From: a virus
Direction: 5' to 3' (one strand)
IMG/VR virus record: IMGVR_UViG_3300030109_005647
Location: 16,465 to 80,464 of that record
Length of the DNA: 64,000 bases
The number at the start of each line of letters is the position of its first letter. Within the stretch, counting starts at the first letter, position 1. The notes below the pieces were generated by a model. The model saw only the letters and a list, made by a program, of their open reading frames with translations, had not been told where the DNA came from and did not search any database. Of the stretch, positions 1-64,000 are shown piece by piece. The translations under genes were made by a program, and so were the position numbers.

Positions 1-142
1 TAAGAGCAAGGGCATCATTGCCATTTTGATAGGCGAAGTCCATGTGTTCGCCGGGGTAGCCGAGTCCATCAAATGGGCTACCTGTTCCGCTGTGAGCGTG
101 TAAACCTACAAAGGGGATAGAGCTTTGTGTTCTTTCAATCAT
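1..142 (-). CDS. DNA polymerase III alpha-type PHP domain protein (N-terminus only; runs off the window)
   Basis: Only the first 47 codons are present and the frame is open at base 1. The reading starts MIERTQSSIPFVGLHAHSG and continues to ...YQNGNDALAL. The FVGLHAHS block followed by an ALAL strand matches the start of the PHP domain in bacterial DnaE/PolC (typical form FVHLHVHSxYSLLDG...ALALTDHG), whose histidines bind metal. The ATG overlaps the stop of the methylase as ATGA and has GGAG five bases upstream, so translation is probably coupled. Whether the full protein is a polymerase or a free-standing PHP phosphoesterase cannot be decided from 47 residues. A DnaE-type polymerase would be notable because a PolA-type polymerase is also encoded here (14511-15698). 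Confidence 0.6.
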   Translation of the reverse strand, partial: MIERTQSSIPFVGLHAHSGTGSPFDGLGYPGEHMDFAYQNGNDALAL

Positions 143-1194
143 TTATTCTCCATGTTGTTTTTCATTTGCGTATAGGCTTGGACTAACTCTGTCTTAGAGA
201 TGCTAGGAGTTCCAGCAGTATCCCATTTTATACTTTTTTTGTCAACATCTTTTTTCAGATCCCACCACTGTTTCCACATTGCATTGAATATAGTTATCAC
301 TTTTTCATTATTAGCTTTGATAAATAAATTGCCCTCAAGACTGCAAGACTCATAATCTAGATTGATTTTACCGGCTTGCGCTCCCGCTCTTCTAAAAACA
401 AAATCTGGTTTTGTCTTCCAGGTTATTTGTCTTTTGACTTGTTTCGTTTTGTAAGAATTAAATAAAAAAGATGGCAATTGTTTTTGTAATTGTTTAAAGC
501 TTTCCCACGCTTGACTTTCACACTCGAAAGAGTGTTCTTCTTCTTCAAACTTTAAAGTTACATTTGCCTTGCCATCAGGCTTAAAAAACAACTTCTCTCC
601 ACCAGTTTTAATAGAAATTAGCAATAAAGAGTCTGCATCGTAGTCCTCTGATGTTAGAAACACAAAATCTTCATGTTCTAGAGGTAGTACTACTTTTTCT
701 CTTTTTGTGCCTTTCTTTTTCCAAACCTGAAACACACATGGGACACTATATTCTATTTCTCCCATGGCATCTAAGCGAAAAGAGTTTGGATCTAATATTG
801 TTTCTTCAATGAGATGGAAATTTAAATTTAATTGATTTTGTGTTGCATTTTTTCTAAATGTTCTTGGGACAATAAAGGCTATAGTATCCGCAAATTTAGC
901 AGAGTGGTTAAAAAACTTTTTTGCTAAACTGCTGTTTTTGCCAAAAGGTGGATTGCCAATAACTAAATATTTTTTATTGCTCATTGGCTCATAATCAAAA
1001 AAATCTTTTTTTTCAATATCTGCCAATTTAGGGTCCAGATCTAATCCGACGCGTTTGTCTAAGGGCAGTAGATTAAAAAACGATCCGTCTCCTGCAGATG
1101 GCTCCAGTATGATATCATATGGATTTAAATCGAAACTAGCAACACATTTAGCCGCTACGCTTTGCTTTGTATAATATTGATCTAGATCAACCAA
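139..1194 (-). CDS. N6-adenine DNA methyltransferase (gamma-class order)
   Basis: Predicted AdoMet-dependent adenine methylase acting on DNA. Counted from the TTG start proposed here it is 351 residues. It shows a motif X-like DQYYTK at the N-terminus, motif I as EPSAGDG at about 31-37 (AdoMet binding) and motif IV as NPPFG at about 81-85 (catalysis), the order seen in gamma-type enzymes. An ATG at 1242 would lengthen it but overlaps the upstream gene by 56 bases and lacks a ribosome binding site. The TTG at 1194 has AGAGAGG six bases upstream and overlaps the upstream stop by only 8 bases. The C-terminal two thirds resembles nothing I know and may be the target-recognition part. It lies directly after a nuclease-like gene, so it may protect phage DNA from that nuclease, or be an anti-restriction methylase. 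Confidence 0.8.
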   Translation of the reverse strand: MVDLDQYYTKQSVAAKCVASFDLNPYDIILEPSAGDGSFFNLLPLDKRVGLDLDPKLADIEKKDFFDYEPMSNKKYLVIGNPPFGKNSSLAKKFFNHSAKFADTIAFIVPRTFRKNATQNQLNLNFHLIEETILDPNSFRLDAMGEIEYSVPCVFQVWKKKGTKREKVVLPLEHEDFVFLTSEDYDADSLLLISIKTGGEKLFFKPDGKANVTLKFEEEEHSFECESQAWESFKQLQKQLPSFLFNSYKTKQVKRQITWKTKPDFVFRRAGAQAGKINLDYESCSLEGNLFIKANNEKVITIFNAMWKQWWDLKKDVDKKSIKWDTAGTPSISKTELVQAYTQMKNNMENK

Positions 1195-1636
1195 AAAGAA
1201 CCTCTCTCTGACCCTTCGGTATTTCACATTTAGGATACTCATTGATCAAGTCGGCGCCATCAACAAATTTTACTCGCACTCTTGGAAACTCAACGATATC
1301 ACAACAGATATAACACAACTTACGAGCCTTATTATGAGCTATTTCGGCATTGAATGTTCGACCTTGACCTAGTTGGTTTGATGGCTTAAACTTTAGTCCG
1401 TTTTTTGTAAAATTCTTGGCATCATACTTATTGCCAGAAGTATCAACGTGATCGTGGTCTTTGTTTCCTTCAATTCTTGTTAATTCTGGAAACCAGTGTT
1501 GCAGTTGCTCTTCAAGAAAAAAAGATGCAAGCCTCCCGTCTTTTAAAAGATCATACATGCGACTTTCTGAAATGCTTCCAAAGGATGTGCGACCTTTAAG
1601 TGAAAACTCATATGTTTTATTTTTTTCTAGCTTCAT
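1187..1636 (-). CDS. possible PD-(D/E)xK endonuclease paired with the methylase
   Basis: A 149-residue protein. The middle carries an acidic stretch (KDHDHVD, residues 59-65) followed by a strand KYDAKNF (70-76), where D72-A-K74 fits the D/E-x-K half of a PD-(D/E)xK nuclease site. K78 to N84 and a CYICCDIV strand could complete an alpha/beta core. This is an inference from the motif pattern; I do not recognise a specific restriction enzyme. It is the first gene after a sigma70-like promoter (1671-1699), has a GGAG-type site before its ATG, and is followed by the DNA methylase with an 8-base overlap. That is the arrangement expected of a phage restriction-modification or host-DNA degradation unit. 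It could instead be a small structural protein. Confidence 0.4.
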   Translation of the reverse strand: MKLEKNKTYEFSLKGRTSFGSISESRMYDLLKDGRLASFFLEEQLQHWFPELTRIEGNKDHDHVDTSGNKYDAKNFTKNGLKFKPSNQLGQGRTFNAEIAHNKARKLCYICCDIVEFPRVRVKFVDGADLINEYPKCEIPKGQREVLFG

Positions 1637-1670
1637 TTAACCTCTCCTAAACAATCTTTGTAACTGGTAC

Positions 1671-1699
1671 ATACTACTAAATCCTATTAAAAGTGTCAA
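1671..1699 (-). promoter_or_regulatory. sigma70-like promoter for the nuclease/methylase pair
   Basis: On the minus strand TTGACA (1699-1694) is followed after exactly 17 bases by TAGTAT (1676-1671). The -35 is a perfect match and the -10 matches TATAAT at four of six bases. It lies in the 88-base gap upstream of the nuclease-like gene, whose start is 35 bases past the -10. Three other promoters of the same design occur in this early region. Confidence 0.6.
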
Positions 1700-1724
1700 G
1701 AACAAAACGTAGAATAATGCTTCG

Positions 1725-2630
1725 TTAATTATCTTCAGTGTCTTCTTCAATGTCCCTCCCTAGTGGATTCCATTCGTTATATGACATTAGAAAGTCTTTC
1801 GGTCTGGGTAGGCTGTGTTCTCCACCTAGCCAAGCTTTTAGACCCTCCCAGGAAGACACATCATAATACCAAGGCAGGCTACACGTTCCTGCGCCTTCTG
1901 TATTTACTTTGCTGAAAACAAAGTCGTGAGTAAAATATCGACCGGTCCAACTTTCAGATGCTTTTAGTTTGTTTAGTTGATCGTCGTAACCTTTTGTTTC
2001 GCTTTTCCTGAAATGTCTTCGGCATTCTAAAAAGTCTTCCGATAGGAAAGTAAAGGGTAGGAAACTGCCATCTTTAAAATTTTGATTATCACATTCCGCA
2101 TAAAAGTTAGTGCTCGTGTTTCTTATCGCTGGTCTATGGTCTTTTAACCACCACGGAGAAAACATACCGTAAGGAAACGAAACAAAGTATTTATCTGGAT
2201 GTGCGAAACGGCTTATTTTTCTACTTACGTGCCAAGCATATTGAGCGCCTGTGATAATGCTCCAAGCAAGGCAGTCTCTACGACCTGTATCTTTTGGATG
2301 CATTGGTGTGTAGTAGATGGGAACCTCATAGACTTTTGGTCGTTTACCGAACGTATGTCCTTTATCATAGCGAACAGGATCTATAACCCAGTCTCCTAAA
2401 CGATACCGTATAAGAGGTTGCATATCCTTGGGGCAAACCAACCAGACGGTGTTACAACCTGCGACCACACAGTCAAAGACTGCTTTCTCAACTGCGAGAT
2501 AGTTGTGTCCAATGGGCATTAAACTATCATGCCAGGGGAAGTTGAAGTCTAGCGGCTGTCCTGCTACTGGAACTATGCCTGCTAGATTTACGTGTGTTTT
2601 ATTTTTTATTGTTAGTGCGGGTTCATACAT
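1725..2630 (-). CDS. nucleotidyltransferase-like protein of unknown function
   Basis: 301 residues. The N-terminal third (AGIVPVAGQ..., an FPWHDSLMPI block, then AVFDCVVAGCNTVWLVC and IRYRLGDWV) has the layout of a GT-A/nucleotidyltransferase fold, as in NDP-sugar pyrophosphorylases. In those enzymes a VPVAG loop is followed by a helix packed against an AGCxxVWLV strand. The rest is rich in Trp, Tyr and His and not familiar. The start ATG overlaps the upstream gene by 8 bases, and the two genes seem to form a translationally coupled pair. It may supply an activated sugar or nucleotide for phage DNA or glycan modification, but no catalytic residue can be assigned securely. I rate the fold likely and the reaction unknown. 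Confidence 0.45.
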   Translation of the reverse strand: MYEPALTIKNKTHVNLAGIVPVAGQPLDFNFPWHDSLMPIGHNYLAVEKAVFDCVVAGCNTVWLVCPKDMQPLIRYRLGDWVIDPVRYDKGHTFGKRPKVYEVPIYYTPMHPKDTGRRDCLAWSIITGAQYAWHVSRKISRFAHPDKYFVSFPYGMFSPWWLKDHRPAIRNTSTNFYAECDNQNFKDGSFLPFTFLSEDFLECRRHFRKSETKGYDDQLNKLKASESWTGRYFTHDFVFSKVNTEGAGTCSLPWYYDVSSWEGLKAWLGGEHSLPRPKDFLMSYNEWNPLGRDIEEDTEDN

Positions 2631-3306
2631 AAATAAACTTTATTTTTTCTGCTTCCTCATAAATGTTCATTTTAGGTTTGACTATTCGTTCTTGGACTTC
2701 TAAAACAATCTCGTCTCTTTTCATGAAGTTTCCCGTGAAACCTACATCTTTTAGTATTGTCTCTGTCTTGAACTTAGCCATTGTATCAGAAAAATCAAAG
2801 TTGTTCAACTGCTTTTTAGTTAAGTTTGAAACAACTGCTATCTTTGCTGGACTGTTTATGTAATCTTTGTGAATGTGGATTTCATTTGCTAAATCATCAC
2901 CTGTTTTTAGAGTAAAAGCAGTGTCTTTGAAAACAAAAGAAACAGCCATCATCGTATCTATTACAGTAAATTGATCGACCTCTTCTTTTTGATCGGGCAA
3001 ACCTATAACATTTTGGTCATCAAAAAGAGTTACTTTATTGTAAGTTGTTCTATTTATTATATTATTTTTACAGGCGACAGTGATTTCATCATCGTCGACT
3101 CGGACTGCGTTTACATAATCACCACCGATTATTTTGCCGTCCATCATTAGTTTGTAGTAAAGTAGCCCCCAGGCAAGTTTTTTGTCTGAGGGCTCGTAGG
3201 AGGGAGGAAAGGAAGGCTTATTTATTATCAATCTAGTCCCGTGTTGATAAGCCCATTGAAGAGCATTTAAGCTTCCACCAATTGTTATATTAACATCCTG
3301 GATCAT
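2623..3306 (-). CDS. conserved-looking protein of unknown function, partner of the nucleotidyltransferase-like gene
   Basis: 227 residues, unrecognised. It starts with ITIGGSLNALQWAYQHG, a Gly-rich turn followed by a helix of the kind that binds nucleotides or dinucleotides in oxidoreductases and NTP-binding folds, then a strand RLIINKP. Further along are alternating strands (VDDDEITVACKN, KVTLFDDQNVIGLP) and a C-terminal helix-rich part with DFSDTMAKFKT. No signal peptide or membrane segment is visible. Its C-terminus overlaps the start of the next gene by 8 bases and its N-terminus overlaps the lytic enzyme gene by 17, so it is embedded in the ThyX-lysozyme operon. The tight coupling to 1725-2630 suggests that the two act together. 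Confidence 0.6.
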   Translation of the reverse strand: MIQDVNITIGGSLNALQWAYQHGTRLIINKPSFPPSYEPSDKKLAWGLLYYKLMMDGKIIGGDYVNAVRVDDDEITVACKNNIINRTTYNKVTLFDDQNVIGLPDQKEEVDQFTVIDTMMAVSFVFKDTAFTLKTGDDLANEIHIHKDYINSPAKIAVVSNLTKKQLNNFDFSDTMAKFKTETILKDVGFTGNFMKRDEIVLEVQERIVKPKMNIYEEAEKIKFIYV

Positions 3307-3868
3307 AATTTTTAATGTTTCTTTTCCATTTTCTGAGTTTTTTCCAATGTTTTGTCCGTTGGAAGCAGCGATAACGATTTTCTTTCGTTAAGCGACCTCT
3401 AACTGCCTGAGCCCAAGCCCCTAGCCATTTTTGTTTATTTGTGAGTTTGTAACCTCTGCAGCGATTTTTATCACGAGTGTTCGCAACGTGAATCATCCAA
3501 ACGTGTGCTGATTGTATTGGATCAAGTCGATTGAGTCCATATTCCTTTTCTGCCCAATGCCAGAACTGAAGTATACCCTTGGCTCTTGGGTGTTTTTTTG
3601 TTTTGAAAGTTATCTTCCAATCGCCCTTTGCTCGGGCGTCATAGCCGCTCTCAACGCACGCGGCTGCTAGCAACATTCCTCGTAGATCTTCTGGGATATT
3701 ATATGATTGAAAATAAAAATCCTCTATTTCAACCAGCTTCTCTATTATTCCTGTATCTAAGATTTTTGCCTTTGCGTTTTTACAGTTATATGCTTCACTC
3801 ATTAAATCACTGTAATCATATGATAAATTTGTCACACTAATGACATTTAAAATTAATAATCCTATCAA
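3290..3868 (-). CDS. lytic transglycosylase-like endolysin
   Basis: 192 residues. A short hydrophobic N-terminus (MIGLLILNVISV) suggests export or a signal anchor. It is followed by a lysozyme-like helical domain: AAACVESGYD places the likely catalytic glutamate at E73, and KGILQFWHWAEKEYG resembles the G-x-x-Q block of SLT-type transglycosylases (usually GLMQ). The protein would cleave peptidoglycan glycan strands at lysis or during DNA entry. The start is TTG, read from GGAG eight bases upstream; it overlaps the ThyX stop as TTGA. The C-terminus is strongly basic. The holin- and spanin-like genes are far away (47.7-48.7 kb), so lysis functions are split. Confidence 0.65.
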   Translation of the reverse strand: MIGLLILNVISVTNLSYDYSDLMSEAYNCKNAKAKILDTGIIEKLVEIEDFYFQSYNIPEDLRGMLLAAACVESGYDARAKGDWKITFKTKKHPRAKGILQFWHWAEKEYGLNRLDPIQSAHVWMIHVANTRDKNRCRGYKLTNKQKWLGAWAQAVRGRLTKENRYRCFQRTKHWKKLRKWKRNIKNYDPGC

Positions 3869-4593
3869 ACCTTATTCTCCTTCCACGCCTCTACAGTTAT
3901 TGGATACAACTCTTGTGAAATATCCAGCATTGCTTTGGCAAGTTGTTGGATTTCCCACTGGGCACCCTCATGTGTGCGTAAATCAATAAACTTAAATAGA
4001 TTGTTTAAGTTGGTAGTTGCATAATATTCTGTATAAAGATTTTGTGGAAGCACTCCTCTTGCTTGTTCGCGGCATACTCCTAGCTTTATTAACTTGTTAA
4101 AAAGATCCAAACTTCTCATATGGTGAGCCTGTATAGCTTCACTGGCTTTGTAAGAAGGGATAGGCACCACAGCATTACCAATAAAGATGTCATCAAACTT
4201 AGAAATATTTGGATTTATTAGTTCTTCTATGTTTGATGCTTGTCGGTTTGACTTATGTTGTGTTCTAAGTGCTTCTGGCTCATAGAACTGTAAATTAAAG
4301 TCTGTGTATCGGCGGCTGATTTCATTGTAAGACCAAGTGCGGTGCCTGTGGTGCTGTGATCGAATATAAAGCGGCACCTTGATGCGAAATGTAACCGTGC
4401 AATGTTCCAAGGTGGAAGTGTGGCGGTGCTTAATTAAATAATTAATTAATTTTTTATCTTTATTTGATAGCTCCTCCACTTCTTTACCAAAACTGACTCT
4501 TGCTGAATTTACAATAGTCATGTCTGATCCCATATGACAAACATAATCTACTTTGCCTATTCCGTCATCGAACAACTGCACGGTTTTCATCAT
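3865..4593 (-). CDS. thyX: flavin-dependent thymidylate synthase ThyX
   Basis: Makes dTMP from dUMP using methylenetetrahydrofolate, FAD and NADPH. The diagnostic ThyX signature RHRxxSxNExSxRY is present in full as RHRTWSYNEISRRY at residues 83-96. The length, 242 residues, is normal for the family. The N-terminal NSARVSFGKE block and the C-terminal EGAQWEIQQLAKAM helix also fit. The ATG follows GGGAG. The gene sits in an operon with a GroES-like gene upstream and the lytic enzyme downstream. With the ribonucleotide reductase nearby it would supply dNTPs for phage replication. Confidence 0.96.
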   Translation of the reverse strand: MMKTVQLFDDGIGKVDYVCHMGSDMTIVNSARVSFGKEVEELSNKDKKLINYLIKHRHTSTLEHCTVTFRIKVPLYIRSQHHRHRTWSYNEISRRYTDFNLQFYEPEALRTQHKSNRQASNIEELINPNISKFDDIFIGNAVVPIPSYKASEAIQAHHMRSLDLFNKLIKLGVCREQARGVLPQNLYTEYYATTNLNNLFKFIDLRTHEGAQWEIQQLAKAMLDISQELYPITVEAWKENKV

Positions 4594-4596
4594 ACG

Positions 4597-4881
4597 CTAA
4601 ACTCCCAATACTCCATAAACGTGGTTTTCTTGAACCAAGAGAAAATCACCTTGGTCTAGACTTGCTGTCTCAACCATCGTATCGTTAACAACAGCTAGAT
4701 TTCCAACGTCATCAAGACTAACTTTGGTACAATCAGTTGCAACTTGGCTAATCTTGTATACGCCAAATGGATTCGTCTTTACATTGTAATCATCTGGGAG
4801 AAGAATAGTTGGAGCATCCTCTTCTGCCTGTTGTGGCGCCTCTTCTAACAATAAAAAGCGATTTCGTGGATCTAAACTCAT
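4597..4881 (-). CDS. GroES-like co-chaperonin (Cpn10 fold)
   Basis: 94 residues. The plan follows GroES: an N-terminal strand NRFLLLEE, an APTILLPDD segment corresponding to the ILP of GroES (ggIILPD), a central G-x-VYKISQVA strand, and a C-terminal FLLVQENHVYGVLGV matching the closing LILREDDILAIL strand. Phage co-chaperonins such as T4 gp31 replace GroES when the host chaperonin folds the capsid protein; by analogy this one may assist the phage capsid protein. The mobile loop, roughly residues 15-30, is acidic and Ala-rich. The start overlaps the upstream stop as ATGA with AGGAGG just before it. Assignment rests on pattern similarity only. Confidence 0.5.
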   Translation of the reverse strand: MSLDPRNRFLLLEEAPQQAEEDAPTILLPDDYNVKTNPFGVYKISQVATDCTKVSLDDVGNLAVVNDTMVETASLDQGDFLLVQENHVYGVLGV

Positions 4882-5177
4882 ACTTCCTCCTTGATTCCGA
4901 ATTTCTTTTCAATAATATCGAACATTTCATTTACAGCATCAAGATCGGCTGATTTTTGATACATTCGAAGGGCTTTAACGGCGGACCAAATGTCTTCCTT
5001 TGTAAGCCAACCATTCTCAATGAACTCTGCTCGTAGTTCTTTCTTTTGCTCTTTATAAGGCTCTATTGCCTCCTCAAGAGCAATCATTGATTTAAGATAG
5101 TTAACAATATATTCTTCTTTAGACTTTTCATTTTCTGTATTTTCATCTTGTACGACTTGTAGAATAGCTTGATTCAT
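4878..5177 (-). CDS. small helical protein of unknown function
   Basis: 99 residues, nearly all predicted helix, with heptad-like spacing in IALEEAIEPYKEQKKELRAE and a following segment WLTKEDIWSAVKALRMYQ. That helix-turn-helix-like arrangement recalls GapR/DUF2312 nucleoid proteins, which use a coiled coil followed by two short helices to bind DNA, but the match is weak. AAGGAG precedes the ATG. It lies between the promoter-proximal lipoprotein and the GroES-like gene, so it is probably made early. Confidence 0.55.
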   Translation of the reverse strand: MNQAILQVVQDENTENEKSKEEYIVNYLKSMIALEEAIEPYKEQKKELRAEFIENGWLTKEDIWSAVKALRMYQKSADLDAVNEMFDIIEKKFGIKEEV

Positions 5178-5186
5178 TTTTTCTCC

Positions 5187-5486
5187 TTAGTAACAACCGT
5201 AGTCATAAGTTTCCCACCGGCAAGTGTCCCAGTAGTAACAATATTCAATATAGCACTCGTAATCAATAACTGTTGGGTCATAAACTACATAACAATCGCA
5301 GTCACCAAGTTCATCATACGATGTGCAATACTCATAATTTCTTGGACCAGTGTAGTAAAAGTTATATTCGCAGGCAGCAACTGGTGGTGCTGACTGGCTG
5401 GTAAAGTTTACTCTTGAAAAGGGATGAGGTCGCATCTCGCACCCAAGAGTAAGTGCGAGGACCAAACCAATGATTGATTTCTTCAT
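5187..5486 (-). CDS. Cys/Tyr-rich secreted lipoprotein, probably translated from a leaderless mRNA
   Basis: 99 residues. The N-terminus MKKSIIGLVLALTLGC is a signal sequence ending in an imperfect lipobox (TLGC), so Cys16 would be lipidated. The mature part holds eight further cysteines, enough for four disulfides, and about sixteen tyrosines, in short repeats such as CYIEYCYYW. I do not recognise a family. The ATG has no ribosome binding site, and the -10 box of a strong promoter (5493-5521) ends six bases before it, so the transcript should begin at or very near the start codon. A small early lipoprotein of this kind could act in superinfection exclusion, as Llp does in phage T5; that is inference. 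Confidence 0.7.
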   Translation of the reverse strand: MKKSIIGLVLALTLGCEMRPHPFSRVNFTSQSAPPVAACEYNFYYTGPRNYEYCTSYDELGDCDCYVVYDPTVIDYECYIEYCYYWDTCRWETYDYGCY

Positions 5487-5492
5487 GGGTAT

Positions 5493-5521
5493 ATAATAAT
5501 AAACTTTTATTATTTTGTCAA
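5493..5521 (-). promoter_or_regulatory. strong sigma70-like promoter for the lipoprotein/thyX operon
   Basis: Minus strand TTGACA (5521-5516), a 17-base AT-rich spacer, then TATTAT (5498-5493, five of six matches to TATAAT). It is the best promoter in the window. It lies in the 44-base gap after the ribonucleotide reductase gene and directly before the lipoprotein ATG, leaving only six bases between the -10 and the start codon. Confidence 0.72.
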
Positions 5522-5530
5522 GGGGTTTTT

Positions 5531-7393
5531 TTATGTAATCTCACAGGCGCCGCCTGCACAAGCCAGTTCGCCTTTGAGATCGGTATTGTCGGATACTTCA
5601 ACAACTTTGGACAAATCAATGTCCTCTAGTGTGTCTAGCAGTCTATTGTAGGTTACTTCGTCGCAGTCTTCAAAGGGTGCTTGCTTATAAGTTCCGCCGT
5701 CATGAGGAAGAACTGAAAGACCGTTATAAACGGCTCTGTTATCCCACATCCATTGACCTACAGGCTCCCACTCTTCTTCACGGATGGAAACAGTAGCTGA
5801 AACATTGTGAGTGTTTTGACCTTTTCCGTGTCCGTTCTTTACCCACTGTGTAGATACTTTCTTTACTCTCTCCAACATATCCATAGCGGTTTCGCCTCGT
5901 GTGATCGCACCTGCGGGTGCTTTCTGCGGAACAGAAATGACTGCGGTGTCATGTGGTCTGAAAAACTCGTCCTCGACCAAATCTGGGTGATAAACAGACA
6001 GGTAGTTGTAGATTGCCTCGTTTTTACCAACCCGTAGTCGACGAATGTAGTATTCATTGTGCCAAGCGTGGATACCAGAAGAAGTGCCAAGAGCTAGGCT
6101 TGTTGTTCCTGCTGGCTTTACACAAGTAGTCCGTGCTGCAGGTTTAATTCCTACGAGATTAGCGATTCTTTTATTTTCTTTCCTAACTTCTTTAGCTGCT
6201 TCTTTCATATCCAGTTTTAGGACGTTACCAGAGGCAATACCAGTCATAGAAACACCCACAAGAGCGTCTTTTTCGGTAGTTCTACGCCAAACATCACGAA
6301 GATAGTGAAAGTCGGTGTAGGTTGCCTGTAATGTGCCTATGAAAGACGCTGCACGAGAGCGAGCGTTGATTTCTTCTTGTGAGTCAACGTCAGAAGCGTT
6401 GATTTCCGTAAGATTACAGAACTGATAAGGTCTTAGGGCAATCTCACAACACGGATTAGTGCCCCAGTCTTTATCATTTGAGAAATAAAACCCTGGTTCA
6501 CCTGCTCCTGAAGCTTTTACACGAAACCAAAGGTCTTTAAAAAACTCTTCTGTGACCAAGTGACGCATAAGAACGATTGAGTTGTTTGCTCTACCACGTT
6601 GTGGGTTCTTTTCCCACCAATGTCCGCTTTTTGCGGAGATCATTTCATCATCACCAGCAGAGAATAGGGATATAAGCGCTGCTCGTCTAATGCCGCCAGC
6701 CAAAACTGCGTCAGCTATATAACAAACCATATCGTGAACTTCAATAGGAGTAAGTTTGTCGCCAACTTCCTTATTTGACAGAACGCCCTCTAGTTTGACT
6801 AAACACTCGCGGAGAGGTTGTGGTCCTGGGGCTCTACCTCCAGAGGTTACGAGACGAGCGCCTTTTGGTCTAATATCGCTGTAGTCAAAGCGAACTTTGG
6901 AGCCGCCAACAAAATAAGACTTCATTAGAACCTTTACAGCGTCTGCCCAACCTTCTATGGAATCACCGATAAGATGGCGTCTAGTGCGCTTTGTAGATGG
7001 GTGAACAATCTCGGGAAGCTCCCGTGTGTGATGAAATTGCACACTATAACCAACACCAGTGCCGCCGAGAAGTAAAAACATAACTTCATGAAACGAACGC
7101 CAATCATCAATAGGAACATAGGCGCAATTAAAGATGCGATTAGGGGCAACTTCAATGGGCTTGCCGCCAAACTGCATAGAACGCATAGAAGGAAGAACTT
7201 TTTTATCGTAAACATATTGATAAGCTGCCTCTATTTCTTCTTTCAACTCTGGAAATTTCTTAAGGTGCATTCCTTTATTTCTGTCTACTAACTCGGACCA
7301 TACTTCTCTTCTTTCTTTCTCGGGTAAATACTTTGCATACTTCATGTGGACAGTAATGTCCGACAGGGTTTTGTTAGCAATGTCTTGTGGCAT
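5531..7393 (-). CDS. nrdJ: class II (adenosylcobalamin-dependent) ribonucleoside-triphosphate reductase
   Basis: Reduces ribonucleotides to deoxyribonucleotides with a radical generated from coenzyme B12. Compared with the monomeric Lactobacillus leichmannii type, the redox pair is C90 (FNCAYVP) and C326 (QFCNLTE). The thiyl-radical cysteine and proton acceptor are C315 and E317 in NPCCEIALRP. The C-terminal shuttle pair is C612 and C617 in ACAGGACEIT, with the same five-residue offset as the reference enzyme. At 620 residues it is about 120 shorter than that enzyme. The PAGTTS loop (CVKPAGTTSLALG) is present. AAGGAG precedes the ATG. It lies between the helicase and the lipoprotein promoter and supplies dNTPs; no separate activase or small subunit is needed. 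Confidence 0.95.
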   Translation of the reverse strand: MPQDIANKTLSDITVHMKYAKYLPEKERREVWSELVDRNKGMHLKKFPELKEEIEAAYQYVYDKKVLPSMRSMQFGGKPIEVAPNRIFNCAYVPIDDWRSFHEVMFLLLGGTGVGYSVQFHHTRELPEIVHPSTKRTRRHLIGDSIEGWADAVKVLMKSYFVGGSKVRFDYSDIRPKGARLVTSGGRAPGPQPLRECLVKLEGVLSNKEVGDKLTPIEVHDMVCYIADAVLAGGIRRAALISLFSAGDDEMISAKSGHWWEKNPQRGRANNSIVLMRHLVTEEFFKDLWFRVKASGAGEPGFYFSNDKDWGTNPCCEIALRPYQFCNLTEINASDVDSQEEINARSRAASFIGTLQATYTDFHYLRDVWRRTTEKDALVGVSMTGIASGNVLKLDMKEAAKEVRKENKRIANLVGIKPAARTTCVKPAGTTSLALGTSSGIHAWHNEYYIRRLRVGKNEAIYNYLSVYHPDLVEDEFFRPHDTAVISVPQKAPAGAITRGETAMDMLERVKKVSTQWVKNGHGKGQNTHNVSATVSIREEEWEPVGQWMWDNRAVYNGLSVLPHDGGTYKQAPFEDCDEVTYNRLLDTLEDIDLSKVVEVSDNTDLKGELACAGGACEIT

Positions 7394-7403
7394 ATGTCTC
7401 TCC

Positions 7404-8762
7404 TTATTTGTTCATATTTCTAAAGACTTCTCGGGCTTTGGAGAACTCTTTTTGTTGTTGTTTTGCTAATTGTTGTTGTTGTAATTTTACAACGTCATCT
7501 CTTTCTAGAACTTTAATAGACACACTTGATGTATCCATAAACGCGGAAAACACAATTCCATCAGGACCATTTCTGTTTTTGGCGACAAAAATACGCGCAA
7601 TATTAGCATTTCTATCCTTGATAGTTCTGGATAGACTAATAATAAAATCTGCAACAAAGCACTTGTTAAATGCTTCCGAGATTGACTCCATTGTGATTAC
7701 TTCTTCGTTTAGACCCTTTCGGTTGGTTTGTGAGGCGGTTACTATAGGGCAACCAAACTCTTGTCCAAGTCCGCGTAGCTCTTCATAAATAGATTCTAAT
7801 TCATGTCTTTTCTCAGAATTTTTACGAACTATTGAACTTTTTAGCAAATCGCCGTAGTCAACAACGATCATATCGATTTCCATTTCTGTTTGTCTGATCT
7901 TTTCCAAATGGGTTTTAAGAGTTATAGTAGAAGCAGACTTAGTTGGAAACTCTTTTACAATAAGTTGCCCATCAATATCTTTGATTACGTCATAAACTTC
8001 ATCTTTTTGATTTATAAGCTCATCTAACGGAATCCCAGTAAGACAGGCATCATAACGTTGAGCAACGGACGTATCGGCAAGTTCTAGTGTAAAATGGACA
8101 ACATTTTTACCTTGTTTTAGGGCTTGTGCTCCAAGATGAACGAGAACGTGAGATTTTCCGGCTCCTGTTGGGGCAACTACAACTACAAGTTCGCCTTGAC
8201 CTAAACCGCCCTTTGTTATCTTGTCTATTTTTGTCCAGCCAGTTGTTACTGGATTGCGGGCTCGTTCGATAAACCGAGCCTCAAAATCTTTAATATAATC
8301 ATAGCCATGATCATTACTTATGCCTAAACGTAGGGCATCAGCTATTAATTTTTCTATTTCCTCAAACGAACATTTGTTCAGAAGCGGCACAGACTTCATC
8401 ATCGCCTTTTTAAGAACTTGTTTTCTGCAGAAGTCTACAGACTTTGATATTATATATTCTGTATCTTGTATCTCTGGAAAAGCCTGAACTTTTACAAAAT
8501 AGTCCATGACTTGTTTTTTAATTATTTCGTTTTCTTCTCCTAGTTCTGTATTTAGAACTGAGTTAAGTGTATCGTTTGTTGGGTGAATACCATATTCTTT
8601 TTTATAATTAAAAAGTTTGTCGGTAAAAACTTGAAGATATTTTAGCTCCAGATATTTAACATCTAATACTTCTTGCATCTGGTCGCAATACGATCGATCG
8701 TAAAGCATAAGCTTACACATATTTTCTTGGAAACTCTTTCCAAAAATTCCTAAACTGTCCAT
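7404..8762 (-). CDS. DnaB-type replicative DNA helicase (T4 gp41-like role)
   Basis: 452 residues. An N-terminal helical domain (to about residue 145) is followed by a RecA-like ATPase domain with Walker A APTGAGKS at 197-204, a Walker B strand MIVVDYGDLL near 300, and the DnaB motif VTASQTNRKG followed by ISEAFNKCFVADFIISLSR. It would unwind the replication fork 5'-3' and recruit the DnaG-type primase encoded at 53210-54136. The C-terminus is Gln/Lys-rich and probably disordered. It has its own sigma70-like promoter (8789-8817) and GAGG before the ATG, so it starts a transcript that continues into the ribonucleotide reductase gene. Confidence 0.92.
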   Translation of the reverse strand: MDSLGIFGKSFQENMCKLMLYDRSYCDQMQEVLDVKYLELKYLQVFTDKLFNYKKEYGIHPTNDTLNSVLNTELGEENEIIKKQVMDYFVKVQAFPEIQDTEYIISKSVDFCRKQVLKKAMMKSVPLLNKCSFEEIEKLIADALRLGISNDHGYDYIKDFEARFIERARNPVTTGWTKIDKITKGGLGQGELVVVVAPTGAGKSHVLVHLGAQALKQGKNVVHFTLELADTSVAQRYDACLTGIPLDELINQKDEVYDVIKDIDGQLIVKEFPTKSASTITLKTHLEKIRQTEMEIDMIVVDYGDLLKSSIVRKNSEKRHELESIYEELRGLGQEFGCPIVTASQTNRKGLNEEVITMESISEAFNKCFVADFIISLSRTIKDRNANIARIFVAKNRNGPDGIVFSAFMDTSSVSIKVLERDDVVKLQQQQLAKQQQKEFSKAREVFRNMNK

Positions 8763-8788
8763 TAATTCCTCGCTGACTTGTGGATATA

Positions 8789-8817
8789 AATATAACCTTT
8801 ATGGTTTGAAAAGTCAA
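8789..8817 (-). promoter_or_regulatory. sigma70-like promoter for the helicase gene
   Basis: Minus strand TTGACT (8817-8812), 17 bases, then TATATT (8794-8789); five of six matches at each box. The helicase ATG is 26 bases downstream of the -10. A 15-base perfect inverted repeat abuts the -35 on its upstream side, so the promoter may be regulated. Confidence 0.65.
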
Positions 8818-8831
8818 GTTGAATATCAACT
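8817..8831. promoter_or_regulatory. inverted repeat next to the helicase -35 box, possible operator
   Basis: The sequence AGTTGATATTCAACT is a perfect palindrome with 6-base arms around a TAT centre. Its last base is the first T of the TTGACT -35 element. The position suits a dimeric activator or repressor binding at the promoter edge. The same bases could also form a weak RNA hairpin in a transcript from the upstream promoter. Confidence 0.35.
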
Positions 8832-8867
8832 ATTTTATAAGTGGTGAATGTTAAAGGATAAAAAAAC

Positions 8868-9029
8868 TTAGCGTCTCAGTCTGCGCTTTTTTTTCTTTTT
8901 CTTTTTACCTTTTGAAGATTCGGAAGTCTCTGAAATACTTGAGGATTCGCTAAAATCAACTGGTTGAACAAAAGCGCTAGTGAGCAAGATATACAGTAAT
9001 AAACCTAAACCGTATAAAAAATTACGCAC
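8868..9029 (-). CDS. 53-residue secreted protein with a polybasic tail
   Basis: A short gene with an unusually good AGGAGG site (9040-9035) five bases before a GTG start; an in-frame GTG three bases earlier is too close to that site. The product begins MRNFLYGLGLLLYILLTSAF, a hydrophobic signal or membrane segment. A Ser/Glu-rich stretch follows, and it ends in about fourteen residues that are nearly all Lys and Arg. I do not recognise it. A dedicated promoter (9059-9087) lies just upstream. The stop codon is followed by a run of seven T with a weak 4-base stem, possibly a poor terminator. It may act on the host envelope or bind nucleic acid at the membrane. Confidence 0.6.
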   Translation of the reverse strand: MRNFLYGLGLLLYILLTSAFVQPVDFSESSSISETSESSKGKKKKKKKRRLRR

Positions 9030-9058
9030 CACTGCCTCCTGTGTTATACAGTAACTAT

Positions 9059-9087
9059 AATTTAACTTAATCTAAAAGCAATGTCAA
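9059..9087 (-). promoter_or_regulatory. sigma70-like promoter for the 53-residue secreted protein
   Basis: Minus strand TTGACA (9087-9082), 17 bases, then TAAATT (9064-9059; four of six matches). A better -10 look-alike, TATAGT, sits at a 22-base spacing and is less likely to be used. The promoter lies in the gap between two genes for small secreted proteins. Confidence 0.5.
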
Positions 9088-9094
9088 GAGCAAT

Positions 9095-9331
9095 TTATTT
9101 AAATATTTTTTCTTTTGATGTAAGAAACATTTTAGGTAGAAAGGATTTCTTTAAACTCAACAACCTATCAAACTTTGCTCTATTTCTAGAATTGACATAT
9201 TGACCCGTTGGTTTTTTAATTTCACCATCGATCATTTGATCTCCGAAATCATAGAACTTTGATTTTTTTGGGGGTGCCGCTGTCGCAGCAAAAGATAAGA
9301 TTAGTAACGTGATAATAAGTATTTTTTTCAA
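9095..9331 (-). CDS. small secreted protein of unknown function
   Basis: Read from the TTG at 9331 the product is 78 residues with a textbook signal peptide: Lys-Lys, a run of Ile/Leu, then SFAATAA as a likely signal peptidase I site. An upstream ATG at 9367 would add twelve residues before the signal and has no ribosome site, whereas the TTG has GGGAG eight bases upstream. The mature part contains YDFGDQMIDGEIKKPTG, then a basic RNRAKFDRLLSLKKSF. From memory the phrase 'DFxD..I.GE.KKP...Y...R...F..L..L+.SF' recurs in small exported proteins of myxobacteria and relatives, which would hint at the host; I hold this loosely. A hairpin (9350-9371) lies in its leader. Confidence 0.6.
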   Translation of the reverse strand: MKKILIITLLILSFAATAAPPKKSKFYDFGDQMIDGEIKKPTGQYVNSRNRAKFDRLLSLKKSFLPKMFLTSKEKIFK

Positions 9332-9349
9332 TAGTATAACTCCCATAAG

Positions 9350-9371
9350 GGGTGCGGAAATGATCACACCC
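9350..9371 (-). other. leader hairpin, GGGTG/CACCC family
   Basis: On the minus strand GGGTG and CACCC form a 5-base stem around a 12-base loop beginning TGAT. The hairpin ends six bases before the GGGAG site of the secreted-protein gene. Two further hairpins with the same arms and loops starting TGAT precede the large fibre gene (46679-46731). No T-run follows, so it is not an intrinsic terminator. Confidence 0.5.
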
Positions 9372-9394
9372 GTTATAGGTAATTATGTTGGTTA

Positions 9395-9772
9395 TTAACT
9401 TTGACGACTGAACAGGCTTTTTACATAACTTGTCCATGCCCAAAACTTTCTTTCTTCTAGGTAGTCTGGGTCTAGGTCGTTTGCGTAAGCTTCCACCTCA
9501 AATGGGTTTCCGTAATACGCCGCTTTCCAACTTCCCTTTGTGAAACGACCAATAACATAAAATAAACCATACAATATCCATTGAAGGACAAACAACATTT
9601 CTAATTGTTGTAAGAAGTGGATAGTTTCATGAGTTATTGTTTTCTCGCTTAACTGTCCACGGCAAACAACAAATGGTCCAGCAGAAAACGCCCATACGTC
9701 AATAGGAGCAATCTTTGATAGCCAAGATGGTAGTTTGCTATTTTCAATAAAAATTGGTTTTAAGTTCTTCAT
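9395..9772 (-). CDS. zincin-like metallopeptidase with a hydrophobic segment
   Basis: 125 residues. HETIH at 48-52 is an HExxH zinc site, and E92 or E94 in NPFEVEAYAND is placed like the third ligand of gluzincins. Between them is a hydrophobic stretch FVLQWILYGLFYVIG that could be a membrane helix or a buried core helix. Small HExxH proteins of this size are common in phages but their substrates are mostly unknown. AAGGAA precedes the ATG, which overlaps the exonuclease stop as ATGA, so the two are co-translated. Confidence 0.6.
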   Translation of the reverse strand: MKNLKPIFIENSKLPSWLSKIAPIDVWAFSAGPFVVCRGQLSEKTITHETIHFLQQLEMLFVLQWILYGLFYVIGRFTKGSWKAAYYGNPFEVEAYANDLDPDYLEERKFWAWTSYVKSLFSRQS

Positions 9773-10743
9773 TTATTAAGTTCCTTTTTATCCCTTTGGA
9801 TTCTTGCGAAACTTTCAAACATAGCACTCCAACTGATCTCATTGATCCCATCCTCTAACATCATTTTATACGTTTGAGTTTTATTGAAGGTGTGTTCGAA
9901 GTTGTCAATAATCCATTCGATGCTCTGTTTAGTCTGCGCCGAAAGGCTTGGGCTATACAGTTGCATCAGGTTATAATTAGACTGAATAAGTGGTTTATTC
10001 TCTTTTATAGAGGTGAACGCTTTAGCATTACTTTCTTGATTTTCACAGAACTCTATCAAATCATTGACATAAACATCCTCTTCTTTTTCGAAGAAAGGGA
10101 AGCGTTTAGCAACTGTTTTCAGTCCAATACCGGGAACTCCATCTAGATTATCGGATTTATCTCCAACAATAGCACGAGCAAGGGCAAAATTGTTTGGATG
10201 TATGCCGTGCTCTTCTATTATACTATTTTGTGTTAAAAGCTTTTTCTGCACAGGGCGATATAAAATAGTATTTTGATCAAGCAACTGATAAAAATCTTTA
10301 TCGCTTGAGACAATTACCTTTTGATCGTCGCGGAAACAGCTATAACGACACAAGTAAGAGATAATATCATCTGCTTCAACTTCATCTGCGATTAGCTGCA
10401 TAACTGGGAAGTTATTTAAATACTCACAGATCCTTTCTTGTTGCCAGATTTTATTTTCTTTTTCTTGATCCTCAGTTAAAACCTTAAAGTTGCGGTTGAG
10501 ACGAATAGGTGCTCTACCTTCTTTATAGTTTTTATTTTGCTGCTTCCGCTTGCGACTGCCGCCGCGACCATCCCAACAAACAACCACCTGTGTAGGCTTC
10601 ATTTCTCGGCAAAGCTTTTGAAGAGATTTAAGAAAGCCAGTTGTTCCCCCAATGGGCTGACCTTCTTTAGAAAGCTGTGGAACTACAATGTAACTTCGTA
10701 GAAACATATTTAGTCCATCTATAATGATTACTCGCTCGCTCAT
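9769..10743 (-). CDS. 5'-3' exonuclease / flap endonuclease (T4 RNase H-like role)
   Basis: 324 residues. Family blocks appear in order: IIDGLNMFLRSY at the N-terminus (first metal Asp), VVVCWDGRGGSRKRK, ADEVEADDIISYL, VIVSSDKDFYQLL, and GDKSDNLDGVPGIGLKTV, the helix-hairpin-helix that binds DNA. These acidic clusters bind the two metal ions of PIN/FEN enzymes. It would remove RNA primers and 5' flaps from lagging strands. In bacteria this activity is the N-terminal domain of Pol I; here it is separate from the polymerase at 14511-15698. AAGGTA precedes the ATG. Confidence 0.92.
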   Translation of the reverse strand: MSERVIIIDGLNMFLRSYIVVPQLSKEGQPIGGTTGFLKSLQKLCREMKPTQVVVCWDGRGGSRKRKQQNKNYKEGRAPIRLNRNFKVLTEDQEKENKIWQQERICEYLNNFPVMQLIADEVEADDIISYLCRYSCFRDDQKVIVSSDKDFYQLLDQNTILYRPVQKKLLTQNSIIEEHGIHPNNFALARAIVGDKSDNLDGVPGIGLKTVAKRFPFFEKEEDVYVNDLIEFCENQESNAKAFTSIKENKPLIQSNYNLMQLYSPSLSAQTKQSIEWIIDNFEHTFNKTQTYKMMLEDGINEISWSAMFESFARIQRDKKELNK

Positions 10744-10751
10744 ATTCTACC

Positions 10752-11864
10752 TTACGCAGTTTCCTCGTAGAACTCAGTAGCATCACCAGTTCGTTTATCA
10801 AACTTGCGAACAACTTCTTCATCCATTATTTCAAGAACTCGTGCTTTAAATTTATCATCTTGAAGCTTGTCAATCCAACGTGCAGACTGAAACTTTTCGC
10901 TTGTGCCGTCTTCGAACTTAAGCTCATACCAAGCTCCGGCGCGATCTAAGTGTTCGGATCCTTGGATAGCATCAAACCAACTTTCTTCGTCAGCAACACC
11001 GACTTGATCACCCCAAAGGATTTGAAACTTACATTGTCGTCCTTGTGAACCAAAACGAGACTTCTCTAGCTTAACCTTGACAGTGTTGCCAATACGATAG
11101 CCTTTGTCGTCAGTTACAAAAGAAGCTTTTGCTTTTGGTCTAGTCAACCATACCCGCAATGAATAAGAATAAATCATTGCCTTGCCACCCGGTGTTACAT
11201 AAGGTGTAGTAAGTGTTTCCGATGGTGATCTAGTAATATTTGTCTTAAGCTGATTCAGCACTAGAAATGTCGATTGACTATTCGCGATAGGAACAGTTAA
11301 CTTAGACATACCCTTTGCTAAAATTCGTGCTTTTACAGCCATACTAGACTGTGGATTGAAGTCACCCTCAACATCAGAGATAGAAGGAGTAAGAGCCAAA
11401 CTATCCCAGATAAAAAGAAACTGACTATCTGTAGAAGAAAGTAGTTCCTCCATTGTCTCCAAAACAAACTCTACCGAGGTTGCTTGGACATATAAAATCT
11501 TTGATGGATCACACCCCGCTTTCTCTAAGAAGCTGAAGTCTAATGAAGACTCTGAATCAAAGTAAACAACATCAATGCCCATGTCTTGAGCGTTGCCTGC
11601 TATTTGTGCAGCCATATAAGACTTGCCACTTGCTTCTAGTCCAGCTATCTCTGAAACTTTGCCCACTGGAATACCAGCCAGCTTACCACGGCAGATAATA
11701 CTATCGAGCCATCTTGATCCAGTTGGAATCCATTGTTTTACCGTTGTTGGATTGTTTGGATCTGCTAGATCCACAGAAACTTCTTGTCCTGCTTTTTTAT
11801 TTATTAGTTTTCTCATCTGGTCCATCGATAGACGACCAGCGGATTTCTTTTTAGCCAATCTCAT
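10752..11864 (-). CDS. uvsX: UvsX/RecA-like recombinase
   Basis: Strand-exchange ATPase for recombination-dependent replication and repair. From the ATG at 11864 it is 370 residues, with Walker A GLEASGKS at 75-82, Walker B LFIWDSLAL, and a RecA loop 2-like region NQLKTNITRSPSET..TPGGKA. An upstream start at 11927 would add 21 residues; the ATG chosen has GAGGAGG three bases ahead and overlaps the upstream stop by 14 bases. The C-terminal part, with GVADEESWFDAIQ, resembles the C-terminal domain of phage UvsX proteins. It lies in the replication block with SSB, polymerase and exonuclease. Confidence 0.93.
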   Translation of the reverse strand: MRLAKKKSAGRLSMDQMRKLINKKAGQEVSVDLADPNNPTTVKQWIPTGSRWLDSIICRGKLAGIPVGKVSEIAGLEASGKSYMAAQIAGNAQDMGIDVVYFDSESSLDFSFLEKAGCDPSKILYVQATSVEFVLETMEELLSSTDSQFLFIWDSLALTPSISDVEGDFNPQSSMAVKARILAKGMSKLTVPIANSQSTFLVLNQLKTNITRSPSETLTTPYVTPGGKAMIYSYSLRVWLTRPKAKASFVTDDKGYRIGNTVKVKLEKSRFGSQGRQCKFQILWGDQVGVADEESWFDAIQGSEHLDRAGAWYELKFEDGTSEKFQSARWIDKLQDDKFKARVLEIMDEEVVRKFDKRTGDATEFYEETA

Positions 11865-12177
11865 GTTCCTCCTCTGTTTGATCACTTCTATCTGGTCTAA
11901 AGGCATATATAGGACCACGATAGCCACGTTTATCTATCTTCATAGAAACATTGTCTCCAAAGTCTCTGACCTCTAAAATATAATCTTTAGATCGTTGGAT
12001 TAGATTTGAAACATCGCTGTTATCAGACCAAAACCAAGCAAATCCTTCTCTAATATCTTGCTTTGAGGCATATGCCGAGGACTCACTATTTGGACCCCCA
12101 CCAAGACCTTTGTATCTGCTTGCTAGCTCCCGTAGAGCGTCCTCGAAACCATCGTCTCCTTTTTTCCATTTTTTCAC
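11851..12177 (-). CDS. small protein of unknown function upstream of uvsX
   Basis: 108 residues, starting at GTG with GGAG seven bases upstream. Features: a basic N-terminus (KKWKKGDDGF), a Gly/Ser linker, an aromatic EGFAWFWSD segment and an acidic EEEHE tail. It overlaps uvsX by 14 bases, so the products are made together. The position next to uvsX would suit a recombination mediator (UvsY role), but there is no sequence similarity that I can see to support that. Confidence 0.6.
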   Translation of the reverse strand: MKKWKKGDDGFEDALRELASRYKGLGGGPNSESSAYASKQDIREGFAWFWSDNSDVSNLIQRSKDYILEVRDFGDNVSMKIDKRGYRGPIYAFRPDRSDQTEEEHEIG

Positions 12178-12187
12178 AGTATTTCTC

Positions 12188-12475
12188 CTAAAAAATATAA
12201 GTTGATTGTGTTTTCTTTTCTTGTGTTTGTTTTTTTATCAACCCAAACTTGTCTTCCATATTTTCGTAATCGTCATAGAGATCGCTTGGTGTTGCTTTAA
12301 TGTTCATTTTTATTGTTTTATATTTGGTTTTTTTATCTGTGATTTCATATTTGAAGTGACCCATAAAGCCGCCGTAAACTCTGACACGACCGCACTCACA
12401 CTCTCTTAGGTCATCTGTTGCTCTTGAATAGACAGTTGTATTACACTCTTCGCAATGAATCGCTCTTACTAGCAA
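12188..12475 (-). CDS. small zinc-ribbon phage protein
   Basis: Read from TTG at 12475 (AAGGAAGGAC just upstream) the product is 95 residues. It begins with a four-cysteine knuckle: CEEC at the N-terminus, then CECG after the RATDDLRE segment, followed by VYGGFMGHFKYE. This pattern, C-x2-C...C-x-C followed by a GGF turn, is common in a family of short phage zinc-ribbon proteins (DUF7695-like in my memory). A longer frame back to 12529 runs into the terminator behind ssb and would not be translated from a good site. Function unknown; nucleic-acid binding is likely. Confidence 0.6.
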   Translation of the reverse strand: MLVRAIHCEECNTTVYSRATDDLRECECGRVRVYGGFMGHFKYEITDKKTKYKTIKMNIKATPSDLYDDYENMEDKFGLIKKQTQEKKTQSTYIF

Positions 12476-12502
12476 TTTTGTCCTTCCTTTCGTGATAAAA
12501 AT

Positions 12503-12525
12503 AAAAAAGGGGGGACAAGCCCCCC
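12503..12525 (-). terminator. intrinsic terminator after the SSB gene
   Basis: On the minus strand GGGGGG, loop CTTGT, CCCCCC, followed directly by TTTTTT. The 6-base all-G/C stem with a T-tract begins seven bases after the ssb stop codon. It would end or attenuate the ssb transcript before the zinc-ribbon and uvsX genes. Confidence 0.88.
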
Positions 12526-12531
12526 ACAAGA

Positions 12532-13275
12532 TTAGCTACCTAGTAGCTCAGAGAATGCCTTGTCGACATCCGAAACCGATCCAGCAGTGGATACTGCTGA
12601 TTGATTGGCGACTGTCTCGTCAACAGTGTTGAGGAAACGGTCAAGAATGTCTGTAACCTGTGTTGTGGTTCGACGAGCATCTGAAAAGACCTCATCAAAA
12701 TCAGGCACGGATTCCATGAGAGTTCGCGCTTGTGTCTCATCTTCGTGAAGAAGAGAAGACTTACGCCGAGGAGTAATCTTGGTCTCAGGGAAAGATGCCC
12801 CTGCTGGCTTTGAGTAGCCAATCACCAAGTCAGTTCCCTCTGACGGGTCTGTGATATCGCCATACTCTGGGTTAAGAACAAGACCAAGTAGAGTTTCATA
12901 AGCACGCTTACCAAATCCCCAAACCTTTACGCCTTCTTCCTCTTGTCCTCGGACAAGAACTGGAGCAAAGAAACGTTGCTTCGCACCTAGCTTACGTGCT
13001 ACACGCTTGGACTCTTCAGAGCCTTCACGCCATAGGGCACGCACATAGTCATCGAGTGGGCAGTCCTCACCAAAGTTACGCTTTGGCGAAAGAAATCCAG
13101 GCTCACCCGCTACGTCATAGTGAAACCAAAAGTCTCGGAAGGGGTCGCCGTCCGATGGAGCTACCAAACGAATAGTTTGTTCACCCTCTTGTGGTTTCCA
13201 AAAGTTGTTCTTCTTATTTCCGTTTCCTTGTAGCGCCTCTAGACGAGCACGCATCTTCTCCATATTAATTCCCAT
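12532..13275 (-). CDS. single-stranded DNA-binding protein (T4 gp32-like)
   Basis: 247 residues. The N-terminus is basic and helical (MEKMRARLEALQG), followed by a core with FWKPQEGEQTIRLVAPSDGDPFRDFWFHYDV and KRFFAPVLVRG-like strands (here KQRFFAPVLVR) and VWGFGKRAYETLLGL, the pattern of gp32-type OB folds in T4-like phages. The C-terminus is acidic, ending SDVDKAFSELLGS, as expected for the tail that contacts replication partners. It coats unwound DNA and assists UvsX and the polymerase. GGAG lies nine bases before the ATG and a strong terminator follows, which suits high expression. Confidence 0.85.
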   Translation of the reverse strand: MGINMEKMRARLEALQGNGNKKNNFWKPQEGEQTIRLVAPSDGDPFRDFWFHYDVAGEPGFLSPKRNFGEDCPLDDYVRALWREGSEESKRVARKLGAKQRFFAPVLVRGQEEEGVKVWGFGKRAYETLLGLVLNPEYGDITDPSEGTDLVIGYSKPAGASFPETKITPRRKSSLLHEDETQARTLMESVPDFDEVFSDARRTTTQVTDILDRFLNTVDETVANQSAVSTAGSVSDVDKAFSELLGS

Positions 13276-13314
13276 AATTATTTTCTCCTTAGTTAAAGTC
13301 AGTGCGTTGATCTT

Positions 13315-14163
13315 TCACACTGCTAGTTGTTGTATTAAAGTGCTGCTTTTTTCGCAGTAAGCTATAAGCTCATTATAATCAGTTGAGTGAACTGAGTAAG
13401 TAGTTTTCATTTTTTCGTGTTCTATATTTGATTTTAGGTTTCCACGAATAACCTCCATAAGATTAGGATCTTCTTCTAGTTGTTTTTTCGGAACTCCATA
13501 ATAATAACTTTTTTCTCTTGGAATGTCAAGCTCAAAAAACATATTTTCTTGATTATTTTCTGGATTGAGTAAGCCAAAGGTGGATACACGAGCAGTATCA
13601 ATACGCTTTGTTTGCGTGGTCATTACTGGTTGTGTATTTTGAAAAACATTTAACATGTGATATGTTGTTGCCACCAAGTTATTCATTGAGTCCCACAACT
13701 TCATTATTGGAACAGGACCCATTATACCAGATAATTTAGAATTGTCAACTAAAAAAACACGGTCTAGTAATCCTGATCGGGCATATTCTTGAAAGACGTT
13801 GAAAAGTAAGTTGTTTTGTAGAAGTTTTTCACCCGCAAGGTCGTCTCTCTGTGGGAGGATATACACTACTTGTATGTTTGTTTTCTTGTGTATCTTTTGT
13901 AAAATCTTCAGGGAAGCACCAGAAACAGCACCACAACTTGTGATAAATAAAGTTTCGGACATCACCCCCTCTAAGAAGTTATTAATACCTTTCGGTAGAT
14001 TATTTTTTTCATAAAGTTCGGGACTGTCCTGATGCTTAAGACCAAATGTTGTTTTGGTCTTTTTTAGACCTACATCTATTTTTTTTATTTGATATTGTGG
14101 GTATTGTGACAGATGATCTGCTATGTTGCAGCCTGCTTTACCCAAACCTATGACGGTTTGCAT
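13315..14163 (-). CDS. divergent tubulin/FtsZ-superfamily GTPase-like protein
   Basis: 282 residues. The N-terminus VIGLGKAGCNIADHL (4-18) matches the first nucleotide loop of FtsZ (GVGGAGCNAVDHM) almost residue for residue. FITSCGAVSGASLKILQKI (73-91) stands where FtsZ has the tubulin signature GGGTGTG. The following VVYILPQRDDLAGEKLLQN and FLVDNSKL blocks parallel the VTKPFxxEG and IPNDKL strands of FtsZ. KRIDTARVSTFG (186-197) resembles the catalytic T7 loop (NxDFADVxTV) but keeps only the first Asp. The glycines of the signature loop are thinned, so GTP hydrolysis may be altered or lost. It is shorter than FtsZ or PhuZ cores. AGAGG precedes the ATG. It lies between the SSB and polymerase genes, which suggests a role in DNA positioning or replication rather than virion structure. 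Confidence 0.6.
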   Translation of the reverse strand: MQTVIGLGKAGCNIADHLSQYPQYQIKKIDVGLKKTKTTFGLKHQDSPELYEKNNLPKGINNFLEGVMSETLFITSCGAVSGASLKILQKIHKKTNIQVVYILPQRDDLAGEKLLQNNLLFNVFQEYARSGLLDRVFLVDNSKLSGIMGPVPIMKLWDSMNNLVATTYHMLNVFQNTQPVMTTQTKRIDTARVSTFGLLNPENNQENMFFELDIPREKSYYYGVPKKQLEEDPNLMEVIRGNLKSNIEHEKMKTTYSVHSTDYNELIAYCEKSSTLIQQLAV

Positions 14164-14186
14164 TTATTCCTCTTTTAAGCTATTTT

Positions 14187-14501
14187 TTATTTATCAACAG
14201 GTAATGTTTCCTCTAGTTCTTTTAATTTTGTATCAAAGATATTCGGAATAGTTTCAGAAATGTTAAAGTAGCTAATGATATCTAAAAGTCTTTCAACATA
14301 AGGCAGTTCTCTATCGTTTATACGTTCCATACCAGACACCGCCATCGTTCTCATCCTTCTTTTTATTTCGTTTTTAGTTTTTATTTCGTCTCGACTTGGG
14401 TTTTCTTTGTCTTCGTCTGGCTTTGGATCTTGCTCGTTATTTGTTAGATTTTCTATTTCTTCTAAAATAATTTTTTTTAATTCTTTTTGTGTAAGCTGCA
14501 T
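14187..14501 (-). CDS. small protein with an LTxxxLKxxIxEE N-terminal motif
   Basis: 104 residues from the second of two close ATGs; GAGGG lies six bases before it, while the first ATG touches that site. The N-terminus MQLTQKELKKIILEEIENL is an amphipathic helix of a kind also seen at the start of two head-region proteins here (35587-36009 and 36011-36955). It is followed by an acidic, probably disordered linker (residues 20-40) and a helical domain. No enzyme motif. The shared N-terminus suggests that it is delivered to, or assembled with, the same partner. Confidence 0.6.
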   Translation of the reverse strand: MQLTQKELKKIILEEIENLTNNEQDPKPDEDKENPSRDEIKTKNEIKRRMRTMAVSGMERINDRELPYVERLLDIISYFNISETIPNIFDTKLKELEETLPVDK

Positions 14502-14510
14502 ATGCATCCC

Positions 14511-15698
14511 TCATTTGATGTGTAAAGGTTTCATACCTGACCAGTTTTTTCCACCTTCGTGGTTTATTTTAAACTTGCCAAACCTAGTATTACTAAATAG
14601 TTTAGAGATTTGGTTTATGTCATATTGATCTTCTTCTGCCAGATCAATAACTAAACTATCGTGGTTGCAGAACTTAACAAAAGACTTCTTGTCCTCAAGA
14701 AACTCCCAAACTTTATACATTTGCTCAAAAACTAGATCCGCTGCTGTGGATTGGATAATATAACTAATAGCATGATCCTCATCGGCATCAATCTCACGAC
14801 CGAACTGCGTGTAAACCTTACCCAAAACTTTATCAAAATACATATCTTTTAGGATTTTACGGTCGTAAATCTTATCAACCTTATCGTCGGTGCTGTTTGG
14901 GTTATAAAGCCAAGAAAAAATCCTTTTCTTTGCATTTTCTCTACTTTTAGTTCTGGTGAAAACATTCTTTAAGTTCCAGTCGTGCAAGTCCTCTTCGGGT
15001 TGGTCATGACCAAGAAGAGCAAGGGCAATGCGCAATTCACAAGCATTGAAATCCAACTCATAAAGCCAATCGTTAGTGGGGGTTAGGATCTGACGATATT
15101 TCTTTGGAAGCGTCATTACTGGAAATGAGTTTGTCTTAGTCGCCAAGCGACCTGTGACTGTTTTAAACATGTCATAATCAATATAAGGCTTACAGCCACT
15201 CACAGTCTTAAACATGTTTCGGTCTTGAACTGTAAGTCGTTCTATCTTTGTTGGATCGATATTGACCTTACGGTTTTTGATATCTGCGATAACTTTGTTA
15301 ATCTTGAGCAACTGATCGTAGTTTGTGGGTTTTGGATAGTTGGTAAAGATGTCTTCACAGATTTTATTTTTTATCTCTGCAAAGTTTTGCAAATAATGAC
15401 TTGGGATTAGGTCATATAAGCAATGATCGTCAAGAGTTAGACCTACTTCGTTTGCTGCTTTGAACGCTGCTTTGATTCTTGCTTGGACTGCGGACCACTC
15501 CCCTCTAGAACCTTCTGGGCAAAGCTCGTCCAGGGATTTACCCCCGGTGTAAAGATTAGCATACTCGACCTCCTTGTCGCGTAGATAAGTAGCATAAGAC
15601 CAAGTTTTGGTACAATTGTCTGTAATTTGTTCGCTAAATGTTCCTTTTCTATAGATTAGGGAACATTTATTTTTTTCGTCGAATGTCTGGAAAAGCAT
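14511..15698 (-). CDS. family A DNA polymerase core without an exonuclease domain
   Basis: 395 residues. Palm and fingers motifs are in order: TGRLATKTNSFP (182-193), motif A DFNACELR with the metal-binding Asp at 216, a finger-helix motif B RENAKKRIFSWLYNP (253-267), the IIQSTAADLVFEQM helix (314-327), and motif C NHDSLVID with H346-D347. The N-terminal 180 residues would be the thumb; no DxE 3'-5' exonuclease motif is visible. T4 relatives normally have a family B polymerase. RM378 is remembered to encode its family A polymerase and 3'-5' exonuclease as separate genes, and that may be so here with the exonuclease outside the window. The start overlaps nothing but follows the upstream stop directly, with GGATAC as the site. 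Confidence 0.9.
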   Translation of the reverse strand: MLFQTFDEKNKCSLIYRKGTFSEQITDNCTKTWSYATYLRDKEVEYANLYTGGKSLDELCPEGSRGEWSAVQARIKAAFKAANEVGLTLDDHCLYDLIPSHYLQNFAEIKNKICEDIFTNYPKPTNYDQLLKINKVIADIKNRKVNIDPTKIERLTVQDRNMFKTVSGCKPYIDYDMFKTVTGRLATKTNSFPVMTLPKKYRQILTPTNDWLYELDFNACELRIALALLGHDQPEEDLHDWNLKNVFTRTKSRENAKKRIFSWLYNPNSTDDKVDKIYDRKILKDMYFDKVLGKVYTQFGREIDADEDHAISYIIQSTAADLVFEQMYKVWEFLEDKKSFVKFCNHDSLVIDLAEEDQYDINQISKLFSNTRFGKFKINHEGGKNWSGMKPLHIK

Positions 15699-17027
15699 TT
15701 AGTATCCGCTGGTTGAGCCACCAGTTGTATTATCAAAAAATGAAGATGGGCTGGTGCCGTTAACTTGTTGCTGGGTTAATATACCAGTATTGGTAGGTGC
15801 TGTCAAGTAGTTTTTATTTTGGGCTCTCATTTGAGCTAAAAAATCAGATATCGCCACTGTGGTTTGAAATATATCTTTTGATTTTAAATTAGATAACATC
15901 CTTCTATATAATTTTATTTTATTTTTATTATTTAATTTTATGCCCTCTTCTATTAATCTTATATCCAAATATCTTTTTAAAAATTCTTTTTCAGGATATA
16001 TACTAAGAAATGTGTCATAGTCTATTTGATTGTTGTCTGGAAATTCATTTGGTCTAGCTCTTATTATTCTTTCTGTTTTAAACGTTGATTGTAAAAAATT
16101 GTCTTTAATACAATTTTTTTGTATTATCTTTTCTATTCTTGGTTGAAAATCAATAAAACCTACATATGACAGGTACATGTATTTTTTAAATGAAATATAA
16201 CTAATATACTCAGCTTGAAAATAACTTAAGTTAAAGTTTTGTACATCATTTCCTATACCGTAGGGAGCCATATATTTTTTAAGCTGTTTTGAATTCAAGT
16301 TTGCAACTATTGACCACGGTATGTGCTTGTTGACATAAAAACCATAAGACGCAGCAATTTTAATATAATCTGTAAAATAATCACTTGAAAGAAAATTATT
16401 CCATTTCGGGGCATCGCTACCATACTCACTATCATCAGAAAATTCAATAATTAATCCACTAGTTCTAGAACTACAGTTGACAGATGATAAATAACCTGCT
16501 AAGGTATAAGGAAAGACAGGATTGATAAGACAATATTGATAAAATTTGTCTGCATACTGCTTAAAGCTAGAGATAGTGTTTTTATCTTTTTTAGATAAAA
16601 ACATATTAATAAAATTTAGATCGATAGTTTGATTAAAATATTGATTATATTCACCTATTAAATCTTGATAAGCTTTTTTTGGATTTTCGATATCAATTAT
16701 TGTTGTCATACAAGTTCTAAAAGAGTCTCTGGCATTTAATATAAATTGAGTCATTTCATTGTAAGCATCAACAACAAAGTTAATAGCCAACAATTCTTCT
16801 TTATCTGTTAAATATTTCAAAGACGTTGGCTTTGGATATACATATCTTTGCTTTGTATCGACTTTTCCCCACAATGGTCGACCATACCAAAAATCAATCG
16901 GTCTGGATAATCCAGGAGAAACAGGGTAAATGTTTATGTTTCTTTGGTAATACTCTCTTTGGTTGAATAAGTAATCCGCTGGTAAATTATTTCTAGCAAA
17001 GGGTGCTATGTTTATATCTCTAGGCAT
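15699..17027 (-). CDS. probable virion protein of unknown function
   Basis: 442 residues, rich in Asn, Tyr and Ile, with no enzyme motif, signal peptide or coiled coil. The C-terminus is a Gly/Ser/Thr-rich tail (TSPSSFFDNTTGGSTSGY), typical of exposed virion protein ends. It lies at the downstream end of the tail block, after the 990-residue baseplate protein and directly before the polymerase gene, which points to a baseplate or tail-tip part. The ribosome site is weak. Confidence 0.5.
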   Translation of the reverse strand: MPRDINIAPFARNNLPADYLFNQREYYQRNINIYPVSPGLSRPIDFWYGRPLWGKVDTKQRYVYPKPTSLKYLTDKEELLAINFVVDAYNEMTQFILNARDSFRTCMTTIIDIENPKKAYQDLIGEYNQYFNQTIDLNFINMFLSKKDKNTISSFKQYADKFYQYCLINPVFPYTLAGYLSSVNCSSRTSGLIIEFSDDSEYGSDAPKWNNFLSSDYFTDYIKIAASYGFYVNKHIPWSIVANLNSKQLKKYMAPYGIGNDVQNFNLSYFQAEYISYISFKKYMYLSYVGFIDFQPRIEKIIQKNCIKDNFLQSTFKTERIIRARPNEFPDNNQIDYDTFLSIYPEKEFLKRYLDIRLIEEGIKLNNKNKIKLYRRMLSNLKSKDIFQTTVAISDFLAQMRAQNKNYLTAPTNTGILTQQQVNGTSPSSFFDNTTGGSTSGY

Positions 17028-17065
17028 AATATAAATAGAAATATTTTAAAATATTATTCTGGTTC

Positions 17066-20038
17066 TTACGGCTCTGCGGTTGTTCCTGCAGCATACTCAG
17101 GATATTGTTTTAATAAAGCTTCTTCTTTTTGTAATTTTTCTCTTAATTTTTGCTCTGCGAGCTTTTTATTCGCACCCTGCTTTCCTACGCCGGCGGTGCC
17201 GGCTGCTATTTGTGCGCGATACAACGCAACTTTTGAAGAATATACACCAGCTTGCTCATCTTTTGCTTTAAATTCTTGTATCAATCGATTAACTTCTCGC
17301 TCTTTGGCTTTTGAATCGCCCGCAGACATTGTTTGTGCCTTAGCCCTATTAACTTGTCTTTTTGTACTGTATTGTACCCCAGTTACCTTTGTTTCGAAAA
17401 AACCTCCGGCGCTATAATAGTGATCGACGCTTTTAACTTGATATTGTCCCTCTCCATAAAACCACCCATTTACTTTAGGATCTGTTGCTGTGTTTAATGT
17501 TGGAGTAATCACATTAAACCTCATCCCCAATTGAAATATAGGTAATCCAACAGTTGTCATTGAAACCTCAAAGATTAGGGGTATCATTTTCTTATCATAA
17601 TTAAGTTGCTCAAAAACAACTTTTTCAAGATCAGAATCTTTTATAGCCTCCAAGCCTATTTTCTTTAGAGCACCTCTATCAACGCCGCCAAAAGTAAAAG
17701 TTGGAACAAAATCTGAATCATCTACTATACTTTCTCCATCAGACTTTCTCTTGGCATATAAAATTAACCCGTGCTTTAAATCGGCATGAGCTTTTGTATT
17801 TTTAATTATTTTAAAATTAGGACTTTCACCTGTCAATGAAAAAGTAATATTCCCAAGCTGATAAGAGCCGTTAAAATCTGAAACGTTCAACAATCTCCCT
17901 TTGTTTATTCTCGCAACCGAAACAAGATTTATTAGTGATTGCATTATCTCAAATACTGACAATGAGTTTTTTGAAGTTCCATAAAGTTTTTTTGCGAGAA
18001 TGTATTTAAGATTTTTCAAAGAAATGGGCAAGTCATAAATGTCTCTGCTGATCGCCACTCTATCTTTACCTGCGAACAGTGTGATATCAGAAAAAATAAA
18101 CCTACTTCTTTTTATTGTATTCTCAGCGACTTGTGCGGCATTAGACGGGTAAACAGTATCAACAAAAGGTGTATTTCTTCGTATGTTGCTGTTTATATTA
18201 TTATATATTCTATTAAACACCAATCTAACTAAATCTCCGAACAAAATATAACGCACGGTATAAAAATTACTAAACTCTTTGACTATTTGCTCTATTGTGC
18301 CTCCTAAAACTTCTGATGTTTGAGTGGCTAACGATCTTTGTTTTTGTAGTTCATTTATTTGTTTATCTATTTCTGTAATCTGTTCGTCGACACTACCTTT
18401 TTGTTTATTTAACTGCTCGATATTTGCCGCTTTATTTCTTTCCTCGCTCGCAGAGCCTGTTTTCTTTGATTGTTGTTCTTTTATCTTACCTTGTAATAGT
18501 CTTGATTGTCGAGCTATACCCTCTTTTTTAGAGATTAGCTCCTCTATCTTATATGTGAAATTGCGAATCGCCGTGTTTTTAGCGGTTGTTTCTTGATCGG
18601 CTGTTACTGGTTTTTTTCTTGTTTTTTTTGACGCTGAGTTACCAGGATCTGACAATAAATCTTTTACTGTTCCACCGCTAGATAATATATTATTGTAGTA
18701 TTCTATTATGGATTTAGCATCGATGGTTATTTCTTTTATTACACCAGATTTTTGTATTTCAGCAGAAAAGAAAGTTTCTTCTAGTGCCTTAGATATTTGG
18801 TCCATCCTCAGATTATCAAACTTAGCCTCTGCTTTTTGCTTTTCATTATCGTAATCAGCAGTTGCTTTACCAATTAATGAATTTTTTGCGGCTTCAGCAG
18901 AATCTATAAATTTTTGTTTTTGCGCTCGTAGTTGCTCTTGAAGTGCTTTTTCTTTTCTAATAATCACTGAAGCTGCACTCTTTTCGTCTTCACCCACAGA
19001 TTCTGTGTTCGATGTGGTTATACGTCGCTGTACTTCCTCTCTATCAACACTTTGTTTTATTTGTTCATCAATTTCTGTTAAGAATTTTTTACCGTGTATT
19101 CCTTCTGCACTTCTAGCCTTGGCATAAGTTTCTGCCGCCTTTATAGCTATATCTCTCTGGGTTTTTGCGTCTTTAACGTTTCTTTCCAAAACAACTGCGG
19201 CTGAAGCTAAATCTAAATTCAAGATATCGAAAAGCTCTCTTGTGCCAAATAAACTTTCCTCTTGACCAAAATATTCAACATCAACAATTGTTTTTGAATT
19301 TTCTTCTAGGTTAAGATTTGTTTTTATTAAATTTAAACTCAACGAAAAAGCTAAAGCCTCAGAATTTAAAGCATACTTTTCATTTATTTCTTTATTTGAA
19401 GTTGAGTATGATATAGTTATTTTAGTAAACCACGGACTAACACCAGTTCTACCAGCCGCTCTAAACACCTGGGCATATGTCAAGCTTTCACCAAAAACCG
19501 CTTCTGAACCAGGTATTTTATCCGTAAATGTATTCAAGGAGTCAAATATGAGTTTCACTTTTACATAATATGTTTTACCGAATAATGGCTGTCCAGTGCC
19601 GTCCAATCTCATTTCCAACGTTTTTAACCCTACGTTGTTTGTAGTGTAATACCCTAAGCTACCCAGACCCTTTTGTATGTTGGCAGGACTAGTCAGAGGA
19701 ATTGATAATTGTAATCCTGGGTCTTTAGCGTTTACCAAAAATAAATCTATTTTTGGCACCATTTGGGCGTATTCGTTTGGAGTTAATAAGTTTATAAAAT
19801 TAGAGTTTTTTTCTACCTCTACTTGAATCATACTATTAACAGTTTTTAAAAAGTCTTTACTTATTTTTGGTACATTGGGGGCACCTGGACCCGATACATT
19901 AGTTGTTGTGTCTATTGCCTTTTCTGATAAAGGAATTTCAGAAAAGATATCCAAAAGCATCATTTGTGGATTATTTAAAACCTCTTTATCAAATGTTTTG
20001 CCGCTAGTATCGGTATTTTTTTGAATTGGATCTGTCAT
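17066..20038 (-). CDS. large baseplate protein, hub-like C-terminus with a central coiled coil
   Basis: 990 residues. The first 270 are beta-rich. Residues about 280-600 are dense in Lys, Glu, Gln and Ala with heptads (for example around KQKFIDSAEAAKNSLIGKA and INELQKQRSLATQ), a long coiled coil. Residues about 840-900 contain FQLGMRFNVITPTLN, then VNGWFYGEGQYQVKSVDHYYSAGGFFET, resembling the domain in gpD/gp27-type hub proteins in which a G-x-Y-x-V-x-x-V-x-H strand precedes a Gly-rich turn. The C-terminus is again helical. The next gene upstream is gp53/LysM-like, fitting a baseplate cluster. The coiled-coil insertion is unusual for a hub. Confidence 0.45.
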   Translation of the reverse strand: MTDPIQKNTDTSGKTFDKEVLNNPQMMLLDIFSEIPLSEKAIDTTTNVSGPGAPNVPKISKDFLKTVNSMIQVEVEKNSNFINLLTPNEYAQMVPKIDLFLVNAKDPGLQLSIPLTSPANIQKGLGSLGYYTTNNVGLKTLEMRLDGTGQPLFGKTYYVKVKLIFDSLNTFTDKIPGSEAVFGESLTYAQVFRAAGRTGVSPWFTKITISYSTSNKEINEKYALNSEALAFSLSLNLIKTNLNLEENSKTIVDVEYFGQEESLFGTRELFDILNLDLASAAVVLERNVKDAKTQRDIAIKAAETYAKARSAEGIHGKKFLTEIDEQIKQSVDREEVQRRITTSNTESVGEDEKSAASVIIRKEKALQEQLRAQKQKFIDSAEAAKNSLIGKATADYDNEKQKAEAKFDNLRMDQISKALEETFFSAEIQKSGVIKEITIDAKSIIEYYNNILSSGGTVKDLLSDPGNSASKKTRKKPVTADQETTAKNTAIRNFTYKIEELISKKEGIARQSRLLQGKIKEQQSKKTGSASEERNKAANIEQLNKQKGSVDEQITEIDKQINELQKQRSLATQTSEVLGGTIEQIVKEFSNFYTVRYILFGDLVRLVFNRIYNNINSNIRRNTPFVDTVYPSNAAQVAENTIKRSRFIFSDITLFAGKDRVAISRDIYDLPISLKNLKYILAKKLYGTSKNSLSVFEIMQSLINLVSVARINKGRLLNVSDFNGSYQLGNITFSLTGESPNFKIIKNTKAHADLKHGLILYAKRKSDGESIVDDSDFVPTFTFGGVDRGALKKIGLEAIKDSDLEKVVFEQLNYDKKMIPLIFEVSMTTVGLPIFQLGMRFNVITPTLNTATDPKVNGWFYGEGQYQVKSVDHYYSAGGFFETKVTGVQYSTKRQVNRAKAQTMSAGDSKAKEREVNRLIQEFKAKDEQAGVYSSKVALYRAQIAAGTAGVGKQGANKKLAEQKLREKLQKEEALLKQYPEYAAGTTAEP

Positions 20039-20045
20039 GCTTTTT

Positions 20046-20387
20046 CTAGTACCCCAAAGCAGATAATATTGATTCTAAGGGAAATGGGATTAAAATATTT
20101 TGACCTAATTCCACATCTGTTTCCAAAGGTGTTTTATTGAAAGAGGCGATAACCCACCAGTATGTGGGATCTCCGTAATATTTATCTGCTAGTTTGAAAA
20201 ACCTATCAGATGACTTCCAAGTATGTGTATCTATTTGTATCCCCAAAAAATCTCTAACTTTTAAATCTTTAAAGCTTTCAAATGAATAGTGAGTAATTGA
20301 GTTGACACCGCGATTTGTTAAAACATCTGCGTATTCTTCACTATTTGTTGTTACGATTGCATTATTTCTATATCGCGATACTGCCAT
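20046..20387 (-). CDS. baseplate wedge protein, gp53-like with a LysM-type fold
   Basis: 113 residues. The segment KSSDRFFKLADKYYGDPTYWWVIASFNK followed by LGQNILIPFP is the typical pattern of LysM-like baseplate proteins (T4 gp53, XkdP and gpX relatives): 'D.L..IA..YYGDP.YWW.IA..N', then G..L.IP. These small proteins clamp baseplate wedges or the tube end, and do not bind peptidoglycan when inside the baseplate. GGAG precedes the ATG. Confidence 0.75.
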   Translation of the reverse strand: MAVSRYRNNAIVTTNSEEYADVLTNRGVNSITHYSFESFKDLKVRDFLGIQIDTHTWKSSDRFFKLADKYYGDPTYWWVIASFNKTPLETDVELGQNILIPFPLESILSALGY

Positions 20388-20417
20388 TGATTAATTTCTC
20401 CTATTTTCTTAATTGTA

Positions 20418-21092
20418 TTATTCTTTTAAGCTAGCATAATATTCTACAAATGCTTCTTGAGAGCTTTCTTCATTTAGTCCTGTTCCTAGCGCATTTGCTA
20501 CATTGTATGCTGTAATTACTTCTTCTGGTTCTGGACCAGAAGAATATATAAATTCTCCTTGCGCTGTAAAATCTTTATCGCTGACCCATCCTGGGGTTTG
20601 TTTATGTAGCACAACAAAGCCAAGATTTATTTCGTACTGTCTCTCATAAAATATACCTTCGTCTGTTCCCATAGCGGTGATGCCGCCGGCACTTCCAGGC
20701 TTTACGTCTAAGCTATTTATATACCCTTGCACTGTCGTGTATAACTTTCCATTTAAAACGGATATTTCAAAAAATGGAGGCGCACTCAACACCTTGCTCC
20801 CCCCTTGAGAGTTTACATATTTTGGATACTGGCTTCTCATAAGATTGTTTACATTATTGTGAAGATCTACAGCCGATTCAAGCTGCTTTCCTCTCGCAAC
20901 AAAAGAATAGTCTATTTCTCTTGTTACATTGGAGAAAGTTGCGATCTCGTCCATTTTTCCATACGATGCTTCAGATGCCCATTTTGGATTTAACTTCTGT
21001 TGTATAGACAAAGACGCACAACTAAACTTTGAAGAAAAGCTTCCATTTAAGTGAAGCGGCTTGATGTTTATAACTTGTATCGTACTAGTCAT
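20418..21092 (-). CDS. tail or baseplate protein, possible tube-end component
   Basis: 224 residues. A beta-rich body with KLNPKWASEASYGKMDEIATFSN, then SAPPFFEISVLNG..YTTVQGYINSLDVKPG, and a C-terminal EEV.AYN segment. The phrase 'NP.W....YG+MD.I..+..T.R' followed later by 'PP...I..G......GY+.SL' is reminiscent of proteins that join tube to baseplate in contractile systems, but I cannot name the T4 counterpart. AAAGG precedes the ATG. It lies between the tape measure and the gp53-like gene, where T4-like phages encode the baseplate-tube junction (gp48/gp54 role). Confidence 0.45.
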   Translation of the reverse strand: MTSTIQVINIKPLHLNGSFSSKFSCASLSIQQKLNPKWASEASYGKMDEIATFSNVTREIDYSFVARGKQLESAVDLHNNVNNLMRSQYPKYVNSQGGSKVLSAPPFFEISVLNGKLYTTVQGYINSLDVKPGSAGGITAMGTDEGIFYERQYEINLGFVVLHKQTPGWVSDKDFTAQGEFIYSSGPEPEEVITAYNVANALGTGLNEESSQEAFVEYYASLKE

Positions 21093-21096
21093 ATAA

Positions 21097-23487
21097 TTAA
21101 CCTTTAATGCTCATGGTTTCTCTAACTTGCCCTCTAGCAAGCTCTACTGTTCTTCTATCTAGTCTTTCGTTACCAATATTAATCGTAAACTCAGTCTTTT
21201 TCTTATCATCAGATAGTATGTCTTTCATTGCGTTTATAGATTCTGCTAGCATTATAAATGCCTCTTGGTTTATAACATTTGATCCGACCATGTTACCTCC
21301 AGCAATCATCTCTGGCTCTCTTTCACCAACAACAATTGCTTGATTCACATTAGGATTAAATGTTCTTCCTTGCGTTATTGGACCGGCATTCTTAAATCCA
21401 TAATCTACGTTTCCTTCTCCATATATAGCTTCATTTATTTTATGACCTATAAACGCTCCGCCGGCTAAAGCAGCAGTTACACCAAGAGATCCTAACATCC
21501 CAATGCCTCCAGCGGCTGTGGTGGCGGCTGCGGTGGTGGCTGTGGTGCCGGCTGCTGCGGCTACGCCACCGCCAGCAGTCGCTTGGGCTACAGCAGCAGC
21601 TTTCGATGCAGCAACAAAGGCAGGAACCTTAGCAATAAATGCCTTCATACCACCAAGTAGCCCCTGAGCCCCCATAGCTGCCGAAGATGCTAGAGATGCC
21701 GCACGTAGACCTTTAAATAATACAATCGCGCCTTTTATTATTGCTAGTGATTTAAAAGCAATAACTAAACTGCCAATAACCGTAACCATACCTCCAAGAA
21801 AAAATAAAATTGGAGCTAAGAATATTTTAAGCCTATCGAACATTCTAGCAAGCTTATTAATTGCCACTGTTAATGCTTTATTTCCCTCGATAGCTTTTTC
21901 TTGAGCAATTCTCTCTAGTTCTTGCCTTTTTGTGTTATCTGATGCTTGTTTAGCTAAATCGCCTATACCAGCAGCTTGTCCCTCTATAGCTTTTGTTGCG
22001 TCTTCTATGTTTTTAATGTTCTTATCGTTAAATATTTTTTCTGCCACATCTACGCCTACGCCTAAAGTATTAGCGAATGCTAATCTTTCAAAACGTTTTA
22101 GGTCACTAAATGTTCTACCGCTTTGCTCCATGCCTTTTCTTAGTAACTCAATTCTCTCTTCTTCTGTTGCGTTTAACAATTCCATAGAGTTAAGAAGGGG
22201 TCCACCAAGAATAAAGTTTAATTTTCCTGCGCTTTCCATTGCACCTTCAAATGTATCAAATTTCTTACCAACGGTTAAAAGGTCGTTCATTTCTACACCA
22301 GCCCTCTTTGCCACAACAGCCAATTCCTTGAATATTTCTATGCCTCTTTTACCGCCATGAGTGGCTATAATGTCAAAGTTTTGGTTTAAATCTTCTAGCA
22401 TCTTGTTTGGACCGACGCCAAGGGCTTGACCGAACTTTGTTAATTCCGTTGTTGTTCTTATTATTTGATCTGTAGTTTGTCCGCTACCTTGATTTAAATT
22501 TCTAAATGCTCCCGCAAGAGTTGTTGTGTTGACGCCAAATCTCTCTAGTGTTGCTGCTTGTCTAGTTAGCTCTGATCTTTGACCCGCTGACAAATTAGTA
22601 AAGTTTTGAAAGTTATCTGTCAACCCTCTGTAGGCTTGATTGGTTTCTGCGGCTGTAAAGTTAAGATCTAGAAACTGACCCTGTAAGTTTTCAACTTCTT
22701 GCCCAAATTTTTGTAACTGACCTGTTTCTCTTACAAATGCTATATCTGTCTCTCTCAGGCTCGTCAGTGTGCTTTGTGCGCCATAAGAAAGCTGTTTAAA
22801 ATTATCACCTAACTTTTTAGCCCCGGCTTTTAATGCGTCCATTGCTCTTTGTGCTAGTGCGACCGGTGTTAAAACTTCTTTTGCCGCCATTCCAGCCGAC
22901 TCTAAAGCACCACTGAAGCCTCTACCTTCTACTAAACTTTTTGCTATAATGTCAGTGACACTTCCAGCGGTTTCTTTTACGCCTGTTAGTTGGGTTATTT
23001 GATTTTTAAATATATCTCTACTGTCCGCATTGAAGTCTGCGGCATCAGATGTTATCTTTAATATTCTTTGAAGTTCTTCGCGCTGTTTTTTAAGATTAGC
23101 TGCGTTTGCTTGTGTTGTTCCGGTTAGTTTTAACTCATTGTTAACTTTTTGAAGAGCCACTTTAGCACTTTCTTCTTCGCTCTTAAAACCGAGGTCACGG
23201 GCATCTCTAATTTTTTCTGCTAGCTCTACTTGTTTGTCTAGTAATTCTATTTTTTTAACTGTGGCGTCAAGCGCAGCTTGTTCAACAGCTTGTTGCTTCT
23301 CTATCTCAGTTAAGAACTCGACTTGTTTACCAAAAGTTTTATTTAAAGCGTCTTCTACCTTTTGACCTTCTATCTTTAACTTTAATATTTCTGAAAGAGT
23401 TTTTTTCTGTTCTATTAGTAGATCATTGAATTCTTCTAGATTATCTATATCGTTTTGTGTTGGGTTATTGCCGCCACCGTCAGCCAT
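21097..23487 (-). CDS. tail tape measure-like protein
   Basis: 796 residues. The N-terminal 250 are coiled coil (EFNDLLIEQKKTLSEILKL and so on). The middle is helical. Two hydrophobic segments follow, ILFFLGGMVTVIGSLVIAF and a Gly/Ala-rich stretch rich in TTAAATTAAGGIGML-like sequence, as in tape measures that insert into the host membrane. The C-terminus has a short amphipathic end (TVELARGQVRETMSIKG). It would set tail length and be ejected ahead of DNA. By the usual rule of about 0.15 nm per residue the tail would be near 120 nm. GGGAG precedes the ATG, and the position after the tube and chaperone-like genes is canonical. Confidence 0.75.
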   Translation of the reverse strand: MADGGGNNPTQNDIDNLEEFNDLLIEQKKTLSEILKLKIEGQKVEDALNKTFGKQVEFLTEIEKQQAVEQAALDATVKKIELLDKQVELAEKIRDARDLGFKSEEESAKVALQKVNNELKLTGTTQANAANLKKQREELQRILKITSDAADFNADSRDIFKNQITQLTGVKETAGSVTDIIAKSLVEGRGFSGALESAGMAAKEVLTPVALAQRAMDALKAGAKKLGDNFKQLSYGAQSTLTSLRETDIAFVRETGQLQKFGQEVENLQGQFLDLNFTAAETNQAYRGLTDNFQNFTNLSAGQRSELTRQAATLERFGVNTTTLAGAFRNLNQGSGQTTDQIIRTTTELTKFGQALGVGPNKMLEDLNQNFDIIATHGGKRGIEIFKELAVVAKRAGVEMNDLLTVGKKFDTFEGAMESAGKLNFILGGPLLNSMELLNATEEERIELLRKGMEQSGRTFSDLKRFERLAFANTLGVGVDVAEKIFNDKNIKNIEDATKAIEGQAAGIGDLAKQASDNTKRQELERIAQEKAIEGNKALTVAINKLARMFDRLKIFLAPILFFLGGMVTVIGSLVIAFKSLAIIKGAIVLFKGLRAASLASSAAMGAQGLLGGMKAFIAKVPAFVAASKAAAVAQATAGGGVAAAAGTTATTAAATTAAGGIGMLGSLGVTAALAGGAFIGHKINEAIYGEGNVDYGFKNAGPITQGRTFNPNVNQAIVVGEREPEMIAGGNMVGSNVINQEAFIMLAESINAMKDILSDDKKKTEFTINIGNERLDRRTVELARGQVRETMSIKG

Positions 23488-23497
23488 ACTCTACTCC

Positions 23498-23821
23498 CTA
23501 CTTTAGCGGCCATTTAATGCCAGTTTCTTTTTCAAATTTTTCAACCGCTTTATCCAAACGATATCTATTGTTTAAAACACCTGGATCATTAAGACCGTGC
23601 TTTAAATAAGAATCCATATATGCTTTTTCCGAAGCTAGCGCAGCGCCGAATGCCATTACATCTGGTCTGTTCCCCCTTATTTGAAAGGCTCTCAAGCTTT
23701 GTCCTGGCTCTGCAAACATATAATAAAGCATTTGTTTTACTTTCGCACCAAAAGAAATAAGAGAGGCTTCTTCTTTTAGAAGCTTGGCATCGTTGAGATC
23801 TATAGTAATGGTTTCTTTCAT
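23498..23821 (-). CDS. small tail-region protein of unknown function
   Basis: 107 residues, mostly helical, with DLNDAKLLKEEASLISFG and RPDVMAFGAALASEKAYMDSY. No motif recognised. It lies directly upstream of the tape measure and downstream of the two chaperone-like genes, where proteins that assist tape-measure assembly are often found. The ribosome site is weak. Confidence 0.55.
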   Translation of the reverse strand: MKETITIDLNDAKLLKEEASLISFGAKVKQMLYYMFAEPGQSLRAFQIRGNRPDVMAFGAALASEKAYMDSYLKHGLNDPGVLNNRYRLDKAVEKFEKETGIKWPLK

Positions 23822-23842
23822 AAAAATAATTAGTTTTAATAA

Positions 23843-24070
23843 TCAAAAAGTGCTACTAGGCGGCAGATAATTGGTTGGTTGCGTGGCTTCTTCTGTTTTT
23901 TCTCTCTCATCTTCTTTATGATCGATTAACAGTTGAACATACCAGTCTCTTAAGCCAATGGGTAGGCTATACAATTCAAACAAGCTCCATCCTCCATAAT
24001 ATTTCATATAGAAGAAGTTCTTGTATATATTTTGCATATACTTAGGACTTAAGCCAAAAAAATTCCGCAT
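23843..24070 (-). CDS. small tail protein overlapping the gp26-like gene; possible frameshift partner
   Basis: 75 residues, with a KYYGGWSLFELYSLPIGLRDWYVQLL segment that looks like the conserved C-terminal helix-turn of tail assembly proteins, then an acidic linker and a PPSS tail. It overlaps the end of the gp26-like gene by 29 bases in the +1 frame. An ATG at 24070 has GGAGG nine bases upstream, so independent initiation is possible. The overlap also holds seven consecutive T (minus strand), where a +1 slip on TTT-T would fuse the two proteins. Both readings are compatible with the sequence. Confidence 0.65.
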   Translation of the reverse strand: MRNFFGLSPKYMQNIYKNFFYMKYYGGWSLFELYSLPIGLRDWYVQLLIDHKEDEREKTEEATQPTNYLPPSSTF

Positions 24071-24881
24071 TAAGCGGAACCTCCACTACGCCCTCGTGAT
24101 CACAATGCGAACACTCAAAGTGGCAGCTAAAATCGATCCCCGGTGTCATTCTGGAATACGCGGCTCTTAAATATCGACTGTCAACCGCAGTCATTGAATC
24201 GATGTAGGACCTGATATATATTGGATCTGAATTTCCGTTAACAGATCTAATAATCTTTCTGTATAGACTAGTAATGGCGCCAAGTTTACTTTTTTTAGAT
24301 TTCTTTTTGTCTTCTTGCGTGTCAAATATTAAGGCAAGTTGCAATTTTGTTTGAGTTCGGGGTATAATAAAATTTATTACTTTTTTATCATAATCCACTG
24401 ACGCATCGAATTCTTCGACCTGAGACATAAAATCTTTGTTGTCAATATCTTCTAAATCAAAAGTATATTCTTGTTTTGTTCCGCAAGATGGACAATTAAA
24501 ACTTGTCTCGTAATCTGCACCATAGCCGTGCTTACGACAAGCAATCGTTAGCGCGTCCTTATCACCGACAATCATATCTCTAACTTTGACGCCCGGTGTC
24601 ACTATCACTGACTGCAATAGCCGGTCAATCACGGTGCCATTTTTGATAAAAGACTGGTTTGTTAAAATATCTTCCTCTTTCGTGGTCATATGTTTAATCT
24701 CTATTGAATCTTTTTCATACAAAGGATGCCCTTCATCATAGAATAAACCTTTGCTTGGTAGCTCAACAACCTCAACTGGGGCGATAAAATCCAGTTGATT
24801 TGTGACCTGTGGCGGCTCGTGGCTTTGAGGTACGGGTGCTTCAGGGGCACCAACACCTAAACGATCTTGATTGTTTCTCAT
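24042..24881 (-). CDS. T4 gp26-family baseplate hub/assembly protein
   Basis: 279 residues. It carries the family's layout: VELPSKGLFYDEGHPL, then IKHMTTKEEDIL, a segment on two-digit turns of VIDRLLQSVI, then MIVGDKDALTIACRKHGYG, and a zinc knuckle CPSCG paired with a C-terminal CSHCDHE. This matches what I know as the T4_baseplate family (gp26 and cyanophage relatives), thought to work in hub assembly. The N-terminus is a Pro-rich linker. AGGAGG precedes the ATG. It lies after the tube genes and before the tape measure, like a tail assembly chaperone pair with 23843-24070. Confidence 0.7.
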   Translation of the reverse strand: MRNNQDRLGVGAPEAPVPQSHEPPQVTNQLDFIAPVEVVELPSKGLFYDEGHPLYEKDSIEIKHMTTKEEDILTNQSFIKNGTVIDRLLQSVIVTPGVKVRDMIVGDKDALTIACRKHGYGADYETSFNCPSCGTKQEYTFDLEDIDNKDFMSQVEEFDASVDYDKKVINFIIPRTQTKLQLALIFDTQEDKKKSKKSKLGAITSLYRKIIRSVNGNSDPIYIRSYIDSMTAVDSRYLRAAYSRMTPGIDFSCHFECSHCDHEGVVEVPLNAEFFWLKS

Positions 24882-24899
24882 TTTTCCTCCTGTCGGAAA

Positions 24900-25484
24900 T
24901 TAGTTTGTTGGGTTTAATTTTTCATACTCAGCACTAACATATTGTACACCCATTGTAACATACATTACCGAAGAATTTTCATAATTTAATTCTTCACCAA
25001 AATCTATGTTGGTTGGCTGTGCGTCTATCAAAGACCACCTTTCAAATGATTTACCTTCAGCGTTAATATGCTCTAAAGTAATAGTCATGGTGTCTGCTTT
25101 GTGTAAGTTTTGAAATAACTTACCAAGATTAGTCACTGTTTGATTTGGCTCATACCCTAAAGATAAAAGCCACCTGTATATATTAGAAGATGCATTGTAA
25201 ACTTCGCTCTCAACATCAACCATGCGAATTTGTATATCTTCCCACATGTAATTTTTAATGATGTTGCTCGTCTCAGAAGTAAAATTACCTAAAATTATAT
25301 CGGCTTCGAATTTTAATTTTGGCTTAGTAAAACTAGAGACAAGAAACGTTGCTGGTCCTAAATCTGTTTGTGGGATGTTATTTAAGCCGGATGAGTTTAA
25401 GTTTACATACCCGAGCCACCGAAAGCTTCGTTTCGGCTCAAGTAAACTATTCCCTTCTGTGCTATTTGCTGACCAAAAAGCCAT
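24900..25484 (-). CDS. tail tube protein paralogue 2 (gp19-like)
   Basis: 194 residues. It begins MAFWSAN...LLEPKRSFRWLGYV and shares its whole plan with the adjacent 25495-26055: TKPKLKFEAD, WEDIQIRMVDVE, LEHINAEGKSFERWSL and NIDFGEELNYENSSVMYVTMGVQYVSA align with the matching blocks there. gp19-type proteins stack as hexameric rings to form the inner tube. GAGG precedes the ATG. It is the more divergent copy (an insert after LNSSG, few of the Gly/Pro positions kept) and may form a special ring such as the tube start or end, or alternate with the main tube protein. Confidence 0.78.
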   Translation of the reverse strand: MAFWSANSTEGNSLLEPKRSFRWLGYVNLNSSGLNNIPQTDLGPATFLVSSFTKPKLKFEADIILGNFTSETSNIIKNYMWEDIQIRMVDVESEVYNASSNIYRWLLSLGYEPNQTVTNLGKLFQNLHKADTMTITLEHINAEGKSFERWSLIDAQPTNIDFGEELNYENSSVMYVTMGVQYVSAEYEKLNPTN

Positions 25485-25494
25485 GATGCCTCAC

Positions 25495-26055
25495 TTACTC
25501 TGGTGTGCTAACTCCAGCATTAACTCCTGGGGTTCCTAGAGACTTGAGTGTTGCATAATCATAATCAATGGTCAAAGTGTATTCTACTAGTGCGTCATCA
25601 TCATAACCAACGTTCCCGAAGTCTACTTGTGTCAAGAAAGGATTCCAAAGTTTCCATTCTTCAATATCTCTGCCTTCAGCATCAATCTGTCTTAAGAAAA
25701 TGGTACCCATAGCTTGATTTGCTCCAGCTTTTGAAATTGATTGAAGCGCATTACGCTCATCATCAGGCTTAGTGTAACCAGAGTTATTTAAGATATTCAT
25801 TAAAATGGCAGCAGAATCTGGAAGAACAGGGTCTAAAATGGTAACACTAATTGGTTGCCAAGTGATACGACCAGGATACTTGAATGTATGCTGAATAAAT
25901 TTTACAGCACCAGTGCCATCCATTTGAAAATTAGGCTTTGTCGATGTGCGAACAAAGAAGCTCGCAATTCTATTTGCCTCACCAGCCGGTGTTATATCCA
26001 TTAAAAATCTAAATCTACGTTTAGGTTCAACTCTGTTATCTGTCCAAAATGCCAT
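25495..26055 (-). CDS. tail tube protein paralogue 1 (gp19-like)
   Basis: 186 residues: MAFWTDNRVEPKRRFRFLMDI, STKPNFQMDG, YPGRITWQPISVTILDP, IFLRQIDAEGRDIEEWKLWNPF, VDFGNVGYDDDALVEYTLTIDYDYA. This is the gp19 tail-tube pattern seen in marine T4-like phages, in which the ITW.PI..T+.DP block and a C-terminal tyrosine-rich strand line the tube wall. It directly follows the sheath gene, as in T4 (18-19). GGGAG lies ten bases before the ATG, and a CTACTTAT element lies in the 43-base leader. It is probably the main tube subunit. Confidence 0.85.
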   Translation of the reverse strand: MAFWTDNRVEPKRRFRFLMDITPAGEANRIASFFVRTSTKPNFQMDGTGAVKFIQHTFKYPGRITWQPISVTILDPVLPDSAAILMNILNNSGYTKPDDERNALQSISKAGANQAMGTIFLRQIDAEGRDIEEWKLWNPFLTQVDFGNVGYDDDALVEYTLTIDYDYATLKSLGTPGVNAGVSTPE

Positions 26056-26077
26056 TTAATGTGTCTCCCTTATACTA

Positions 26078-26085
26078 ATAAGTAG
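26078..26085 (-). promoter_or_regulatory. candidate late-promoter element CTACTTAT
   Basis: Minus-strand CTACTTAT in the context TTTAAACTACTTATTAGTATAA, about 23 bases before the tail-tube ATG. The same word occurs in three other intergenic gaps of the structural region (32111, 43888, 46736), always on the coding strand. Confidence 0.35.
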
Positions 26086-26098
26086 TTTAAATATTTTT

Positions 26099-29041
26099 TT
26101 AATCCTCAAAAGAAGCACCAGAGTCAGTAATTACAAAATCGATTGCGATAAACTCAATTGACCTTGCTGGCTTCAAGAAGATTTGAGCGTACATGATATT
26201 TCTATCGATTAAGTCTGGAGTTGTCGTTGTCTCATCAAGGACCAACTTGTAATCCTCCAATCCAAGACCAGCCTTAACTGAAGCCAACAGTGGACCAACT
26301 CTACTGCGGAATCGATTCCAGGTTGATTGTACGTTCTGGTCGAATAACAGTGTTGCCGCAATTCTGGAGATTTCTCTCTTTAAGAAGATCAGCAAACGTC
26401 TTACGTTAATACGATCCAAAGCAGATGGTGTTATCTGGAGGGTCTTCTGACCGAAGATAACAATACCCTCTGCTGGGAATTGTGCGATTGGGTTAATATT
26501 CGCATCATACAGAGAATCTCTATCTTTTGAGATTAAACGCTCGCGAACGCCAACAACCGGTATACCTGCCGCATTGTTAGCAGAAAGCCCGCCACGAGTA
26601 AATCCAGCCGGAGCAAACCAAAGTTCTTGGGTAGCTTGACCGTAGGATAGCGCACCGAGTGCTGCCACCGAAGGAGGTGCCCAAATTATTGACCCGTTAA
26701 TGGTATCCTGAATTTGTACCCATGGGTAATACGTCGCACCAAAGCTGGAGTTGATTTGAAGGTTCTGTTTTTTCTGCTCGATTGTATCTGTAACAGATCC
26801 CAAGCGATTCTCAACAGAATCTGTATTTTCTGTCTCTGGGACATATCCACCTGCTAGGTCAACAAGCGCCAGTGCATCGCCTCTGTCTTCACACATGTCG
26901 ATGAGACTTCTGTTGAGCGTGGCATTTGTAATACCAGGCTGTACAGCTAGATCAAATTCAACATTTTCTGGATCTCTACAAGTATCAATCGCCACTTTCA
27001 AAGAGTTGAAAGCGTAGCTATTTCTTTCATTTTTATCAGAAAGTCCAGTATTTCTAAATGGCTCTGCCTCGGTTATATCTAGACCATCAAAGCCACCGTG
27101 TAAAACGGTCGTAAATCCTGTGCCACCTAGATCCAAAATCTCTTGGTATGTACCATCGCCACCAGTCGCCTCGCGAACGTAAACAAGACCCTCTCGATTT
27201 GTGTCGTTCTGTCTAGAGCCAGATTTATACACCAAAGTGCCAGAAAGCGCTGCAGTGCCATCAACCTGTGTTGTACACATATCATCCAAAGTAAAGATAT
27301 ACATGAATTCGGTTCTTGCGGCTCCAGTGGAACGAACATCATCATTTGGAATATCTTTTGGCTTAGTTAGTGTGTAATCACCAATAGTATCAGATGGTCT
27401 TCCGTTAAGATTAAACGTCGTATCAACGCCGAAGAATACCCTTCTAGGATTAGTTGGGCTTCCCTCTGATGCTGACACTCTTAAGCGTAGCTTGGGAAAA
27501 TCAAACTTCATATCAAAGAATCCACTTCCGAAAATCAATCTCTCGTGGAACTGACCAGTTTCGCGCGTTTTGGCTGCAAAGTTACCACCACCAGTTACCA
27601 TAGTGTTAGCATCGCTCGCTTTATTTTTCGCAGTAAATGGTAGGAACTTAGGCGGTCCATAAACACCAAACGGTAATGACTCTTTGACAACTTTTCCTTC
27701 CGCAACAGAAGCATCTAGTATAACATAAATATAGTCAGAGAGGTTATTAAAATCACCATATTCTCTGTATCTTCTATCTTCGTCATCCCACTGTAAAAAC
27801 TTGTTACCAATTTTTCTAGCAACAAAGTTTTCAGATGCAGGGTTTAGGTTACAGTTATTAAACTGCTCTAAAATCTTTGGACGATTATCTGTATCATCCA
27901 TCGCACGAACAAGTATGCTAAACGTTCCATAAGGGTTGGTCGTATCGGAAGATGCTCTAAGATCCGCAATAGAAACTTTTACATTTCTAGACGCCCAACG
28001 CCCAGTATTTCTAGCTCTAAGCTTGAAAAGCTTTTCCATGTTCTCTGCTTGATAAGAACCAGAGTTATCAGTTAAGTCTTGAGCGATGAAGAAACCAGTC
28101 TCTGGATCTGAAAAATCTCTTCTAAAATCACCACCATGGGCAGTTCCACCAACAGAATAGAGCGGCAGCATAACGCCAACTTGATTACCGGTACCGGTAA
28201 ACAGAGCATTAACCTCATCCTCAAATGTCTGACCTAGCCAGTATTTTCTGTAGGCTTTGTTGTCTACAGAAGTGATTTGTGTGTTTGTTAAAGTTGGATC
28301 TGTGTTAAAAACTTTACGAATAAAATTTTCAGATGAATTTGTAAAGTTAAACTTAGTATCAACAACCACGTCATCCAAAGTGTCTTTAATTACAACTTTA
28401 AACTCTTTGTTCCCGGTGGCTCTAATAAACTTATTTGTCGCCGCTTCAGTGCTCGCACCTGCGAAGCCTGGTCCTAAGTTATTTGAACTACCAGAAAGAA
28501 CAGTTCCAGAAAGAGCAACAGAACCAGTTGTTGCGTACCATATGGCAGCTAGAGTACCAGTTGTTTCAGCAAGAGAAAAGCCTGAGCTAGCAGATTGAAA
28601 AACAAACAAGCCGTATGCACCACCATCTGTATCGGTGGATGTAAGTGAGGGCTCAACGGCTGCGCCGCCGGCTGTCTGTAATCTCCATCCTGCCTCACCG
28701 CTATTTGTGATAGCGTTAATCGACTCTTGCCCCACCAATCTAACAAATGTAATAGGTGAGTTGTTTCTTAGCCAAGCTTGTGCAGCATAGGCACCATAAG
28801 TTGGTCCAGTGTTGGCATCTTCTCTAGACACGTCAAATGCGGTGTTTCCAGGTTCTGGCGCACCAAATACTTGAACAAACTCTTGAAATGAGTTTACTCT
28901 AGTTGGGATTAGACCGGGACCTTGTTTTGTTCTACCTATAACGACAGGTCCTACATCACCAGGGGCAGCGGCTAGCTGGGAGTTGTCAATTTCGTTGATA
29001 AATACTCCAGGTGAAATAAACTTAAAGTCTTTTGCTGGCAT
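26099..29041 (-). CDS. tail sheath protein (gp18-like)
   Basis: 980 residues. The N-terminus FISPGVFINEIDNSQLAAAPGDVGPVVIGRTKQGP is the sheath signature (PGV...E.D.S...VPP..G.IG...+GP), and the C-terminal half has the family's WAPPSVAALGAL, WFAPAGFTRGGL, NPIAQFPAEGIVIFGQKTLQ and RLLIFLKREISR blocks, ending with the handshake-type ARSIEFIAIDFVI strand. It would form the contractile outer tube. T4 gp18 is 659 residues; the extra length lies in inserted surface domains between about residues 120 and 560. AAGGAG precedes the ATG. Confidence 0.92.
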   Translation of the reverse strand: MPAKDFKFISPGVFINEIDNSQLAAAPGDVGPVVIGRTKQGPGLIPTRVNSFQEFVQVFGAPEPGNTAFDVSREDANTGPTYGAYAAQAWLRNNSPITFVRLVGQESINAITNSGEAGWRLQTAGGAAVEPSLTSTDTDGGAYGLFVFQSASSGFSLAETTGTLAAIWYATTGSVALSGTVLSGSSNNLGPGFAGASTEAATNKFIRATGNKEFKVVIKDTLDDVVVDTKFNFTNSSENFIRKVFNTDPTLTNTQITSVDNKAYRKYWLGQTFEDEVNALFTGTGNQVGVMLPLYSVGGTAHGGDFRRDFSDPETGFFIAQDLTDNSGSYQAENMEKLFKLRARNTGRWASRNVKVSIADLRASSDTTNPYGTFSILVRAMDDTDNRPKILEQFNNCNLNPASENFVARKIGNKFLQWDDEDRRYREYGDFNNLSDYIYVILDASVAEGKVVKESLPFGVYGPPKFLPFTAKNKASDANTMVTGGGNFAAKTRETGQFHERLIFGSGFFDMKFDFPKLRLRVSASEGSPTNPRRVFFGVDTTFNLNGRPSDTIGDYTLTKPKDIPNDDVRSTGAARTEFMYIFTLDDMCTTQVDGTAALSGTLVYKSGSRQNDTNREGLVYVREATGGDGTYQEILDLGGTGFTTVLHGGFDGLDITEAEPFRNTGLSDKNERNSYAFNSLKVAIDTCRDPENVEFDLAVQPGITNATLNRSLIDMCEDRGDALALVDLAGGYVPETENTDSVENRLGSVTDTIEQKKQNLQINSSFGATYYPWVQIQDTINGSIIWAPPSVAALGALSYGQATQELWFAPAGFTRGGLSANNAAGIPVVGVRERLISKDRDSLYDANINPIAQFPAEGIVIFGQKTLQITPSALDRINVRRLLIFLKREISRIAATLLFDQNVQSTWNRFRSRVGPLLASVKAGLGLEDYKLVLDETTTTPDLIDRNIMYAQIFLKPARSIEFIAIDFVITDSGASFED

Positions 29042-29124
29042 GTTTGATTCTCCTTTTGCTGAAACTTAAGATAAATGTTTCTTTATTAATTAGTGAGTTA
29101 AGAGCGCAAAAACCGTTTTCTATG

Positions 29125-30027
29125 TCATTCTATATACTTTGACTTTCCATCTCCATAATCAGGAATGTCTCCAAAAATAACTCGCTCTCGGGGTATTTTA
29201 ACTTTTACAGCACTTTCTCTTTTTATTATTCTCTTTCTCTCGCCGTTTGGCTCTTCGCCTATAATGTAACCTAACACTTCAAATGATATCTTTGATAGAT
29301 AGGTTCTCTCATCTACTCCTAGATTCGATACATTGTTTTGTAAACCTAAACCTTCTTGTAAAAATGTTTCATATCTATGTCCATTTTTTTCAATTACAAA
29401 ATAGCTAATAGAAGAACCAAGAGTTATAAATGGAGACATGAGATTGTTCATTTGCTGTACATATTCGGTTCTGATTGTTACTTCATAATTCATAGTCACA
29501 TAAACTGGCAATGGTATGCTAAGTGTTTCATAAACAACATTTTTGTTTTCTTCTTTAGGATAATAACTTTGTCTTCTCGGAGTTCTATTGACGCTACCTG
29601 CGAATCTTTTTCTATTGCTTGCCACTGTATAGTTGTTTGTCTTGTCTTTGACAATTTTTCTAGCTAACATTATTCTTCCAAACCTATTTGATTCCAATAA
29701 ATCTCCACTTAGTCCATAATATTTGCCTTTTCTTGTTTTGCTTTTTGTCATACTAGTTCTTTCAATGCTGATAATTGGCAAATTTAAAGTCCCATCAGCA
29801 TCTCTTAAATCTTGATTATTCTTGGACAAAAATGCTCGTTCGGCTGTAGCCCAAACAACTGGAACTTTTTTAGAACCTTCGTTATCTGTGGCTTTATTAT
29901 TCATTTTGTCATTAACAAAATCAAAGAATGCAAAATCTATATTTTCTAACGTAGAGGGTTCTATTTCTTCAATGCTTATGTTATCCTCTGCGTTCTCTAC
30001 TCCTCTGTATTGATCGCTACTTGGCAT
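29125..30027 (-). CDS. tail completion / sheath stabiliser protein (gp15-like)
   Basis: 300 residues. The C-terminal part PLPVYVTMNYEVTIRTEYVQQMNNLMSPF, a YFVIEKNGHRYETFL strand and YLSKISFEVLGYIIGE follow the pattern of tail terminator proteins, in which a P..+..+Y.++I.T.Y..QMN.L++PF helix packs in a ring on the tail end. The N-terminal part contains WATAERAFLSKNN and LPIISIERTSM, also typical. It lies between the gp14-like neck gene and the sheath gene, as gene 15 relatives do in rearranged T4-type phages. It overlaps the upstream gene by 11 bases. Confidence 0.65.
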   Translation of the reverse strand: MPSSDQYRGVENAEDNISIEEIEPSTLENIDFAFFDFVNDKMNNKATDNEGSKKVPVVWATAERAFLSKNNQDLRDADGTLNLPIISIERTSMTKSKTRKGKYYGLSGDLLESNRFGRIMLARKIVKDKTNNYTVASNRKRFAGSVNRTPRRQSYYPKEENKNVVYETLSIPLPVYVTMNYEVTIRTEYVQQMNNLMSPFITLGSSISYFVIEKNGHRYETFLQEGLGLQNNVSNLGVDERTYLSKISFEVLGYIIGEEPNGERKRIIKRESAVKVKIPRERVIFGDIPDYGDGKSKYIE

Positions 30028-30505
30028 TAAATGTCCCCCTGCGTGCTTTAATACACTTTGCTTCTACTTCCATTTTATGATCTACTTGACCAAATATCTG
30101 TTTTGGTTCATTGAGTTGAACAATTTCATAAAACGTATCACCATATTGTACGAAATCCCCCTCTCTTACAAACAAATCTTGATCCTCCGTTAGTCTTCTC
30201 TTGTGAAAATGAACCACAATAGAAGGTCTGCGATCTATACCTAGATTGGTTGTTTGAGTTTCAAAACCCTCCCACATTACAAGAGCATAAACTCTTACTG
30301 GAGGTAAAAATGTCTTTTCCACAGCTTCGCCATACATCGGATGAAAATTAGTGTGCTTGGTGCTAATAGGGTAATAAAATATACCCTGACCAATAACACG
30401 CTCAATAAGTTCATCATTGACTTGTTTTACAAAGTCGCGCTCCTTCTTCCCTAAGAATAGTGGCGGGGGTGGCGCATCCGGCTGGGACCATTCATTATCA
30501 GCCAT
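30017..30505 (-). CDS. neck protein, gp14-like
   Basis: 162 residues: FLGKKERDFVKQVNDELIERVIG followed by GIFYYPISTKHTNFHPMYGEAVEKTF matches the gp14-type opening 'E..FV..VNDELIERVIGQ.I.YY.......+..YGE....F'. Strands VRVYALVMWEG and SIVVHFHKRRL and a REGDFVQYGDTFYEI segment complete a small beta-barrel as in head-tail connectors. AGGAT precedes the ATG. It would sit between portal and tail terminator. Confidence 0.65.
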   Translation of the reverse strand: MADNEWSQPDAPPPPLFLGKKERDFVKQVNDELIERVIGQGIFYYPISTKHTNFHPMYGEAVEKTFLPPVRVYALVMWEGFETQTTNLGIDRRPSIVVHFHKRRLTEDQDLFVREGDFVQYGDTFYEIVQLNEPKQIFGQVDHKMEVEAKCIKARRGTFNAK

Positions 30506-30508
30506 TTA

Positions 30509-31771
30509 TCATCCTACAAAAATCCGCATTGGGATCCTCTCCTGAACTTTATTTACTGCTTCTGACAACTCAGAATCACCTTGAGCTATTTTAGCATAAG
30601 TAAGTTCATCAAAAATTGTTTTTAACTCGTCTCTCAATTTTTCTTGCTCTGATTGTCCTTGTGAAATTAGCGCAGCGCCATCTAAAGTAACACTATCGCC
30701 AGGAATTGGAATAGAGCTTATCTTTGAGCGAATATTTCCAAGTGTCTCTTTAGAGACTGCAAGCGCAAAGCGCCTTATCCATTGCTTACCAATAGAGTTA
30801 ATAGATTGATAAGGTGTGTTTTCGAATGGCAACGTGTTAATATTGTTTATTCCATTTACTCCGTTGTCAGTTGTCCCGTCTTCTTTCCACGGCGTATCAG
30901 AGTCAATAAAAAACTCAACCCACATAGTTCTCGGACTGACGTTCACAGAATTTGGAAAAATTCTTAGCTTATTGTCTTTAATTTCAAAACTGTAATGACT
31001 ATTTCTCGTGTATATTGCATCTTCAAAAGCCATGGCTTGCGATTTATTTTGCCAAGTTGGAATCAACTGGAATGTGCTATCATCAGCATATTGACCATAA
31101 CTAGCCAAATCTCCAACCGTATTTAAGCCTCCATAATAACCGTAAAATCTCCACATCGCTTGTGGTGTCTTGTAATAAACCTTTGTCACGTTAATTCTTG
31201 CGTTGCCTATCAGATTGTAATATGGCGCTCCTGTGTCATTGATAGCAGATGATGAAACTATTGACTGTAGGTTATAATCCTGTTTCCCTGTTTGTGTTGT
31301 AAAAGAAGCAGAATATATGGGTGTAACCCCTCCAAGCCCTGCTTCTGTTGAGTAACCGTGACCAACTCTTCTAGTATATTCAAACTTAAACTTAGGGAAT
31401 TTTAGAGCCACATCCTCAAGATCGGTTGTATCTTGTAATTGACCCTCTTCGTTAAAAGATCCGGTCTTTGCACCTAAAAGATCGCCAATTGAATTCTTAG
31501 CTTGATGGATGTTTAAAAGATAAGAGTACTCTAAAACAGATTCTTGATAAGAGGAAAATATTTGCTCTTTTGTTAGTTCAATGTCTAAAACGTCACCGCC
31601 TAACTTATGAAAAGTATAAGCGACTTGATCTGCCGCACCAGACAAAAAATACTGATCGGATGTATAGATCGAAAAAGGAAAAGTCGCATCAGCGGCATCG
31701 CTTGGGCTACTACCAGTGGGCAGTATGACCTTGCTCATTTGTGAAGCTGGTGTTAGTGTGGGTTCAGACAT
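30509..31771 (-). CDS. neck/head-completion protein (gp13-like role)
   Basis: 420 residues. It opens with a disordered Ser/Thr/Pro stretch, then a helical segment LTKEQIFSSYQESVLEYSYLLNIHQAKNS, a beta-rich middle with YYKTPQAMWRFYGYYGGLNT, and a C-terminal helical part (KLRDELKTIFDELTYAKI). No T4 protein is clearly recognised. The place, between capsid and gp14-like genes, and the GGGAGGAG site suggest an abundant head-tail connector component. A gp13-type role is inferred from order only. Confidence 0.5.
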   Translation of the reverse strand: MSEPTLTPASQMSKVILPTGSSPSDAADATFPFSIYTSDQYFLSGAADQVAYTFHKLGGDVLDIELTKEQIFSSYQESVLEYSYLLNIHQAKNSIGDLLGAKTGSFNEEGQLQDTTDLEDVALKFPKFKFEYTRRVGHGYSTEAGLGGVTPIYSASFTTQTGKQDYNLQSIVSSSAINDTGAPYYNLIGNARINVTKVYYKTPQAMWRFYGYYGGLNTVGDLASYGQYADDSTFQLIPTWQNKSQAMAFEDAIYTRNSHYSFEIKDNKLRIFPNSVNVSPRTMWVEFFIDSDTPWKEDGTTDNGVNGINNINTLPFENTPYQSINSIGKQWIRRFALAVSKETLGNIRSKISSIPIPGDSVTLDGAALISQGQSEQEKLRDELKTIFDELTYAKIAQGDSELSEAVNKVQERIPMRIFVG

Positions 31772-31807
31772 TTATAGATCTCCTCCCTATAAATAGTAAG
31801 AGAAGGT

Positions 31808-32092
31808 CTAAATAGCTTTGTCTGTTGTTGGTTTAGTTGTTCTTGCCCTAGTGGTTGTAGTTCTTCTTCTTCGCTTTGGTGTGGCTACCCGCTCTGGAGG
31901 CGCACTAGGCTCTTCAATTGCAGGTATTTGTGTAGGTTGAGCTTTTTCAGCGATAGGTTCTGGCACCTGCTCGGGTTTGGGAAGTGGCGCTGGTGTGGGC
32001 GAAGTCACGGCTTTTGATTTTGATTTTTTTTCAGCCGCTGTTTTTGCCGCGGCGGCTTTAAGAGCATAATATTTCTTTTTTCTTGGATTCAT
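31808..32092 (-). CDS. basic Pro/Ala-rich low-complexity protein
   Basis: 94 residues. Lys-rich N-terminus (MNPRKKKYYALKAAAAK), a Pro/Glu/Ala-rich centre with PTPAPLPKPEQVPEPIA, and an Arg/Thr-rich end (KRRRRTTTTRARTTK). It is likely disordered and able to bind nucleic acid or acidic capsid surfaces. GGAGGAG lies close before the ATG. It follows the capsid terminator and a CTACTTAT element, so it has its own transcript start in the late region. Possibly an internal head or decoration protein; function unknown. Confidence 0.6.
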   Translation of the reverse strand: MNPRKKKYYALKAAAAKTAAEKKSKSKAVTSPTPAPLPKPEQVPEPIAEKAQPTQIPAIEEPSAPPERVATPKRRRRTTTTRARTTKPTTDKAI

Positions 32093-32110
32093 CTAAACTC
32101 CTCCTTTCTT

Positions 32111-32118
32111 ATAAGTAG
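32111..32118 (-). promoter_or_regulatory. candidate late-promoter element CTACTTAT
   Basis: Minus-strand CTACTTAT (context AACAACTACTTATAAG), 14 bases after the capsid terminator T-tract and 18 bases before the ATG of the low-complexity gene. A promoter directly after a terminator is the expected logic. Confidence 0.35.
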
Positions 32119-32131
32119 TTGTTTAGATAAT

Positions 32132-32163
32132 AAAAAACCCCGCACCTCACAAGAAGCACGGGG
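32132..32163 (-). terminator. intrinsic terminator after the major capsid gene
   Basis: Minus strand: CCCCGTGC, a 10-base loop, GTGCGGGG, then TTTTTT. The 8-base stem includes two G-T wobble pairs. It lies 27 bases after the capsid stop. Confidence 0.85.
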
Positions 32164-32189
32164 TCGATTTATCTAGACTAAGCTAAGAT

Positions 32190-34037
32190 TTAGCTGGCTG
32201 CGCCTGACTCTCCTAAGAGTCCACGACAGATAACTAGACCGTACATATCCGGACGAACCATCTTCTTCGCGTAGCGAGTCATAACACCCTTACGTGGTAC
32301 AAAGTCTTCCACACCGAAGATGGTAGGAGTGACCTGTAGTGGCACGTATGGAGCGTATACATAGCCGCTCTCTAGGAAGGAACCACCCTTACGCCCAACA
32401 AGAAGTAGGTTACGTGGGAAGTAAGGATCGACGTATACGTCATAGCGCTTGCTTAATGTACCAACTTGTTGCGCACCGGCTGCACCAGTAGCATCATCAT
32501 GGGTTACATTAGCACGGAAGCCGGCGGTAAACTCAAGGATTGCTGACACCTCTGGAGATGTAACAATGAAGTTTGCGCCGCCGCGTAGAGTCTTACGGTG
32601 AATCTGAGCGGAGATATCATTAATAGTCTCGCCAAGAGTCTCGTACCACTCTGAAACGGTACCGGTAAAGTCTGGAGCAGCAACGCCTGCACCAACCTCG
32701 GCACCAGTTACGCGGTCCACGAATAGACCTGGGCTGCGTGACCAGTAGTACTTACCAGCAGTTGCACCCTTAACAAGATCCTCAAGGATCTCACGGTCGA
32801 TCTCAAGAGCAATCTGCTCGGAGAGAATCGAAGTAAGTTCGACCTCTGCATCAAGGTTGTGGTAAGCGTTTAGGTCTTGACCTAACTCTGGAGTCCACTT
32901 AGCCTTGAGCTTCTTGGTAACTGCAGTCACTGACACGGAATCAACCTTAAGGTTAATCTCTGGGATGTCAACGCTATTCTCAAGCCCGAATGCATCGGCT
33001 CCTACGACAGAGCCAAGAGCTTGCGATGTTGTAAAGTTATCAACAATCGGGAACGTAAGACCAGCAGCAAGAATGTCTGCGGATAGCTCTACTGGGGTTG
33101 CTGTATCCGAAGCGACAACAACTAGCAAGTCAGCCGTACCACGAGCAGGTGAATTTCCTGAGCGCTTATCAGCAACAGACTGGCTGAACTGAGTTAGACG
33201 ACGCAAGTGGTTTGCGGTGCCGTTGTCAAGATCGCCACCAGTAAGAGTAACAGCTACTAAGTCATCAAAGTTGAACTCAGTACCATTAGTACCAGTAAGA
33301 GCAGATCTGGCGATAGATGCAATTGCAACATTTGTTGTACCCGAGACAATTGATGGATCGTAACGAAGGATAGAGCTAATGTGATCAGACACAGCCTGAG
33401 TAACACCGCCGGTACCTCCGTTAAAGCTATCTCCAACATCAGCAGTGTTAGCTGGGGAACCAAACGTACCAGAGAAAAGAACTGCGATATCGCCATCAAA
33501 AAAGCAAATCTCACCATTGGCGTAAGAAGCTGTTGGTGAGGAGTAACCATTGGTTAGGTTATAAAGCTGACCGCCTCCTGTGCCGTTCTCGCCATTTAAG
33601 GTGGCACCACCTGTCAACTGCGAACCAACAACGCCGCCGCCGTAGAGTGAATCATTGGCGCCGAAACCTAAACGTGACGTGTCAGTGGGGTTAGTTCCAC
33701 CGAAAGTAAAGTCTAGGAAGAAGATAAGACCAGATGGAAGCGACATTGGCTGAACGCTAACAAGGTCATTTGCAATAAGACCACCGAATACACGACGGAC
33801 AATTGGGAAAGCAACAGCAGCGAAACCTTCTACGTCGCCGCCTGCCATCGATGAAGCCGCCTCTTTAAGAAGCTGCTTTGCTTGGTTTTCGAGAAGACGC
33901 GCCATATTGTTTTTCTGCGCATCTGTCTGAAGACCTTCTAGAAGTCCGGTCTGCTCCCACTTATTGAGGAGTGCCGCACCTTCCTTACGCATGTCGCGTG
34001 ATACGACACCTTCTGTAAGTTTTTGTAAAATAGACAT
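32190..34037 (-). CDS. major capsid protein (gp23-like)
   Basis: 615 residues. The block GFAAVAFPIVRRVFGGLIANDLVSVQPMSLPSGLIFFLDF is characteristic of T4-type gp23, an HK97 fold. The N-terminal 59 residues are helical and end QLLKE before AASS; L57-K58-E59 fits the (L/I)-x-E cleavage rule of T4-type prohead proteases, so removal of this peptide during maturation is likely. The insert between about residues 125 and 340 is Gly/Thr-rich and may be a surface domain. AAGGAG precedes the ATG, and a terminator follows. Confidence 0.93.
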   Translation of the reverse strand: MSILQKLTEGVVSRDMRKEGAALLNKWEQTGLLEGLQTDAQKNNMARLLENQAKQLLKEAASSMAGGDVEGFAAVAFPIVRRVFGGLIANDLVSVQPMSLPSGLIFFLDFTFGGTNPTDTSRLGFGANDSLYGGGVVGSQLTGGATLNGENGTGGGQLYNLTNGYSSPTASYANGEICFFDGDIAVLFSGTFGSPANTADVGDSFNGGTGGVTQAVSDHISSILRYDPSIVSGTTNVAIASIARSALTGTNGTEFNFDDLVAVTLTGGDLDNGTANHLRRLTQFSQSVADKRSGNSPARGTADLLVVVASDTATPVELSADILAAGLTFPIVDNFTTSQALGSVVGADAFGLENSVDIPEINLKVDSVSVTAVTKKLKAKWTPELGQDLNAYHNLDAEVELTSILSEQIALEIDREILEDLVKGATAGKYYWSRSPGLFVDRVTGAEVGAGVAAPDFTGTVSEWYETLGETINDISAQIHRKTLRGGANFIVTSPEVSAILEFTAGFRANVTHDDATGAAGAQQVGTLSKRYDVYVDPYFPRNLLLVGRKGGSFLESGYVYAPYVPLQVTPTIFGVEDFVPRKGVMTRYAKKMVRPDMYGLVICRGLLGESGAAS

Positions 34038-34060
34038 TTTTTTAATCTCCTTTGTTTATT

Positions 34061-35284
34061 CTATTTCAATCCTGCCAAACGTTTCATCCTATCGGAGAAT
34101 ACGTCTGTATTGGGTTTTACCTCTTTTCGAGGAATAAACGCTGAAGAGCTACGTGTTACAACTTCGTTCAGTGATTCTTGCTTTCGGGTCTTTTTAGACT
34201 TTAAGCCCACTGCACTTTGAAGAGTTTCAAAAATTATTTTTGCTTCTTCAACTGTAGTTGCATTTGAGATAGCTTCGACAATTTTATCTTTTTGTCGCTC
34301 ATTCAAGGAGATGCTATTTAAAATGCGATTCTGATATAACAACTTAGCATTAGTTAAGTTGCTCTCATCCAACTTTTCTTTAAGTTGGTTAATGACTGTG
34401 CCATACTTTTCTACTTTGTTTTCTAACAACTGGACTTTGTTGTTTGTTTTCTTTTGCTCTCTTAGGAGAGATTTGTTTTCTTTTTGGAGTAGTCTGGATT
34501 CTTTTTTAAGACCACGATCAGCAGCGGTGATGTCTGTGTTTTTATCACGACCAGCCTTTACGCTACGCATCCCATATTCTTTGTCTTCTTCAGTTTCCGG
34601 CTTTTTACCCTCTGCTTCCTCAAGTTCTTTTTTCTTCTCGTCCTTTTTTTCTTCTTTCTTTTTTGGTTTTTTTCTTGAGAAATAATCATCGCGCCCTGCG
34701 CTAGCAGCATCCATTGCGCTTCGGTAGTCGGGGTGGTCGCTCGTCATTCCCTCATCAAGATCAGGACCAAGCTCGGGCTCTTCCTCGGAAAGAAGTTCAG
34801 CGATAAGGTCGGCTAAGTTGGCTTCATCGATTTCGATTTCTTCGTCAAGATCTTCTTCTTCTAGAAGGTCGTTGATATCCTCATCAAGCTCAATCTCTTC
34901 ATCGAGATCTTCTTCCTCGGTAAGTGCCTCAATTTCTTCAGCAACCTCTTCACGCTCAAGCATGTCGGCTGGGTCTAACGTGCCCTCTTCCATTTCTTCT
35001 GCCATCATCTCTTCGAGTTTGTCAAGATTAATTTCCACAATGTCATCATCCTCTGCTAGTTGCGCGGACGGAAGATCCTGTACCAAAGAAACATCACCGT
35101 CACCGGTCACTTCTAAAGCAACATCTTCATCTTCTTCTAAAGTGTCTTCCTGCTCTAAAATAGCATTAACAGCCTCTTTAATCTCAGTCTGATATTTTTC
35201 AACAACAGCTTCTTCGGCGGTTCTTTGAGCAGTTTCTTTTAGCTGCTCGGCATCAATAATAGCTTGTTCTAACATTGAGGACAT
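34061..35284 (-). CDS. prohead core scaffolding protein (gp22-like)
   Basis: 407 residues and extremely acidic: residues about 45-165 contain repeated LDEEIELDEDI-type units. A Lys/Glu-rich segment follows, then a coiled coil (about 245-320, LLQKENKSLLREQKKTNNK). The C-terminus ends FSDRMKRLAGLK, like the end of T4-type scaffold proteins. Scaffolds of this type fill the prohead and are cut to peptides by the protease encoded at 36952-37608. AAGGAG precedes the ATG. Position just before the capsid gene matches genes 22-23 of T4. Confidence 0.85.
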   Translation of the reverse strand: MSSMLEQAIIDAEQLKETAQRTAEEAVVEKYQTEIKEAVNAILEQEDTLEEDEDVALEVTGDGDVSLVQDLPSAQLAEDDDIVEINLDKLEEMMAEEMEEGTLDPADMLEREEVAEEIEALTEEEDLDEEIELDEDINDLLEEEDLDEEIEIDEANLADLIAELLSEEEPELGPDLDEGMTSDHPDYRSAMDAASAGRDDYFSRKKPKKKEEKKDEKKKELEEAEGKKPETEEDKEYGMRSVKAGRDKNTDITAADRGLKKESRLLQKENKSLLREQKKTNNKVQLLENKVEKYGTVINQLKEKLDESNLTNAKLLYQNRILNSISLNERQKDKIVEAISNATTVEEAKIIFETLQSAVGLKSKKTRKQESLNEVVTRSSSAFIPRKEVKPNTDVFSDRMKRLAGLK

Positions 35285-35335
35285 ACAAATCTCCTTTTAT
35301 AACTAACATTAATTAGTTATGAAAATACTAAAAAC

Positions 35336-35578
35336 CTATTTTTGTCTTTGTTCTTCGCGTAGTTGGCGCTCGCGGTTAAGTTTTTGAATAAGTCTTTTCT
35401 TTCTAAGTTTTTCTCTACGTCTTTTAATTGACGGTTTTTCATAACGTTTTTTAGATAAAACTTTTTCAATGACTCGTTCGTTTTTAACTTTTTTAGTAAA
35501 ACGTCTAATCAGTTTTTCTACTGGTTCATCTCTATGTCTCGGCTTTACCTCGACGTGAATTGGTCTTTTCTTTCCCAT
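35336..35578 (-). CDS. rpsU: ribosomal protein bS21 homologue
   Basis: 80 residues. The plan is that of bS21: an N-terminal strand (HVEVKPRHRDEPVEKLIRRF, where bacterial S21 has VxxxEPFDxALRRFKR), a helix KKVKNERVIEKVLSKKRYEKPSIKRR matching the ...EVxxREfYEKPTxxRkrk block, and a very basic C-terminal helix. bS21 sits near the Shine-Dalgarno/anti-Shine-Dalgarno duplex on the 30S subunit. A phage copy could replace the host protein and favour phage messages. It lies between head genes, with AGAGG before the ATG, so it is likely made with the late proteins. Phage bS21 genes are known in some marine phages. Confidence 0.9.
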   Translation of the reverse strand: MGKKRPIHVEVKPRHRDEPVEKLIRRFTKKVKNERVIEKVLSKKRYEKPSIKRRREKLRKKRLIQKLNRERQLREEQRQK

Positions 35579-35586
35579 GATAACCT

Positions 35587-36009
35587 CTAAATCATTTTTG
35601 ACCAGTCGCGATTAGCAACTGCCATTATACCTGCGATATCCACACCAGCATCACTTGGTGAAACACCGCTCAATGCGCCTGCTTGACCATTGGAAGGATC
35701 TGCTGCCTCTTCTATTGGTTGTGTCCCGCTAAAAACATCTACACCAAAACCGGCAGCGTCTAGTAGTTTTCTTTTTTGTTCTTTCATCATTTCATACTTT
35801 TGTTCTTGTAACTCTTGACGCTGTTGTTGCATGAGTTTGTTATTCTCTTGCATTACAGGTCTTTGTTGTACAAAGGACTGCTGTTGGGGCTGAATGCCCT
35901 TTACAACCTCTGAAATGATATTAGATAGCAAGCCTTTCTCTAAGAGAACTTCTGTAATACATTCCTCTACGATAGGTTTAATAACTTTTTTTAGTTGTGA
36001 TTTTTTCAT
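35587..36009 (-). CDS. head-region protein with a Gln-rich coil
   Basis: 140 residues from the ATG at 36009, which has AGAGGT three bases upstream and lies one base after the upstream stop; a longer frame to 36051 lacks a site. The N-terminus MKKSQLKKVIKPIVEECI is a shorter relative of the LTxxxLKxxIKEE helix of the neighbouring gene. A Gln-rich segment (about 52-90) is followed by a Gly/Ser/Ala-rich C-terminus ending NRDWSKMI. It may be an internal head or core protein. No family recognised. Confidence 0.6.
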   Translation of the reverse strand: MKKSQLKKVIKPIVEECITEVLLEKGLLSNIISEVVKGIQPQQQSFVQQRPVMQENNKLMQQQRQELQEQKYEMMKEQKRKLLDAAGFGVDVFSGTQPIEEAADPSNGQAGALSGVSPSDAGVDIAGIMAVANRDWSKMI

Positions 36010-36010
36010 T

Positions 36011-36955
36011 TTACCTCTTGTTTGAGTGGATTTTTTCAAAGTAAAGATCAAATGCCTCTAAAACAGCAATCGCCTCTGTAATTTGTTTATCGACACCCTC
36101 AGACAGACCTAACTTACCAAGTTCGGCTGATGCTGCTTTGCCAGCAGCCATACCTTTTTCTGTACGGGCACGACGAAGATTATAGTCTCTTTTCGATGTC
36201 CTTCCAGCGGTATAAGAATCTGATGCTATCATATCGCTATAGATCTTCTTTTGCATTCCTGCTCTAAATTTCTTATAAGCTTTAGGTTCCATGTCCACAA
36301 TTTGCTTTAAAAAATTCAAAACAGCGGTTTTTGCTTGCACTGGTTTTATTATAGCGATCGCTCTCTCTACAGAGTCATTTGTTAAAAGCGATAATAATCC
36401 TCTTAAAAGCATTCTTCTTTGTGTGGGATCAACAATTAAGTCTCTAATGTCCTTGGCTGTTTTTGTAACAGATGCTGGCTTTGCTTCTTCTGGGGCTGCT
36501 GCAGCATCTCCTTCAGTGGACTTAGTTGGAGGATCACCTTTCGCATCTTCTGCCGCTTCGGCACTAGCTATTTGACTTGCTGCATCTTTACCTAAATCAA
36601 AGAATATTCTTGATAAATCTTTGTGATCTACTCTGCTTAATTCAGGATCTCCATCTAAGAAACGCTTAACCGTATCCTCTGCTTGTTTTTTTGTATAAGT
36701 TCCTTGATCTCTAAGGGTGACTGCCGCGGCGCCTGCTGCATCTTCAATCTTATCGGCTATCTCCATGTCTTCAATGTCTTTGTCAGTAGGACTCCAAGTT
36801 CCAAGAAGTTTTTGTAGCCACTTTTCATTTAAAGTTTGTTTCCGGCGTGATTCCCAAAGCATCTGCTCAACACTTGCGAATTGTTCTTTGCTGTTTAAAG
36901 AGTCAATTATCTGTTCTTTTATGATTTGCCTGAGTTGTCCCTTTGTAACCTTCAT
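36011..36955 (-). CDS. head-region protein of unknown function with a KxTKxQLxxIIKE N-terminus
   Basis: 314 residues. MKVTKGQLRQIIKEQIIDSL begins the protein and is shared in form with two other proteins in this window. An Ala/Glu-rich low-complexity linker (about 135-165) joins two helical domains; the second contains DPTQRRMLLRGLLSLLTND. It lies between the prohead protease and bS21, overlapping the protease stop by 4 bases, so it is likely an internal head or core component and a protease substrate. No enzyme motif is visible. Confidence 0.6.
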   Translation of the reverse strand: MKVTKGQLRQIIKEQIIDSLNSKEQFASVEQMLWESRRKQTLNEKWLQKLLGTWSPTDKDIEDMEIADKIEDAAGAAAVTLRDQGTYTKKQAEDTVKRFLDGDPELSRVDHKDLSRIFFDLGKDAASQIASAEAAEDAKGDPPTKSTEGDAAAAPEEAKPASVTKTAKDIRDLIVDPTQRRMLLRGLLSLLTNDSVERAIAIIKPVQAKTAVLNFLKQIVDMEPKAYKKFRAGMQKKIYSDMIASDSYTAGRTSKRDYNLRRARTEKGMAAGKAASAELGKLGLSEGVDKQITEAIAVLEAFDLYFEKIHSNKR

Positions 36956-37608
36956 TTATTCTGCCCCCTTAGTATTTCGTTTAATGTGCGATTGATTCTA
37001 TCGCCTTTTGTAAAAAATTCTTTTGACTTGTTTTCAGACATCCGAAGTTTTACATCACCTTTGTGCGGTTCTAAAACATAAGCACCAGGGGATGAAGGTT
37101 CTGAAACAGCATCAAAACAAATAAGTTGTAAGTCGTCTTGCACAACTTGAATGGAGTTTCCTTGTCCATCGCGACTTTCTTTTAGTGATCCCATGGCTCT
37201 TGATGAGAAACCAAAAAGCACACCACTTTCGTAAAGACCTCTAAGTATCTCACCAGAGGGCGTCTTAAGAACTTTAATGGTTCCCAATACACTATCACCA
37301 TCCCAATACATTCTTGTAATCATATGAGAAGCGTTTTTAAGATTTATAACTGAATCGTCTGGGTGATCGCATTCACCAATAGCACGATTATCTCTAATCA
37401 ACTTTTGATAATTTTCAACTTCTCTTTCTAAAACGTCACGAGGGTAGGTTCTGCCGTTGCCATTTCTAACATTACATTGTTGTAATTTAGCAGGAAAGAC
37501 AAGGAATCCTTCATTTAGCATTTTCTTTTCGCCTTCGTTTAGAAGGTCGCGACAACCTCTGTCGTCACATTTAAGTTCAAAAAATTCTCGTAAAAGTTGT
37601 TTAGCCAT
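36952..37608 (-). CDS. prohead maturation protease (gp21-like)
   Basis: 218 residues. The family's blocks are in order: a strand with NGNGRTYPRDVLEREVENY, then GECDHPDDSVINLKNASHMI with the catalytic His, LKTPSGEILRGLYESGVLFGFSSRAMGSL with the catalytic Ser, and DLQLICFDAVSEPSSPGAYV. This matches T4 gp21-type serine proteases, which cut scaffold and capsid N-termini. A basic C-terminal tail follows. The start overlaps a 35-codon open frame as ATGGCTAA, with two small hairpins just upstream. Confidence 0.9.
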   Translation of the reverse strand: MAKQLLREFFELKCDDRGCRDLLNEGEKKMLNEGFLVFPAKLQQCNVRNGNGRTYPRDVLEREVENYQKLIRDNRAIGECDHPDDSVINLKNASHMITRMYWDGDSVLGTIKVLKTPSGEILRGLYESGVLFGFSSRAMGSLKESRDGQGNSIQVVQDDLQLICFDAVSEPSSPGAYVLEPHKGDVKLRMSENKSKEFFTKGDRINRTLNEILRGQNK

Positions 37609-37708
37609 TATTAATCCTTGTAGCGGGCGTTACCCGCTCGCCTATCGATCCGCTGCAGCAGCGACGGACAGGTTGTAATTTCCATTTGGAAGTCCATTCG
37701 TTACGCAT
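37601..37708 (-). CDS. possible 35-residue peptide upstream of the protease
   Basis: ATG at 37708 with AAAGGAG and a 5-base spacer, which is also the end of the upstream gene. The frame runs 35 codons (MRNEWTSKWKLQPVRRCC...) and stops inside the protease start as ATGGCTAA, so translation could be coupled to the protease. Its GC content is clearly above the surroundings and it contains two perfect hairpins. A second frame (37611-37697) would encode 28 residues ending RIDRRAGNARYKD but lacks a site. The stretch may be a structured leader rather than, or as well as, a gene. Confidence 0.4.
   Translation of the reverse strand: MRNEWTSKWKLQPVRRCCSGSIGERVTPATRINNG
37622..37663 (-). other. two GC-rich hairpins upstream of the prohead protease
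   Basis: Minus strand, in transcription order: CGCTG-CTG-CAGCG (37663-37651) and AGCGGG-TAACG-CCCGCT (37638-37622). Both stems are perfect. They end 14 bases before the protease ATG, in a GC-rich island inside an AT-rich genome. No T-run follows, so they are not a terminator. Confidence 0.5.
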
Positions 37709-37710
37709 TT

Positions 37711-38019
37711 TTACTCCTTTTGGTTTACTTTTAAACCAAAGTCATTAACAAGCATTGCTAATAAATAACTTGTTCCAGAGGACAAACATCCCAAAAGAAA
37801 AGCATTTATTAAACTATAGTCAAATGTAAATAGTTCTGTAAAAGGGTTTATGCTCCATAAAAAAACTCCAGCCCAAAAACCAAAGCACAGAGGGCACCTA
37901 TAGAGTTTTCCATAAAATCCTGCTTTGTCCATTAGTTGTCTAAATCTTTCGAATATAGAACCATAGACGACGATCATCGTTAGACCGTAAGCACATAAAA
38001 CAAAATGCAATAAATTCAT
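37711..38019 (-). CDS. membrane protein with a CPLCFGFWAG motif (DUF1360-like)
   Basis: 102 residues. Three hydrophobic segments: MNLLHFVLCAYGLTMIVVYG at the N-terminus, the CPLCFGFWAGVFLWSI region, and NAFLLGCLSSGTSYLLAML. The C-x2-C followed by FW between helices is what I know from the DUF1360 family of small membrane proteins; their function is not known. The gene is set among head genes, with GAGG before the ATG. It might anchor early prohead assembly to the inner membrane, as T4 proheads are membrane-attached; that is speculation. Confidence 0.6.
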   Translation of the reverse strand: MNLLHFVLCAYGLTMIVVYGSIFERFRQLMDKAGFYGKLYRCPLCFGFWAGVFLWSINPFTELFTFDYSLINAFLLGCLSSGTSYLLAMLVNDFGLKVNQKE

Positions 38020-38586
38020 TTATTCCTCGTAGTAGTAACCGACAAGACCATAGGCAGCGGTTGAGCCTGGGTAGGTATTATTAGTGCCTTGTCTTGGTTC
38101 GTGGGGGATTTTTCCTAGTCGGGTTGTTTCGTCGTCGGGTGGATCTGTTAAAACCTTATCAAAATTATTTTCATACTCTCTATAAGCCTTAACACCAGGA
38201 GCCTCTTTGTGTAAGAATCTTGCAATTGAATAAACAGCAACATCAATAGGGCTGACATCTTTTTGTTTTTCCTCTGGTATTAGTATTGTGCCTTCCAGAG
38301 ATCCAAAAACATTACCGCCTCTAACTTTGCCTGGATCTACAACTCCATGTTTTGAGAGGTATTCAAACATTCTAGATTGTGTCGCATAGACGTGATCACC
38401 ATAGCGATCTTTAGAAAGTGCAAAAATTTTATTTTTGGAGGGTGATACCAATATATCAATATCTGGATGATCGAATATCATAACATCACCAGCCATTGTT
38501 TTTCTTGCTTTTAATTTGACGACGGCATCCGGCTTATCAATTTTTACTCGCACTGGGTTTGGCGTATTGTCTATTGAAATCTTCAT
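38020..38586 (-). CDS. head-region protein of unknown function
   Basis: 188 residues. Beta-rich N-terminus with Lys-rich strands (VRVKIDKPDAVVKLKARK), then FDHPDIDILVSPSKNKIFALSKD, a helical middle and a Gly/Tyr-rich C-terminus (AAYGLVGYYYEE). No motif recognised. It is joined to the gene upstream by a one-base overlap (TAATG) and lies between portal and protease, where T4 encodes small head proteins. Confidence 0.55.
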   Translation of the reverse strand: MKISIDNTPNPVRVKIDKPDAVVKLKARKTMAGDVMIFDHPDIDILVSPSKNKIFALSKDRYGDHVYATQSRMFEYLSKHGVVDPGKVRGGNVFGSLEGTILIPEEKQKDVSPIDVAVYSIARFLHKEAPGVKAYREYENNFDKVLTDPPDDETTRLGKIPHEPRQGTNNTYPGSTAAYGLVGYYYEE

Positions 38587-39398
38587 TACGATACAATCTC
38601 TTTTTCAAGTTGTTGTATTTGCAAAACCTTGTAAAGTGTGTTTTTATTAATAGGCTCTTTGTTGACATTTTCTAAAATGCTGTAAACTTTTGAGAGGTTT
38701 TCTTTTATTGTTTCGTCATCTTGTGTTTCTTCTAGGGTTTGAGCCTCCGTCACAACCTGCTTTAGTCTTCCCACCTCTTCACTTAAATAAAAGTTAAATT
38801 CCAAGCCGTTATCGGCAAAAGAAGAAATGTAGTTAGAAAGTAGTTGCTTTTGGCTCTCTAGTAGTGTAGAGTAAGAATCATTAAATCTTTTAGTAAAGGT
38901 CTTAACAACCAGCGAAGACACTTGTGGGGTTTGTGTTTCTTTTACTGGTGTGGAAGTTAGACGCTGAACAACTTGCGCCTCTAAGAGCACTTTTGTTTTT
39001 GGTCCACTTGTGCTTCCAAATATTTGTGAAAGGGTGGCGAGATACTTATAGTTTGGAACAAAGTTATTAAAAACATCTTTTGACAATTGCTTATTGATTT
39101 TTGATATAGCAACACTCTGCTCTTTGAAAAGCCGATCTTGATTCACCATAGAGTGCTGTGTTTTAGCTTCCACGAGAATCTTTTCAGCAATTTTTTCTTG
39201 TAAGCTATTGTTTTCCATTAGAGTTTTATATAAATCTAACTCTTTACGAAGTTCCGTTCTTAGCGCAAATGCTTCTTTCATTATCTGAATGGCAGCATTT
39301 CTTTTCTCGTTGTTCTTTGCTACTGATTGCTTTACAATCTCTCTAACGAGTGCTTCATAAATAAAAGCAGTGTTTCTTTTTTTATTGTGCCTTGCCAT
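38586..39398 (-). CDS. helical head-region protein of unknown function
   Basis: 270 residues, mostly helix: ALRTELRKELDLYKTLMEN and QEKIAEKILVEAKTQ suggest coiled coils. The basic start MARHNKKRNTAFIYEALVREIVK is distinctive. It directly follows the portal gene. A core or portal-associated assembly role (the T4 gp67/gp68 position) is possible from order alone. GGAG precedes the ATG. Confidence 0.55.
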   Translation of the reverse strand: MARHNKKRNTAFIYEALVREIVKQSVAKNNEKRNAAIQIMKEAFALRTELRKELDLYKTLMENNSLQEKIAEKILVEAKTQHSMVNQDRLFKEQSVAISKINKQLSKDVFNNFVPNYKYLATLSQIFGSTSGPKTKVLLEAQVVQRLTSTPVKETQTPQVSSLVVKTFTKRFNDSYSTLLESQKQLLSNYISSFADNGLEFNFYLSEEVGRLKQVVTEAQTLEETQDDETIKENLSKVYSILENVNKEPINKNTLYKVLQIQQLEKEIVS

Positions 39399-41345
39399 TT
39401 AGTTTTGCTCCAAATCTTTAAATATCTCTTTTAATTCGTCTCTAACTTCGAAGATTTGTTTTTCTTCCTCTTCATAATTAGTTGCCTTGTTCTCAAAAAT
39501 GCCTCTGCTCATAGACTTGAAAGAATCAAGACCAAGCATCGCTTTTGCATCTGATGACAAATTCATTGTTACTTGTCTTTTAGGTGCTCGCGATATTTCA
39601 TGAGAGTGTTTAGCACGAAAGTGGCGCTTTCGAGCACCATCGGGGCGTTTGTCTACATCAACTGGTGTATAAATTTTTCCTTTCGATTTGTCGTCACGTT
39701 TACCAAGGGGTTCTTCATCGCCTGCCGATGGCTCTGCGAGTAAAGCAGTTTCTTCTGCTGGGGGTTCGAGAGCCGGCTCTTCACCGCCTAAATCTTCACC
39801 ACCGAGACCTTCTTCATCTCCTAAATCACCTAACTCATCACCACCTAAGTCACCACCTCCGAGTTCACCTAGTCCACCACCAGTTGGGTCTGCAGCAGTT
39901 TCCTCGGCAACCTTTTCTAATGCGGTTGAAACCTGTCTGTCGTAGAATATTTCTCGTTGATTTCTTAAAAACTCGTCTTCCGAGACGTCAAAAATATTTT
40001 CAGCGATCCAACGTTTTGAGAAAAATCCTTCAGTTGCCTGCGCTGCAACACTAAACTTAGTGTTCCAGGTTTCAAGCTCCTGTAGCTCAGAAATCTTTGA
40101 AGGATTATTAAGTTTCAACTTAAAGTTAATTAAATCATCACCTCGGTAGCCAAGAACGTAAAGATGGATTGTTGCTATTTTTTCTAATTCAGATATAAGC
40201 GAACGTTGCATTCTTTGAACTGTTCTTGCAAAGCGGATATCTTTCTGTGCTAATGCGCCTTTTTCCTCTTCGCCACCTTCACCCCTAATAAGATAAGATT
40301 GTGGGATCTTAAGAGCAGAGAACATTTTATCTCGTAAATATTTTACATCATCAATATCGCCTGTAAAAGAACCACCAGGAAGTGACTCAATTGTTGTGCT
40401 AACTCCACCACGGACAGGAATAAAATAATCTTCCTCAACAGACATGGGATTGTAACGAAGGTCAACTCTGCCTGTCTCTGGGTCGACAACTTGATTTCTC
40501 TTCATGGAGGTAATAAACCTCTGCATAAAGTTTTCTACGTCTTGTGCTGGAATGTTTCCAACATCAACTTTAAAAACCTTTCTCTCTGGTGAGCGAACGA
40601 TGCGGTAAGCCATCATTGCGTCCTCAAGAAGAGTTAACTGGCGCCATATTCTACGAGCAGGATCAAGAACTGATGTTCCATAAGGAGCGAATTTATCATT
40701 TCCTAAGATACGGAAGTGCGCCACCTGCCAGTTTTCGAAGGTTACACCAGCACTATTCCATTGATATTGCACGTAGTTTGGATTTTGTTTATCCTCGCCC
40801 TCAAGCCTTTCTATTTCACGAGAAGGAAGACCAATGACATTCTTAACTCCAAGATGCGAATCAATGTCCATATAAAGATAGAAATCACCATACTTACACA
40901 TTGTTCGTGCCCAACCAAAAAGATTAAATTCAAGATTTAATACTTTGTAGTAAAGCGTCTCTAAAATCTGCTTTATCTCTTCGTCTTGACATTGGATTTT
41001 TAACATCCTATTATAAACATTGAATGTGGTCATTTCATCTGCGAAAATATCGAGAGCGGAAGCCAACTCTGGTGTATACTCCATTTGATCAAAATCTGCA
41101 TAACGAGCTAAACGACTTTGAGTGCTCATGTTATAATTTGAAAAATTATCTAGAGGATTGTAGCCGGTGCGCTCAAATTTTTGACCAGCAACATCTTTAA
41201 AAGTCTGGGCGTATTTATCCAATCTTCTTCTACGAAGCTGTCTTGTGTTTTGTGTTCTATAGTTGATAATTGGACCAGAAAATAAACGAGTAAGCCTCTT
41301 GAAGAGAGGTGATTCATTATTTTTGGTATTTTTATTTTCTGCCAT
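39399..41345 (-). CDS. portal vertex protein (gp20-like)
   Basis: 648 residues. Family blocks: LARYADFDQMEYTPELASALDIFADEMT near 80-110, YGDFYLYMDID, the APYGTSVLDPARRIWRQLTLLEDAMMAYRIVRSPERKVFKVDVGNI stem-domain region, and YLRDKMFSALKIPQSYL. This is the T4-type portal pattern. Twelve copies form the DNA channel and bind terminase. The C-terminal region (about 500-560) is an unusual Gly/Glu/Asp/Leu repeat (GGDLGGDELGDLGDEE), likely disordered and acidic, followed by a Lys/Arg segment. The start follows GGATA. Confidence 0.93.
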   Translation of the reverse strand: MAENKNTKNNESPLFKRLTRLFSGPIINYRTQNTRQLRRRRLDKYAQTFKDVAGQKFERTGYNPLDNFSNYNMSTQSRLARYADFDQMEYTPELASALDIFADEMTTFNVYNRMLKIQCQDEEIKQILETLYYKVLNLEFNLFGWARTMCKYGDFYLYMDIDSHLGVKNVIGLPSREIERLEGEDKQNPNYVQYQWNSAGVTFENWQVAHFRILGNDKFAPYGTSVLDPARRIWRQLTLLEDAMMAYRIVRSPERKVFKVDVGNIPAQDVENFMQRFITSMKRNQVVDPETGRVDLRYNPMSVEEDYFIPVRGGVSTTIESLPGGSFTGDIDDVKYLRDKMFSALKIPQSYLIRGEGGEEEKGALAQKDIRFARTVQRMQRSLISELEKIATIHLYVLGYRGDDLINFKLKLNNPSKISELQELETWNTKFSVAAQATEGFFSKRWIAENIFDVSEDEFLRNQREIFYDRQVSTALEKVAEETAADPTGGGLGELGGGDLGGDELGDLGDEEGLGGEDLGGEEPALEPPAEETALLAEPSAGDEEPLGKRDDKSKGKIYTPVDVDKRPDGARKRHFRAKHSHEISRAPKRQVTMNLSSDAKAMLGLDSFKSMSRGIFENKATNYEEEEKQIFEVRDELKEIFKDLEQN

Positions 41346-41348
41346 TTT

Positions 41349-42926
41349 TTATCCCTTAAATATCCAAGAAAAATCTTTTCTTATTTTTTGCTCTTCATCA
41401 AATCTTTCTCTTAAAGAGTCTTTATATTGACCAGGGGCTCTTGTGTCCAAATTTGTTCTGGTAGTTGATATGCTATTTAAGAAAGCTTTTTTATATTCAA
41501 CATCTCGTTGATTTTCTATAATAGCTGTATCTCTAACCCAACAACCAATAGCTGCAGCCATAACCAAATCATCGTTATATCCGCGCTGGGCTTCCGGTCT
41601 TCCATTTTTCCAAATGAACGTATCTAACTCATTTGCCAAACGTTTAGAATAAATAGTCAAAACTTTGTTTCTTATGAACTCTTCGAACTTCGCAATGATT
41701 AAAGGTCTTGTTTTGAGAGACGTAGTGAAACCAGGGACAACAGATGAATCCCCCAAAGCAGCGTGTTGTTCCACATACTGATGAGAGCCTTTTTTACTAT
41801 GGTAAACATTTTTATATCCCTTTTCCAAAAGCTTTTCTAGAACACTGAAGCCTACGTTGTTGTTTTCAACGACCAACATTGCCTCCTTATATTCTACACC
41901 AGTTGTGTAAAGTATTTCAGAAAAAAGGTCTGAGGTTGGCTTGCCTTTATATTCCGCTACTATCTCCATTGTTTGTAATTTAAATACATGAAATGTGCTT
42001 GAGTCAGCGCCATCGCCGCGGGCGACATCTGCCACTAATAAATAGTTGTCGTCATCTTGTGCCTCTTCCCATATCCAAGTGTTTCTATCAAAACCAACTT
42101 TATATTTTGGTTCTGATATTCCCTCTTTTATTCTTAGGATATCGTCTCCATGTATAACAGTATCGCCAGACGTATTAAAGTTACATTCATATTCTTGCGC
42201 AATCTGGCGTCGAGACATGTTTTTGGTTTCTGTTTTAAACCACTCGTCATCTCTATCAGGATGCACAGCCCACGGTAGGTTAACCGGAAGAAATTCATTT
42301 TCTCCGCTTTCTGCGCCAACAAATGTTTCGTGAAACCAATCTCCTACGCCATTTGGAGTTGAGATAGCAATACAACGACCACCAGTAGAAATGGTAGGAT
42401 AAAGACCAGTCCACAATTCATCAAGTCCATCGATGTGTGCAGCCTCATCAATAACAAGAAGAGACAAAGCTTCTGAACGACCAGCATCACCTGACGTGGA
42501 TGATGCCTTGACTTGACTGCCATTTGTAAGCTCGATGCTATTTTTGTTATCGACGTTGAAGTCTGCTATCTTCAGCCAAGGAGGTAGATTCTTTAAAATA
42601 GTTTTTACTTTTTTTACTAAGTTTGCTGCTGTCGCTAGTTTTGTTGCAACAATAAGAACGTTCTTGTCTCTATGAAAAAGAACCAACCAGGCAACGTAAG
42701 CAGCAGTGATGGTAGATATACCTAGCTGTCGGGCTTTCAGAACAACGATAAACCTGTGGAGTGCTAGTTCATCTACTAGATCTGCCTGAAAATCATAAGT
42801 TTTGAATGGAATAAGACCTTTTCCTGGGTGCGGTATCTTACAATATGTGTTGATAAAGTAAACGGGTTTCTTGCCCGATTTGACAACTTCTTTTACTATC
42901 TTTTCTTTTGTAAGTTTGTAAGCCAT
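41349..42926 (-). CDS. terL: large terminase subunit (gp17-like)
   Basis: 525 residues. ATPase: a Q-motif-like FQADLVD near 47-53, Walker A-type loop KARQLGIST (64-72), and Walker B LLVIDEAAH with D160-E161, followed by the coupling motif AISTPNG. Nuclease: the RNase H-fold Asp in DVARGDGADSST, a second acidic site in VVENNNVG, and a third in YNDDLVMAAA. It packages DNA into the prohead through the portal and cuts the concatemer. It follows two small genes that might include the small subunit. Confidence 0.95.
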   Translation of the reverse strand: MAYKLTKEKIVKEVVKSGKKPVYFINTYCKIPHPGKGLIPFKTYDFQADLVDELALHRFIVVLKARQLGISTITAAYVAWLVLFHRDKNVLIVATKLATAANLVKKVKTILKNLPPWLKIADFNVDNKNSIELTNGSQVKASSTSGDAGRSEALSLLVIDEAAHIDGLDELWTGLYPTISTGGRCIAISTPNGVGDWFHETFVGAESGENEFLPVNLPWAVHPDRDDEWFKTETKNMSRRQIAQEYECNFNTSGDTVIHGDDILRIKEGISEPKYKVGFDRNTWIWEEAQDDDNYLLVADVARGDGADSSTFHVFKLQTMEIVAEYKGKPTSDLFSEILYTTGVEYKEAMLVVENNNVGFSVLEKLLEKGYKNVYHSKKGSHQYVEQHAALGDSSVVPGFTTSLKTRPLIIAKFEEFIRNKVLTIYSKRLANELDTFIWKNGRPEAQRGYNDDLVMAAAIGCWVRDTAIIENQRDVEYKKAFLNSISTTRTNLDTRAPGQYKDSLRERFDEEQKIRKDFSWIFKG

Positions 42927-43468
42927 TAATCATTTGGTCTGGTTACGTTTTCGGGGTTCTTGTCGGTTGATTGCTCAAGAAACTTTTTAAACTTATCCTC
43001 TAGACGATCTTCTGATGGTTCGCCAACAGGAATAATATCTTTCATATTGCCTATGGTATATACCTTAGAGGCTTGAATAAAAGTTCTTATTTTCGAAATG
43101 TTCTGCAGAATCATAGATGCAGGACCTTCTTCTGTGAGAGCCAATGTATCTCCAGAGAGATTCTTATATTCTCTCTTTAAAAACTTTGTAATATCGGCAA
43201 AAGTTTGCTCCAATTCTTCATCAAGCTTTGTGTTGTGAAAAGAGGCTAACGGCATCTCTGACTGATAAGAAACAATAAGCTTTGGACCGCTCATTCGAAC
43301 TTTAAACCCGTCCATAACCCTTGAATCATTCAAAGCGCAACCTTTTTCACGTTTAAGACCAATTGGATCATCTTTGCCATCTGTTCGAAACCTCGAATCA
43401 TGTGATCCATCATAAGCATTTGCTGCCGCTTGATTGATTCCTTTAACAATATCATATACTGTAGCCAT
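42926..43468 (-). CDS. conserved small protein next to terminase, function unknown
   Basis: 180 residues from the ATG at 43468, which forms TAATG with the upstream stop and has AAGGAG eight bases away; the longer frame to 43543 has no site. It begins MATVYDIVKGINQAAANAYDG. A middle SGPKLIVSYQSEMPL strand and helices ITKFLKREYKNLSGDTLAL and KIRTFIQASKVYTI follow. I do not recognise a domain. Position before the large terminase subunit makes a small terminase role conceivable, without sequence support. Confidence 0.55.
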   Translation of the reverse strand: MATVYDIVKGINQAAANAYDGSHDSRFRTDGKDDPIGLKREKGCALNDSRVMDGFKVRMSGPKLIVSYQSEMPLASFHNTKLDEELEQTFADITKFLKREYKNLSGDTLALTEEGPASMILQNISKIRTFIQASKVYTIGNMKDIIPVGEPSEDRLEDKFKKFLEQSTDKNPENVTRPND

Positions 43469-43848
43469 TAATTTTGCTCCTTGTCGGGTCGCCAGCCTTC
43501 TAACCATTTTTCCTCTCTGCCTTCGACCCATTGAATATAACATTTATAACAACATTCAAATTTGTTCATATATAGATCATCTCTACCAGAGAAAGAGTAA
43601 GTGTCACAAACCGGGCAAACTCTTTTTATTTCTTTATTAATTAGGTTTCTAGTGATGAAAAAGCCGTCTTCATTTATTTTGTCTTCAGCTTCTTTAGATT
43701 CTTCTGAATAAAAATGTTTTAAATCCTCTAAATATTGTTTTTCTTTTTCATCATCCCAGCCGGATTTTGGATTAGTAATGGATTCTTCTCCAAATTTCTT
43801 GGACATTGCTTTTTCTATTTTTGCAATTTGATTTAAATCTTTTTTCAT
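43468..43848 (-). CDS. small zinc-binding protein upstream of terminase
   Basis: 126 residues. The N-terminus is helical and charged (IAKIEKAMSKKFGEE, WDDEKEKQYLEDLKHFY). The C-terminal half holds CPVC and CCYKC pairs 22 residues apart (VCPVCDTYSFSGRDDLYMNKFECCYKCY), a zinc ribbon. It follows a CTACTTAT element and terminator and therefore begins a new transcript that leads into terminase and the head genes. It may be a small terminase or a late regulator; neither can be shown. Confidence 0.6.
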   Translation of the reverse strand: MKKDLNQIAKIEKAMSKKFGEESITNPKSGWDDEKEKQYLEDLKHFYSEESKEAEDKINEDGFFITRNLINKEIKRVCPVCDTYSFSGRDDLYMNKFECCYKCYIQWVEGREEKWLEGWRPDKEQN

Positions 43849-43887
43849 TTATAACCTTATAGAAATAAACATTATTGTAACACTATA

Positions 43888-43895
43888 ATAAGTAG
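43888..43895 (-). promoter_or_regulatory. candidate late-promoter element CTACTTAT
   Basis: Minus-strand CTACTTAT in AAAAACTACTTATTATAG, eight bases after the T-tract of the fibre terminator and 39 bases before the ATG at 43848. Confidence 0.4.
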
Positions 43896-43903
43896 TTTTT
43901 AAT

Positions 43904-43933
43904 AAAAAAGGGGAAGACCCGAAAGTCTTCCCC
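43904..43933 (-). terminator. intrinsic terminator after the large fibre gene
   Basis: Minus strand GGGGAAGAC, loop TTTCGG, GTCTTCCCC, then TTTTTT. A perfect 9-base stem, the strongest terminator in the window, 27 bases after the fibre stop codon. Confidence 0.92.
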
Positions 43934-43960
43934 AAGAGAACCTATACTAAAAGTAAAAGA

Positions 43961-46648
43961 TTACTTGTTCTCTAATTGCTTCTTAAGTGAAGCGATCTGT
44001 GCGGACTGCTCTTGGATAGCAGAAACAAGGATAGCGGATAGACGACCGTAATCGACACCGTAGAGACCCTCATCTGTACCGTGAACAGCTTGTGGCACAA
44101 CTTGCTTAAGCTCTTGCGCCATGAAACCGAAGTCTCTGGAACCGTCCTTCTTCCAAGTGAAGTTAACAGCCTTAAGGTTGTTAACAGTCTCAAGACCGTT
44201 ATCGATAGCGGTAACGTCAGTCTTAAGTCTTTCATCAGAGTAAGTTACGAAAGCTGCAGCACGAATCTTGTTCTGAGCATTAGAGCCATCAGCAACGTCA
44301 ACAGCGTACTCACTAGTTGCATCACCACCAAGCTGTAGCCAAGTTACGCTTGAAGCATCAGTAAACTTGAGACGGTGATCAGCAGCAACGTACTCCATCT
44401 TCTCGCTGGCAGCGCCACCGTGGAATGTTACGTCTTTACCAGAACCATCAGCACCGAAAGCACTTGTGTCGTTGAAGTGAAGACCAGCAGAACCACCGTC
44501 GAATCTAACCACGTTAGCAGCGGATACGAACTGGATGCTACCATCATCGTCATCACCAAAAGTTACTTTCTTGTCATCTTGCACAAGAAGACCCTCGTAG
44601 AACTCTGCCTCTTTGTGTAAGAAGATACCCTCTTGACCATTTGTAGTATCGAATACCATGTAGTTATCCGAACCTTCTTTGATCTCTAGAGCAGCAGAGC
44701 GGTTGTCAGTTAAGCTAAGATCAATGTCTGTGCCATCAGCAGAAATGCTATCAAGCGCAATGTTACCAACGTTAGTGATGTTACCATCGCGAACACTTAG
44801 TGAAGTAACAGTAGCAGCGCCGAAAGCAACTGTACCAGCTTGAATGCCGTATTGACCGAAATCTGCAGAGCCACTGAAGCGTAGACCGTTTGCCGTACCA
44901 GACATCTCTAAGATGTTATCAGCCGAAATGTACTTAAGGTGACTCTCGTTACCATTGCTACCAAGGTTAAGAACCTGATCATCTTCGATTGAAGCGCCCA
45001 TCGCAAAGGATGCTTGCTTGCCAACCTGGATGTATTCTTGACCGTCTGTGGTAACAAACTTCATGTAAGAAGTTCCACCCTGGGTGATATCAAGCGCAGC
45101 GGCTTGGTTATCTGGAAGGTTAAGATCGATATCGGCACCATCAGCAGAAATGCTGTCAAGAGCAATGTCACCGACGTTTGTGATATTACCATCGGAAACG
45201 CTTAGTGAAGTACCAACGAGAGCAGCGAAAGTACCTGCAGCAGCAGAGTTAGCACCGATAACAGTACCATCGATTGCACCACTGTCTACATTGATGTTAG
45301 TGATTGCTTGGTTATTTGCGTCAAGAGCAGCACCAAGTTGATCAGCGCGAAGCTCGTCAACGTAAGCAACACCGTCAAGGTAAAGATCCTTGAACTCAGC
45401 ACCAGAAGCACCTAAGTCAACATCATTGTCTGTCTCTGGACGTAGAACACCGTCTTGGAGGCGAACCTCAGTTGTGCCACCAATGTTAAAGTCAAGAGCG
45501 CTATTAGCGTGATCATAAAGAACAGCAGCGTGACCAGCGGTGCTAGCACCACCACCGATTCTAAGACCACCACCATCAGCAAGAGCCGAAGAAGCGGAAA
45601 GGGCAGCAATAATTCTTCTATCAGAAACCTCAAGGTCAGTAGCTGTTGCAGTTACACTATTAATTGTGTTAACGTCAAGAACGTCAATTTGAGCGTAAGT
45701 AGCAGTCAGCGACGTAATAGTACCAACAGCTTTGTTAGCATCAAGAACGAGAGCCTTGCTAGCAGCAGCGGTACCAGCGGTAACACCGTCGAGGTAGCCA
45801 AGTTCTGTAGCATCAAGAGTTGTTGAATCAAGCGTGAAGCTTGTGTCAGCAGAAAGAGTACCGTTAACGGTAAGAGCACCGTCAGCGAGTGACATTAGGT
45901 CAGTATCAGAGTCACAACCAATGGTTGAACCATCGTCAACTGCTAATGACTTAAGTGCAGTGTCGCCATCTGCATCAACTGTGAAACCAGTCATTGTGAC
46001 GGTTCCAGCGGTCATATCACCAGTCATGGTGAGGTTGCGAAGACCGCTTGCGTCCTTGTTTGAATCAAGAACAAGTGCCTTGTTAGCAGCAGCAGTACCA
46101 TCGGTAATGCCGTCAAGCTTCTCAAGGTCAGTCTCGTTAAGATCAGCAGAACCAATAATAAACGAAGTGCCGGCAGTGACTGCACCAGTAGCAGTTACGT
46201 GACGGAAACCAGAAGCGTCTTTGTTAGCGTCAACAACGACTGCTTTGCTGGCAGCAACGGTACCGTTGGTGATACCATCTAGTTTTTCCATATCTGTCTC
46301 ATTGAGATCAGCGGAGCCGATGATAAACGAACCTTCTGCTGTGACGTTGCGGAAGCCGGAAGCATCCTTATTTGAGTCAACAACAACTGCTTTGTCAGCA
46401 GCAACGGTACCGTTGGTGATACCGTCAAGTTTTTCGAGGTCAGCCTCGGACATATCGGCAGAACCGATGATGAACGAACCAACAGCAGTAACGGAACCTG
46501 CTGCAGATAGACCAACATTTGTACGGACTAACTCAGAGCCTGCGGCGCCTGAGAGATAAATTGAACCGCTCGCCGCTGGTGCGGTGGCGGTGTAGCGTTG
46601 TAAGTCAATATACTTTCCATATTCACTTACTGTAGCGGGACTAGACAT
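43961..46648 (-). CDS. large tail fibre with C-terminal S74 chaperone
   Basis: 895 residues, rich in Ala, Gly, Ser, Asp and Thr. Residues 57-210 are three tandem 49-54-residue repeats built on SFIIGSADLNETDLEKLDGI, with a fourth diverged copy near 270-315. Further along, a second two-copy repeat starts with SVSDGNITNVGDIALDSISA. The C-terminus carries YSDERLKTDVTAIDNGLETV and FGFMAQELKQVVPQAV, the S74 intramolecular chaperone that trimerises and folds beta-helical fibres and then cuts itself off. It probably recognises the host surface. AAGGAGG lies before the ATG; two hairpins are in the leader and a strong terminator follows. Confidence 0.88.
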   Translation of the reverse strand: MSSPATVSEYGKYIDLQRYTATAPAASGSIYLSGAAGSELVRTNVGLSAAGSVTAVGSFIIGSADMSEADLEKLDGITNGTVAADKAVVVDSNKDASGFRNVTAEGSFIIGSADLNETDMEKLDGITNGTVAASKAVVVDANKDASGFRHVTATGAVTAGTSFIIGSADLNETDLEKLDGITDGTAAANKALVLDSNKDASGLRNLTMTGDMTAGTVTMTGFTVDADGDTALKSLAVDDGSTIGCDSDTDLMSLADGALTVNGTLSADTSFTLDSTTLDATELGYLDGVTAGTAAASKALVLDANKAVGTITSLTATYAQIDVLDVNTINSVTATATDLEVSDRRIIAALSASSALADGGGLRIGGGASTAGHAAVLYDHANSALDFNIGGTTEVRLQDGVLRPETDNDVDLGASGAEFKDLYLDGVAYVDELRADQLGAALDANNQAITNINVDSGAIDGTVIGANSAAAGTFAALVGTSLSVSDGNITNVGDIALDSISADGADIDLNLPDNQAAALDITQGGTSYMKFVTTDGQEYIQVGKQASFAMGASIEDDQVLNLGSNGNESHLKYISADNILEMSGTANGLRFSGSADFGQYGIQAGTVAFGAATVTSLSVRDGNITNVGNIALDSISADGTDIDLSLTDNRSAALEIKEGSDNYMVFDTTNGQEGIFLHKEAEFYEGLLVQDDKKVTFGDDDDGSIQFVSAANVVRFDGGSAGLHFNDTSAFGADGSGKDVTFHGGAASEKMEYVAADHRLKFTDASSVTWLQLGGDATSEYAVDVADGSNAQNKIRAAAFVTYSDERLKTDVTAIDNGLETVNNLKAVNFTWKKDGSRDFGFMAQELKQVVPQAVHGTDEGLYGVDYGRLSAILVSAIQEQSAQIASLKKQLENK
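46019..46480 (-). repeat. tandem coding repeats in the large fibre gene
   Basis: Three direct repeats of about 150 bases encode fibre residues 57-105, 106-159 and 160-210. Long stretches around the codons for DGITNGTVAA and NKDASGF are nearly identical in DNA between the first two copies. Recombination between copies could change fibre length. Confidence 0.75.
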
Positions 46649-46678
46649 ATTTTAAAATCCTCCTTATAAGTCTAAATC

Positions 46679-46703
46679 TCGGGTGGGGCTTAATCACACC
46701 CGA
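46679..46703 (-). other. leader hairpin B, GGGTG/CACCC family
   Basis: Minus strand TCGGGTG, loop TGATTAAGCCC, CACCCGA: a perfect 7-base stem with an 11-base loop. It lies 31 bases before the fibre ATG, immediately after hairpin A. No T-tract. Confidence 0.6.
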
Positions 46704-46704
46704 T

Positions 46705-46731
46705 ACCGGGTGGTACGAAATCACACCCGGT
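46705..46731 (-). other. leader hairpin A, GGGTG/CACCC family
   Basis: Minus strand ACCGGGTG, loop TGATTTCGTAC, CACCCGGT: a perfect 8-base stem with an 11-base loop that begins TGAT like hairpin B and the hairpin at 9350-9371. The two hairpins are separated by one base. Confidence 0.62.
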
Positions 46732-46735
46732 CTAG

Positions 46736-46743
46736 ATAAGTAG
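46736..46743 (-). promoter_or_regulatory. candidate late-promoter element CTACTTAT
   Basis: Minus-strand CTACTTAT in GACCTCTACTTATCTAGAC, just after the stop of the smaller fibre gene and just before leader hairpin A. If it is a promoter, the two hairpins would form at the 5' end of the large-fibre mRNA. Confidence 0.35.
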
Positions 46744-46747
46744 AGGT

Positions 46748-47680
46748 CTAAGTCGCTTCTGTCCCTTGTTTAAGACACTTTATTTCGTCTTTTAAATTAT
46801 CTATTTGATTTTGTTGAGATTTAATTCCTTCAAGGAGGATAGGTATAATACGAGTGTAGTCCATGCTCATGGCTTGAGGAGAATTTTTATCATTTTCGTT
46901 GTCCCACTCTACAATAATAGGTAGTTCTTTTCCAACCTCTTCAGCAATAAACCCGTAATCTTTTTGATCATTTTTTTTCCACGTAAACGTGACACCGCGA
47001 AGGTTTTGTATAGTTTTTATAGGATTATCAATAACTTCTACGTCTTTTTTGAAACGCTGCGAAGAATAGGTCATATAGGCGTTTGCTTTAATTTTTCCAC
47101 TGTTATCTGCTACATCTGGTAGTGTTATGCCGTGTGTTACGCCACCAATTGGTATTCCTACGCCTATTTTTTGATCTACATACACGTTAGATCCAGATAG
47201 AACAATACCATGAGCAGATCCTGATAGCTCTAAAAAATTATCGGTTGCGTCTTTAAATCTTACGAAAGAATCATTATCGTCGCCAAAGAAAAGTTTGATA
47301 TCATCTCCAAACTTCATGTTGGTTGCACCGCCACCATTTTGAGACGGCACGATTTCAATACCACCAGCTATTTGAAGAGGTGAGGCGCCTTCCAGTGTTC
47401 CACTAATTTGAACCGTGCTGCCTGATAGCGTTAAGCCATCATTGCCATCATATTCAATAGACGCATTTGAGCTATTTCCAAAGCGTAATTTAGAATTATC
47501 TGCTAATTTTATATCAGTGTCGTCAAAAGTTAGCACGGAAACTGCTCCGAGTTCTCCATTGTTGTTGAATTGTAATTGATTGTCTGAGCCAGCGGGTTTA
47601 GCTAAAACTGTTGTTGCAGAGTCATCTTTTACTATTTTAAGCAATCTTCTTCTGGACCACTTTCTTCTACCTCTACCCAC
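46748..47680 (-). CDS. smaller tail fibre with C-terminal S74 chaperone
   Basis: 310 residues from a GTG that shares one base with the upstream stop; GGAG lies ten bases before it. A basic N-terminus (GRGRRKWSRRRLLKIVK) is followed by beta-strand repeats with FGNSSNASIEYDG and FGDDIKLFFGDDND, and then the S74 domain: YSSQRFKKDVEVIDN, VTFTWKKNDQKDYGFIAEEVGKELP and a final coiled coil. The usual SDxRLK of the S74 site reads SSQRFK here, so self-cleavage may be changed. It is related to the C-terminus of the large fibre and probably forms a second, short fibre. Confidence 0.82.
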   Translation of the reverse strand: MGRGRRKWSRRRLLKIVKDDSATTVLAKPAGSDNQLQFNNNGELGAVSVLTFDDTDIKLADNSKLRFGNSSNASIEYDGNDGLTLSGSTVQISGTLEGASPLQIAGGIEIVPSQNGGGATNMKFGDDIKLFFGDDNDSFVRFKDATDNFLELSGSAHGIVLSGSNVYVDQKIGVGIPIGGVTHGITLPDVADNSGKIKANAYMTYSSQRFKKDVEVIDNPIKTIQNLRGVTFTWKKNDQKDYGFIAEEVGKELPIIVEWDNENDKNSPQAMSMDYTRIIPILLEGIKSQQNQIDNLKDEIKCLKQGTEAT

Positions 47681-48138
47681 TACTTATTCACTCCTGCGTC
47701 CACCGCAAAAACAACGGCTAAGGTTAAACCTATGCCGACCACTACACCACCCACTGCCCACCAAGTAGAGTAATCTTCTTTACCAGTCGCTATGTCTGAT
47801 AATCTTTTTATTTCTTCATCTTTGATATCTATTAATGTGGTGTGCTTTTCTTGTAAAGCGTCTAGACTAGCTTTTTGAGATTGTATGGTGAGATCTAGTC
47901 TTGCCTTTTGTTTACCCAACTCATATTGAAGTTTTAAATCAAATTGTTCTTCAAGGTATTTTTTATCTGAAAAAACTCTTGCTGCGGCAATATTATCCAA
48001 CAGCACACCAGTGTAAGGTGCGTGTTCGCCTTTTGACAGTCCAGTTATTTTACCTTTTGGAAGGGGATCTTCCGCTAAACAAACTGGGGTATATGCCAAT
48101 GAAAAGCATAAAACTAGTGCTGTTATTTTACTCAACAT
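47680..48138 (-). CDS. spanin-like protein: signal peptide, coiled coil, C-terminal membrane helix
   Basis: 152 residues. N-terminal signal (MLSKITALVLCFSLAYTPVCLA), a periplasmic helical part (about 55-115, EEQFDLKLQYELGKQKARL) and a C-terminal hydrophobic segment (WWAVGGVVVGIGLTLAVVFAV). A protein exported at one end and anchored in the inner membrane at the other with a coiled coil between resembles a one-piece spanin, although the lipobox is not convincing. It overlaps the next upstream gene by 11 bases in a probable lysis cassette. It could instead be a tail-associated membrane protein. Confidence 0.5.
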   Translation of the reverse strand: MLSKITALVLCFSLAYTPVCLAEDPLPKGKITGLSKGEHAPYTGVLLDNIAAARVFSDKKYLEEQFDLKLQYELGKQKARLDLTIQSQKASLDALQEKHTTLIDIKDEEIKRLSDIATGKEDYSTWWAVGGVVVGIGLTLAVVFAVDAGVNK

Positions 48139-48532
48139 AGTTTAGCCCATATCTTTCTGCTAAAACTTTTGCTAAATCATCAGGTCTGTCGTTATACTCT
48201 TTCACTATCTTTTTTATTTCCTGTTTTTTCTTTTTGCTTATTGCCATGTTTTTATCTTTATAGTCTTTCTCTAGCTGTAATAAGATAGTGTCATACTTTT
48301 TTAAAATGTTGTCTCTTGTCTCAATTTCTTTTCTATGTGTGTCTTCTATCGCTTTTATCTGATCTTCATAACTTTTAGAACGAATCTCTAATACGTCTAA
48401 TGCTTTTGTCTTATTTCTAAACAAAAACCATAAAACCAGGGTGTAAATAATAACGGCTGGAACATACCAGTTGTGCTTTAACCAAGCCCAAGTTTTCTTT
48501 AAAGTTGATTTTAAAGTCAATAAAGTTAACAT
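48128..48532 (-). CDS. i-spanin-like protein: N-terminal membrane helix and coiled coil
   Basis: 134 residues from the ATG at 48532, which forms TAATG with the holin-like gene and has GGAAAG nearby; an in-frame ATG at 48550 would add six residues. One membrane helix (WYVPAVIIYTLVLWFLF, about 22-38) is followed by a long charged coiled coil (KSYEDQIKAIEDTHRKEIETR and on) and a C-terminal KVLAERYGLNYVE. This is the topology of inner-membrane spanins, which with an outer-membrane partner fuse the membranes at lysis. Confidence 0.55.
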   Translation of the reverse strand: MLTLLTLKSTLKKTWAWLKHNWYVPAVIIYTLVLWFLFRNKTKALDVLEIRSKSYEDQIKAIEDTHRKEIETRDNILKKYDTILLQLEKDYKDKNMAISKKKKQEIKKIVKEYNDRPDDLAKVLAERYGLNYVE

Positions 48533-48750
48533 TACTTTCCATGCTTCCATGTTGCAGCTATATCCGCGATGCCTTGGATACCAATATAAGCAAGTGAAAC
48601 GGCTACCCAGTCTTCACTGGTTAGAGCACCACCTACTAACATAAAATAAGTAGCAGTCATCCAGACCATAAGCTTTCTTGAAAGCAATCTTCCTATTGTT
48701 TTATCTAAAAAAGGTTTTACTTGTTTTGCTTGCTCTTGAATCTCTGTCAT
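48532..48750 (-). CDS. holin-like small membrane protein
   Basis: 72 residues with two hydrophobic segments (LMVWMTATYFMLVGGAL and WVAVSLAYIGIQGIADIAA) joined by a short turn, and a basic C-terminus. Size and topology fit a class II holin, which would release the endolysin through the inner membrane. GGAG lies before the ATG. It is followed by the two spanin-like genes in an overlapping arrangement. Family not recognised. Confidence 0.55.
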   Translation of the reverse strand: MTEIQEQAKQVKPFLDKTIGRLLSRKLMVWMTATYFMLVGGALTSEDWVAVSLAYIGIQGIADIAATWKHGK

Positions 48751-48760
48751 CTTTTATCTC

Positions 48761-50053
48761 CTATGTTTCTGCTTTATATGGTTTTCCATCTGGAGTTTTT
48801 CCTCTTATATTTGCTGGTCCGGGGATTGTTACATAGTAAGGTGCTTGTCTATTTGACTCTGATCTCGGAAAAGCCCTAGTGAATAATTTATTTGCGGTGG
48901 AGTGTATTGTAAAACTCCCACCAAATTTTCTAGAAAAATCTTCCCCATTGTCATCATCTTGCCAATAGGGAATTGGTATAAATTCAAAAGCACCCATGTC
49001 GTATGCAGCACCCTGCGGTCTGCTTGTTCCATTAAAGTCGACTGTAACAGAAGCGATTGTTTTACCTGTGTCAATACAAGGAGATCCCTCTTGAAGTTGA
49101 AGCCCCTCGGGAAAACTTGATTCATTAACAAATTGCGGATCAGCTATGACCTCGCCCCTTCCATCTGTTGCTCCCGCACCGGTGTTGTCTTTTATTGGTC
49201 CATTATCCGTACCAAAGGTACCAGCGACACAATTATTTGAATACGAAAGGTCTGCATCTATTCCTGTTAAGGCAACGTTTACACTACCACCGTTTATATT
49301 TTTGATAATTGTATTTTCAACTACGCCGGCGCGAATGATTGTGGTGCCGCTGTTCCCGCGATCCACCAATATCGTACAATTTCTTACTATAAAGTTATGA
49401 TCGTTTCCGCTGCTGTCGTCAATATAGTTATTAGATGTTGTTGATGCAGTGTTATGAAAAATAGAATTTTTAAATAATACGTGTTGGTCGTCACCACCGT
49501 TATTAACAATTATCGTGTCTGCACATGTAGCCTTAACTTCACAGCGATTCAATAGATTAGGTATATCAGCCGTGGCTCGTCCCGGATCATTGAAAATGTT
49601 AACATTTGTCATTTGTTGAAATGTACAATCGGTAAATTGTATTGTCGGATTGCCATTGCTGACGGTGTTGGTTGTGCATATATCATTGCCACTTCCATTA
49701 AAGTCACGAAAAGTAATGCCTTGAAAAGCGATTACTGTACTGGCTGGTGCGTTTGCCCCATTAAAAGCTGGTCCTGTGCTAGAGGCTCGGGCGCCTGCAC
49801 CTGTAAATGCGGGGGTTTGTCCTTCGGCTGCAACGAAGTTAATGCTTCTAGATGCGAAACATCTACTTTGGGTGTTGCTAAGTCCTGAAAGCGTTTCGCC
49901 TGGATTGTAAGTATTAGAGTCTAATATTCGTATTGTGCCCCCGTCTGAAGGATCCAAGCGAGCTATTCCCGCTCGTAGACTTTTTACAGGTCGGGCTTCG
50001 GCACCATCAAAGCTATCATTACCACTAGTATCTGAAACAAATATTGTAGTCAT
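48761..50053 (-). CDS. right-handed beta-helix appendage protein
   Basis: 430 residues. The N-terminus TTIFVSDTSGNDSFDGAEARPVKSLRAGI is a typical entry to a pectate-lyase-like fold (a 'GND...G....P..sl..A+...' cap). Repeated short strands with stacked Asn, Thr and Ile follow (FQGITFRDFNGSGND, FKNSIFHNTASTTSN, VRNCTILVDRGN, VENTIIKNINGG), then the family's SPCIDTGK end with MGAFEF. It would be a tailspike or adhesin that binds or cuts host polysaccharide. No catalytic residues can be named. GAGGT precedes the ATG. It lies with the fibre genes. Confidence 0.72.
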   Translation of the reverse strand: MTTIFVSDTSGNDSFDGAEARPVKSLRAGIARLDPSDGGTIRILDSNTYNPGETLSGLSNTQSRCFASRSINFVAAEGQTPAFTGAGARASSTGPAFNGANAPASTVIAFQGITFRDFNGSGNDICTTNTVSNGNPTIQFTDCTFQQMTNVNIFNDPGRATADIPNLLNRCEVKATCADTIIVNNGGDDQHVLFKNSIFHNTASTTSNNYIDDSSGNDHNFIVRNCTILVDRGNSGTTIIRAGVVENTIIKNINGGSVNVALTGIDADLSYSNNCVAGTFGTDNGPIKDNTGAGATDGRGEVIADPQFVNESSFPEGLQLQEGSPCIDTGKTIASVTVDFNGTSRPQGAAYDMGAFEFIPIPYWQDDDNGEDFSRKFGGSFTIHSTANKLFTRAFPRSESNRQAPYYVTIPGPANIRGKTPDGKPYKAET

Positions 50054-50061
50054 TTAGAACC

Positions 50062-53000
50062 TCAAATCATAATGTGTGCGAACCCCTCTTTTTTATCAAT
50101 CGTGATTTGTTGGTCCACACAATCTTTAAGATGGTCAAGGTGAGAAATCAAAATGACCGTTTTAAAGTATGTCTTAATTAGTTCTAAAATTGAAATAAAA
50201 CCATCCATATTCTCGGCATCTAACGCAGTCCCCGGCTCATCAAGAATAAAGACGTTAGACTTTGGAAGAGATGATACAGATAGAAGGGCAAGACGAATAG
50301 CCATTGCTGCTAGCGTCTTCTCTGCGCCTGAGCCCATTTCAATAGGGCGACGATCATATTTTGGATGCTTAATAAATATATTAAGTCTTTTTTCTTCTGC
50401 CTCAAAGAAAATCTCAAAGTCTACAACGTTGGCTAAGATGCGAGACATTTCATCATTGATAATAGGCAGCTTCTTTTTGATAATGTCATAAGCAATGCCG
50501 TTAGGGTGCATACACTTCATTAGAAGGTCAAAGGCTGTCATCTCGTTTTGTAGATTATGTAGCCATTCTTTCTTTTCTTGTAGTGTCTTAACCTTTTGAG
50601 CTAGTGAGCCATTCTCTCTGTGGAGTTTTAGCAACTCGTCTTGGCAGCATTTTATATCCTTTTGTTTTGTTAATAAAGCTTTCGCTACTTTTGCCAACTC
50701 CAAAGTAAACAATTCTTTATTTTCTATAAGGTCTTTGTTTTTATTATAGTCATTAATCAAAAGGTTGAGCTTCTGAACTTCGTTCTGTGCTGTAAGTATG
50801 GAGTTCTCCCACTTACCCTTTTCAAGATCGGTTTTAAGAACAACTTTTTCAGCTTCTCTTCGCTTCTCCATTAGTTTTTTGTATTTTTCTAGATGTGAGT
50901 TTATTTTTTCTTCGTCAGTCTTATTCAGTAGACTTTCTGCTTTATGCTTTTGCTCGTTTATCGATTGAACTTGTCCCACGAGATCTACTAGGGTTTCTTT
51001 CGAAGCGTGAGCGTCTTTGATAAACTTACAAGACTTGAACTTATCTCCACAAGGAACATCGCCAAGAAGCTTTACTTTTTTCTCGTTTAGTTTTTTAAGA
51101 TTCTCTGCGTTTTCTAGCTCCATTAGAAGATTGCTTATTTTGAGAAGTTTTTCGTCTATTTCGTCTTTTTGATTTTTCACGGAGACTATATCAAAAGATT
51201 CCTCAAACTTCCCAATCTTGTCTAAAAGTTCTTTCTTTTCAGCAAGTATTATATCACACTGACTAACACTGGTGTTGTAAGTCTGGATATTCTGTTCTTG
51301 TTTAGTTTTTTTCTGTAGAACTTCGTCAATGTTAATGACTTCTGCCGGAATAGAACTTATCTTTGTTTCAAGATCTTTTTTGTCCATTTGTAGAGACATT
51401 AACTCGCCGTTTAGTTTCTCACAGGTTTGGTTTTGCTCCTGTATGTTGTTTTCAGAAAACATCATTTGTTTTTCTATTTCATAGATTTCGCTATCATAGT
51501 CAATATCTTCTGCTTTACGGAGTGCGCCGCGAAGATCTGTTGCCTCGTCTTTGATCAACTTATACTTTTTCTCAAAGAACTGGAGGTCTAGAAACTTTGC
51601 GAGTGCTTCTTTCCTTTTTGTAGAACCATCGTTGATAAAACGAAGAGAGTCAATCTGCGAAGACATAGAAGTCATTAGGAAATCATCGACGTTGCCAAAA
51701 TGATTTCTGATAATAGCGTCAGTTTCATTTCTAGTCGTGCCGTTGAGAATGGTTTCTTCTTCCGTTACAATATCTTTTACCTTAAATAAAATATCTGTTT
51801 TGGCTTCTACTGTTTCGTCGCCTCTAAGTTTTTTGATATACTTTTCGCTTTTGCGTTCGATTGTATAACTTTTAGGTCCAACATCGATTGTAACTGAACC
51901 AAGAGCTTCTTCTTTGTTTTGATTGATAATGTTGAGGTTTTTACGTTCGTTCTTGCTTGTTGAGTTGAAGATAGTGTAGAGCATACTATCGACAACTGAG
52001 GACTTACCAGAAAAGTTTTTACCAAAAATGCCGATGATACCGTTTAACTTATCAAAGTTTATAGAGTTGTCCTCGCCATAGTTAAATAAGTTATTCCACT
52101 GCATAGAGCGCAAGTTCCAGTTTATATTGCGCTGAACGTCTTCTTTTTCCGCTAAGGCGGTATTACATTTGCGATTTAGTTCATATACCGCTTCTAACTG
52201 CTCGTCTGTCGCCTCAAAGTCTTTTAAATACTCTTTGATAAGTTTTTCTTGAACTGTGACGTCACGTAGATTGTCTTCTACATCGTCAGTTGCCAGATCT
52301 TCGACGCTGCCTCTTTGACCAGCAGAGCGGTTTAGATAACCAATGCTTTCTGGTTTAAATCTGTGTTTGGCTGCGTCAATAGCTCGTCTCATCGTGCTAA
52401 CAGGCAGACTATTTTCTGAAACAAGACGAATACGAGCACCCAAAGGGCAATCTGTATTTTTGGGCAATCGACCAGTTCTAGTTAGATTGATAGTGACGAA
52501 AGGCTTTGGATTTGGAATTACGACATGCTTCACCGTAAAGTTTTCTTTGTCTTGGATATCCCAAATAAGAAAACCTTTATCATTCGTCTCTCCGAAGTTC
52601 TGCTGAACAGTAGAACCTGGATACCGTATTTTTCCTGCGTCGTCTAGTGCTTGATTTGTTTTATGGATGTCGCCTAAAAAGGCGTAGTCGAATTCGTCAA
52701 AGATCGATATCTCGTTTTCTCCGTGCTGCATTGTCCAGCCGACATCCGTGCGGCAATTTGAAATAGACCCGTGATACAGACCAATGTTAATAACATTATA
52801 GTCGGTAGGATCTCTCCAATTATCCCTATCAAATACGCTAAGAACGTTGAGACATATTTCTTCATTTATTTTTACCTCTCCGCTATTCTTCAACAAGAAG
52901 AGGTTTGGAAGATCCAAAGCTTCAACTATTGGAGTAATAGCATCTTCTCGGCTACTATTTTTCAAGTTGCCGTCATGGTTTCCAAGTATTATATAGGTCG

Positions 53001-53220
53001 GTGCGACAGAACTTAACCCACTTAGGAATTCTGAACACATTTTTACAAACTCAGGAGAGATGTTTGTCTTGGAGTGTGCGATATCTCCACAATGAATAAT
53101 ATAATCTACCTTTTCTTCGCGTAAGTGCTCGTAAAGTTTAGAGAAAACCTCACGATACTCTGTGTGATATTTCAGATTTTTTATGTGCGTATCCGCGATA
53201 TGGGCGATTTTATAACTCAT
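50062..53220 (-). CDS. single-chain SbcD-SbcC nuclease (fused T4 gp47 and gp46)
   Basis: 1052 residues. Residues 1-340 are a Mre11/SbcD phosphoesterase: D10-x-H12, GD at 45-46, GNHD at 80-83, and later LYHGS and GDIHK. Residues 360-1052 are a Rad50/SbcC ATPase: Walker A GKNFSGKS at 400-407, two long coiled-coil arms, a hook apex with C724 and C731 (VPCGDKFKSC, where the classical form is CxxC), the signature MGSGAEKTLAAMAIRLAL and Walker B NVFILDEPGTALD. It would process DNA ends for recombination-dependent replication. In T4 the two halves are separate genes 47 and 46; here they are one frame. GGAG precedes the ATG. Confidence 0.93.
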   Translation of the reverse strand: MSYKIAHIADTHIKNLKYHTEYREVFSKLYEHLREEKVDYIIHCGDIAHSKTNISPEFVKMCSEFLSGLSSVAPTYIILGNHDGNLKNSSREDAITPIVEALDLPNLFLLKNSGEVKINEEICLNVLSVFDRDNWRDPTDYNVINIGLYHGSISNCRTDVGWTMQHGENEISIFDEFDYAFLGDIHKTNQALDDAGKIRYPGSTVQQNFGETNDKGFLIWDIQDKENFTVKHVVIPNPKPFVTINLTRTGRLPKNTDCPLGARIRLVSENSLPVSTMRRAIDAAKHRFKPESIGYLNRSAGQRGSVEDLATDDVEDNLRDVTVQEKLIKEYLKDFEATDEQLEAVYELNRKCNTALAEKEDVQRNINWNLRSMQWNNLFNYGEDNSINFDKLNGIIGIFGKNFSGKSSVVDSMLYTIFNSTSKNERKNLNIINQNKEEALGSVTIDVGPKSYTIERKSEKYIKKLRGDETVEAKTDILFKVKDIVTEEETILNGTTRNETDAIIRNHFGNVDDFLMTSMSSQIDSLRFINDGSTKRKEALAKFLDLQFFEKKYKLIKDEATDLRGALRKAEDIDYDSEIYEIEKQMMFSENNIQEQNQTCEKLNGELMSLQMDKKDLETKISSIPAEVINIDEVLQKKTKQEQNIQTYNTSVSQCDIILAEKKELLDKIGKFEESFDIVSVKNQKDEIDEKLLKISNLLMELENAENLKKLNEKKVKLLGDVPCGDKFKSCKFIKDAHASKETLVDLVGQVQSINEQKHKAESLLNKTDEEKINSHLEKYKKLMEKRREAEKVVLKTDLEKGKWENSILTAQNEVQKLNLLINDYNKNKDLIENKELFTLELAKVAKALLTKQKDIKCCQDELLKLHRENGSLAQKVKTLQEKKEWLHNLQNEMTAFDLLMKCMHPNGIAYDIIKKKLPIINDEMSRILANVVDFEIFFEAEEKRLNIFIKHPKYDRRPIEMGSGAEKTLAAMAIRLALLSVSSLPKSNVFILDEPGTALDAENMDGFISILELIKTYFKTVILISHLDHLKDCVDQQITIDKKEGFAHIMI

Positions 53221-54136
53221 TCATGCTCCAATAAATATTAAAAATACTTTCTAAATTAATTTGCGATGCATCTGATTTCAACTCTTCTGCCTCTGTTTTT
53301 GTTATGGAACCGATATCATCTATTTCTGAAGTATCTAGCTTGTATACGTCTAGTCCGTATTCTAATAACAGAGATATAATTTTCATTGACTTATTTAATG
53401 CATCTTCGTCCAAGCCAATATAAACTTTTGTTTGTTTTTCTACAATCTTTTTAAATAACTTTGTCGTTTCCTTCAAGGTTGAACCAAGAATGGGAATAGA
53501 GTTTTTCATTTTGATAGAATCAAACGGACCCTCTACAAGAGTTATCGGTTTGTTCCAATCAATCAAAAGATCATTAAAAATAATATTTTTTGACGCTGGT
53601 GGATTTTTATAAGACAGCCAATCACCGCTATAAGACCGTGCTGTAAAATAATTACAATTACCCTCATCGTCAAAGGACGGTATTATTATACGCTTTTTAT
53701 ACTTACCTGTCAAGCAAAATCCTATCTTATGATATAATATATCTTTTTGTCCTATACCTCTGGACCATAAGTAAGATATAGCTTCGTCAGCAGCAGGGGG
53801 CAAACCTTTCTTTGCTAGACACATATATTCTGGTGGGATATCCACAGGTTGCAACTTTTCTTCTGGCTGATTAAAAATCAAGTCCATTGTGGAAAAGTCG
53901 ACCTCTTGATCTAGCAGAGCCCAATCATGACGGTCATCAATTGATCCAAAGCGTTTTATGAGATAGGATATCGCGCCTTTTGTATCGCAAACCCAACATT
54001 TAAAAAAACCTTTGGTCACATTGACTGACAGTTTCTTTTTGTGGTGTTTACAAAAGGGGCAATGATGGAGTGTCTCGTCTCTTGAGTCATATCCAGATCC
54101 AAGGACTTCTTTTAGAATAGTTTTTTTATTTCTCAT
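53210..54136 (-). CDS. DnaG-type DNA primase (T4 gp61-like role)
   Basis: 308 residues. An N-terminal CHC2-like zinc ribbon with cysteines at 26, 29, 47 and 50 (CPFC...CWVC) binds the template. A Toprim domain follows: TLVEGPFDSIKM with the catalytic Glu, and VYIGLDEDALNK with the Asp-x-Asp. LTGKYKKRIIIPSFDDEGN lies just before. It lays RNA primers and should work with the DnaB-type helicase encoded at 7404. It overlaps its neighbours by 11 and 4 bases, so it is part of the RuvC-YkuK-primase-SbcDC operon. Confidence 0.9.
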   Translation of the reverse strand: MRNKKTILKEVLGSGYDSRDETLHHCPFCKHHKKKLSVNVTKGFFKCWVCDTKGAISYLIKRFGSIDDRHDWALLDQEVDFSTMDLIFNQPEEKLQPVDIPPEYMCLAKKGLPPAADEAISYLWSRGIGQKDILYHKIGFCLTGKYKKRIIIPSFDDEGNCNYFTARSYSGDWLSYKNPPASKNIIFNDLLIDWNKPITLVEGPFDSIKMKNSIPILGSTLKETTKLFKKIVEKQTKVYIGLDEDALNKSMKIISLLLEYGLDVYKLDTSEIDDIGSITKTEAEELKSDASQINLESIFNIYWSMNEL

Positions 54137-54594
54137 TTAGAATGTTTGTCTGCGACTACTGAAGCTGCAAAAGAATCAGGCTTGATCTTACAAGCGAATC
54201 CAGATCCAACTGCGTAGCCTACTAGCATTTTAGCCATAGGTGAGGTTCTATTATTACATTCTTCTGGTGAAATGTCAATATGTATTTCTACATTTGTTGT
54301 TGGGCATAATTCTGTTATCTTCATTGCCATATTTATTGACTTCTCAGCTTCCTTAAGAATGCGGTTGTAAAATCTATCAGGGTCATTATACTTTTCTATT
54401 TTATAAAAGTAAAGACCTCCTTTTTGATTTTGGGCACCAACAAGGACGATAGTGGTTGTAAATGTGCATTTTCCCGTTTTTACATGAGAATCTGTTCCTA
54501 CAATAACCTGTCCTTTGTTTTTATTATGAGTTTTTATTTTTTGTGTGATATCGAAAAAGTTAATGGATTTACCTGCACCGGTAGTCCAGTTCAT
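54133..54594 (-). CDS. RNase H-fold protein of the YkuK/DUF458 family
   Basis: 153 residues. VIVGTDSHVKTGKCTFTTTIVLVG (about 30-53) is the first three strands of an RNase H-like fold with the Asp that would bind metal. VEIHIDISPEECNNRTSPM gives the second acidic site, and AVGSGFACKIKPDSFAASVVADKHS the last helix, as in Bacillus YkuK. The activity of this family is not established; nucleic-acid processing is likely. It overlaps both neighbours by 4 bases (ATGA-like) between RuvC-like and primase genes, which points to a DNA job. Confidence 0.75.
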   Translation of the reverse strand: MNWTTGAGKSINFFDITQKIKTHNKNKGQVIVGTDSHVKTGKCTFTTTIVLVGAQNQKGGLYFYKIEKYNDPDRFYNRILKEAEKSINMAMKITELCPTTNVEIHIDISPEECNNRTSPMAKMLVGYAVGSGFACKIKPDSFAASVVADKHSK

Positions 54595-55103
54595 TTTAGC
54601 CCTGCCTTTGCTACTACTATTGCATCAGCAATATCAAAGTATTTTGGTCTAGGATTACCTTTGTGTGTATATTCTACACTAAAGTCAGGGTAGTTGTCAA
54701 GCACCCATTGTAGGATTTGTTTTTTTGTATCTTTACCCTTTTGAACCTTTATTTCGTTAAGTTTTCGTGCTTGCTGGGCAGTAAAGTAGGTTGGTTGATG
54801 CTTGAACGTCTCATAACATATCCACGACACTGTGCCATTAAACTTTTGCAATGCTGCCATAGTTTTTGCTGTAGAGCCTCCAGAACCAAAAAACATAAAA
54901 GGTTTCTCTATAAATACCTTCTGGATGGGGTATTGTGCTTTTAGTTCTTGTAGTCCGTCTTTAACGTGTTGAATTTTATCAAAAAATGTTTCAAACTTAT
55001 TTTTATTTCTTGTGTCCCAAACGCCAGAGCGGATTATTTCACCTTCCCCGTCTAAGATACAAAACCCAGTTATACTGGTGCTTATATCTAATCCTAAAAT
55101 CAT
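54591..55103 (-). CDS. RuvC-like Holliday junction resolvase
   Basis: 170 residues, the size of RuvC. The RuvC-type RNase H fold is seen as ILGLDISTSITGFCILD with D6, KVFIEKPFMF with E66, and FDIADAIVVAKA with D157 and D160, which together would hold the two metal ions. It would resolve branched DNA before packaging, in place of T4 endonuclease VII (gene 49). AAGGAA lies ten bases before the ATG. First gene of the overlapping RuvC-YkuK-primase-SbcDC set. Confidence 0.85.
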   Translation of the reverse strand: MILGLDISTSITGFCILDGEGEIIRSGVWDTRNKNKFETFFDKIQHVKDGLQELKAQYPIQKVFIEKPFMFFGSGGSTAKTMAALQKFNGTVSWICYETFKHQPTYFTAQQARKLNEIKVQKGKDTKKQILQWVLDNYPDFSVEYTHKGNPRPKYFDIADAIVVAKAGLK

Positions 55104-55117
55104 TGTAGTTATTTCCT

Positions 55118-56323
55118 TTAAATGTCTAGTTTTAATCTAAACGTGTAGTCTATATCTTCTTTCTTTTTAACTGGTTTCGATAGGTTTGCTATAGCAATAA
55201 GATTTTTGTTTTCGTCGTAAATGCCCACTTTACTAATAAATGTTTGCGGTTTAAATTCTTCATTGTAGTCATGAAAAGAGGAGCTTATGGTGTTTTTTAC
55301 CCCAACTGTATTATTTTGAAAATAGCCGCCTGCGCCAGAACTTGGAGATTTATCATCGTTATACTTTACATATGTTGGATTTGGAGAGAAATTTAGATCT
55401 CCCAGTGGGGCATCGCAATTCATAGTTATTGTATTTATGTAATTTGTGCCTTGAAAGTTTAATGCAAAACTCGCAGAAGGTGTTATGTCCGCTGGAGCAA
55501 GACCGTCATTTGCACCAGCACAAAAATCTCTCCAGCTACCTCGTCTCGTGCCAATGCCAAAATCAAAGTTATCTTCAGTTAGATTCCAACTACCTGTCAA
55601 TAAGATAAAACCTTCATTGTATAGAACCACACCGGCAACTTTATCAGCACCATTTGCTTGAGCAAAAGCAGTGCCACTAGTTTGTATTAGTTCACCATTA
55701 CGATAAATATCCTCACAACGTGAAACCAAAGTTCCTGATATGTAAAAATCTAATTTAACAGAATTTCTACGAATCTCTGAACTATAGAAAATACTAGGTA
55801 TACTTATCAAGGTAACATTTTGTGATTCCTTGTCTCCCAATGATGAAGAAAACGCATAATGATTACTTACTGGCTTGTAATAGTTTAAAGTATTTTTTAA
55901 AGCCAACAAGTGAGAACCTGTCGGATTCGTTGCCGACTCAAACGTTTCTCTCACAATTGAAGAAGAAAGTGGATAACTACCTGTTATTATATCACCATAT
56001 AGGAATTGATTAAAGGCATTATCACTAATTGTGGCAAAAGAGTTCAAAGAAGAGTCTTTTGTTATAAAAGGAAAGATCCTTGCTTTTACTCCGGCATCAG
56101 TGTCTGGGTCATATGTGTGGTCTGCGAGATTTCTATCTACGTTTAATTCGTATAGACTAACATGCCCAACTGGTACATTAGTAACATTATTGGTATTTGC
56201 ACCAATTATTTTATTTTTATTGTTATAATAGATTTCCGCATTATTAACAAAAAATACATTGTCTGGATAGGTTTTGATCCTATTCTTCAATACATCTTTT
56301 GGACCAAACTTATAATAAGACAT
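55118..56323 (-). CDS. virion appendage protein, paralogue of the next gene upstream
   Basis: 401 residues, beta-rich. The C-terminal module NFSPNPTYVKY..., PQTFISKVGIYDENKNLIAIANLSKPVKKK and FRLKLDI aligns with the C-terminus of 56325-57407 (NYSANPTYLTA, VSYITTVGLYSADNELLAVAKLSEPLKK, LRVRLDY). The middle, with VAGVVLYNEGFILLTGSW, matches VVGHVYYQAGIAVITASYF there. So the two are paralogues of differing length. A 'position/label' style strand repeated in tail appendages is likely. No enzyme motif. The ribosome site is weak. Confidence 0.6.
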   Translation of the reverse strand: MSYYKFGPKDVLKNRIKTYPDNVFFVNNAEIYYNNKNKIIGANTNNVTNVPVGHVSLYELNVDRNLADHTYDPDTDAGVKARIFPFITKDSSLNSFATISDNAFNQFLYGDIITGSYPLSSSIVRETFESATNPTGSHLLALKNTLNYYKPVSNHYAFSSSLGDKESQNVTLISIPSIFYSSEIRRNSVKLDFYISGTLVSRCEDIYRNGELIQTSGTAFAQANGADKVAGVVLYNEGFILLTGSWNLTEDNFDFGIGTRRGSWRDFCAGANDGLAPADITPSASFALNFQGTNYINTITMNCDAPLGDLNFSPNPTYVKYNDDKSPSSGAGGYFQNNTVGVKNTISSSFHDYNEEFKPQTFISKVGIYDENKNLIAIANLSKPVKKKEDIDYTFRLKLDI

Positions 56324-56324
56324 T

Positions 56325-57407
56325 TTAGTAGTCTAATCTAACCCTCAACGTTATTTCGTTTGAAGGAGTCTTCTTAAGAGGCTCTGACAATTTGGCAACA
56401 GCTAGAAGCTCATTGTCAGCAGAATAAAGACCTACAGTTGTAATATACGAAACTGGTTCGGCTTTTGGATTATCATTTTTTACTCTAATCTTGCTAGCAG
56501 TTAAGTAAGTCGGATTGGCACTGTAGTTATAATCTTGCGTGTTGGCACGACAGAAATAAATAGTTGAGTTAAGCTCTGTTGTGTTGTTGAAGTCAAGATT
56601 ATCATAAGCGTAACGGAAGCCATTAGCTACTGAGTTTATAGTGGAACCAGTTAATCTGTTGTCTACAGGTCTTTGAGTTCCAGCCAACTCTGCTCCAGTC
56701 GGAGCGCGACCATCAGCAACAGTTGGATCACCAAAAGCGCCGGTAAAGTAAGATGCGGTTATAACAGCAATTCCTGCTTGGTAATAAACGTGTCCAACAA
56801 CAGTTTCCGATGTTGCATTAAGCTTAAGTAAACCATATTCTCCCGCTGGTGAGTTGACTTTGTAGTCTGTAGCTGCGCCATAATCACCAATTGTGTTTAA
56901 TTGATCGCGGACGTTAGAATTTCTTGAATCACTTGAAGTGGCATACAACTTTAATCTAAAAGAGTTTTTCTTAATTTCGTCTTTTGTAAGCAATCGACTA
57001 AAGTTTACAAAGAAGCACTCTCGCATTTTTTCTCCACCTGCTGCGATATTACCATCCAAATCAAACTCTTGAATTGACCCAGTGGCATCATACCCATAAA
57101 GCACTTGAGCATGTTGGTTGTAGATATTGATCTTCTTAGCATTTTGTGTATTTGACGCTGCAGAAAGTGGACTTTTCGCTGAGTAGCCCGCAGATATATC
57201 AAAAATGTGATTTGCAGAGGAGCTTAGATAGGGGTAGTCAAACACAGCTTCAAACATTCCGTGGGCGAAAGTTTTAATATTAGTTTCACTACCAGCCTCT
57301 TTATATGTACCAGAAACAATGGTACCAGTAATTGGAATTGCCTCGTGAAGAAGTGTTCTTGTGTTTGCGATATCGCTATTAACTAAAGTTTTAAATGTAG
57401 TAGCCAT
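56325..57407 (-). CDS. virion appendage protein, paralogue of 55118-56323
   Basis: 360 residues. MATTFKTLVNSDIANTRTLLHEAIPITG opens the protein; beta strands and a Lys-Ala-x-Ser loop-rich body follow. The C-terminal 110 residues are the module shared with its downstream neighbour (VGLYSADNELLAVAKLSEPL). AAGGAAA precedes the ATG. Probably a baseplate or fibre-attachment protein, since it is followed by fibres and lies behind the large structural genes. No specific T4 counterpart. Confidence 0.6.
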   Translation of the reverse strand: MATTFKTLVNSDIANTRTLLHEAIPITGTIVSGTYKEAGSETNIKTFAHGMFEAVFDYPYLSSSANHIFDISAGYSAKSPLSAASNTQNAKKINIYNQHAQVLYGYDATGSIQEFDLDGNIAAGGEKMRECFFVNFSRLLTKDEIKKNSFRLKLYATSSDSRNSNVRDQLNTIGDYGAATDYKVNSPAGEYGLLKLNATSETVVGHVYYQAGIAVITASYFTGAFGDPTVADGRAPTGAELAGTQRPVDNRLTGSTINSVANGFRYAYDNLDFNNTTELNSTIYFCRANTQDYNYSANPTYLTASKIRVKNDNPKAEPVSYITTVGLYSADNELLAVAKLSEPLKKTPSNEITLRVRLDY

Positions 57408-57419
57408 TTATTTTTCCTT

Positions 57420-58364
57420 TTAATCCTGTATCTTGAGAATTCTAAGCGGTACATCCACCCTGTAACCCGTTGTAACCCCTGTTATTCTAACTGTTGTATC
57501 AATAAATAAGAATGTGCTGCCGCCAGAGGCAACACTAGAACCTAGAGTGTTAAATAAGAAATCAGATGAAACAACATCGGTTGCTGCTTGAAGACCTATT
57601 TTGAGTCTGTTGCCGCGTGGACCTTGAATATTGTCATCTCTCTCCTGATCTGCAGCAGCGTCTGTATTATCCAAATTGTTCATCGATTTAATGTACTGAC
57701 CAGTGTTTTGAGTTATATAATATGATGCTATTTGATCATCATCAATAAATGATGGGTTTGCAACTGCGCCGTTACCCATAGTGTCATATACTTTTGCGAA
57801 TCTAGAATCTATTTCAATTAAATATTGAGTCTCTTTTAGTTCTGGATCTAGTGTCAACGTAGGAGAAACTTGATTTGTATCTAAGCCTTGATCGATTCGA
57901 ATATGGTGTGCAGTGAGTGGAGTGTTATATCCCTGCAAAAATCCATTATTTCCAAGCGATACTGCTGATGCATTGGCAGTGTCACTATCAACAACCAGAA
58001 CATATGTACCAGAATGCATAAACGAAGTTGAAGTAGCTGTAGGTTTTCCATCTGCTGCTAGTTGATTTATTTTTAGCACAGGCAAATAAAGTAAATTATT
58101 GTTTGTTAAACTTATCAATTTAGATTTCATATTCGAGGTATTGTTTGTAAACGCCTCAAACACCGGTGTTTGTAATATCTCCAAATCATAATATGCTGAC
58201 CCTGATGGGTGGTTTCCATTATAAGAGGAATAATCAATCTCATCATCACCAAATGCAAATTTTGTAATCTTAAATGAACCGTCACCTCTCGCCAAACGTA
58301 GACGACCAGTATCGGTTAAAACCGCGTCTAAAATTATATCACCTGAATTGTCTAAGAAAGCCAT
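57420..58364 (-). CDS. virion structural protein of unknown function
   Basis: 314 residues. It begins MAFLDNSGDIILDAVLTDTG and continues RLRLARGDGSFKITKFAFGDDEIDY, a compact beta domain that I associate, from memory, with tail proteins of marine T4-like phages. The remainder is Asn/Thr/Ser-rich beta structure ending VDVPLRILKIQD. GAGGAG precedes the ATG. The order between 58393 and the two paralogues suggests one complex of appendage or baseplate parts. Confidence 0.6.
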   Translation of the reverse strand: MAFLDNSGDIILDAVLTDTGRLRLARGDGSFKITKFAFGDDEIDYSSYNGNHPSGSAYYDLEILQTPVFEAFTNNTSNMKSKLISLTNNNLLYLPVLKINQLAADGKPTATSTSFMHSGTYVLVVDSDTANASAVSLGNNGFLQGYNTPLTAHHIRIDQGLDTNQVSPTLTLDPELKETQYLIEIDSRFAKVYDTMGNGAVANPSFIDDDQIASYYITQNTGQYIKSMNNLDNTDAAADQERDDNIQGPRGNRLKIGLQAATDVVSSDFLFNTLGSSVASGGSTFLFIDTTVRITGVTTGYRVDVPLRILKIQD

Positions 58365-58392
58365 ACGTGTTCTCCTCTTTAACTAAATAGTA

Positions 58393-61300
58393 TTATAGAT
58401 CATTTATGATGTTTTTTGGTGTTTTGACTGTAAAATTAATATCTATTTTCTTGCCTGTTTGCTTTGATGTAATTCTTAATTTATATTTTTTACCAAAAAC
58501 TGTATTTCCACTTGGATCGCCTAGTTCAACCTTTGTAGAAATAAAATTGCCGGTGCCAGTGCCGGTTTCTTGATTTATCTCAAGATTGTCGTAACGCACT
58601 GTGTTTTGTAATTGGCTTGGTTGTATTAGTAAATACTTTTCAAAATTCTTAAATGAAGAAAATTTTTCATTATTTTGTTTTTTAATCGTATCTTCTATAT
58701 CATACACCTCTATTTTTGTATACGGCGCCACTCCTATGTTTTGCACAATTTTAATTTTATATATTGAAGAAGGATTAGAAAGTTTATCATGAATGTCTCT
58801 AAATCTAAAAGTATAATAGTAATCTACATTTGGAATAATTGTATCTTGTAGGCTGGTATTTCCTTGCTCTAAAATATAAGATGTAAGACTGACATCTGTT
58901 TGAAAATCCGAGTATGAAGCAGGGGCGTTTAAAACCCTGTATACCTCATAACTACCGATAGAGTCATCAGACTTAAAGGTTATTTTTTTACCATACTCTA
59001 CATCTTGCGTTATAGAGGCTAATTTAAAAACCTCTTCATCGTTTGCAAATATAGGTTTTGGTATTTGTTGCAATTCACCTGTTGACAGCCCAAACAAAAA
59101 CAATATTTTATCGTTAACATTTCTGTAAGGTATCGCATTAACCTGTGGTGGTAACGGTGGCGAATCCTCCACACGAGTGTAATTTAACTCGTCAGTCTCA
59201 ATATTGACCTCTTTCGTGTTGTAATATGGCACCCTTACAAATTGCATGTAAGGTGCTACTTGATATCTTAATCTAAAATGTTTTTTAGACTCATCAGATG
59301 CAACATAAGGTGGCACAAAGTTAAGTAAAGTAACAGCTTTGTTTTCTTCAGGGGTGTCTTTTATCATTTTATACTCTGTCCCAACAACAACCTTGTGAGC
59401 AAAGATTTTATAAAAATAATTTTTATATGGTATTATTTGTGTATCGTAATAAGAAGTATTTTCTTTTTCGGTTATTGGCAAAAATATGCTTTGTAGATAC
59501 CGCTCAACGCCGTCAGAGTCAATCTTATACTTGGCTATTTCATACATTAAAGTTTCTTGATGAGCTAGCTTACCAGTATTTATATCGTATGGTGATCTTA
59601 AAAGCTTTTCTTCAAGTAATAATTCTTCTAGTTGCTTGTTGTAGACTTCTATTTTCAACTTTTGTATTAGATCTGCCAGTTCGCCTTCTATGTTCATATT
59701 GTCATCAGCGTCTTTATACACAAATAGATTCTTTGAAGTGTTTGAAAATTTAAAAGCCATTGTGTCAAGAAACACATCGGAATCATATGATGGTGTTATG
59801 GGCATCAAATCAGGATTAATATTAGCCTGTGGAAGAAACTGGTCTCTAAAATAGAGCTTGAAGGTTGGAAGATTAACTCCTGAATAGATATTATAATTTG
59901 TAGTATCTACACCATTTATTAAAGCGCCATAAAACTTAGCAAATGTTTTTTGACTATCCTCTGTTACGTTGTTCTCTGAGGTTATGTTTGGAATGGTGAC
60001 GGATGCTGCGTATGTGTTAACTCCATCCAATAGGTTATTTTTTGAAAATAATTTGGCAATTGGTCCTTTAGTTTCATTTGGTATATTGATCTTGACTAGA
60101 TAAGGAAAAATATTATTTTTATCTAGAGCCTGATTAAAGATGTCAATTGATTTTTCAGAAAAATATATGCCAGTTTTCATTTGTTGTATCCATCTAGGAA
60201 CAGTTTGGCTTTTATCGTTTATAAGTTGCAAAGGAAAATTTTGTTTATCATTTTCCAAAAGAAGCATAAAGTTTTGTTTTGATACATCATTTACATTAGC
60301 AGCCTCATTTTTAGGAGCAAGCTGTCCCAGTGTATCATCAGTTGGGGATATAGTTTTGGCACCGATTAAGCCATCGTCAGTGACAAAATATTTTTCTTTT
60401 ACACTTTGAATTGTCTCTATTGGGGAGTCTTCTATCAAATACTTCTCATACAACTGAGAGTAGTTATCTAGATAATCATTTAAATTAGATAACGTAATGT
60501 CCTCAATATCAAAGCTTGGTAAGCCTAAAAAAGTTCTTATTGACTCTTTTTGAGTCTCTAAAAATAAAAAGTCATATATACTTGGTAAAGATTTTTCATC
60601 TACAATAAAGTTTTCTATAATTCCTATCGATACCGGTTCATACTGCGGATCATAGTAGTTATAAATTTTATCATAAGTTGGCTGCACGGCTGTCTTAACA
60701 CCTAAAGATTTATTATTTATATTCTCTTTAAGATCCGTCTTAAAATCATAAGGCACGCCATATTTTGTTGCAGCATTAAATTGCACACCTTGACCATCTA
60801 AGGTTTGTAAATTATCAAAGTAAGGTTGAAATATTTTAGAATTTACTGTAGCTTCAAACGTTTCATCGTTAGCTAATCCAATAGCAGTGTTAAATAAAGG
60901 CAGAACTTGATTAAAATCAGCAGTAACATAATCTTTACTTGTGTATACAAACTTGCTATTTGTTTTTTTTAAGTCATAATCTAAATCAAACTTCTTTTGC
61001 GCATCTACGCTTGTCGGCATAATTTTTTTAAAAAACACATTTAGGCTATATGTCGTGTTGTCGGGAATATTTAATCTGTATTCACCAGTAACTTTTATAT
61101 TTCTATATTCTATCGTTTTATTATCAAAAACAAATATGTTTCTTTGTCTTGGATCGTCACCAGGATCGTTACTAGATACTTTTAAATCAATGTCTAGTTT
61201 ATTTATATTTGCAGAAGAGTTCTCTACAAACCCATTTTCTGTCTCAGTTCTTTCAATTGATTGTAGAGAAGATGGAAAGTCAAAAGAATCTGGTCCAAAA

Positions 61301-61482
61301 ACTTGATATTTTACTTGATTTGGCGCTACTAATTCTATTAGTGCCGATACCGCTGTGACATTTTTGAAATCCTCACCCAATACAGCATCTACATCATCTA
61401 GACTTGCTGCGGCGGTGGCTCGAATACTGTTTGGATTATCAAAAAGATAAATATAGTTTGTGTAGTTGGCACTAGTAAACAC
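58393..61482 (-). CDS. large virion protein with an FN3-like C-terminal domain
   Basis: 1029 residues from the GTG at 61482, which follows GGGAGG by eight bases; an upstream ATG-type start at 61530 has no site and would lie far inside the preceding gene. Asn/Tyr/Phe-rich, with mixed helix and strand. Near the C-terminus, KITFKSDDSIGSYEVYRVL followed by DYYYTFRFRDIHDKLSNPS has the W/Y-x-V-Y-R...YYYTFRxxD pattern of fibronectin type III domains. No enzyme motif. Large size and place suggest a baseplate wedge or peripheral baseplate protein. Confidence 0.6.
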   Translation of the reverse strand: MFTSANYTNYIYLFDNPNSIRATAAASLDDVDAVLGEDFKNVTAVSALIELVAPNQVKYQVFGPDSFDFPSSLQSIERTETENGFVENSSANINKLDIDLKVSSNDPGDDPRQRNIFVFDNKTIEYRNIKVTGEYRLNIPDNTTYSLNVFFKKIMPTSVDAQKKFDLDYDLKKTNSKFVYTSKDYVTADFNQVLPLFNTAIGLANDETFEATVNSKIFQPYFDNLQTLDGQGVQFNAATKYGVPYDFKTDLKENINNKSLGVKTAVQPTYDKIYNYYDPQYEPVSIGIIENFIVDEKSLPSIYDFLFLETQKESIRTFLGLPSFDIEDITLSNLNDYLDNYSQLYEKYLIEDSPIETIQSVKEKYFVTDDGLIGAKTISPTDDTLGQLAPKNEAANVNDVSKQNFMLLLENDKQNFPLQLINDKSQTVPRWIQQMKTGIYFSEKSIDIFNQALDKNNIFPYLVKINIPNETKGPIAKLFSKNNLLDGVNTYAASVTIPNITSENNVTEDSQKTFAKFYGALINGVDTTNYNIYSGVNLPTFKLYFRDQFLPQANINPDLMPITPSYDSDVFLDTMAFKFSNTSKNLFVYKDADDNMNIEGELADLIQKLKIEVYNKQLEELLLEEKLLRSPYDINTGKLAHQETLMYEIAKYKIDSDGVERYLQSIFLPITEKENTSYYDTQIIPYKNYFYKIFAHKVVVGTEYKMIKDTPEENKAVTLLNFVPPYVASDESKKHFRLRYQVAPYMQFVRVPYYNTKEVNIETDELNYTRVEDSPPLPPQVNAIPYRNVNDKILFLFGLSTGELQQIPKPIFANDEEVFKLASITQDVEYGKKITFKSDDSIGSYEVYRVLNAPASYSDFQTDVSLTSYILEQGNTSLQDTIIPNVDYYYTFRFRDIHDKLSNPSSIYKIKIVQNIGVAPYTKIEVYDIEDTIKKQNNEKFSSFKNFEKYLLIQPSQLQNTVRYDNLEINQETGTGTGNFISTKVELGDPSGNTVFGKKYKLRITSKQTGKKIDINFTVKTPKNIINDL

Positions 61483-61693
61483 TACTACCACCTCCCGTAA
61501 GGTTTTGTGGCACGAGTGGAGTAATCTCATTTACACTTAGAGATTCGGCGCTTTGAGGATCCTGAAGTTCACTTGGAAGAGGCTGGTTTTGTTGGTTTTG
61601 ATCTGTCACCTGAACACCAGAAAAGGTATTAGAGGTTACGTTTTTTAAGTCTTGTAATATCATATTAAAAGAAGTGTTTACAAAATCTTCCAT
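61472..61693 (-). CDS. small protein of unknown function between two large virion genes
   Basis: 73 residues: a short N-terminal helix (MEDFVNTSFNMILQDLKNV) and a long Gln/Pro/Ser-rich, probably disordered, tail. The ATG forms TAATG with the upstream stop, and the site GGAGGCGGG lies in the end of that gene; its own end overlaps the next gene by 11 bases. It is probably a linker or chaperone in the appendage cluster. Confidence 0.55.
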   Translation of the reverse strand: MEDFVNTSFNMILQDLKNVTSNTFSGVQVTDQNQQNQPLPSELQDPQSAESLSVNEITPLVPQNLTGGGSSVY

Positions 61694-64000
61694 TATGTCC
61701 CGCCTCCTGGTAGCAATCCAGGTAACGGACCACCTGGAGCTTGTAAATTAGATGGATCTTGAGCGATTACTTGCACTGGTCCGGTATTTAATTGTGTTTG
61801 ACCTATGGCTTGTCCTGGGGTTATCACATTGTCTCCTGTGTCTGTAGACTGTTGGCTCAATATAAAGTAATTATTAACCAAAGGAAGATTTGCTTCGTTC
61901 ACTAATTTCTTATTTATGTAATATGAATAGTTATATCTTACCAACCTACAAAGTGTTTTTTTAACAGAAGAAGTTGGGTCTGACAAGCTATCTAAGAGTT
62001 CTTTGTTTACAACCTTCCACACTGGCTTGTTTACATTTCTTCTAGTTATTGTTTTCTGCGGTCCCTGTTCATAAGGATTGGACTTATCTTTTAAGTATAC
62101 GGTTTCGTTTGACTCTTCAAAACCACTTAGATACTCTACTCTAACTATGTTTTGATGCTTAAACCAGAAAAATGAAAGCAATAGAGGGTTGATCACGCCA
62201 TTTCTAATATAGTTTTGATCAGTAGCGGAGTAATCTCTAAATGGTCCTATGTTATCAGTGGTAGTTGCCAAGCTTAAAACCTGTAATGGTGGCAGAGTTG
62301 GTAGACCGCCGATAGAGTGAACAAAAAAGAAAGTTAAATTGCCAAAAATTCCTGATGGGTAGGGTAGAAAATCTTCTTTAGACATGTTCAATTTGAAAGA
62401 TCCTGCTTCAGAAAACAACTTTCTATTTACAAAAGATGATATTAAAAAATTGTCGGCTGCAGTGAAAATCTGTAAATCTGGCTTTGGTAAAAAAGTATTT
62501 CCTATCAAATTTTGTATGCCGGGTGATATTAAACTCTGGATGCCCTCATTTTCAGAACTGCTCTCTTGGTTGGTATCTTCTTCTACTAGACCGTTACTAT
62601 CTGATAGATTGATCTTTGTGAGATTGACAATATCAAAACCAGATTTCTTAAGAAAAGACAAGTTATCCTTCTGCAGAGATAGGTTTTGCTTTTTTTGAGC
62701 CGATCCGACCTGTTCTGGGTTGATTGAGTTTTCGATATTAACGTCACTCTTAAATTTTAAAATATTTGTAAAAACACGTTGAGCAATTGTTTCAACTGGT
62801 GTTGAATTATTGAAAAATGAATAATCCAAAACAGTTGTGGGAAGCATAACACAAGACTTGATAAACTTTATTGGTAAATTTAAGTATGAATAAACTGATG
62901 TTTCTGGTATAGCCGTAGATAGTCCTTTCGACGTAAACGCCTCTTTCAAAGATTCTGATGTGGTATTTCCATCAGTAGCAGACTTTGGAATTATTTTTGA
63001 AAATAAAAATAAACAAGAGTTTTTATAATCATCAACAAGAACCTCTGTAAAATTAAAGGTTCTTCTTCCCGAGACCCCCTCTAGTGTAAGAGTGCTGTCT
63101 TGAAAGTTTTTATCTAGATATCCGAGAAAATCATAGCCATGATCAGTAGCAATAAATTTGTTATTATCTTTACTACTAACTTGTATAATTTTAGTGCCTA
63201 AAGAAGCTTCTATGTTGCCTTGCTGTTTTAATTGACCGTAAAATTGTGGATTTGTAGATTTTGCCGGTTTAGATCCAAAGCTGCTAAGAGTTTGTAACAA
63301 CTTGGACTTTAAATCGGTCAAGAAATCCTCCAACAAAAGTAAATCAGTTAATGTCGCAGTGTATAGGTTTGATAACTTTAAAAAGTAATTAACAAAATCA
63401 ATGACAGATACATCTGGAGAATAAAAGAAAGTAAACACACTAAAGTCTGGAGATGCAAAATAATCGTAAACATCCTTTATGACTGTGTAGCTATCTGCTA
63501 GTTCCGTAACGGGAACTTGATCGTAGGGTGATTGATTATTTACAATTTTTTGGATAGTTAAACTTTTTAACTTCTCGGTTGTGATATCAAATCCGCTTTT
63601 TTTATCGTTAGAGGCAAAACTGACCAATCTACTGACTGATTCAATGGCTGGAGTGAGACCAAGTACTAATTCTCTAACATAATTAATTGTTGGATCTTTA
63701 TATTCAACTTCTATTCTATACTTATTCTCACTTCCAACAAGCGCTGGAGTAAAATGTTTAAATGAAAAATATTCTAGTCCAGTCGTGCTTTCTGTTTCTG
63801 GTAAATCAAAGTTGTTTTTATTTATTACTATCTTCTCTTTGTTAGACATGTAGCCAGCTTGATTTTGATTTTTACCTTTTACATCAAAGCTTATAAAAGT
63901 TTCGTTTTGAGTTATCTGACCAAGCAGTTCATCTTTTTCATAAATTAAAAGCTTTTCTAGCGTCGTTAGCTGCATCATATTATTTAAGAACGATTTATAT
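61693..64000 (-). CDS. large virion protein, 5' end outside the window
   Basis: At least 768 codons are present. An ATG at 63978 is possible but lacks a ribosome site, and the frame stays open to the window edge with plausible coding (…YKSFLNN before MMQLTTLEKLL), so the true start is probably beyond base 64000. The visible part is mixed alpha/beta with Asn/Ser-rich loops, an internal low-complexity region near EEDTNQESSSENEG, and a Gly/Pro-rich end (PGGPLPGLLPGGGT). It heads the 64.0-55.1 kb appendage cluster. No family recognised. Confidence 0.6.
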   Translation of the reverse strand, partial: YKSFLNNMMQLTTLEKLLIYEKDELLGQITQNETFISFDVKGKNQNQAGYMSNKEKIVINKNNFDLPETESTTGLEYFSFKHFTPALVGSENKYRIEVEYKDPTINYVRELVLGLTPAIESVSRLVSFASNDKKSGFDITTEKLKSLTIQKIVNNQSPYDQVPVTELADSYTVIKDVYDYFASPDFSVFTFFYSPDVSVIDFVNYFLKLSNLYTATLTDLLLLEDFLTDLKSKLLQTLSSFGSKPAKSTNPQFYGQLKQQGNIEASLGTKIIQVSSKDNNKFIATDHGYDFLGYLDKNFQDSTLTLEGVSGRRTFNFTEVLVDDYKNSCLFLFSKIIPKSATDGNTTSESLKEAFTSKGLSTAIPETSVYSYLNLPIKFIKSCVMLPTTVLDYSFFNNSTPVETIAQRVFTNILKFKSDVNIENSINPEQVGSAQKKQNLSLQKDNLSFLKKSGFDIVNLTKINLSDSNGLVEEDTNQESSSENEGIQSLISPGIQNLIGNTFLPKPDLQIFTAADNFLISSFVNRKLFSEAGSFKLNMSKEDFLPYPSGIFGNLTFFFVHSIGGLPTLPPLQVLSLATTTDNIGPFRDYSATDQNYIRNGVINPLLLSFFWFKHQNIVRVEYLSGFEESNETVYLKDKSNPYEQGPQKTITRRNVNKPVWKVVNKELLDSLSDPTSSVKKTLCRLVRYNYSYYINKKLVNEANLPLVNNYFILSQQSTDTGDNVITPGQAIGQTQLNTGPVQVIAQDPSNLQAPGGPLPGLLPGGGT

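Follow-up and report, generated by a model that had tools for sequence, protein, structure and literature searches.

A divergent tubulin-fold protein encoded in the replication module of T4-like phages, possibly a non-cytoskeletal partner of the replication machinery

The window analysed here, a stretch of 64,000 nucleotides in all (positions 16,465 to 80,464 of IMG/VR virus record IMGVR_UViG_3300030109_005647, itself 138.6 kb or 138,595 bases long), carries on its minus strand a cluster of replication genes that includes the gene for a tubulin-fold protein of 282 aa (13315-14163), which we call TUB (Table 1). This gene is a single open reading frame of 282 codons with an ATG start, an AGAGG stopping 5 bases upstream of the ATG, and the plus strand of the same segment is packed with stops. 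A preliminary description of the DNA had placed a gene here without naming a strand; the frame matches it exactly, and all the motifs quoted there lie inside it. TUB is a real gene under purifying selection and more than a chance ORF, with dN/dS of 0.088-0.117 in 10/10 pairwise comparisons among close relatives of 84-94% amino acid identity. The same description had put it in the replication block of a T4-like phage, and this setting holds: genes for a gp32-like ssDNA-binding protein, a DNA polymerase of the DNA_pol_A type, a RecA/UvsX recombinase, an exonuclease, a DnaB-like helicase and a ribonucleotide reductase (RNR) lie on the same strand. Elsewhere in the window, a scan of 10 genes, 4 of them without a match, recognised the T4-type tail sheath (phrog_23, 3.5e-62), major head protein (phrog_138, 7.3e-71), portal (phrog_213, 4.8e-69) and terminase (phrog_2, 3.8e-50).

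Table 1 Features of the TUB locus (window coordinates; residue numbers and percentages refer to TUB and its 156-row family alignment)
Feature	Position	Strand	Evidence
TUB, tubulin-fold protein, 282 aa	13315..14163	-	ORF and translation, fold, family
T1 loop, residues 6-13, GLGKAGCN	14125..14148	-	G6 97%, G8 99%, G11 97% of 156 rows; aligns with FtsZ T1
Degenerate, shortened T4 loop, residues 75-84, TSCGAVSGAS	13912..13941	-	signature 0/260; 3-residue gap against FtsZ
Family hallmark at the end of H5, residues 121-131, FNVFQEYARSG	13771..13803	-	Q125 100%, R129 99%, S130 99% of 156 rows
N141, T6 asparagine	13741..13743	-	94% of 156 rows; aligns with 'PN' of FtsZ T6
Core helix H7, residues 153-175	13639..13707	-	model; N161 94%, H169 96%, M170 95%, N172 97%
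17-residue loop (176-192) in place of T7 and helix H8	13588..13638	-	no helix in model; no NxDxx[DE]
Small variable gene, 106 aa, between polA and TUB	14187..14507	-	tblastn match in 3/111 loci, two of them the window's own record or an identical one
Short PolA-type DNA polymerase, 395 aa, neighbour of TUB	14511..15698	-	PF00476 1.1e-10
gp32-like ssDNA-binding protein, downstream of TUB	12532..13275	-	PF08804 2.4e-13; phrog_1192 1.4e-22
Small zinc-ribbon-like gene, DUF7695	12188..12529	-	PF24749 5.6e-7
UvsX/RecA-like recombinase	10752..11927	-	phrog_97 4e-51
5'-3' exonuclease	9769..10743	-	PF02739 1.9e-29
DnaB-like replicative helicase	7404..8762	-	phrog_19 7.3e-72
Ribonucleotide reductase	5531..7393	-	phrog_367 9.3e-129

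The polymerase domain PF00476 was found in one frame of 394-435 aa in each of ten long records of TUB phages (10/10), and the PolB domain PF00136 in none of them (0/10; controls were positive in 5/14 genomes). The T4-type sliding clamp PF02916 gave no match in the 10 TUB records, nor any in the control. The PolA-type enzyme is accordingly the sole A- or B-type polymerase recognised in the ten records, and at that length a 3'-5' exonuclease domain would hardly fit; polymerase motif C, usually HDE, reads HDS in the window's PolA. Two genes directly upstream of polA (15699-17027, 442 aa, and 17066-20038, 990 aa) recur in many TUB loci; for the first of them, Pfam and PHROGs gave no hit at E ≤ 0.1.

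Judging from its predicted structure, TUB has the complete two-domain tubulin/FtsZ fold, as had been proposed from its sequence motifs. The AlphaFold2 model, computed from an alignment of 38 family members, is confident (mean pLDDT 94.1, pTM 0.92), and its elements read in tubulin order, S1-H1-S2 ... S4-H4-S5-H5-S6-H6-H7 followed by a C-terminal alpha/beta domain, so that the N-terminal GTPase-type domain, the core helix H7 and the C-terminal domain that define the superfamily are all present. FtsZ is the top Foldseek match in the PDB (E 2.3e-13, probability 1.00; 690 matches at E ≤ 0.001). VIA-align 2 places TUB closest to CetZ (3zid; Z 24.7, rmsd 3.0, 258 aligned residues, 17% identity), followed by TubZ (Z 23.4, rmsd 2.8, 273 aligned, 16% identity), Aquifex FtsZ (Z 22.9, rmsd 3.6, 270 aligned) and beta-tubulin (Z ~22); Z is at least 8 for all 730 aligned chains and 21.5-24.7 among the 50 entries listed. 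In both PDB comparisons all 50 rows listed are FtsZ, TubZ, CetZ or tubulin, and the VIA alignments run from residue 1 to 275-282. Identity to FtsZ in the structure comparisons is 10-14%. A structure search of BFVD returned 6 matches at E ≤ 0.001, the best being an 'FtsZ' of an uncultured Caudovirales phage (12% identity).

Within this fold the nucleotide-site loops have fared unequally across the family, for which we collected 260 full-length homologues (counting the record from which the window comes, and records entered twice with separate locus numbers) that were reduced for redundancy to 155 and, with the window protein P0001, gave 156 alignment rows. The N-terminal glycine-rich loop had been likened to FtsZ loop T1, rightly so: the two align in the profile comparison, and G6, G8 and G11 are kept in 97-99% of the rows, which is the sequence mark of the superfamily. 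D30 (96%) and, in the T3 region where FtsZ has 'PE', E49 (96%) and Y51 (97%) are likewise conserved. N141 and N161 stand at the T6 and H7 positions through which FtsZ and tubulin touch the guanine. The T4 signature GG.TG[STA]G, by contrast with FtsZ, occurs in 0/260 members, against 16/16 in an FtsZ control that is circular, since those FtsZ were chosen by GGGTGTG. In its place stand loops of the types TSCGAVSGAS (the window's group), GGGGKVSVAS and AGAGKISGGS; the loop is as long as that of the window TUB in 73/156 rows and one residue longer in 83/156. The GGGTGTG signature had been called degraded, which is correct as far as it goes, yet it is gone altogether, and in the window TUB the loop is also 3 residues shorter than that of FtsZ in the profile alignment.

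The loss at T7 is similarly wider than first described. The second T7 aspartate is indeed missing, and so are T7 and helix H8 themselves, their place being taken by a loop of 17 residues in 153/156 rows and of 16 in the other 3. The expression NxDxx[DE], sought over a wider stretch, matches 7 times among the 260 members, always in the hairpin after S7 and at T7 in 0/260 (FtsZ control 16/16). T1, T4, T6 and H7 are in FtsZ register; RIDTARVSTF, taken for T7 in the preliminary description, is not T7 but the end of the 17-residue loop together with strand S7. In the model, the place of FtsZ H9 is held by a short strand, and the window TUB ends 8 residues past the last strand, with no FtsZ-like C-terminal linker or conserved terminal peptide. 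Outside the nucleotide loops the most conserved stretch is QEYARS at the end of H5, joined by H169, M170 and N172 on H7 and by Q278 near the C-terminus. Taken as a whole, this pattern of conservation would fit the loss of the hydrolysis cycle combined with strong constraint on what may be a partner surface. The suggestion that the protein might be non-hydrolysing gains from these counts (T4 signature 0/260, T7 motif 0/260), and TUB is probably non-hydrolysing.

Comparison of profiles aligned the TUB family with 16 FtsZ over residues 3-184, with T1, T4, T6 and H7 in register (hhalign P 7.8e-5 in a single comparison, HH-suite probability 61%). Against 7 PhuZ, T1 alone aligned (17 columns, P 0.0016), although the same PhuZ profile aligned with FtsZ over 196 columns (P 7.2e-9). 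Together, these results make TUB a tubulin-superfamily homologue and yet a lineage of its own. The profile comparisons covered FtsZ and PhuZ; an archaeal plasmid gene annotated ftsZ (L401) was left out of them. That the lineage stands apart from PhuZ, as had been supposed, is borne out by the 17-column match and by a tblastn search with TUB (P0001) of 50,697 phage records, which found no relative at E ≤ 1; the same kind of search with phiKZ PhuZ found 179 phage records at E ≤ 1e-3. In IMG/VR, at least 595 stretches encode a TUB relative (595/599 of the matches listed). Among 84,980 bacterial and archaeal species genomes there was a single match, in a MAG of candidate division WOR-3 (locus L110, CP070664.1), where a polA-TUB-gp32-UvsX piece lies near runs of N. 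Because a phage gene set sits there in a scaffold with runs of N, this is probably a chimera with a phage contig in a public genome, and not a host gene.

Ten selected long TUB records measure 95,539-203,859 bases, 9/10 of them under 200 kb (completeness not given), so the TUB phages seen so far fall mostly below the usual jumbo limit. Each of these ten holds exactly one TUB. In the record of L336, the TUB match (G050:C1:147755-148591) contains one in-frame TAA. Annotation libraries largely pass over the family. The window TUB scores 13.7 bits against PF00091, whose gathering score is 33, and none of the ten records has a match above that cut-off (0/10), with matches at E ≤ 1 in 12/38 members (best 0.0019). 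The window protein has no match in PHROGs, where the 38 members show scattered weak ones, and none in NCBIfam, where 3/4 other members tried match weakly, including one to TIGR00065 FtsZ (E 0.29, L061). Two further matches were taken as chance: SirA, the best PDB match by phmmer and hmmsearch (E 0.8 and 0.014, over a short stretch), and PtuB, a PADLOC match over 30 residues (E 0.0012). Titles and abstract openings on phage and viral tubulins, tubulins of huge phages and the T4-like or marine context, screened in a collection with few subscription papers and no bioRxiv preprints, included PhuZ/TubZ papers and reviews and reported no family like TUB.

Across the 111 loci compared first, the order polA-TUB-gp32-UvsX-exonuclease-DnaB-RNR is the rule, with gaps at contig ends or where genes are inserted. 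TUB begins before the end of polA or no more than 30 nt after it in 89/112 loci (88/111 without an artefact), and gp32 begins within 120 nt of the end of TUB in 105/127 (105/123 without artefacts); the artefacts are negative distances, -1945 in one case for polA-TUB and -1119 to -1632 in four cases for TUB-gp32, and most likely reflect pieces in reverse orientation. Wider spacing separates polA from TUB in 23/112 loci (at most 1132 nt) and TUB from gp32 in 18/127, with L074 showing the largest distance, 3088 nt; in L003 and L074 the interval from TUB to gp32 contains other genes. Gaps of ~300-1130 nt between polA and TUB, with room for small genes, are seen in about one fifth of loci, such as the window, L007, L008, L022, L028, L036 and L103.

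Since these loci had been found through TUB, we also drew 160 loci by gp32 alone, in two sets that each took the best 80 of ~600 ranked by similarity to TUB-phage gp32 and are thus not random across phages. TUB was seen in 152/160 of these best-ranked loci, the other 8 having less than 700 bp upstream of gp32, and wherever at least 1 kb upstream was available it lay on the same strand in front of gp32 (133/133). In one of the eight (L388, 693 bp), another small gene stands directly upstream of gp32, so TUB is at least displaced. The 153 TUB frames of this sample have 123 distinct last-120-residue strings, meaning that it is not one phage counted repeatedly, though close relatives are included. 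Upstream of TUB, polA was present in 121/127 of the best-ranked loci (80 of ~600 per set) with at least 300 bp before TUB; of the six without it, four show just 314-580 bp, and L373 and L376 have another gene directly upstream (of 597 and 214 aa, each running off the contig). In the TUB-selected set, 8/117 loci lack polA, six of them showing 337-560 bp only; in L077/L153, a single contig with 5.4 kb before TUB, a 393-aa kinase-like gene (L077:4213-5394; PF00069 3e-7, just below cut-off) stands in polA's place. The tie of TUB to gp32 is therefore constant, and that to polA strong though not absolute, because another gene replaces polA in a few loci. Protein distances over 85 non-redundant loci correlate most closely for TUB and polA (r 0.879), ahead of polA-gp32 (0.845), gp32-UvsX (0.823), TUB-gp32 (0.808), polA-UvsX (0.753) and TUB-UvsX (0.699), a correlation that partly reflects similar rates and linkage.

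Sister phages run the same replication cluster with a different occupant in this position. Flavobacterium phage immuto (NC_055915) supplied the gp32 against which sister loci were ranked; in the best 80 of ~600, again not a random sample, TUB was found in 0/80, and an unrelated gene of ~130 aa precedes gp32 in 79/80, the exception showing 140 bp upstream; polA is in view in 77/80, with the small gene behind it. The same gene fills the polA-X-gp32 slot of immuto, where it is gp002, and of Microcystis phage Mel-JY01 (PP395634) and LR756508, and its family (NKLFCTF...LVHRKKESNTLYTIN) comprises L166-L245 (e.g. L187:5559-5948), L117, L118 and L119. Searched for in TUB loci, it gave a best E of 0.75 in the first set and nothing at E ≤ 1e-3 in the TUB-blind set. 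As TUB and the small gene never occur together, the slot holds one of two genes in the loci seen, a pattern suggestive of gene replacement that may simply reflect two clade-specific genes. Homology between the two products, tried by hhalign, is unsupported (P 0.44). The ~130-aa protein gives a confident model (pLDDT 93.1) with no PDB match at E ≤ 0.001, the best VIA Z being 6.6 and limited to about residues 1-65, and only weak Pfam and PHROG matches (best E 0.0013, below cut-off), none of them to RegA, which is likewise absent from the PDB matches listed.

The placement of the gene suggests the conversion of a cytoskeletal fold into a component of the machinery that copies DNA. On the reading that we tentatively favour, doubt slightly outweighing confidence, TUB is a tubulin-superfamily protein that became a fixed part of the replication machinery, serving the gp32-like SSB and/or the short PolA in a structural or accessory role. 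Such a protein would work without a polymerisation cycle driven by GTP hydrolysis, might still bind a guanine nucleotide since T1 and the asparagines of T6 and H7 persist, and, as a compact two-domain replisome accessory or adaptor, may engage SSB and/or PolA through the conserved surface marked by QEYARS. The stricter version, in which TUB is an obligatory non-cytoskeletal 'pseudo-tubulin' subunit of a minimal-PolA replisome that stands in for a replication accessory factor, is conceivable and rather doubtful. In favour of a replisome role are the confident fold, the loss of T4 and T7 in the 260 members, the gp32/polA context, the single TUB per record and the TUB-polA correlation. Operon neighbourhood and core status are, however, no proof that the proteins interact physically; in L373, L376 and L077/L153 a gene other than polA stands in front of TUB, genes intervene between TUB and gp32 (L003, L074), and the sister phages manage the same cluster without TUB (0/80 of the best 80 of ~600). 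The kept T1, T6 and H7 residues suggest, at the level of sequence, that nucleotide binding and perhaps assembly persist, and by analogy with tubulin-fold proteins of odd T4 loop such as PhuZ, TUB could still assemble: T4 loops in 7 PhuZ sequences include forms such as GGASGS, and PhuZ polymerises (PMC3678025). The polA exceptions slightly lowered our confidence in the replisome role to the level given above, lowered that in the obligatory subunit, and slightly raised that in the scaffold considered next.

TUB might instead be a static, non-hydrolysing scaffold, a filament, ring or lattice formed with or without GTP that organises replisomes or replicated DNA into a factory and, T7 being missing, does not turn over. 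We consider this unlikely, if by no means far-fetched: a complete fold including the C-terminal domain, the kept T1, T6 Asn and H7 Asn, and the core status of the gene in the replication module all suit it, while T4 and T7/H8, the very parts that meet at the longitudinal interface in canonical protofilaments, are lost, and the window TUB stops 8 residues after its last strand with no PhuZ-like C-terminal tail. The same losses make a dynamic filament of the PhuZ/TubZ type, which would position or segregate phage DNA, improbable, and a non-cytomotive adaptor is likelier. Phage tubulins of that kind do exist (179 records by the PhuZ query) and TUB resembles TubZ and FtsZ in fold (Z 23.4 and 22.9); against it, TUB lacks the catalytic T7 Asp where PhuZ has LD..D in 6/7 sequences and SD..D in the seventh, no iteron array lies near TUB within 12000-17100 of the window, where a tubC-like centromere would be expected if close by (one farther off is conceivable), and the small gene beside TUB is not conserved, so that no constant adaptor partner is seen. 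T4 and T7/H8 together form the GTPase site at the interface between subunits of canonical protofilaments. For the T7 aspartate this is described in PMC3678025.

Slightly less probable again is that TUB acts as a decoy, co-assembling with or capping host FtsZ and thereby blocking division. Phage-encoded FtsZ inhibitors are known and FtsZ is the best Foldseek match, but identity to FtsZ is just 10-14%, T4 and T7/H8, through which it would contact FtsZ, are remodelled, and the gene lies in the replication operon, before gp32 in 133/133 blind loci (best 80 of ~600 each), and not among variable host-takeover genes. Both functions offered by the preliminary description, positioning of replicating DNA and interference with host FtsZ, find no support and are the less likely ones, the context (those 133 loci, with polA in 121/127, best 80 of ~600 each) pointing to a fixed part of the replication module. 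We give still less credence to the idea that TUB regulates the replication operon, having displaced the unrelated ~130-aa gene that the sister phages have in this position. In T4, the gene after polymerase gene 43 is regA, a translational repressor, and in the phages studied here X of polA-X-gp32 is either TUB or the small gene (79/80 sister loci, best 80 of ~600) and never both; in Pfam and PHROGs, nevertheless, the small gene does not match RegA, its predicted fold has no clear counterpart in the PDB, it is not detectably homologous to TUB, and equal position does not show equal function. Finally, an ordinary Rossmann-type dehydrogenase or the like, hinted at by weak similarity of residues 1-60 to chains of alcohol dehydrogenase (E ~1) and by TrkA_N in 5/38 members (best 0.0053), is refuted at the level of the confident model and deserves next to no credence, as 50/50 rows listed in both PDB comparisons are FtsZ, TubZ, CetZ or tubulin and the plain Rossmann fold raised as an alternative at the outset did not appear.

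The phage and plasmid tubulins that have been studied well form cytomotive filaments, by which DNA or particles are transported or put in place (PMC3678025, PMC7824862). Here, the same fold belongs to a core gene of a replication module and both elements of the GTPase cycle are gone. Should TUB work in the replisome, the tubulin fold would have a function outside the cytoskeleton; we know of no other member of the tubulin superfamily that takes part directly in DNA synthesis, and TUB would be the first. These phages would then own a core replication protein that annotation libraries have missed (for the window protein, no PHROG, no NCBIfam and a score below the Pfam cut-off), and an obligatory replisome subunit of this kind would be spread through a large phage group known only from environmental sequence.

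Among known systems, archaeal CetZ is nearest to TUB by structure, the sole basis of that comparison, and differs in its length (342 aa in the solved chain against 282) and in that TUB is a phage gene in a replication operon without the canonical T4 signature and the T7 catalytic motif. TubZ of plasmid and phage partition, also compared by structure only, shares the two-domain fold, whereas TUB has no T7, and no constant adaptor gene or iteron array was seen beside it (the latter in 12000-17100). FtsZ shares the fold and an alignable T1-T6-H7 core, and has GGGTGTG, the T7 NxDxxD, helices H8 and H9, and a C-terminal linker and tail that are absent from TUB. PhuZ of jumbo phages is, like TUB, a phage-encoded tubulin-fold protein of ~300 aa, but it keeps the T7 D..D that TUB lost, the two profiles match at T1 only, and its C-terminal tail has no equivalent in the window TUB; in phiKZ the annotated DNA polymerase is ~7.7 kb from the PhuZ locus with other genes between, whereas TUB adjoins replication genes. 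For jumbo phages, PMC7824862 describes two distinct FtsZ/tubulin representatives and a correlation with the multi-subunit RNA polymerase. FtsZl1 and FtsZl2 are diverged tubulin-superfamily lineages as TUB is, but are bacterial and archaeal genes that keep GGGTG(S/T)G, which TUB lacks; Makarova and Koonin 2010 (PMC2875224) consider a novel mode of filament formation possible for FtsZl1, or else no filaments. In gene order the closest counterparts are immuto and Mel-JY01, which share polA-X-gp32-UvsX-exo-DnaB with the TUB phages and differ in X, an unrelated ~130-aa protein in the former and TUB in the latter.
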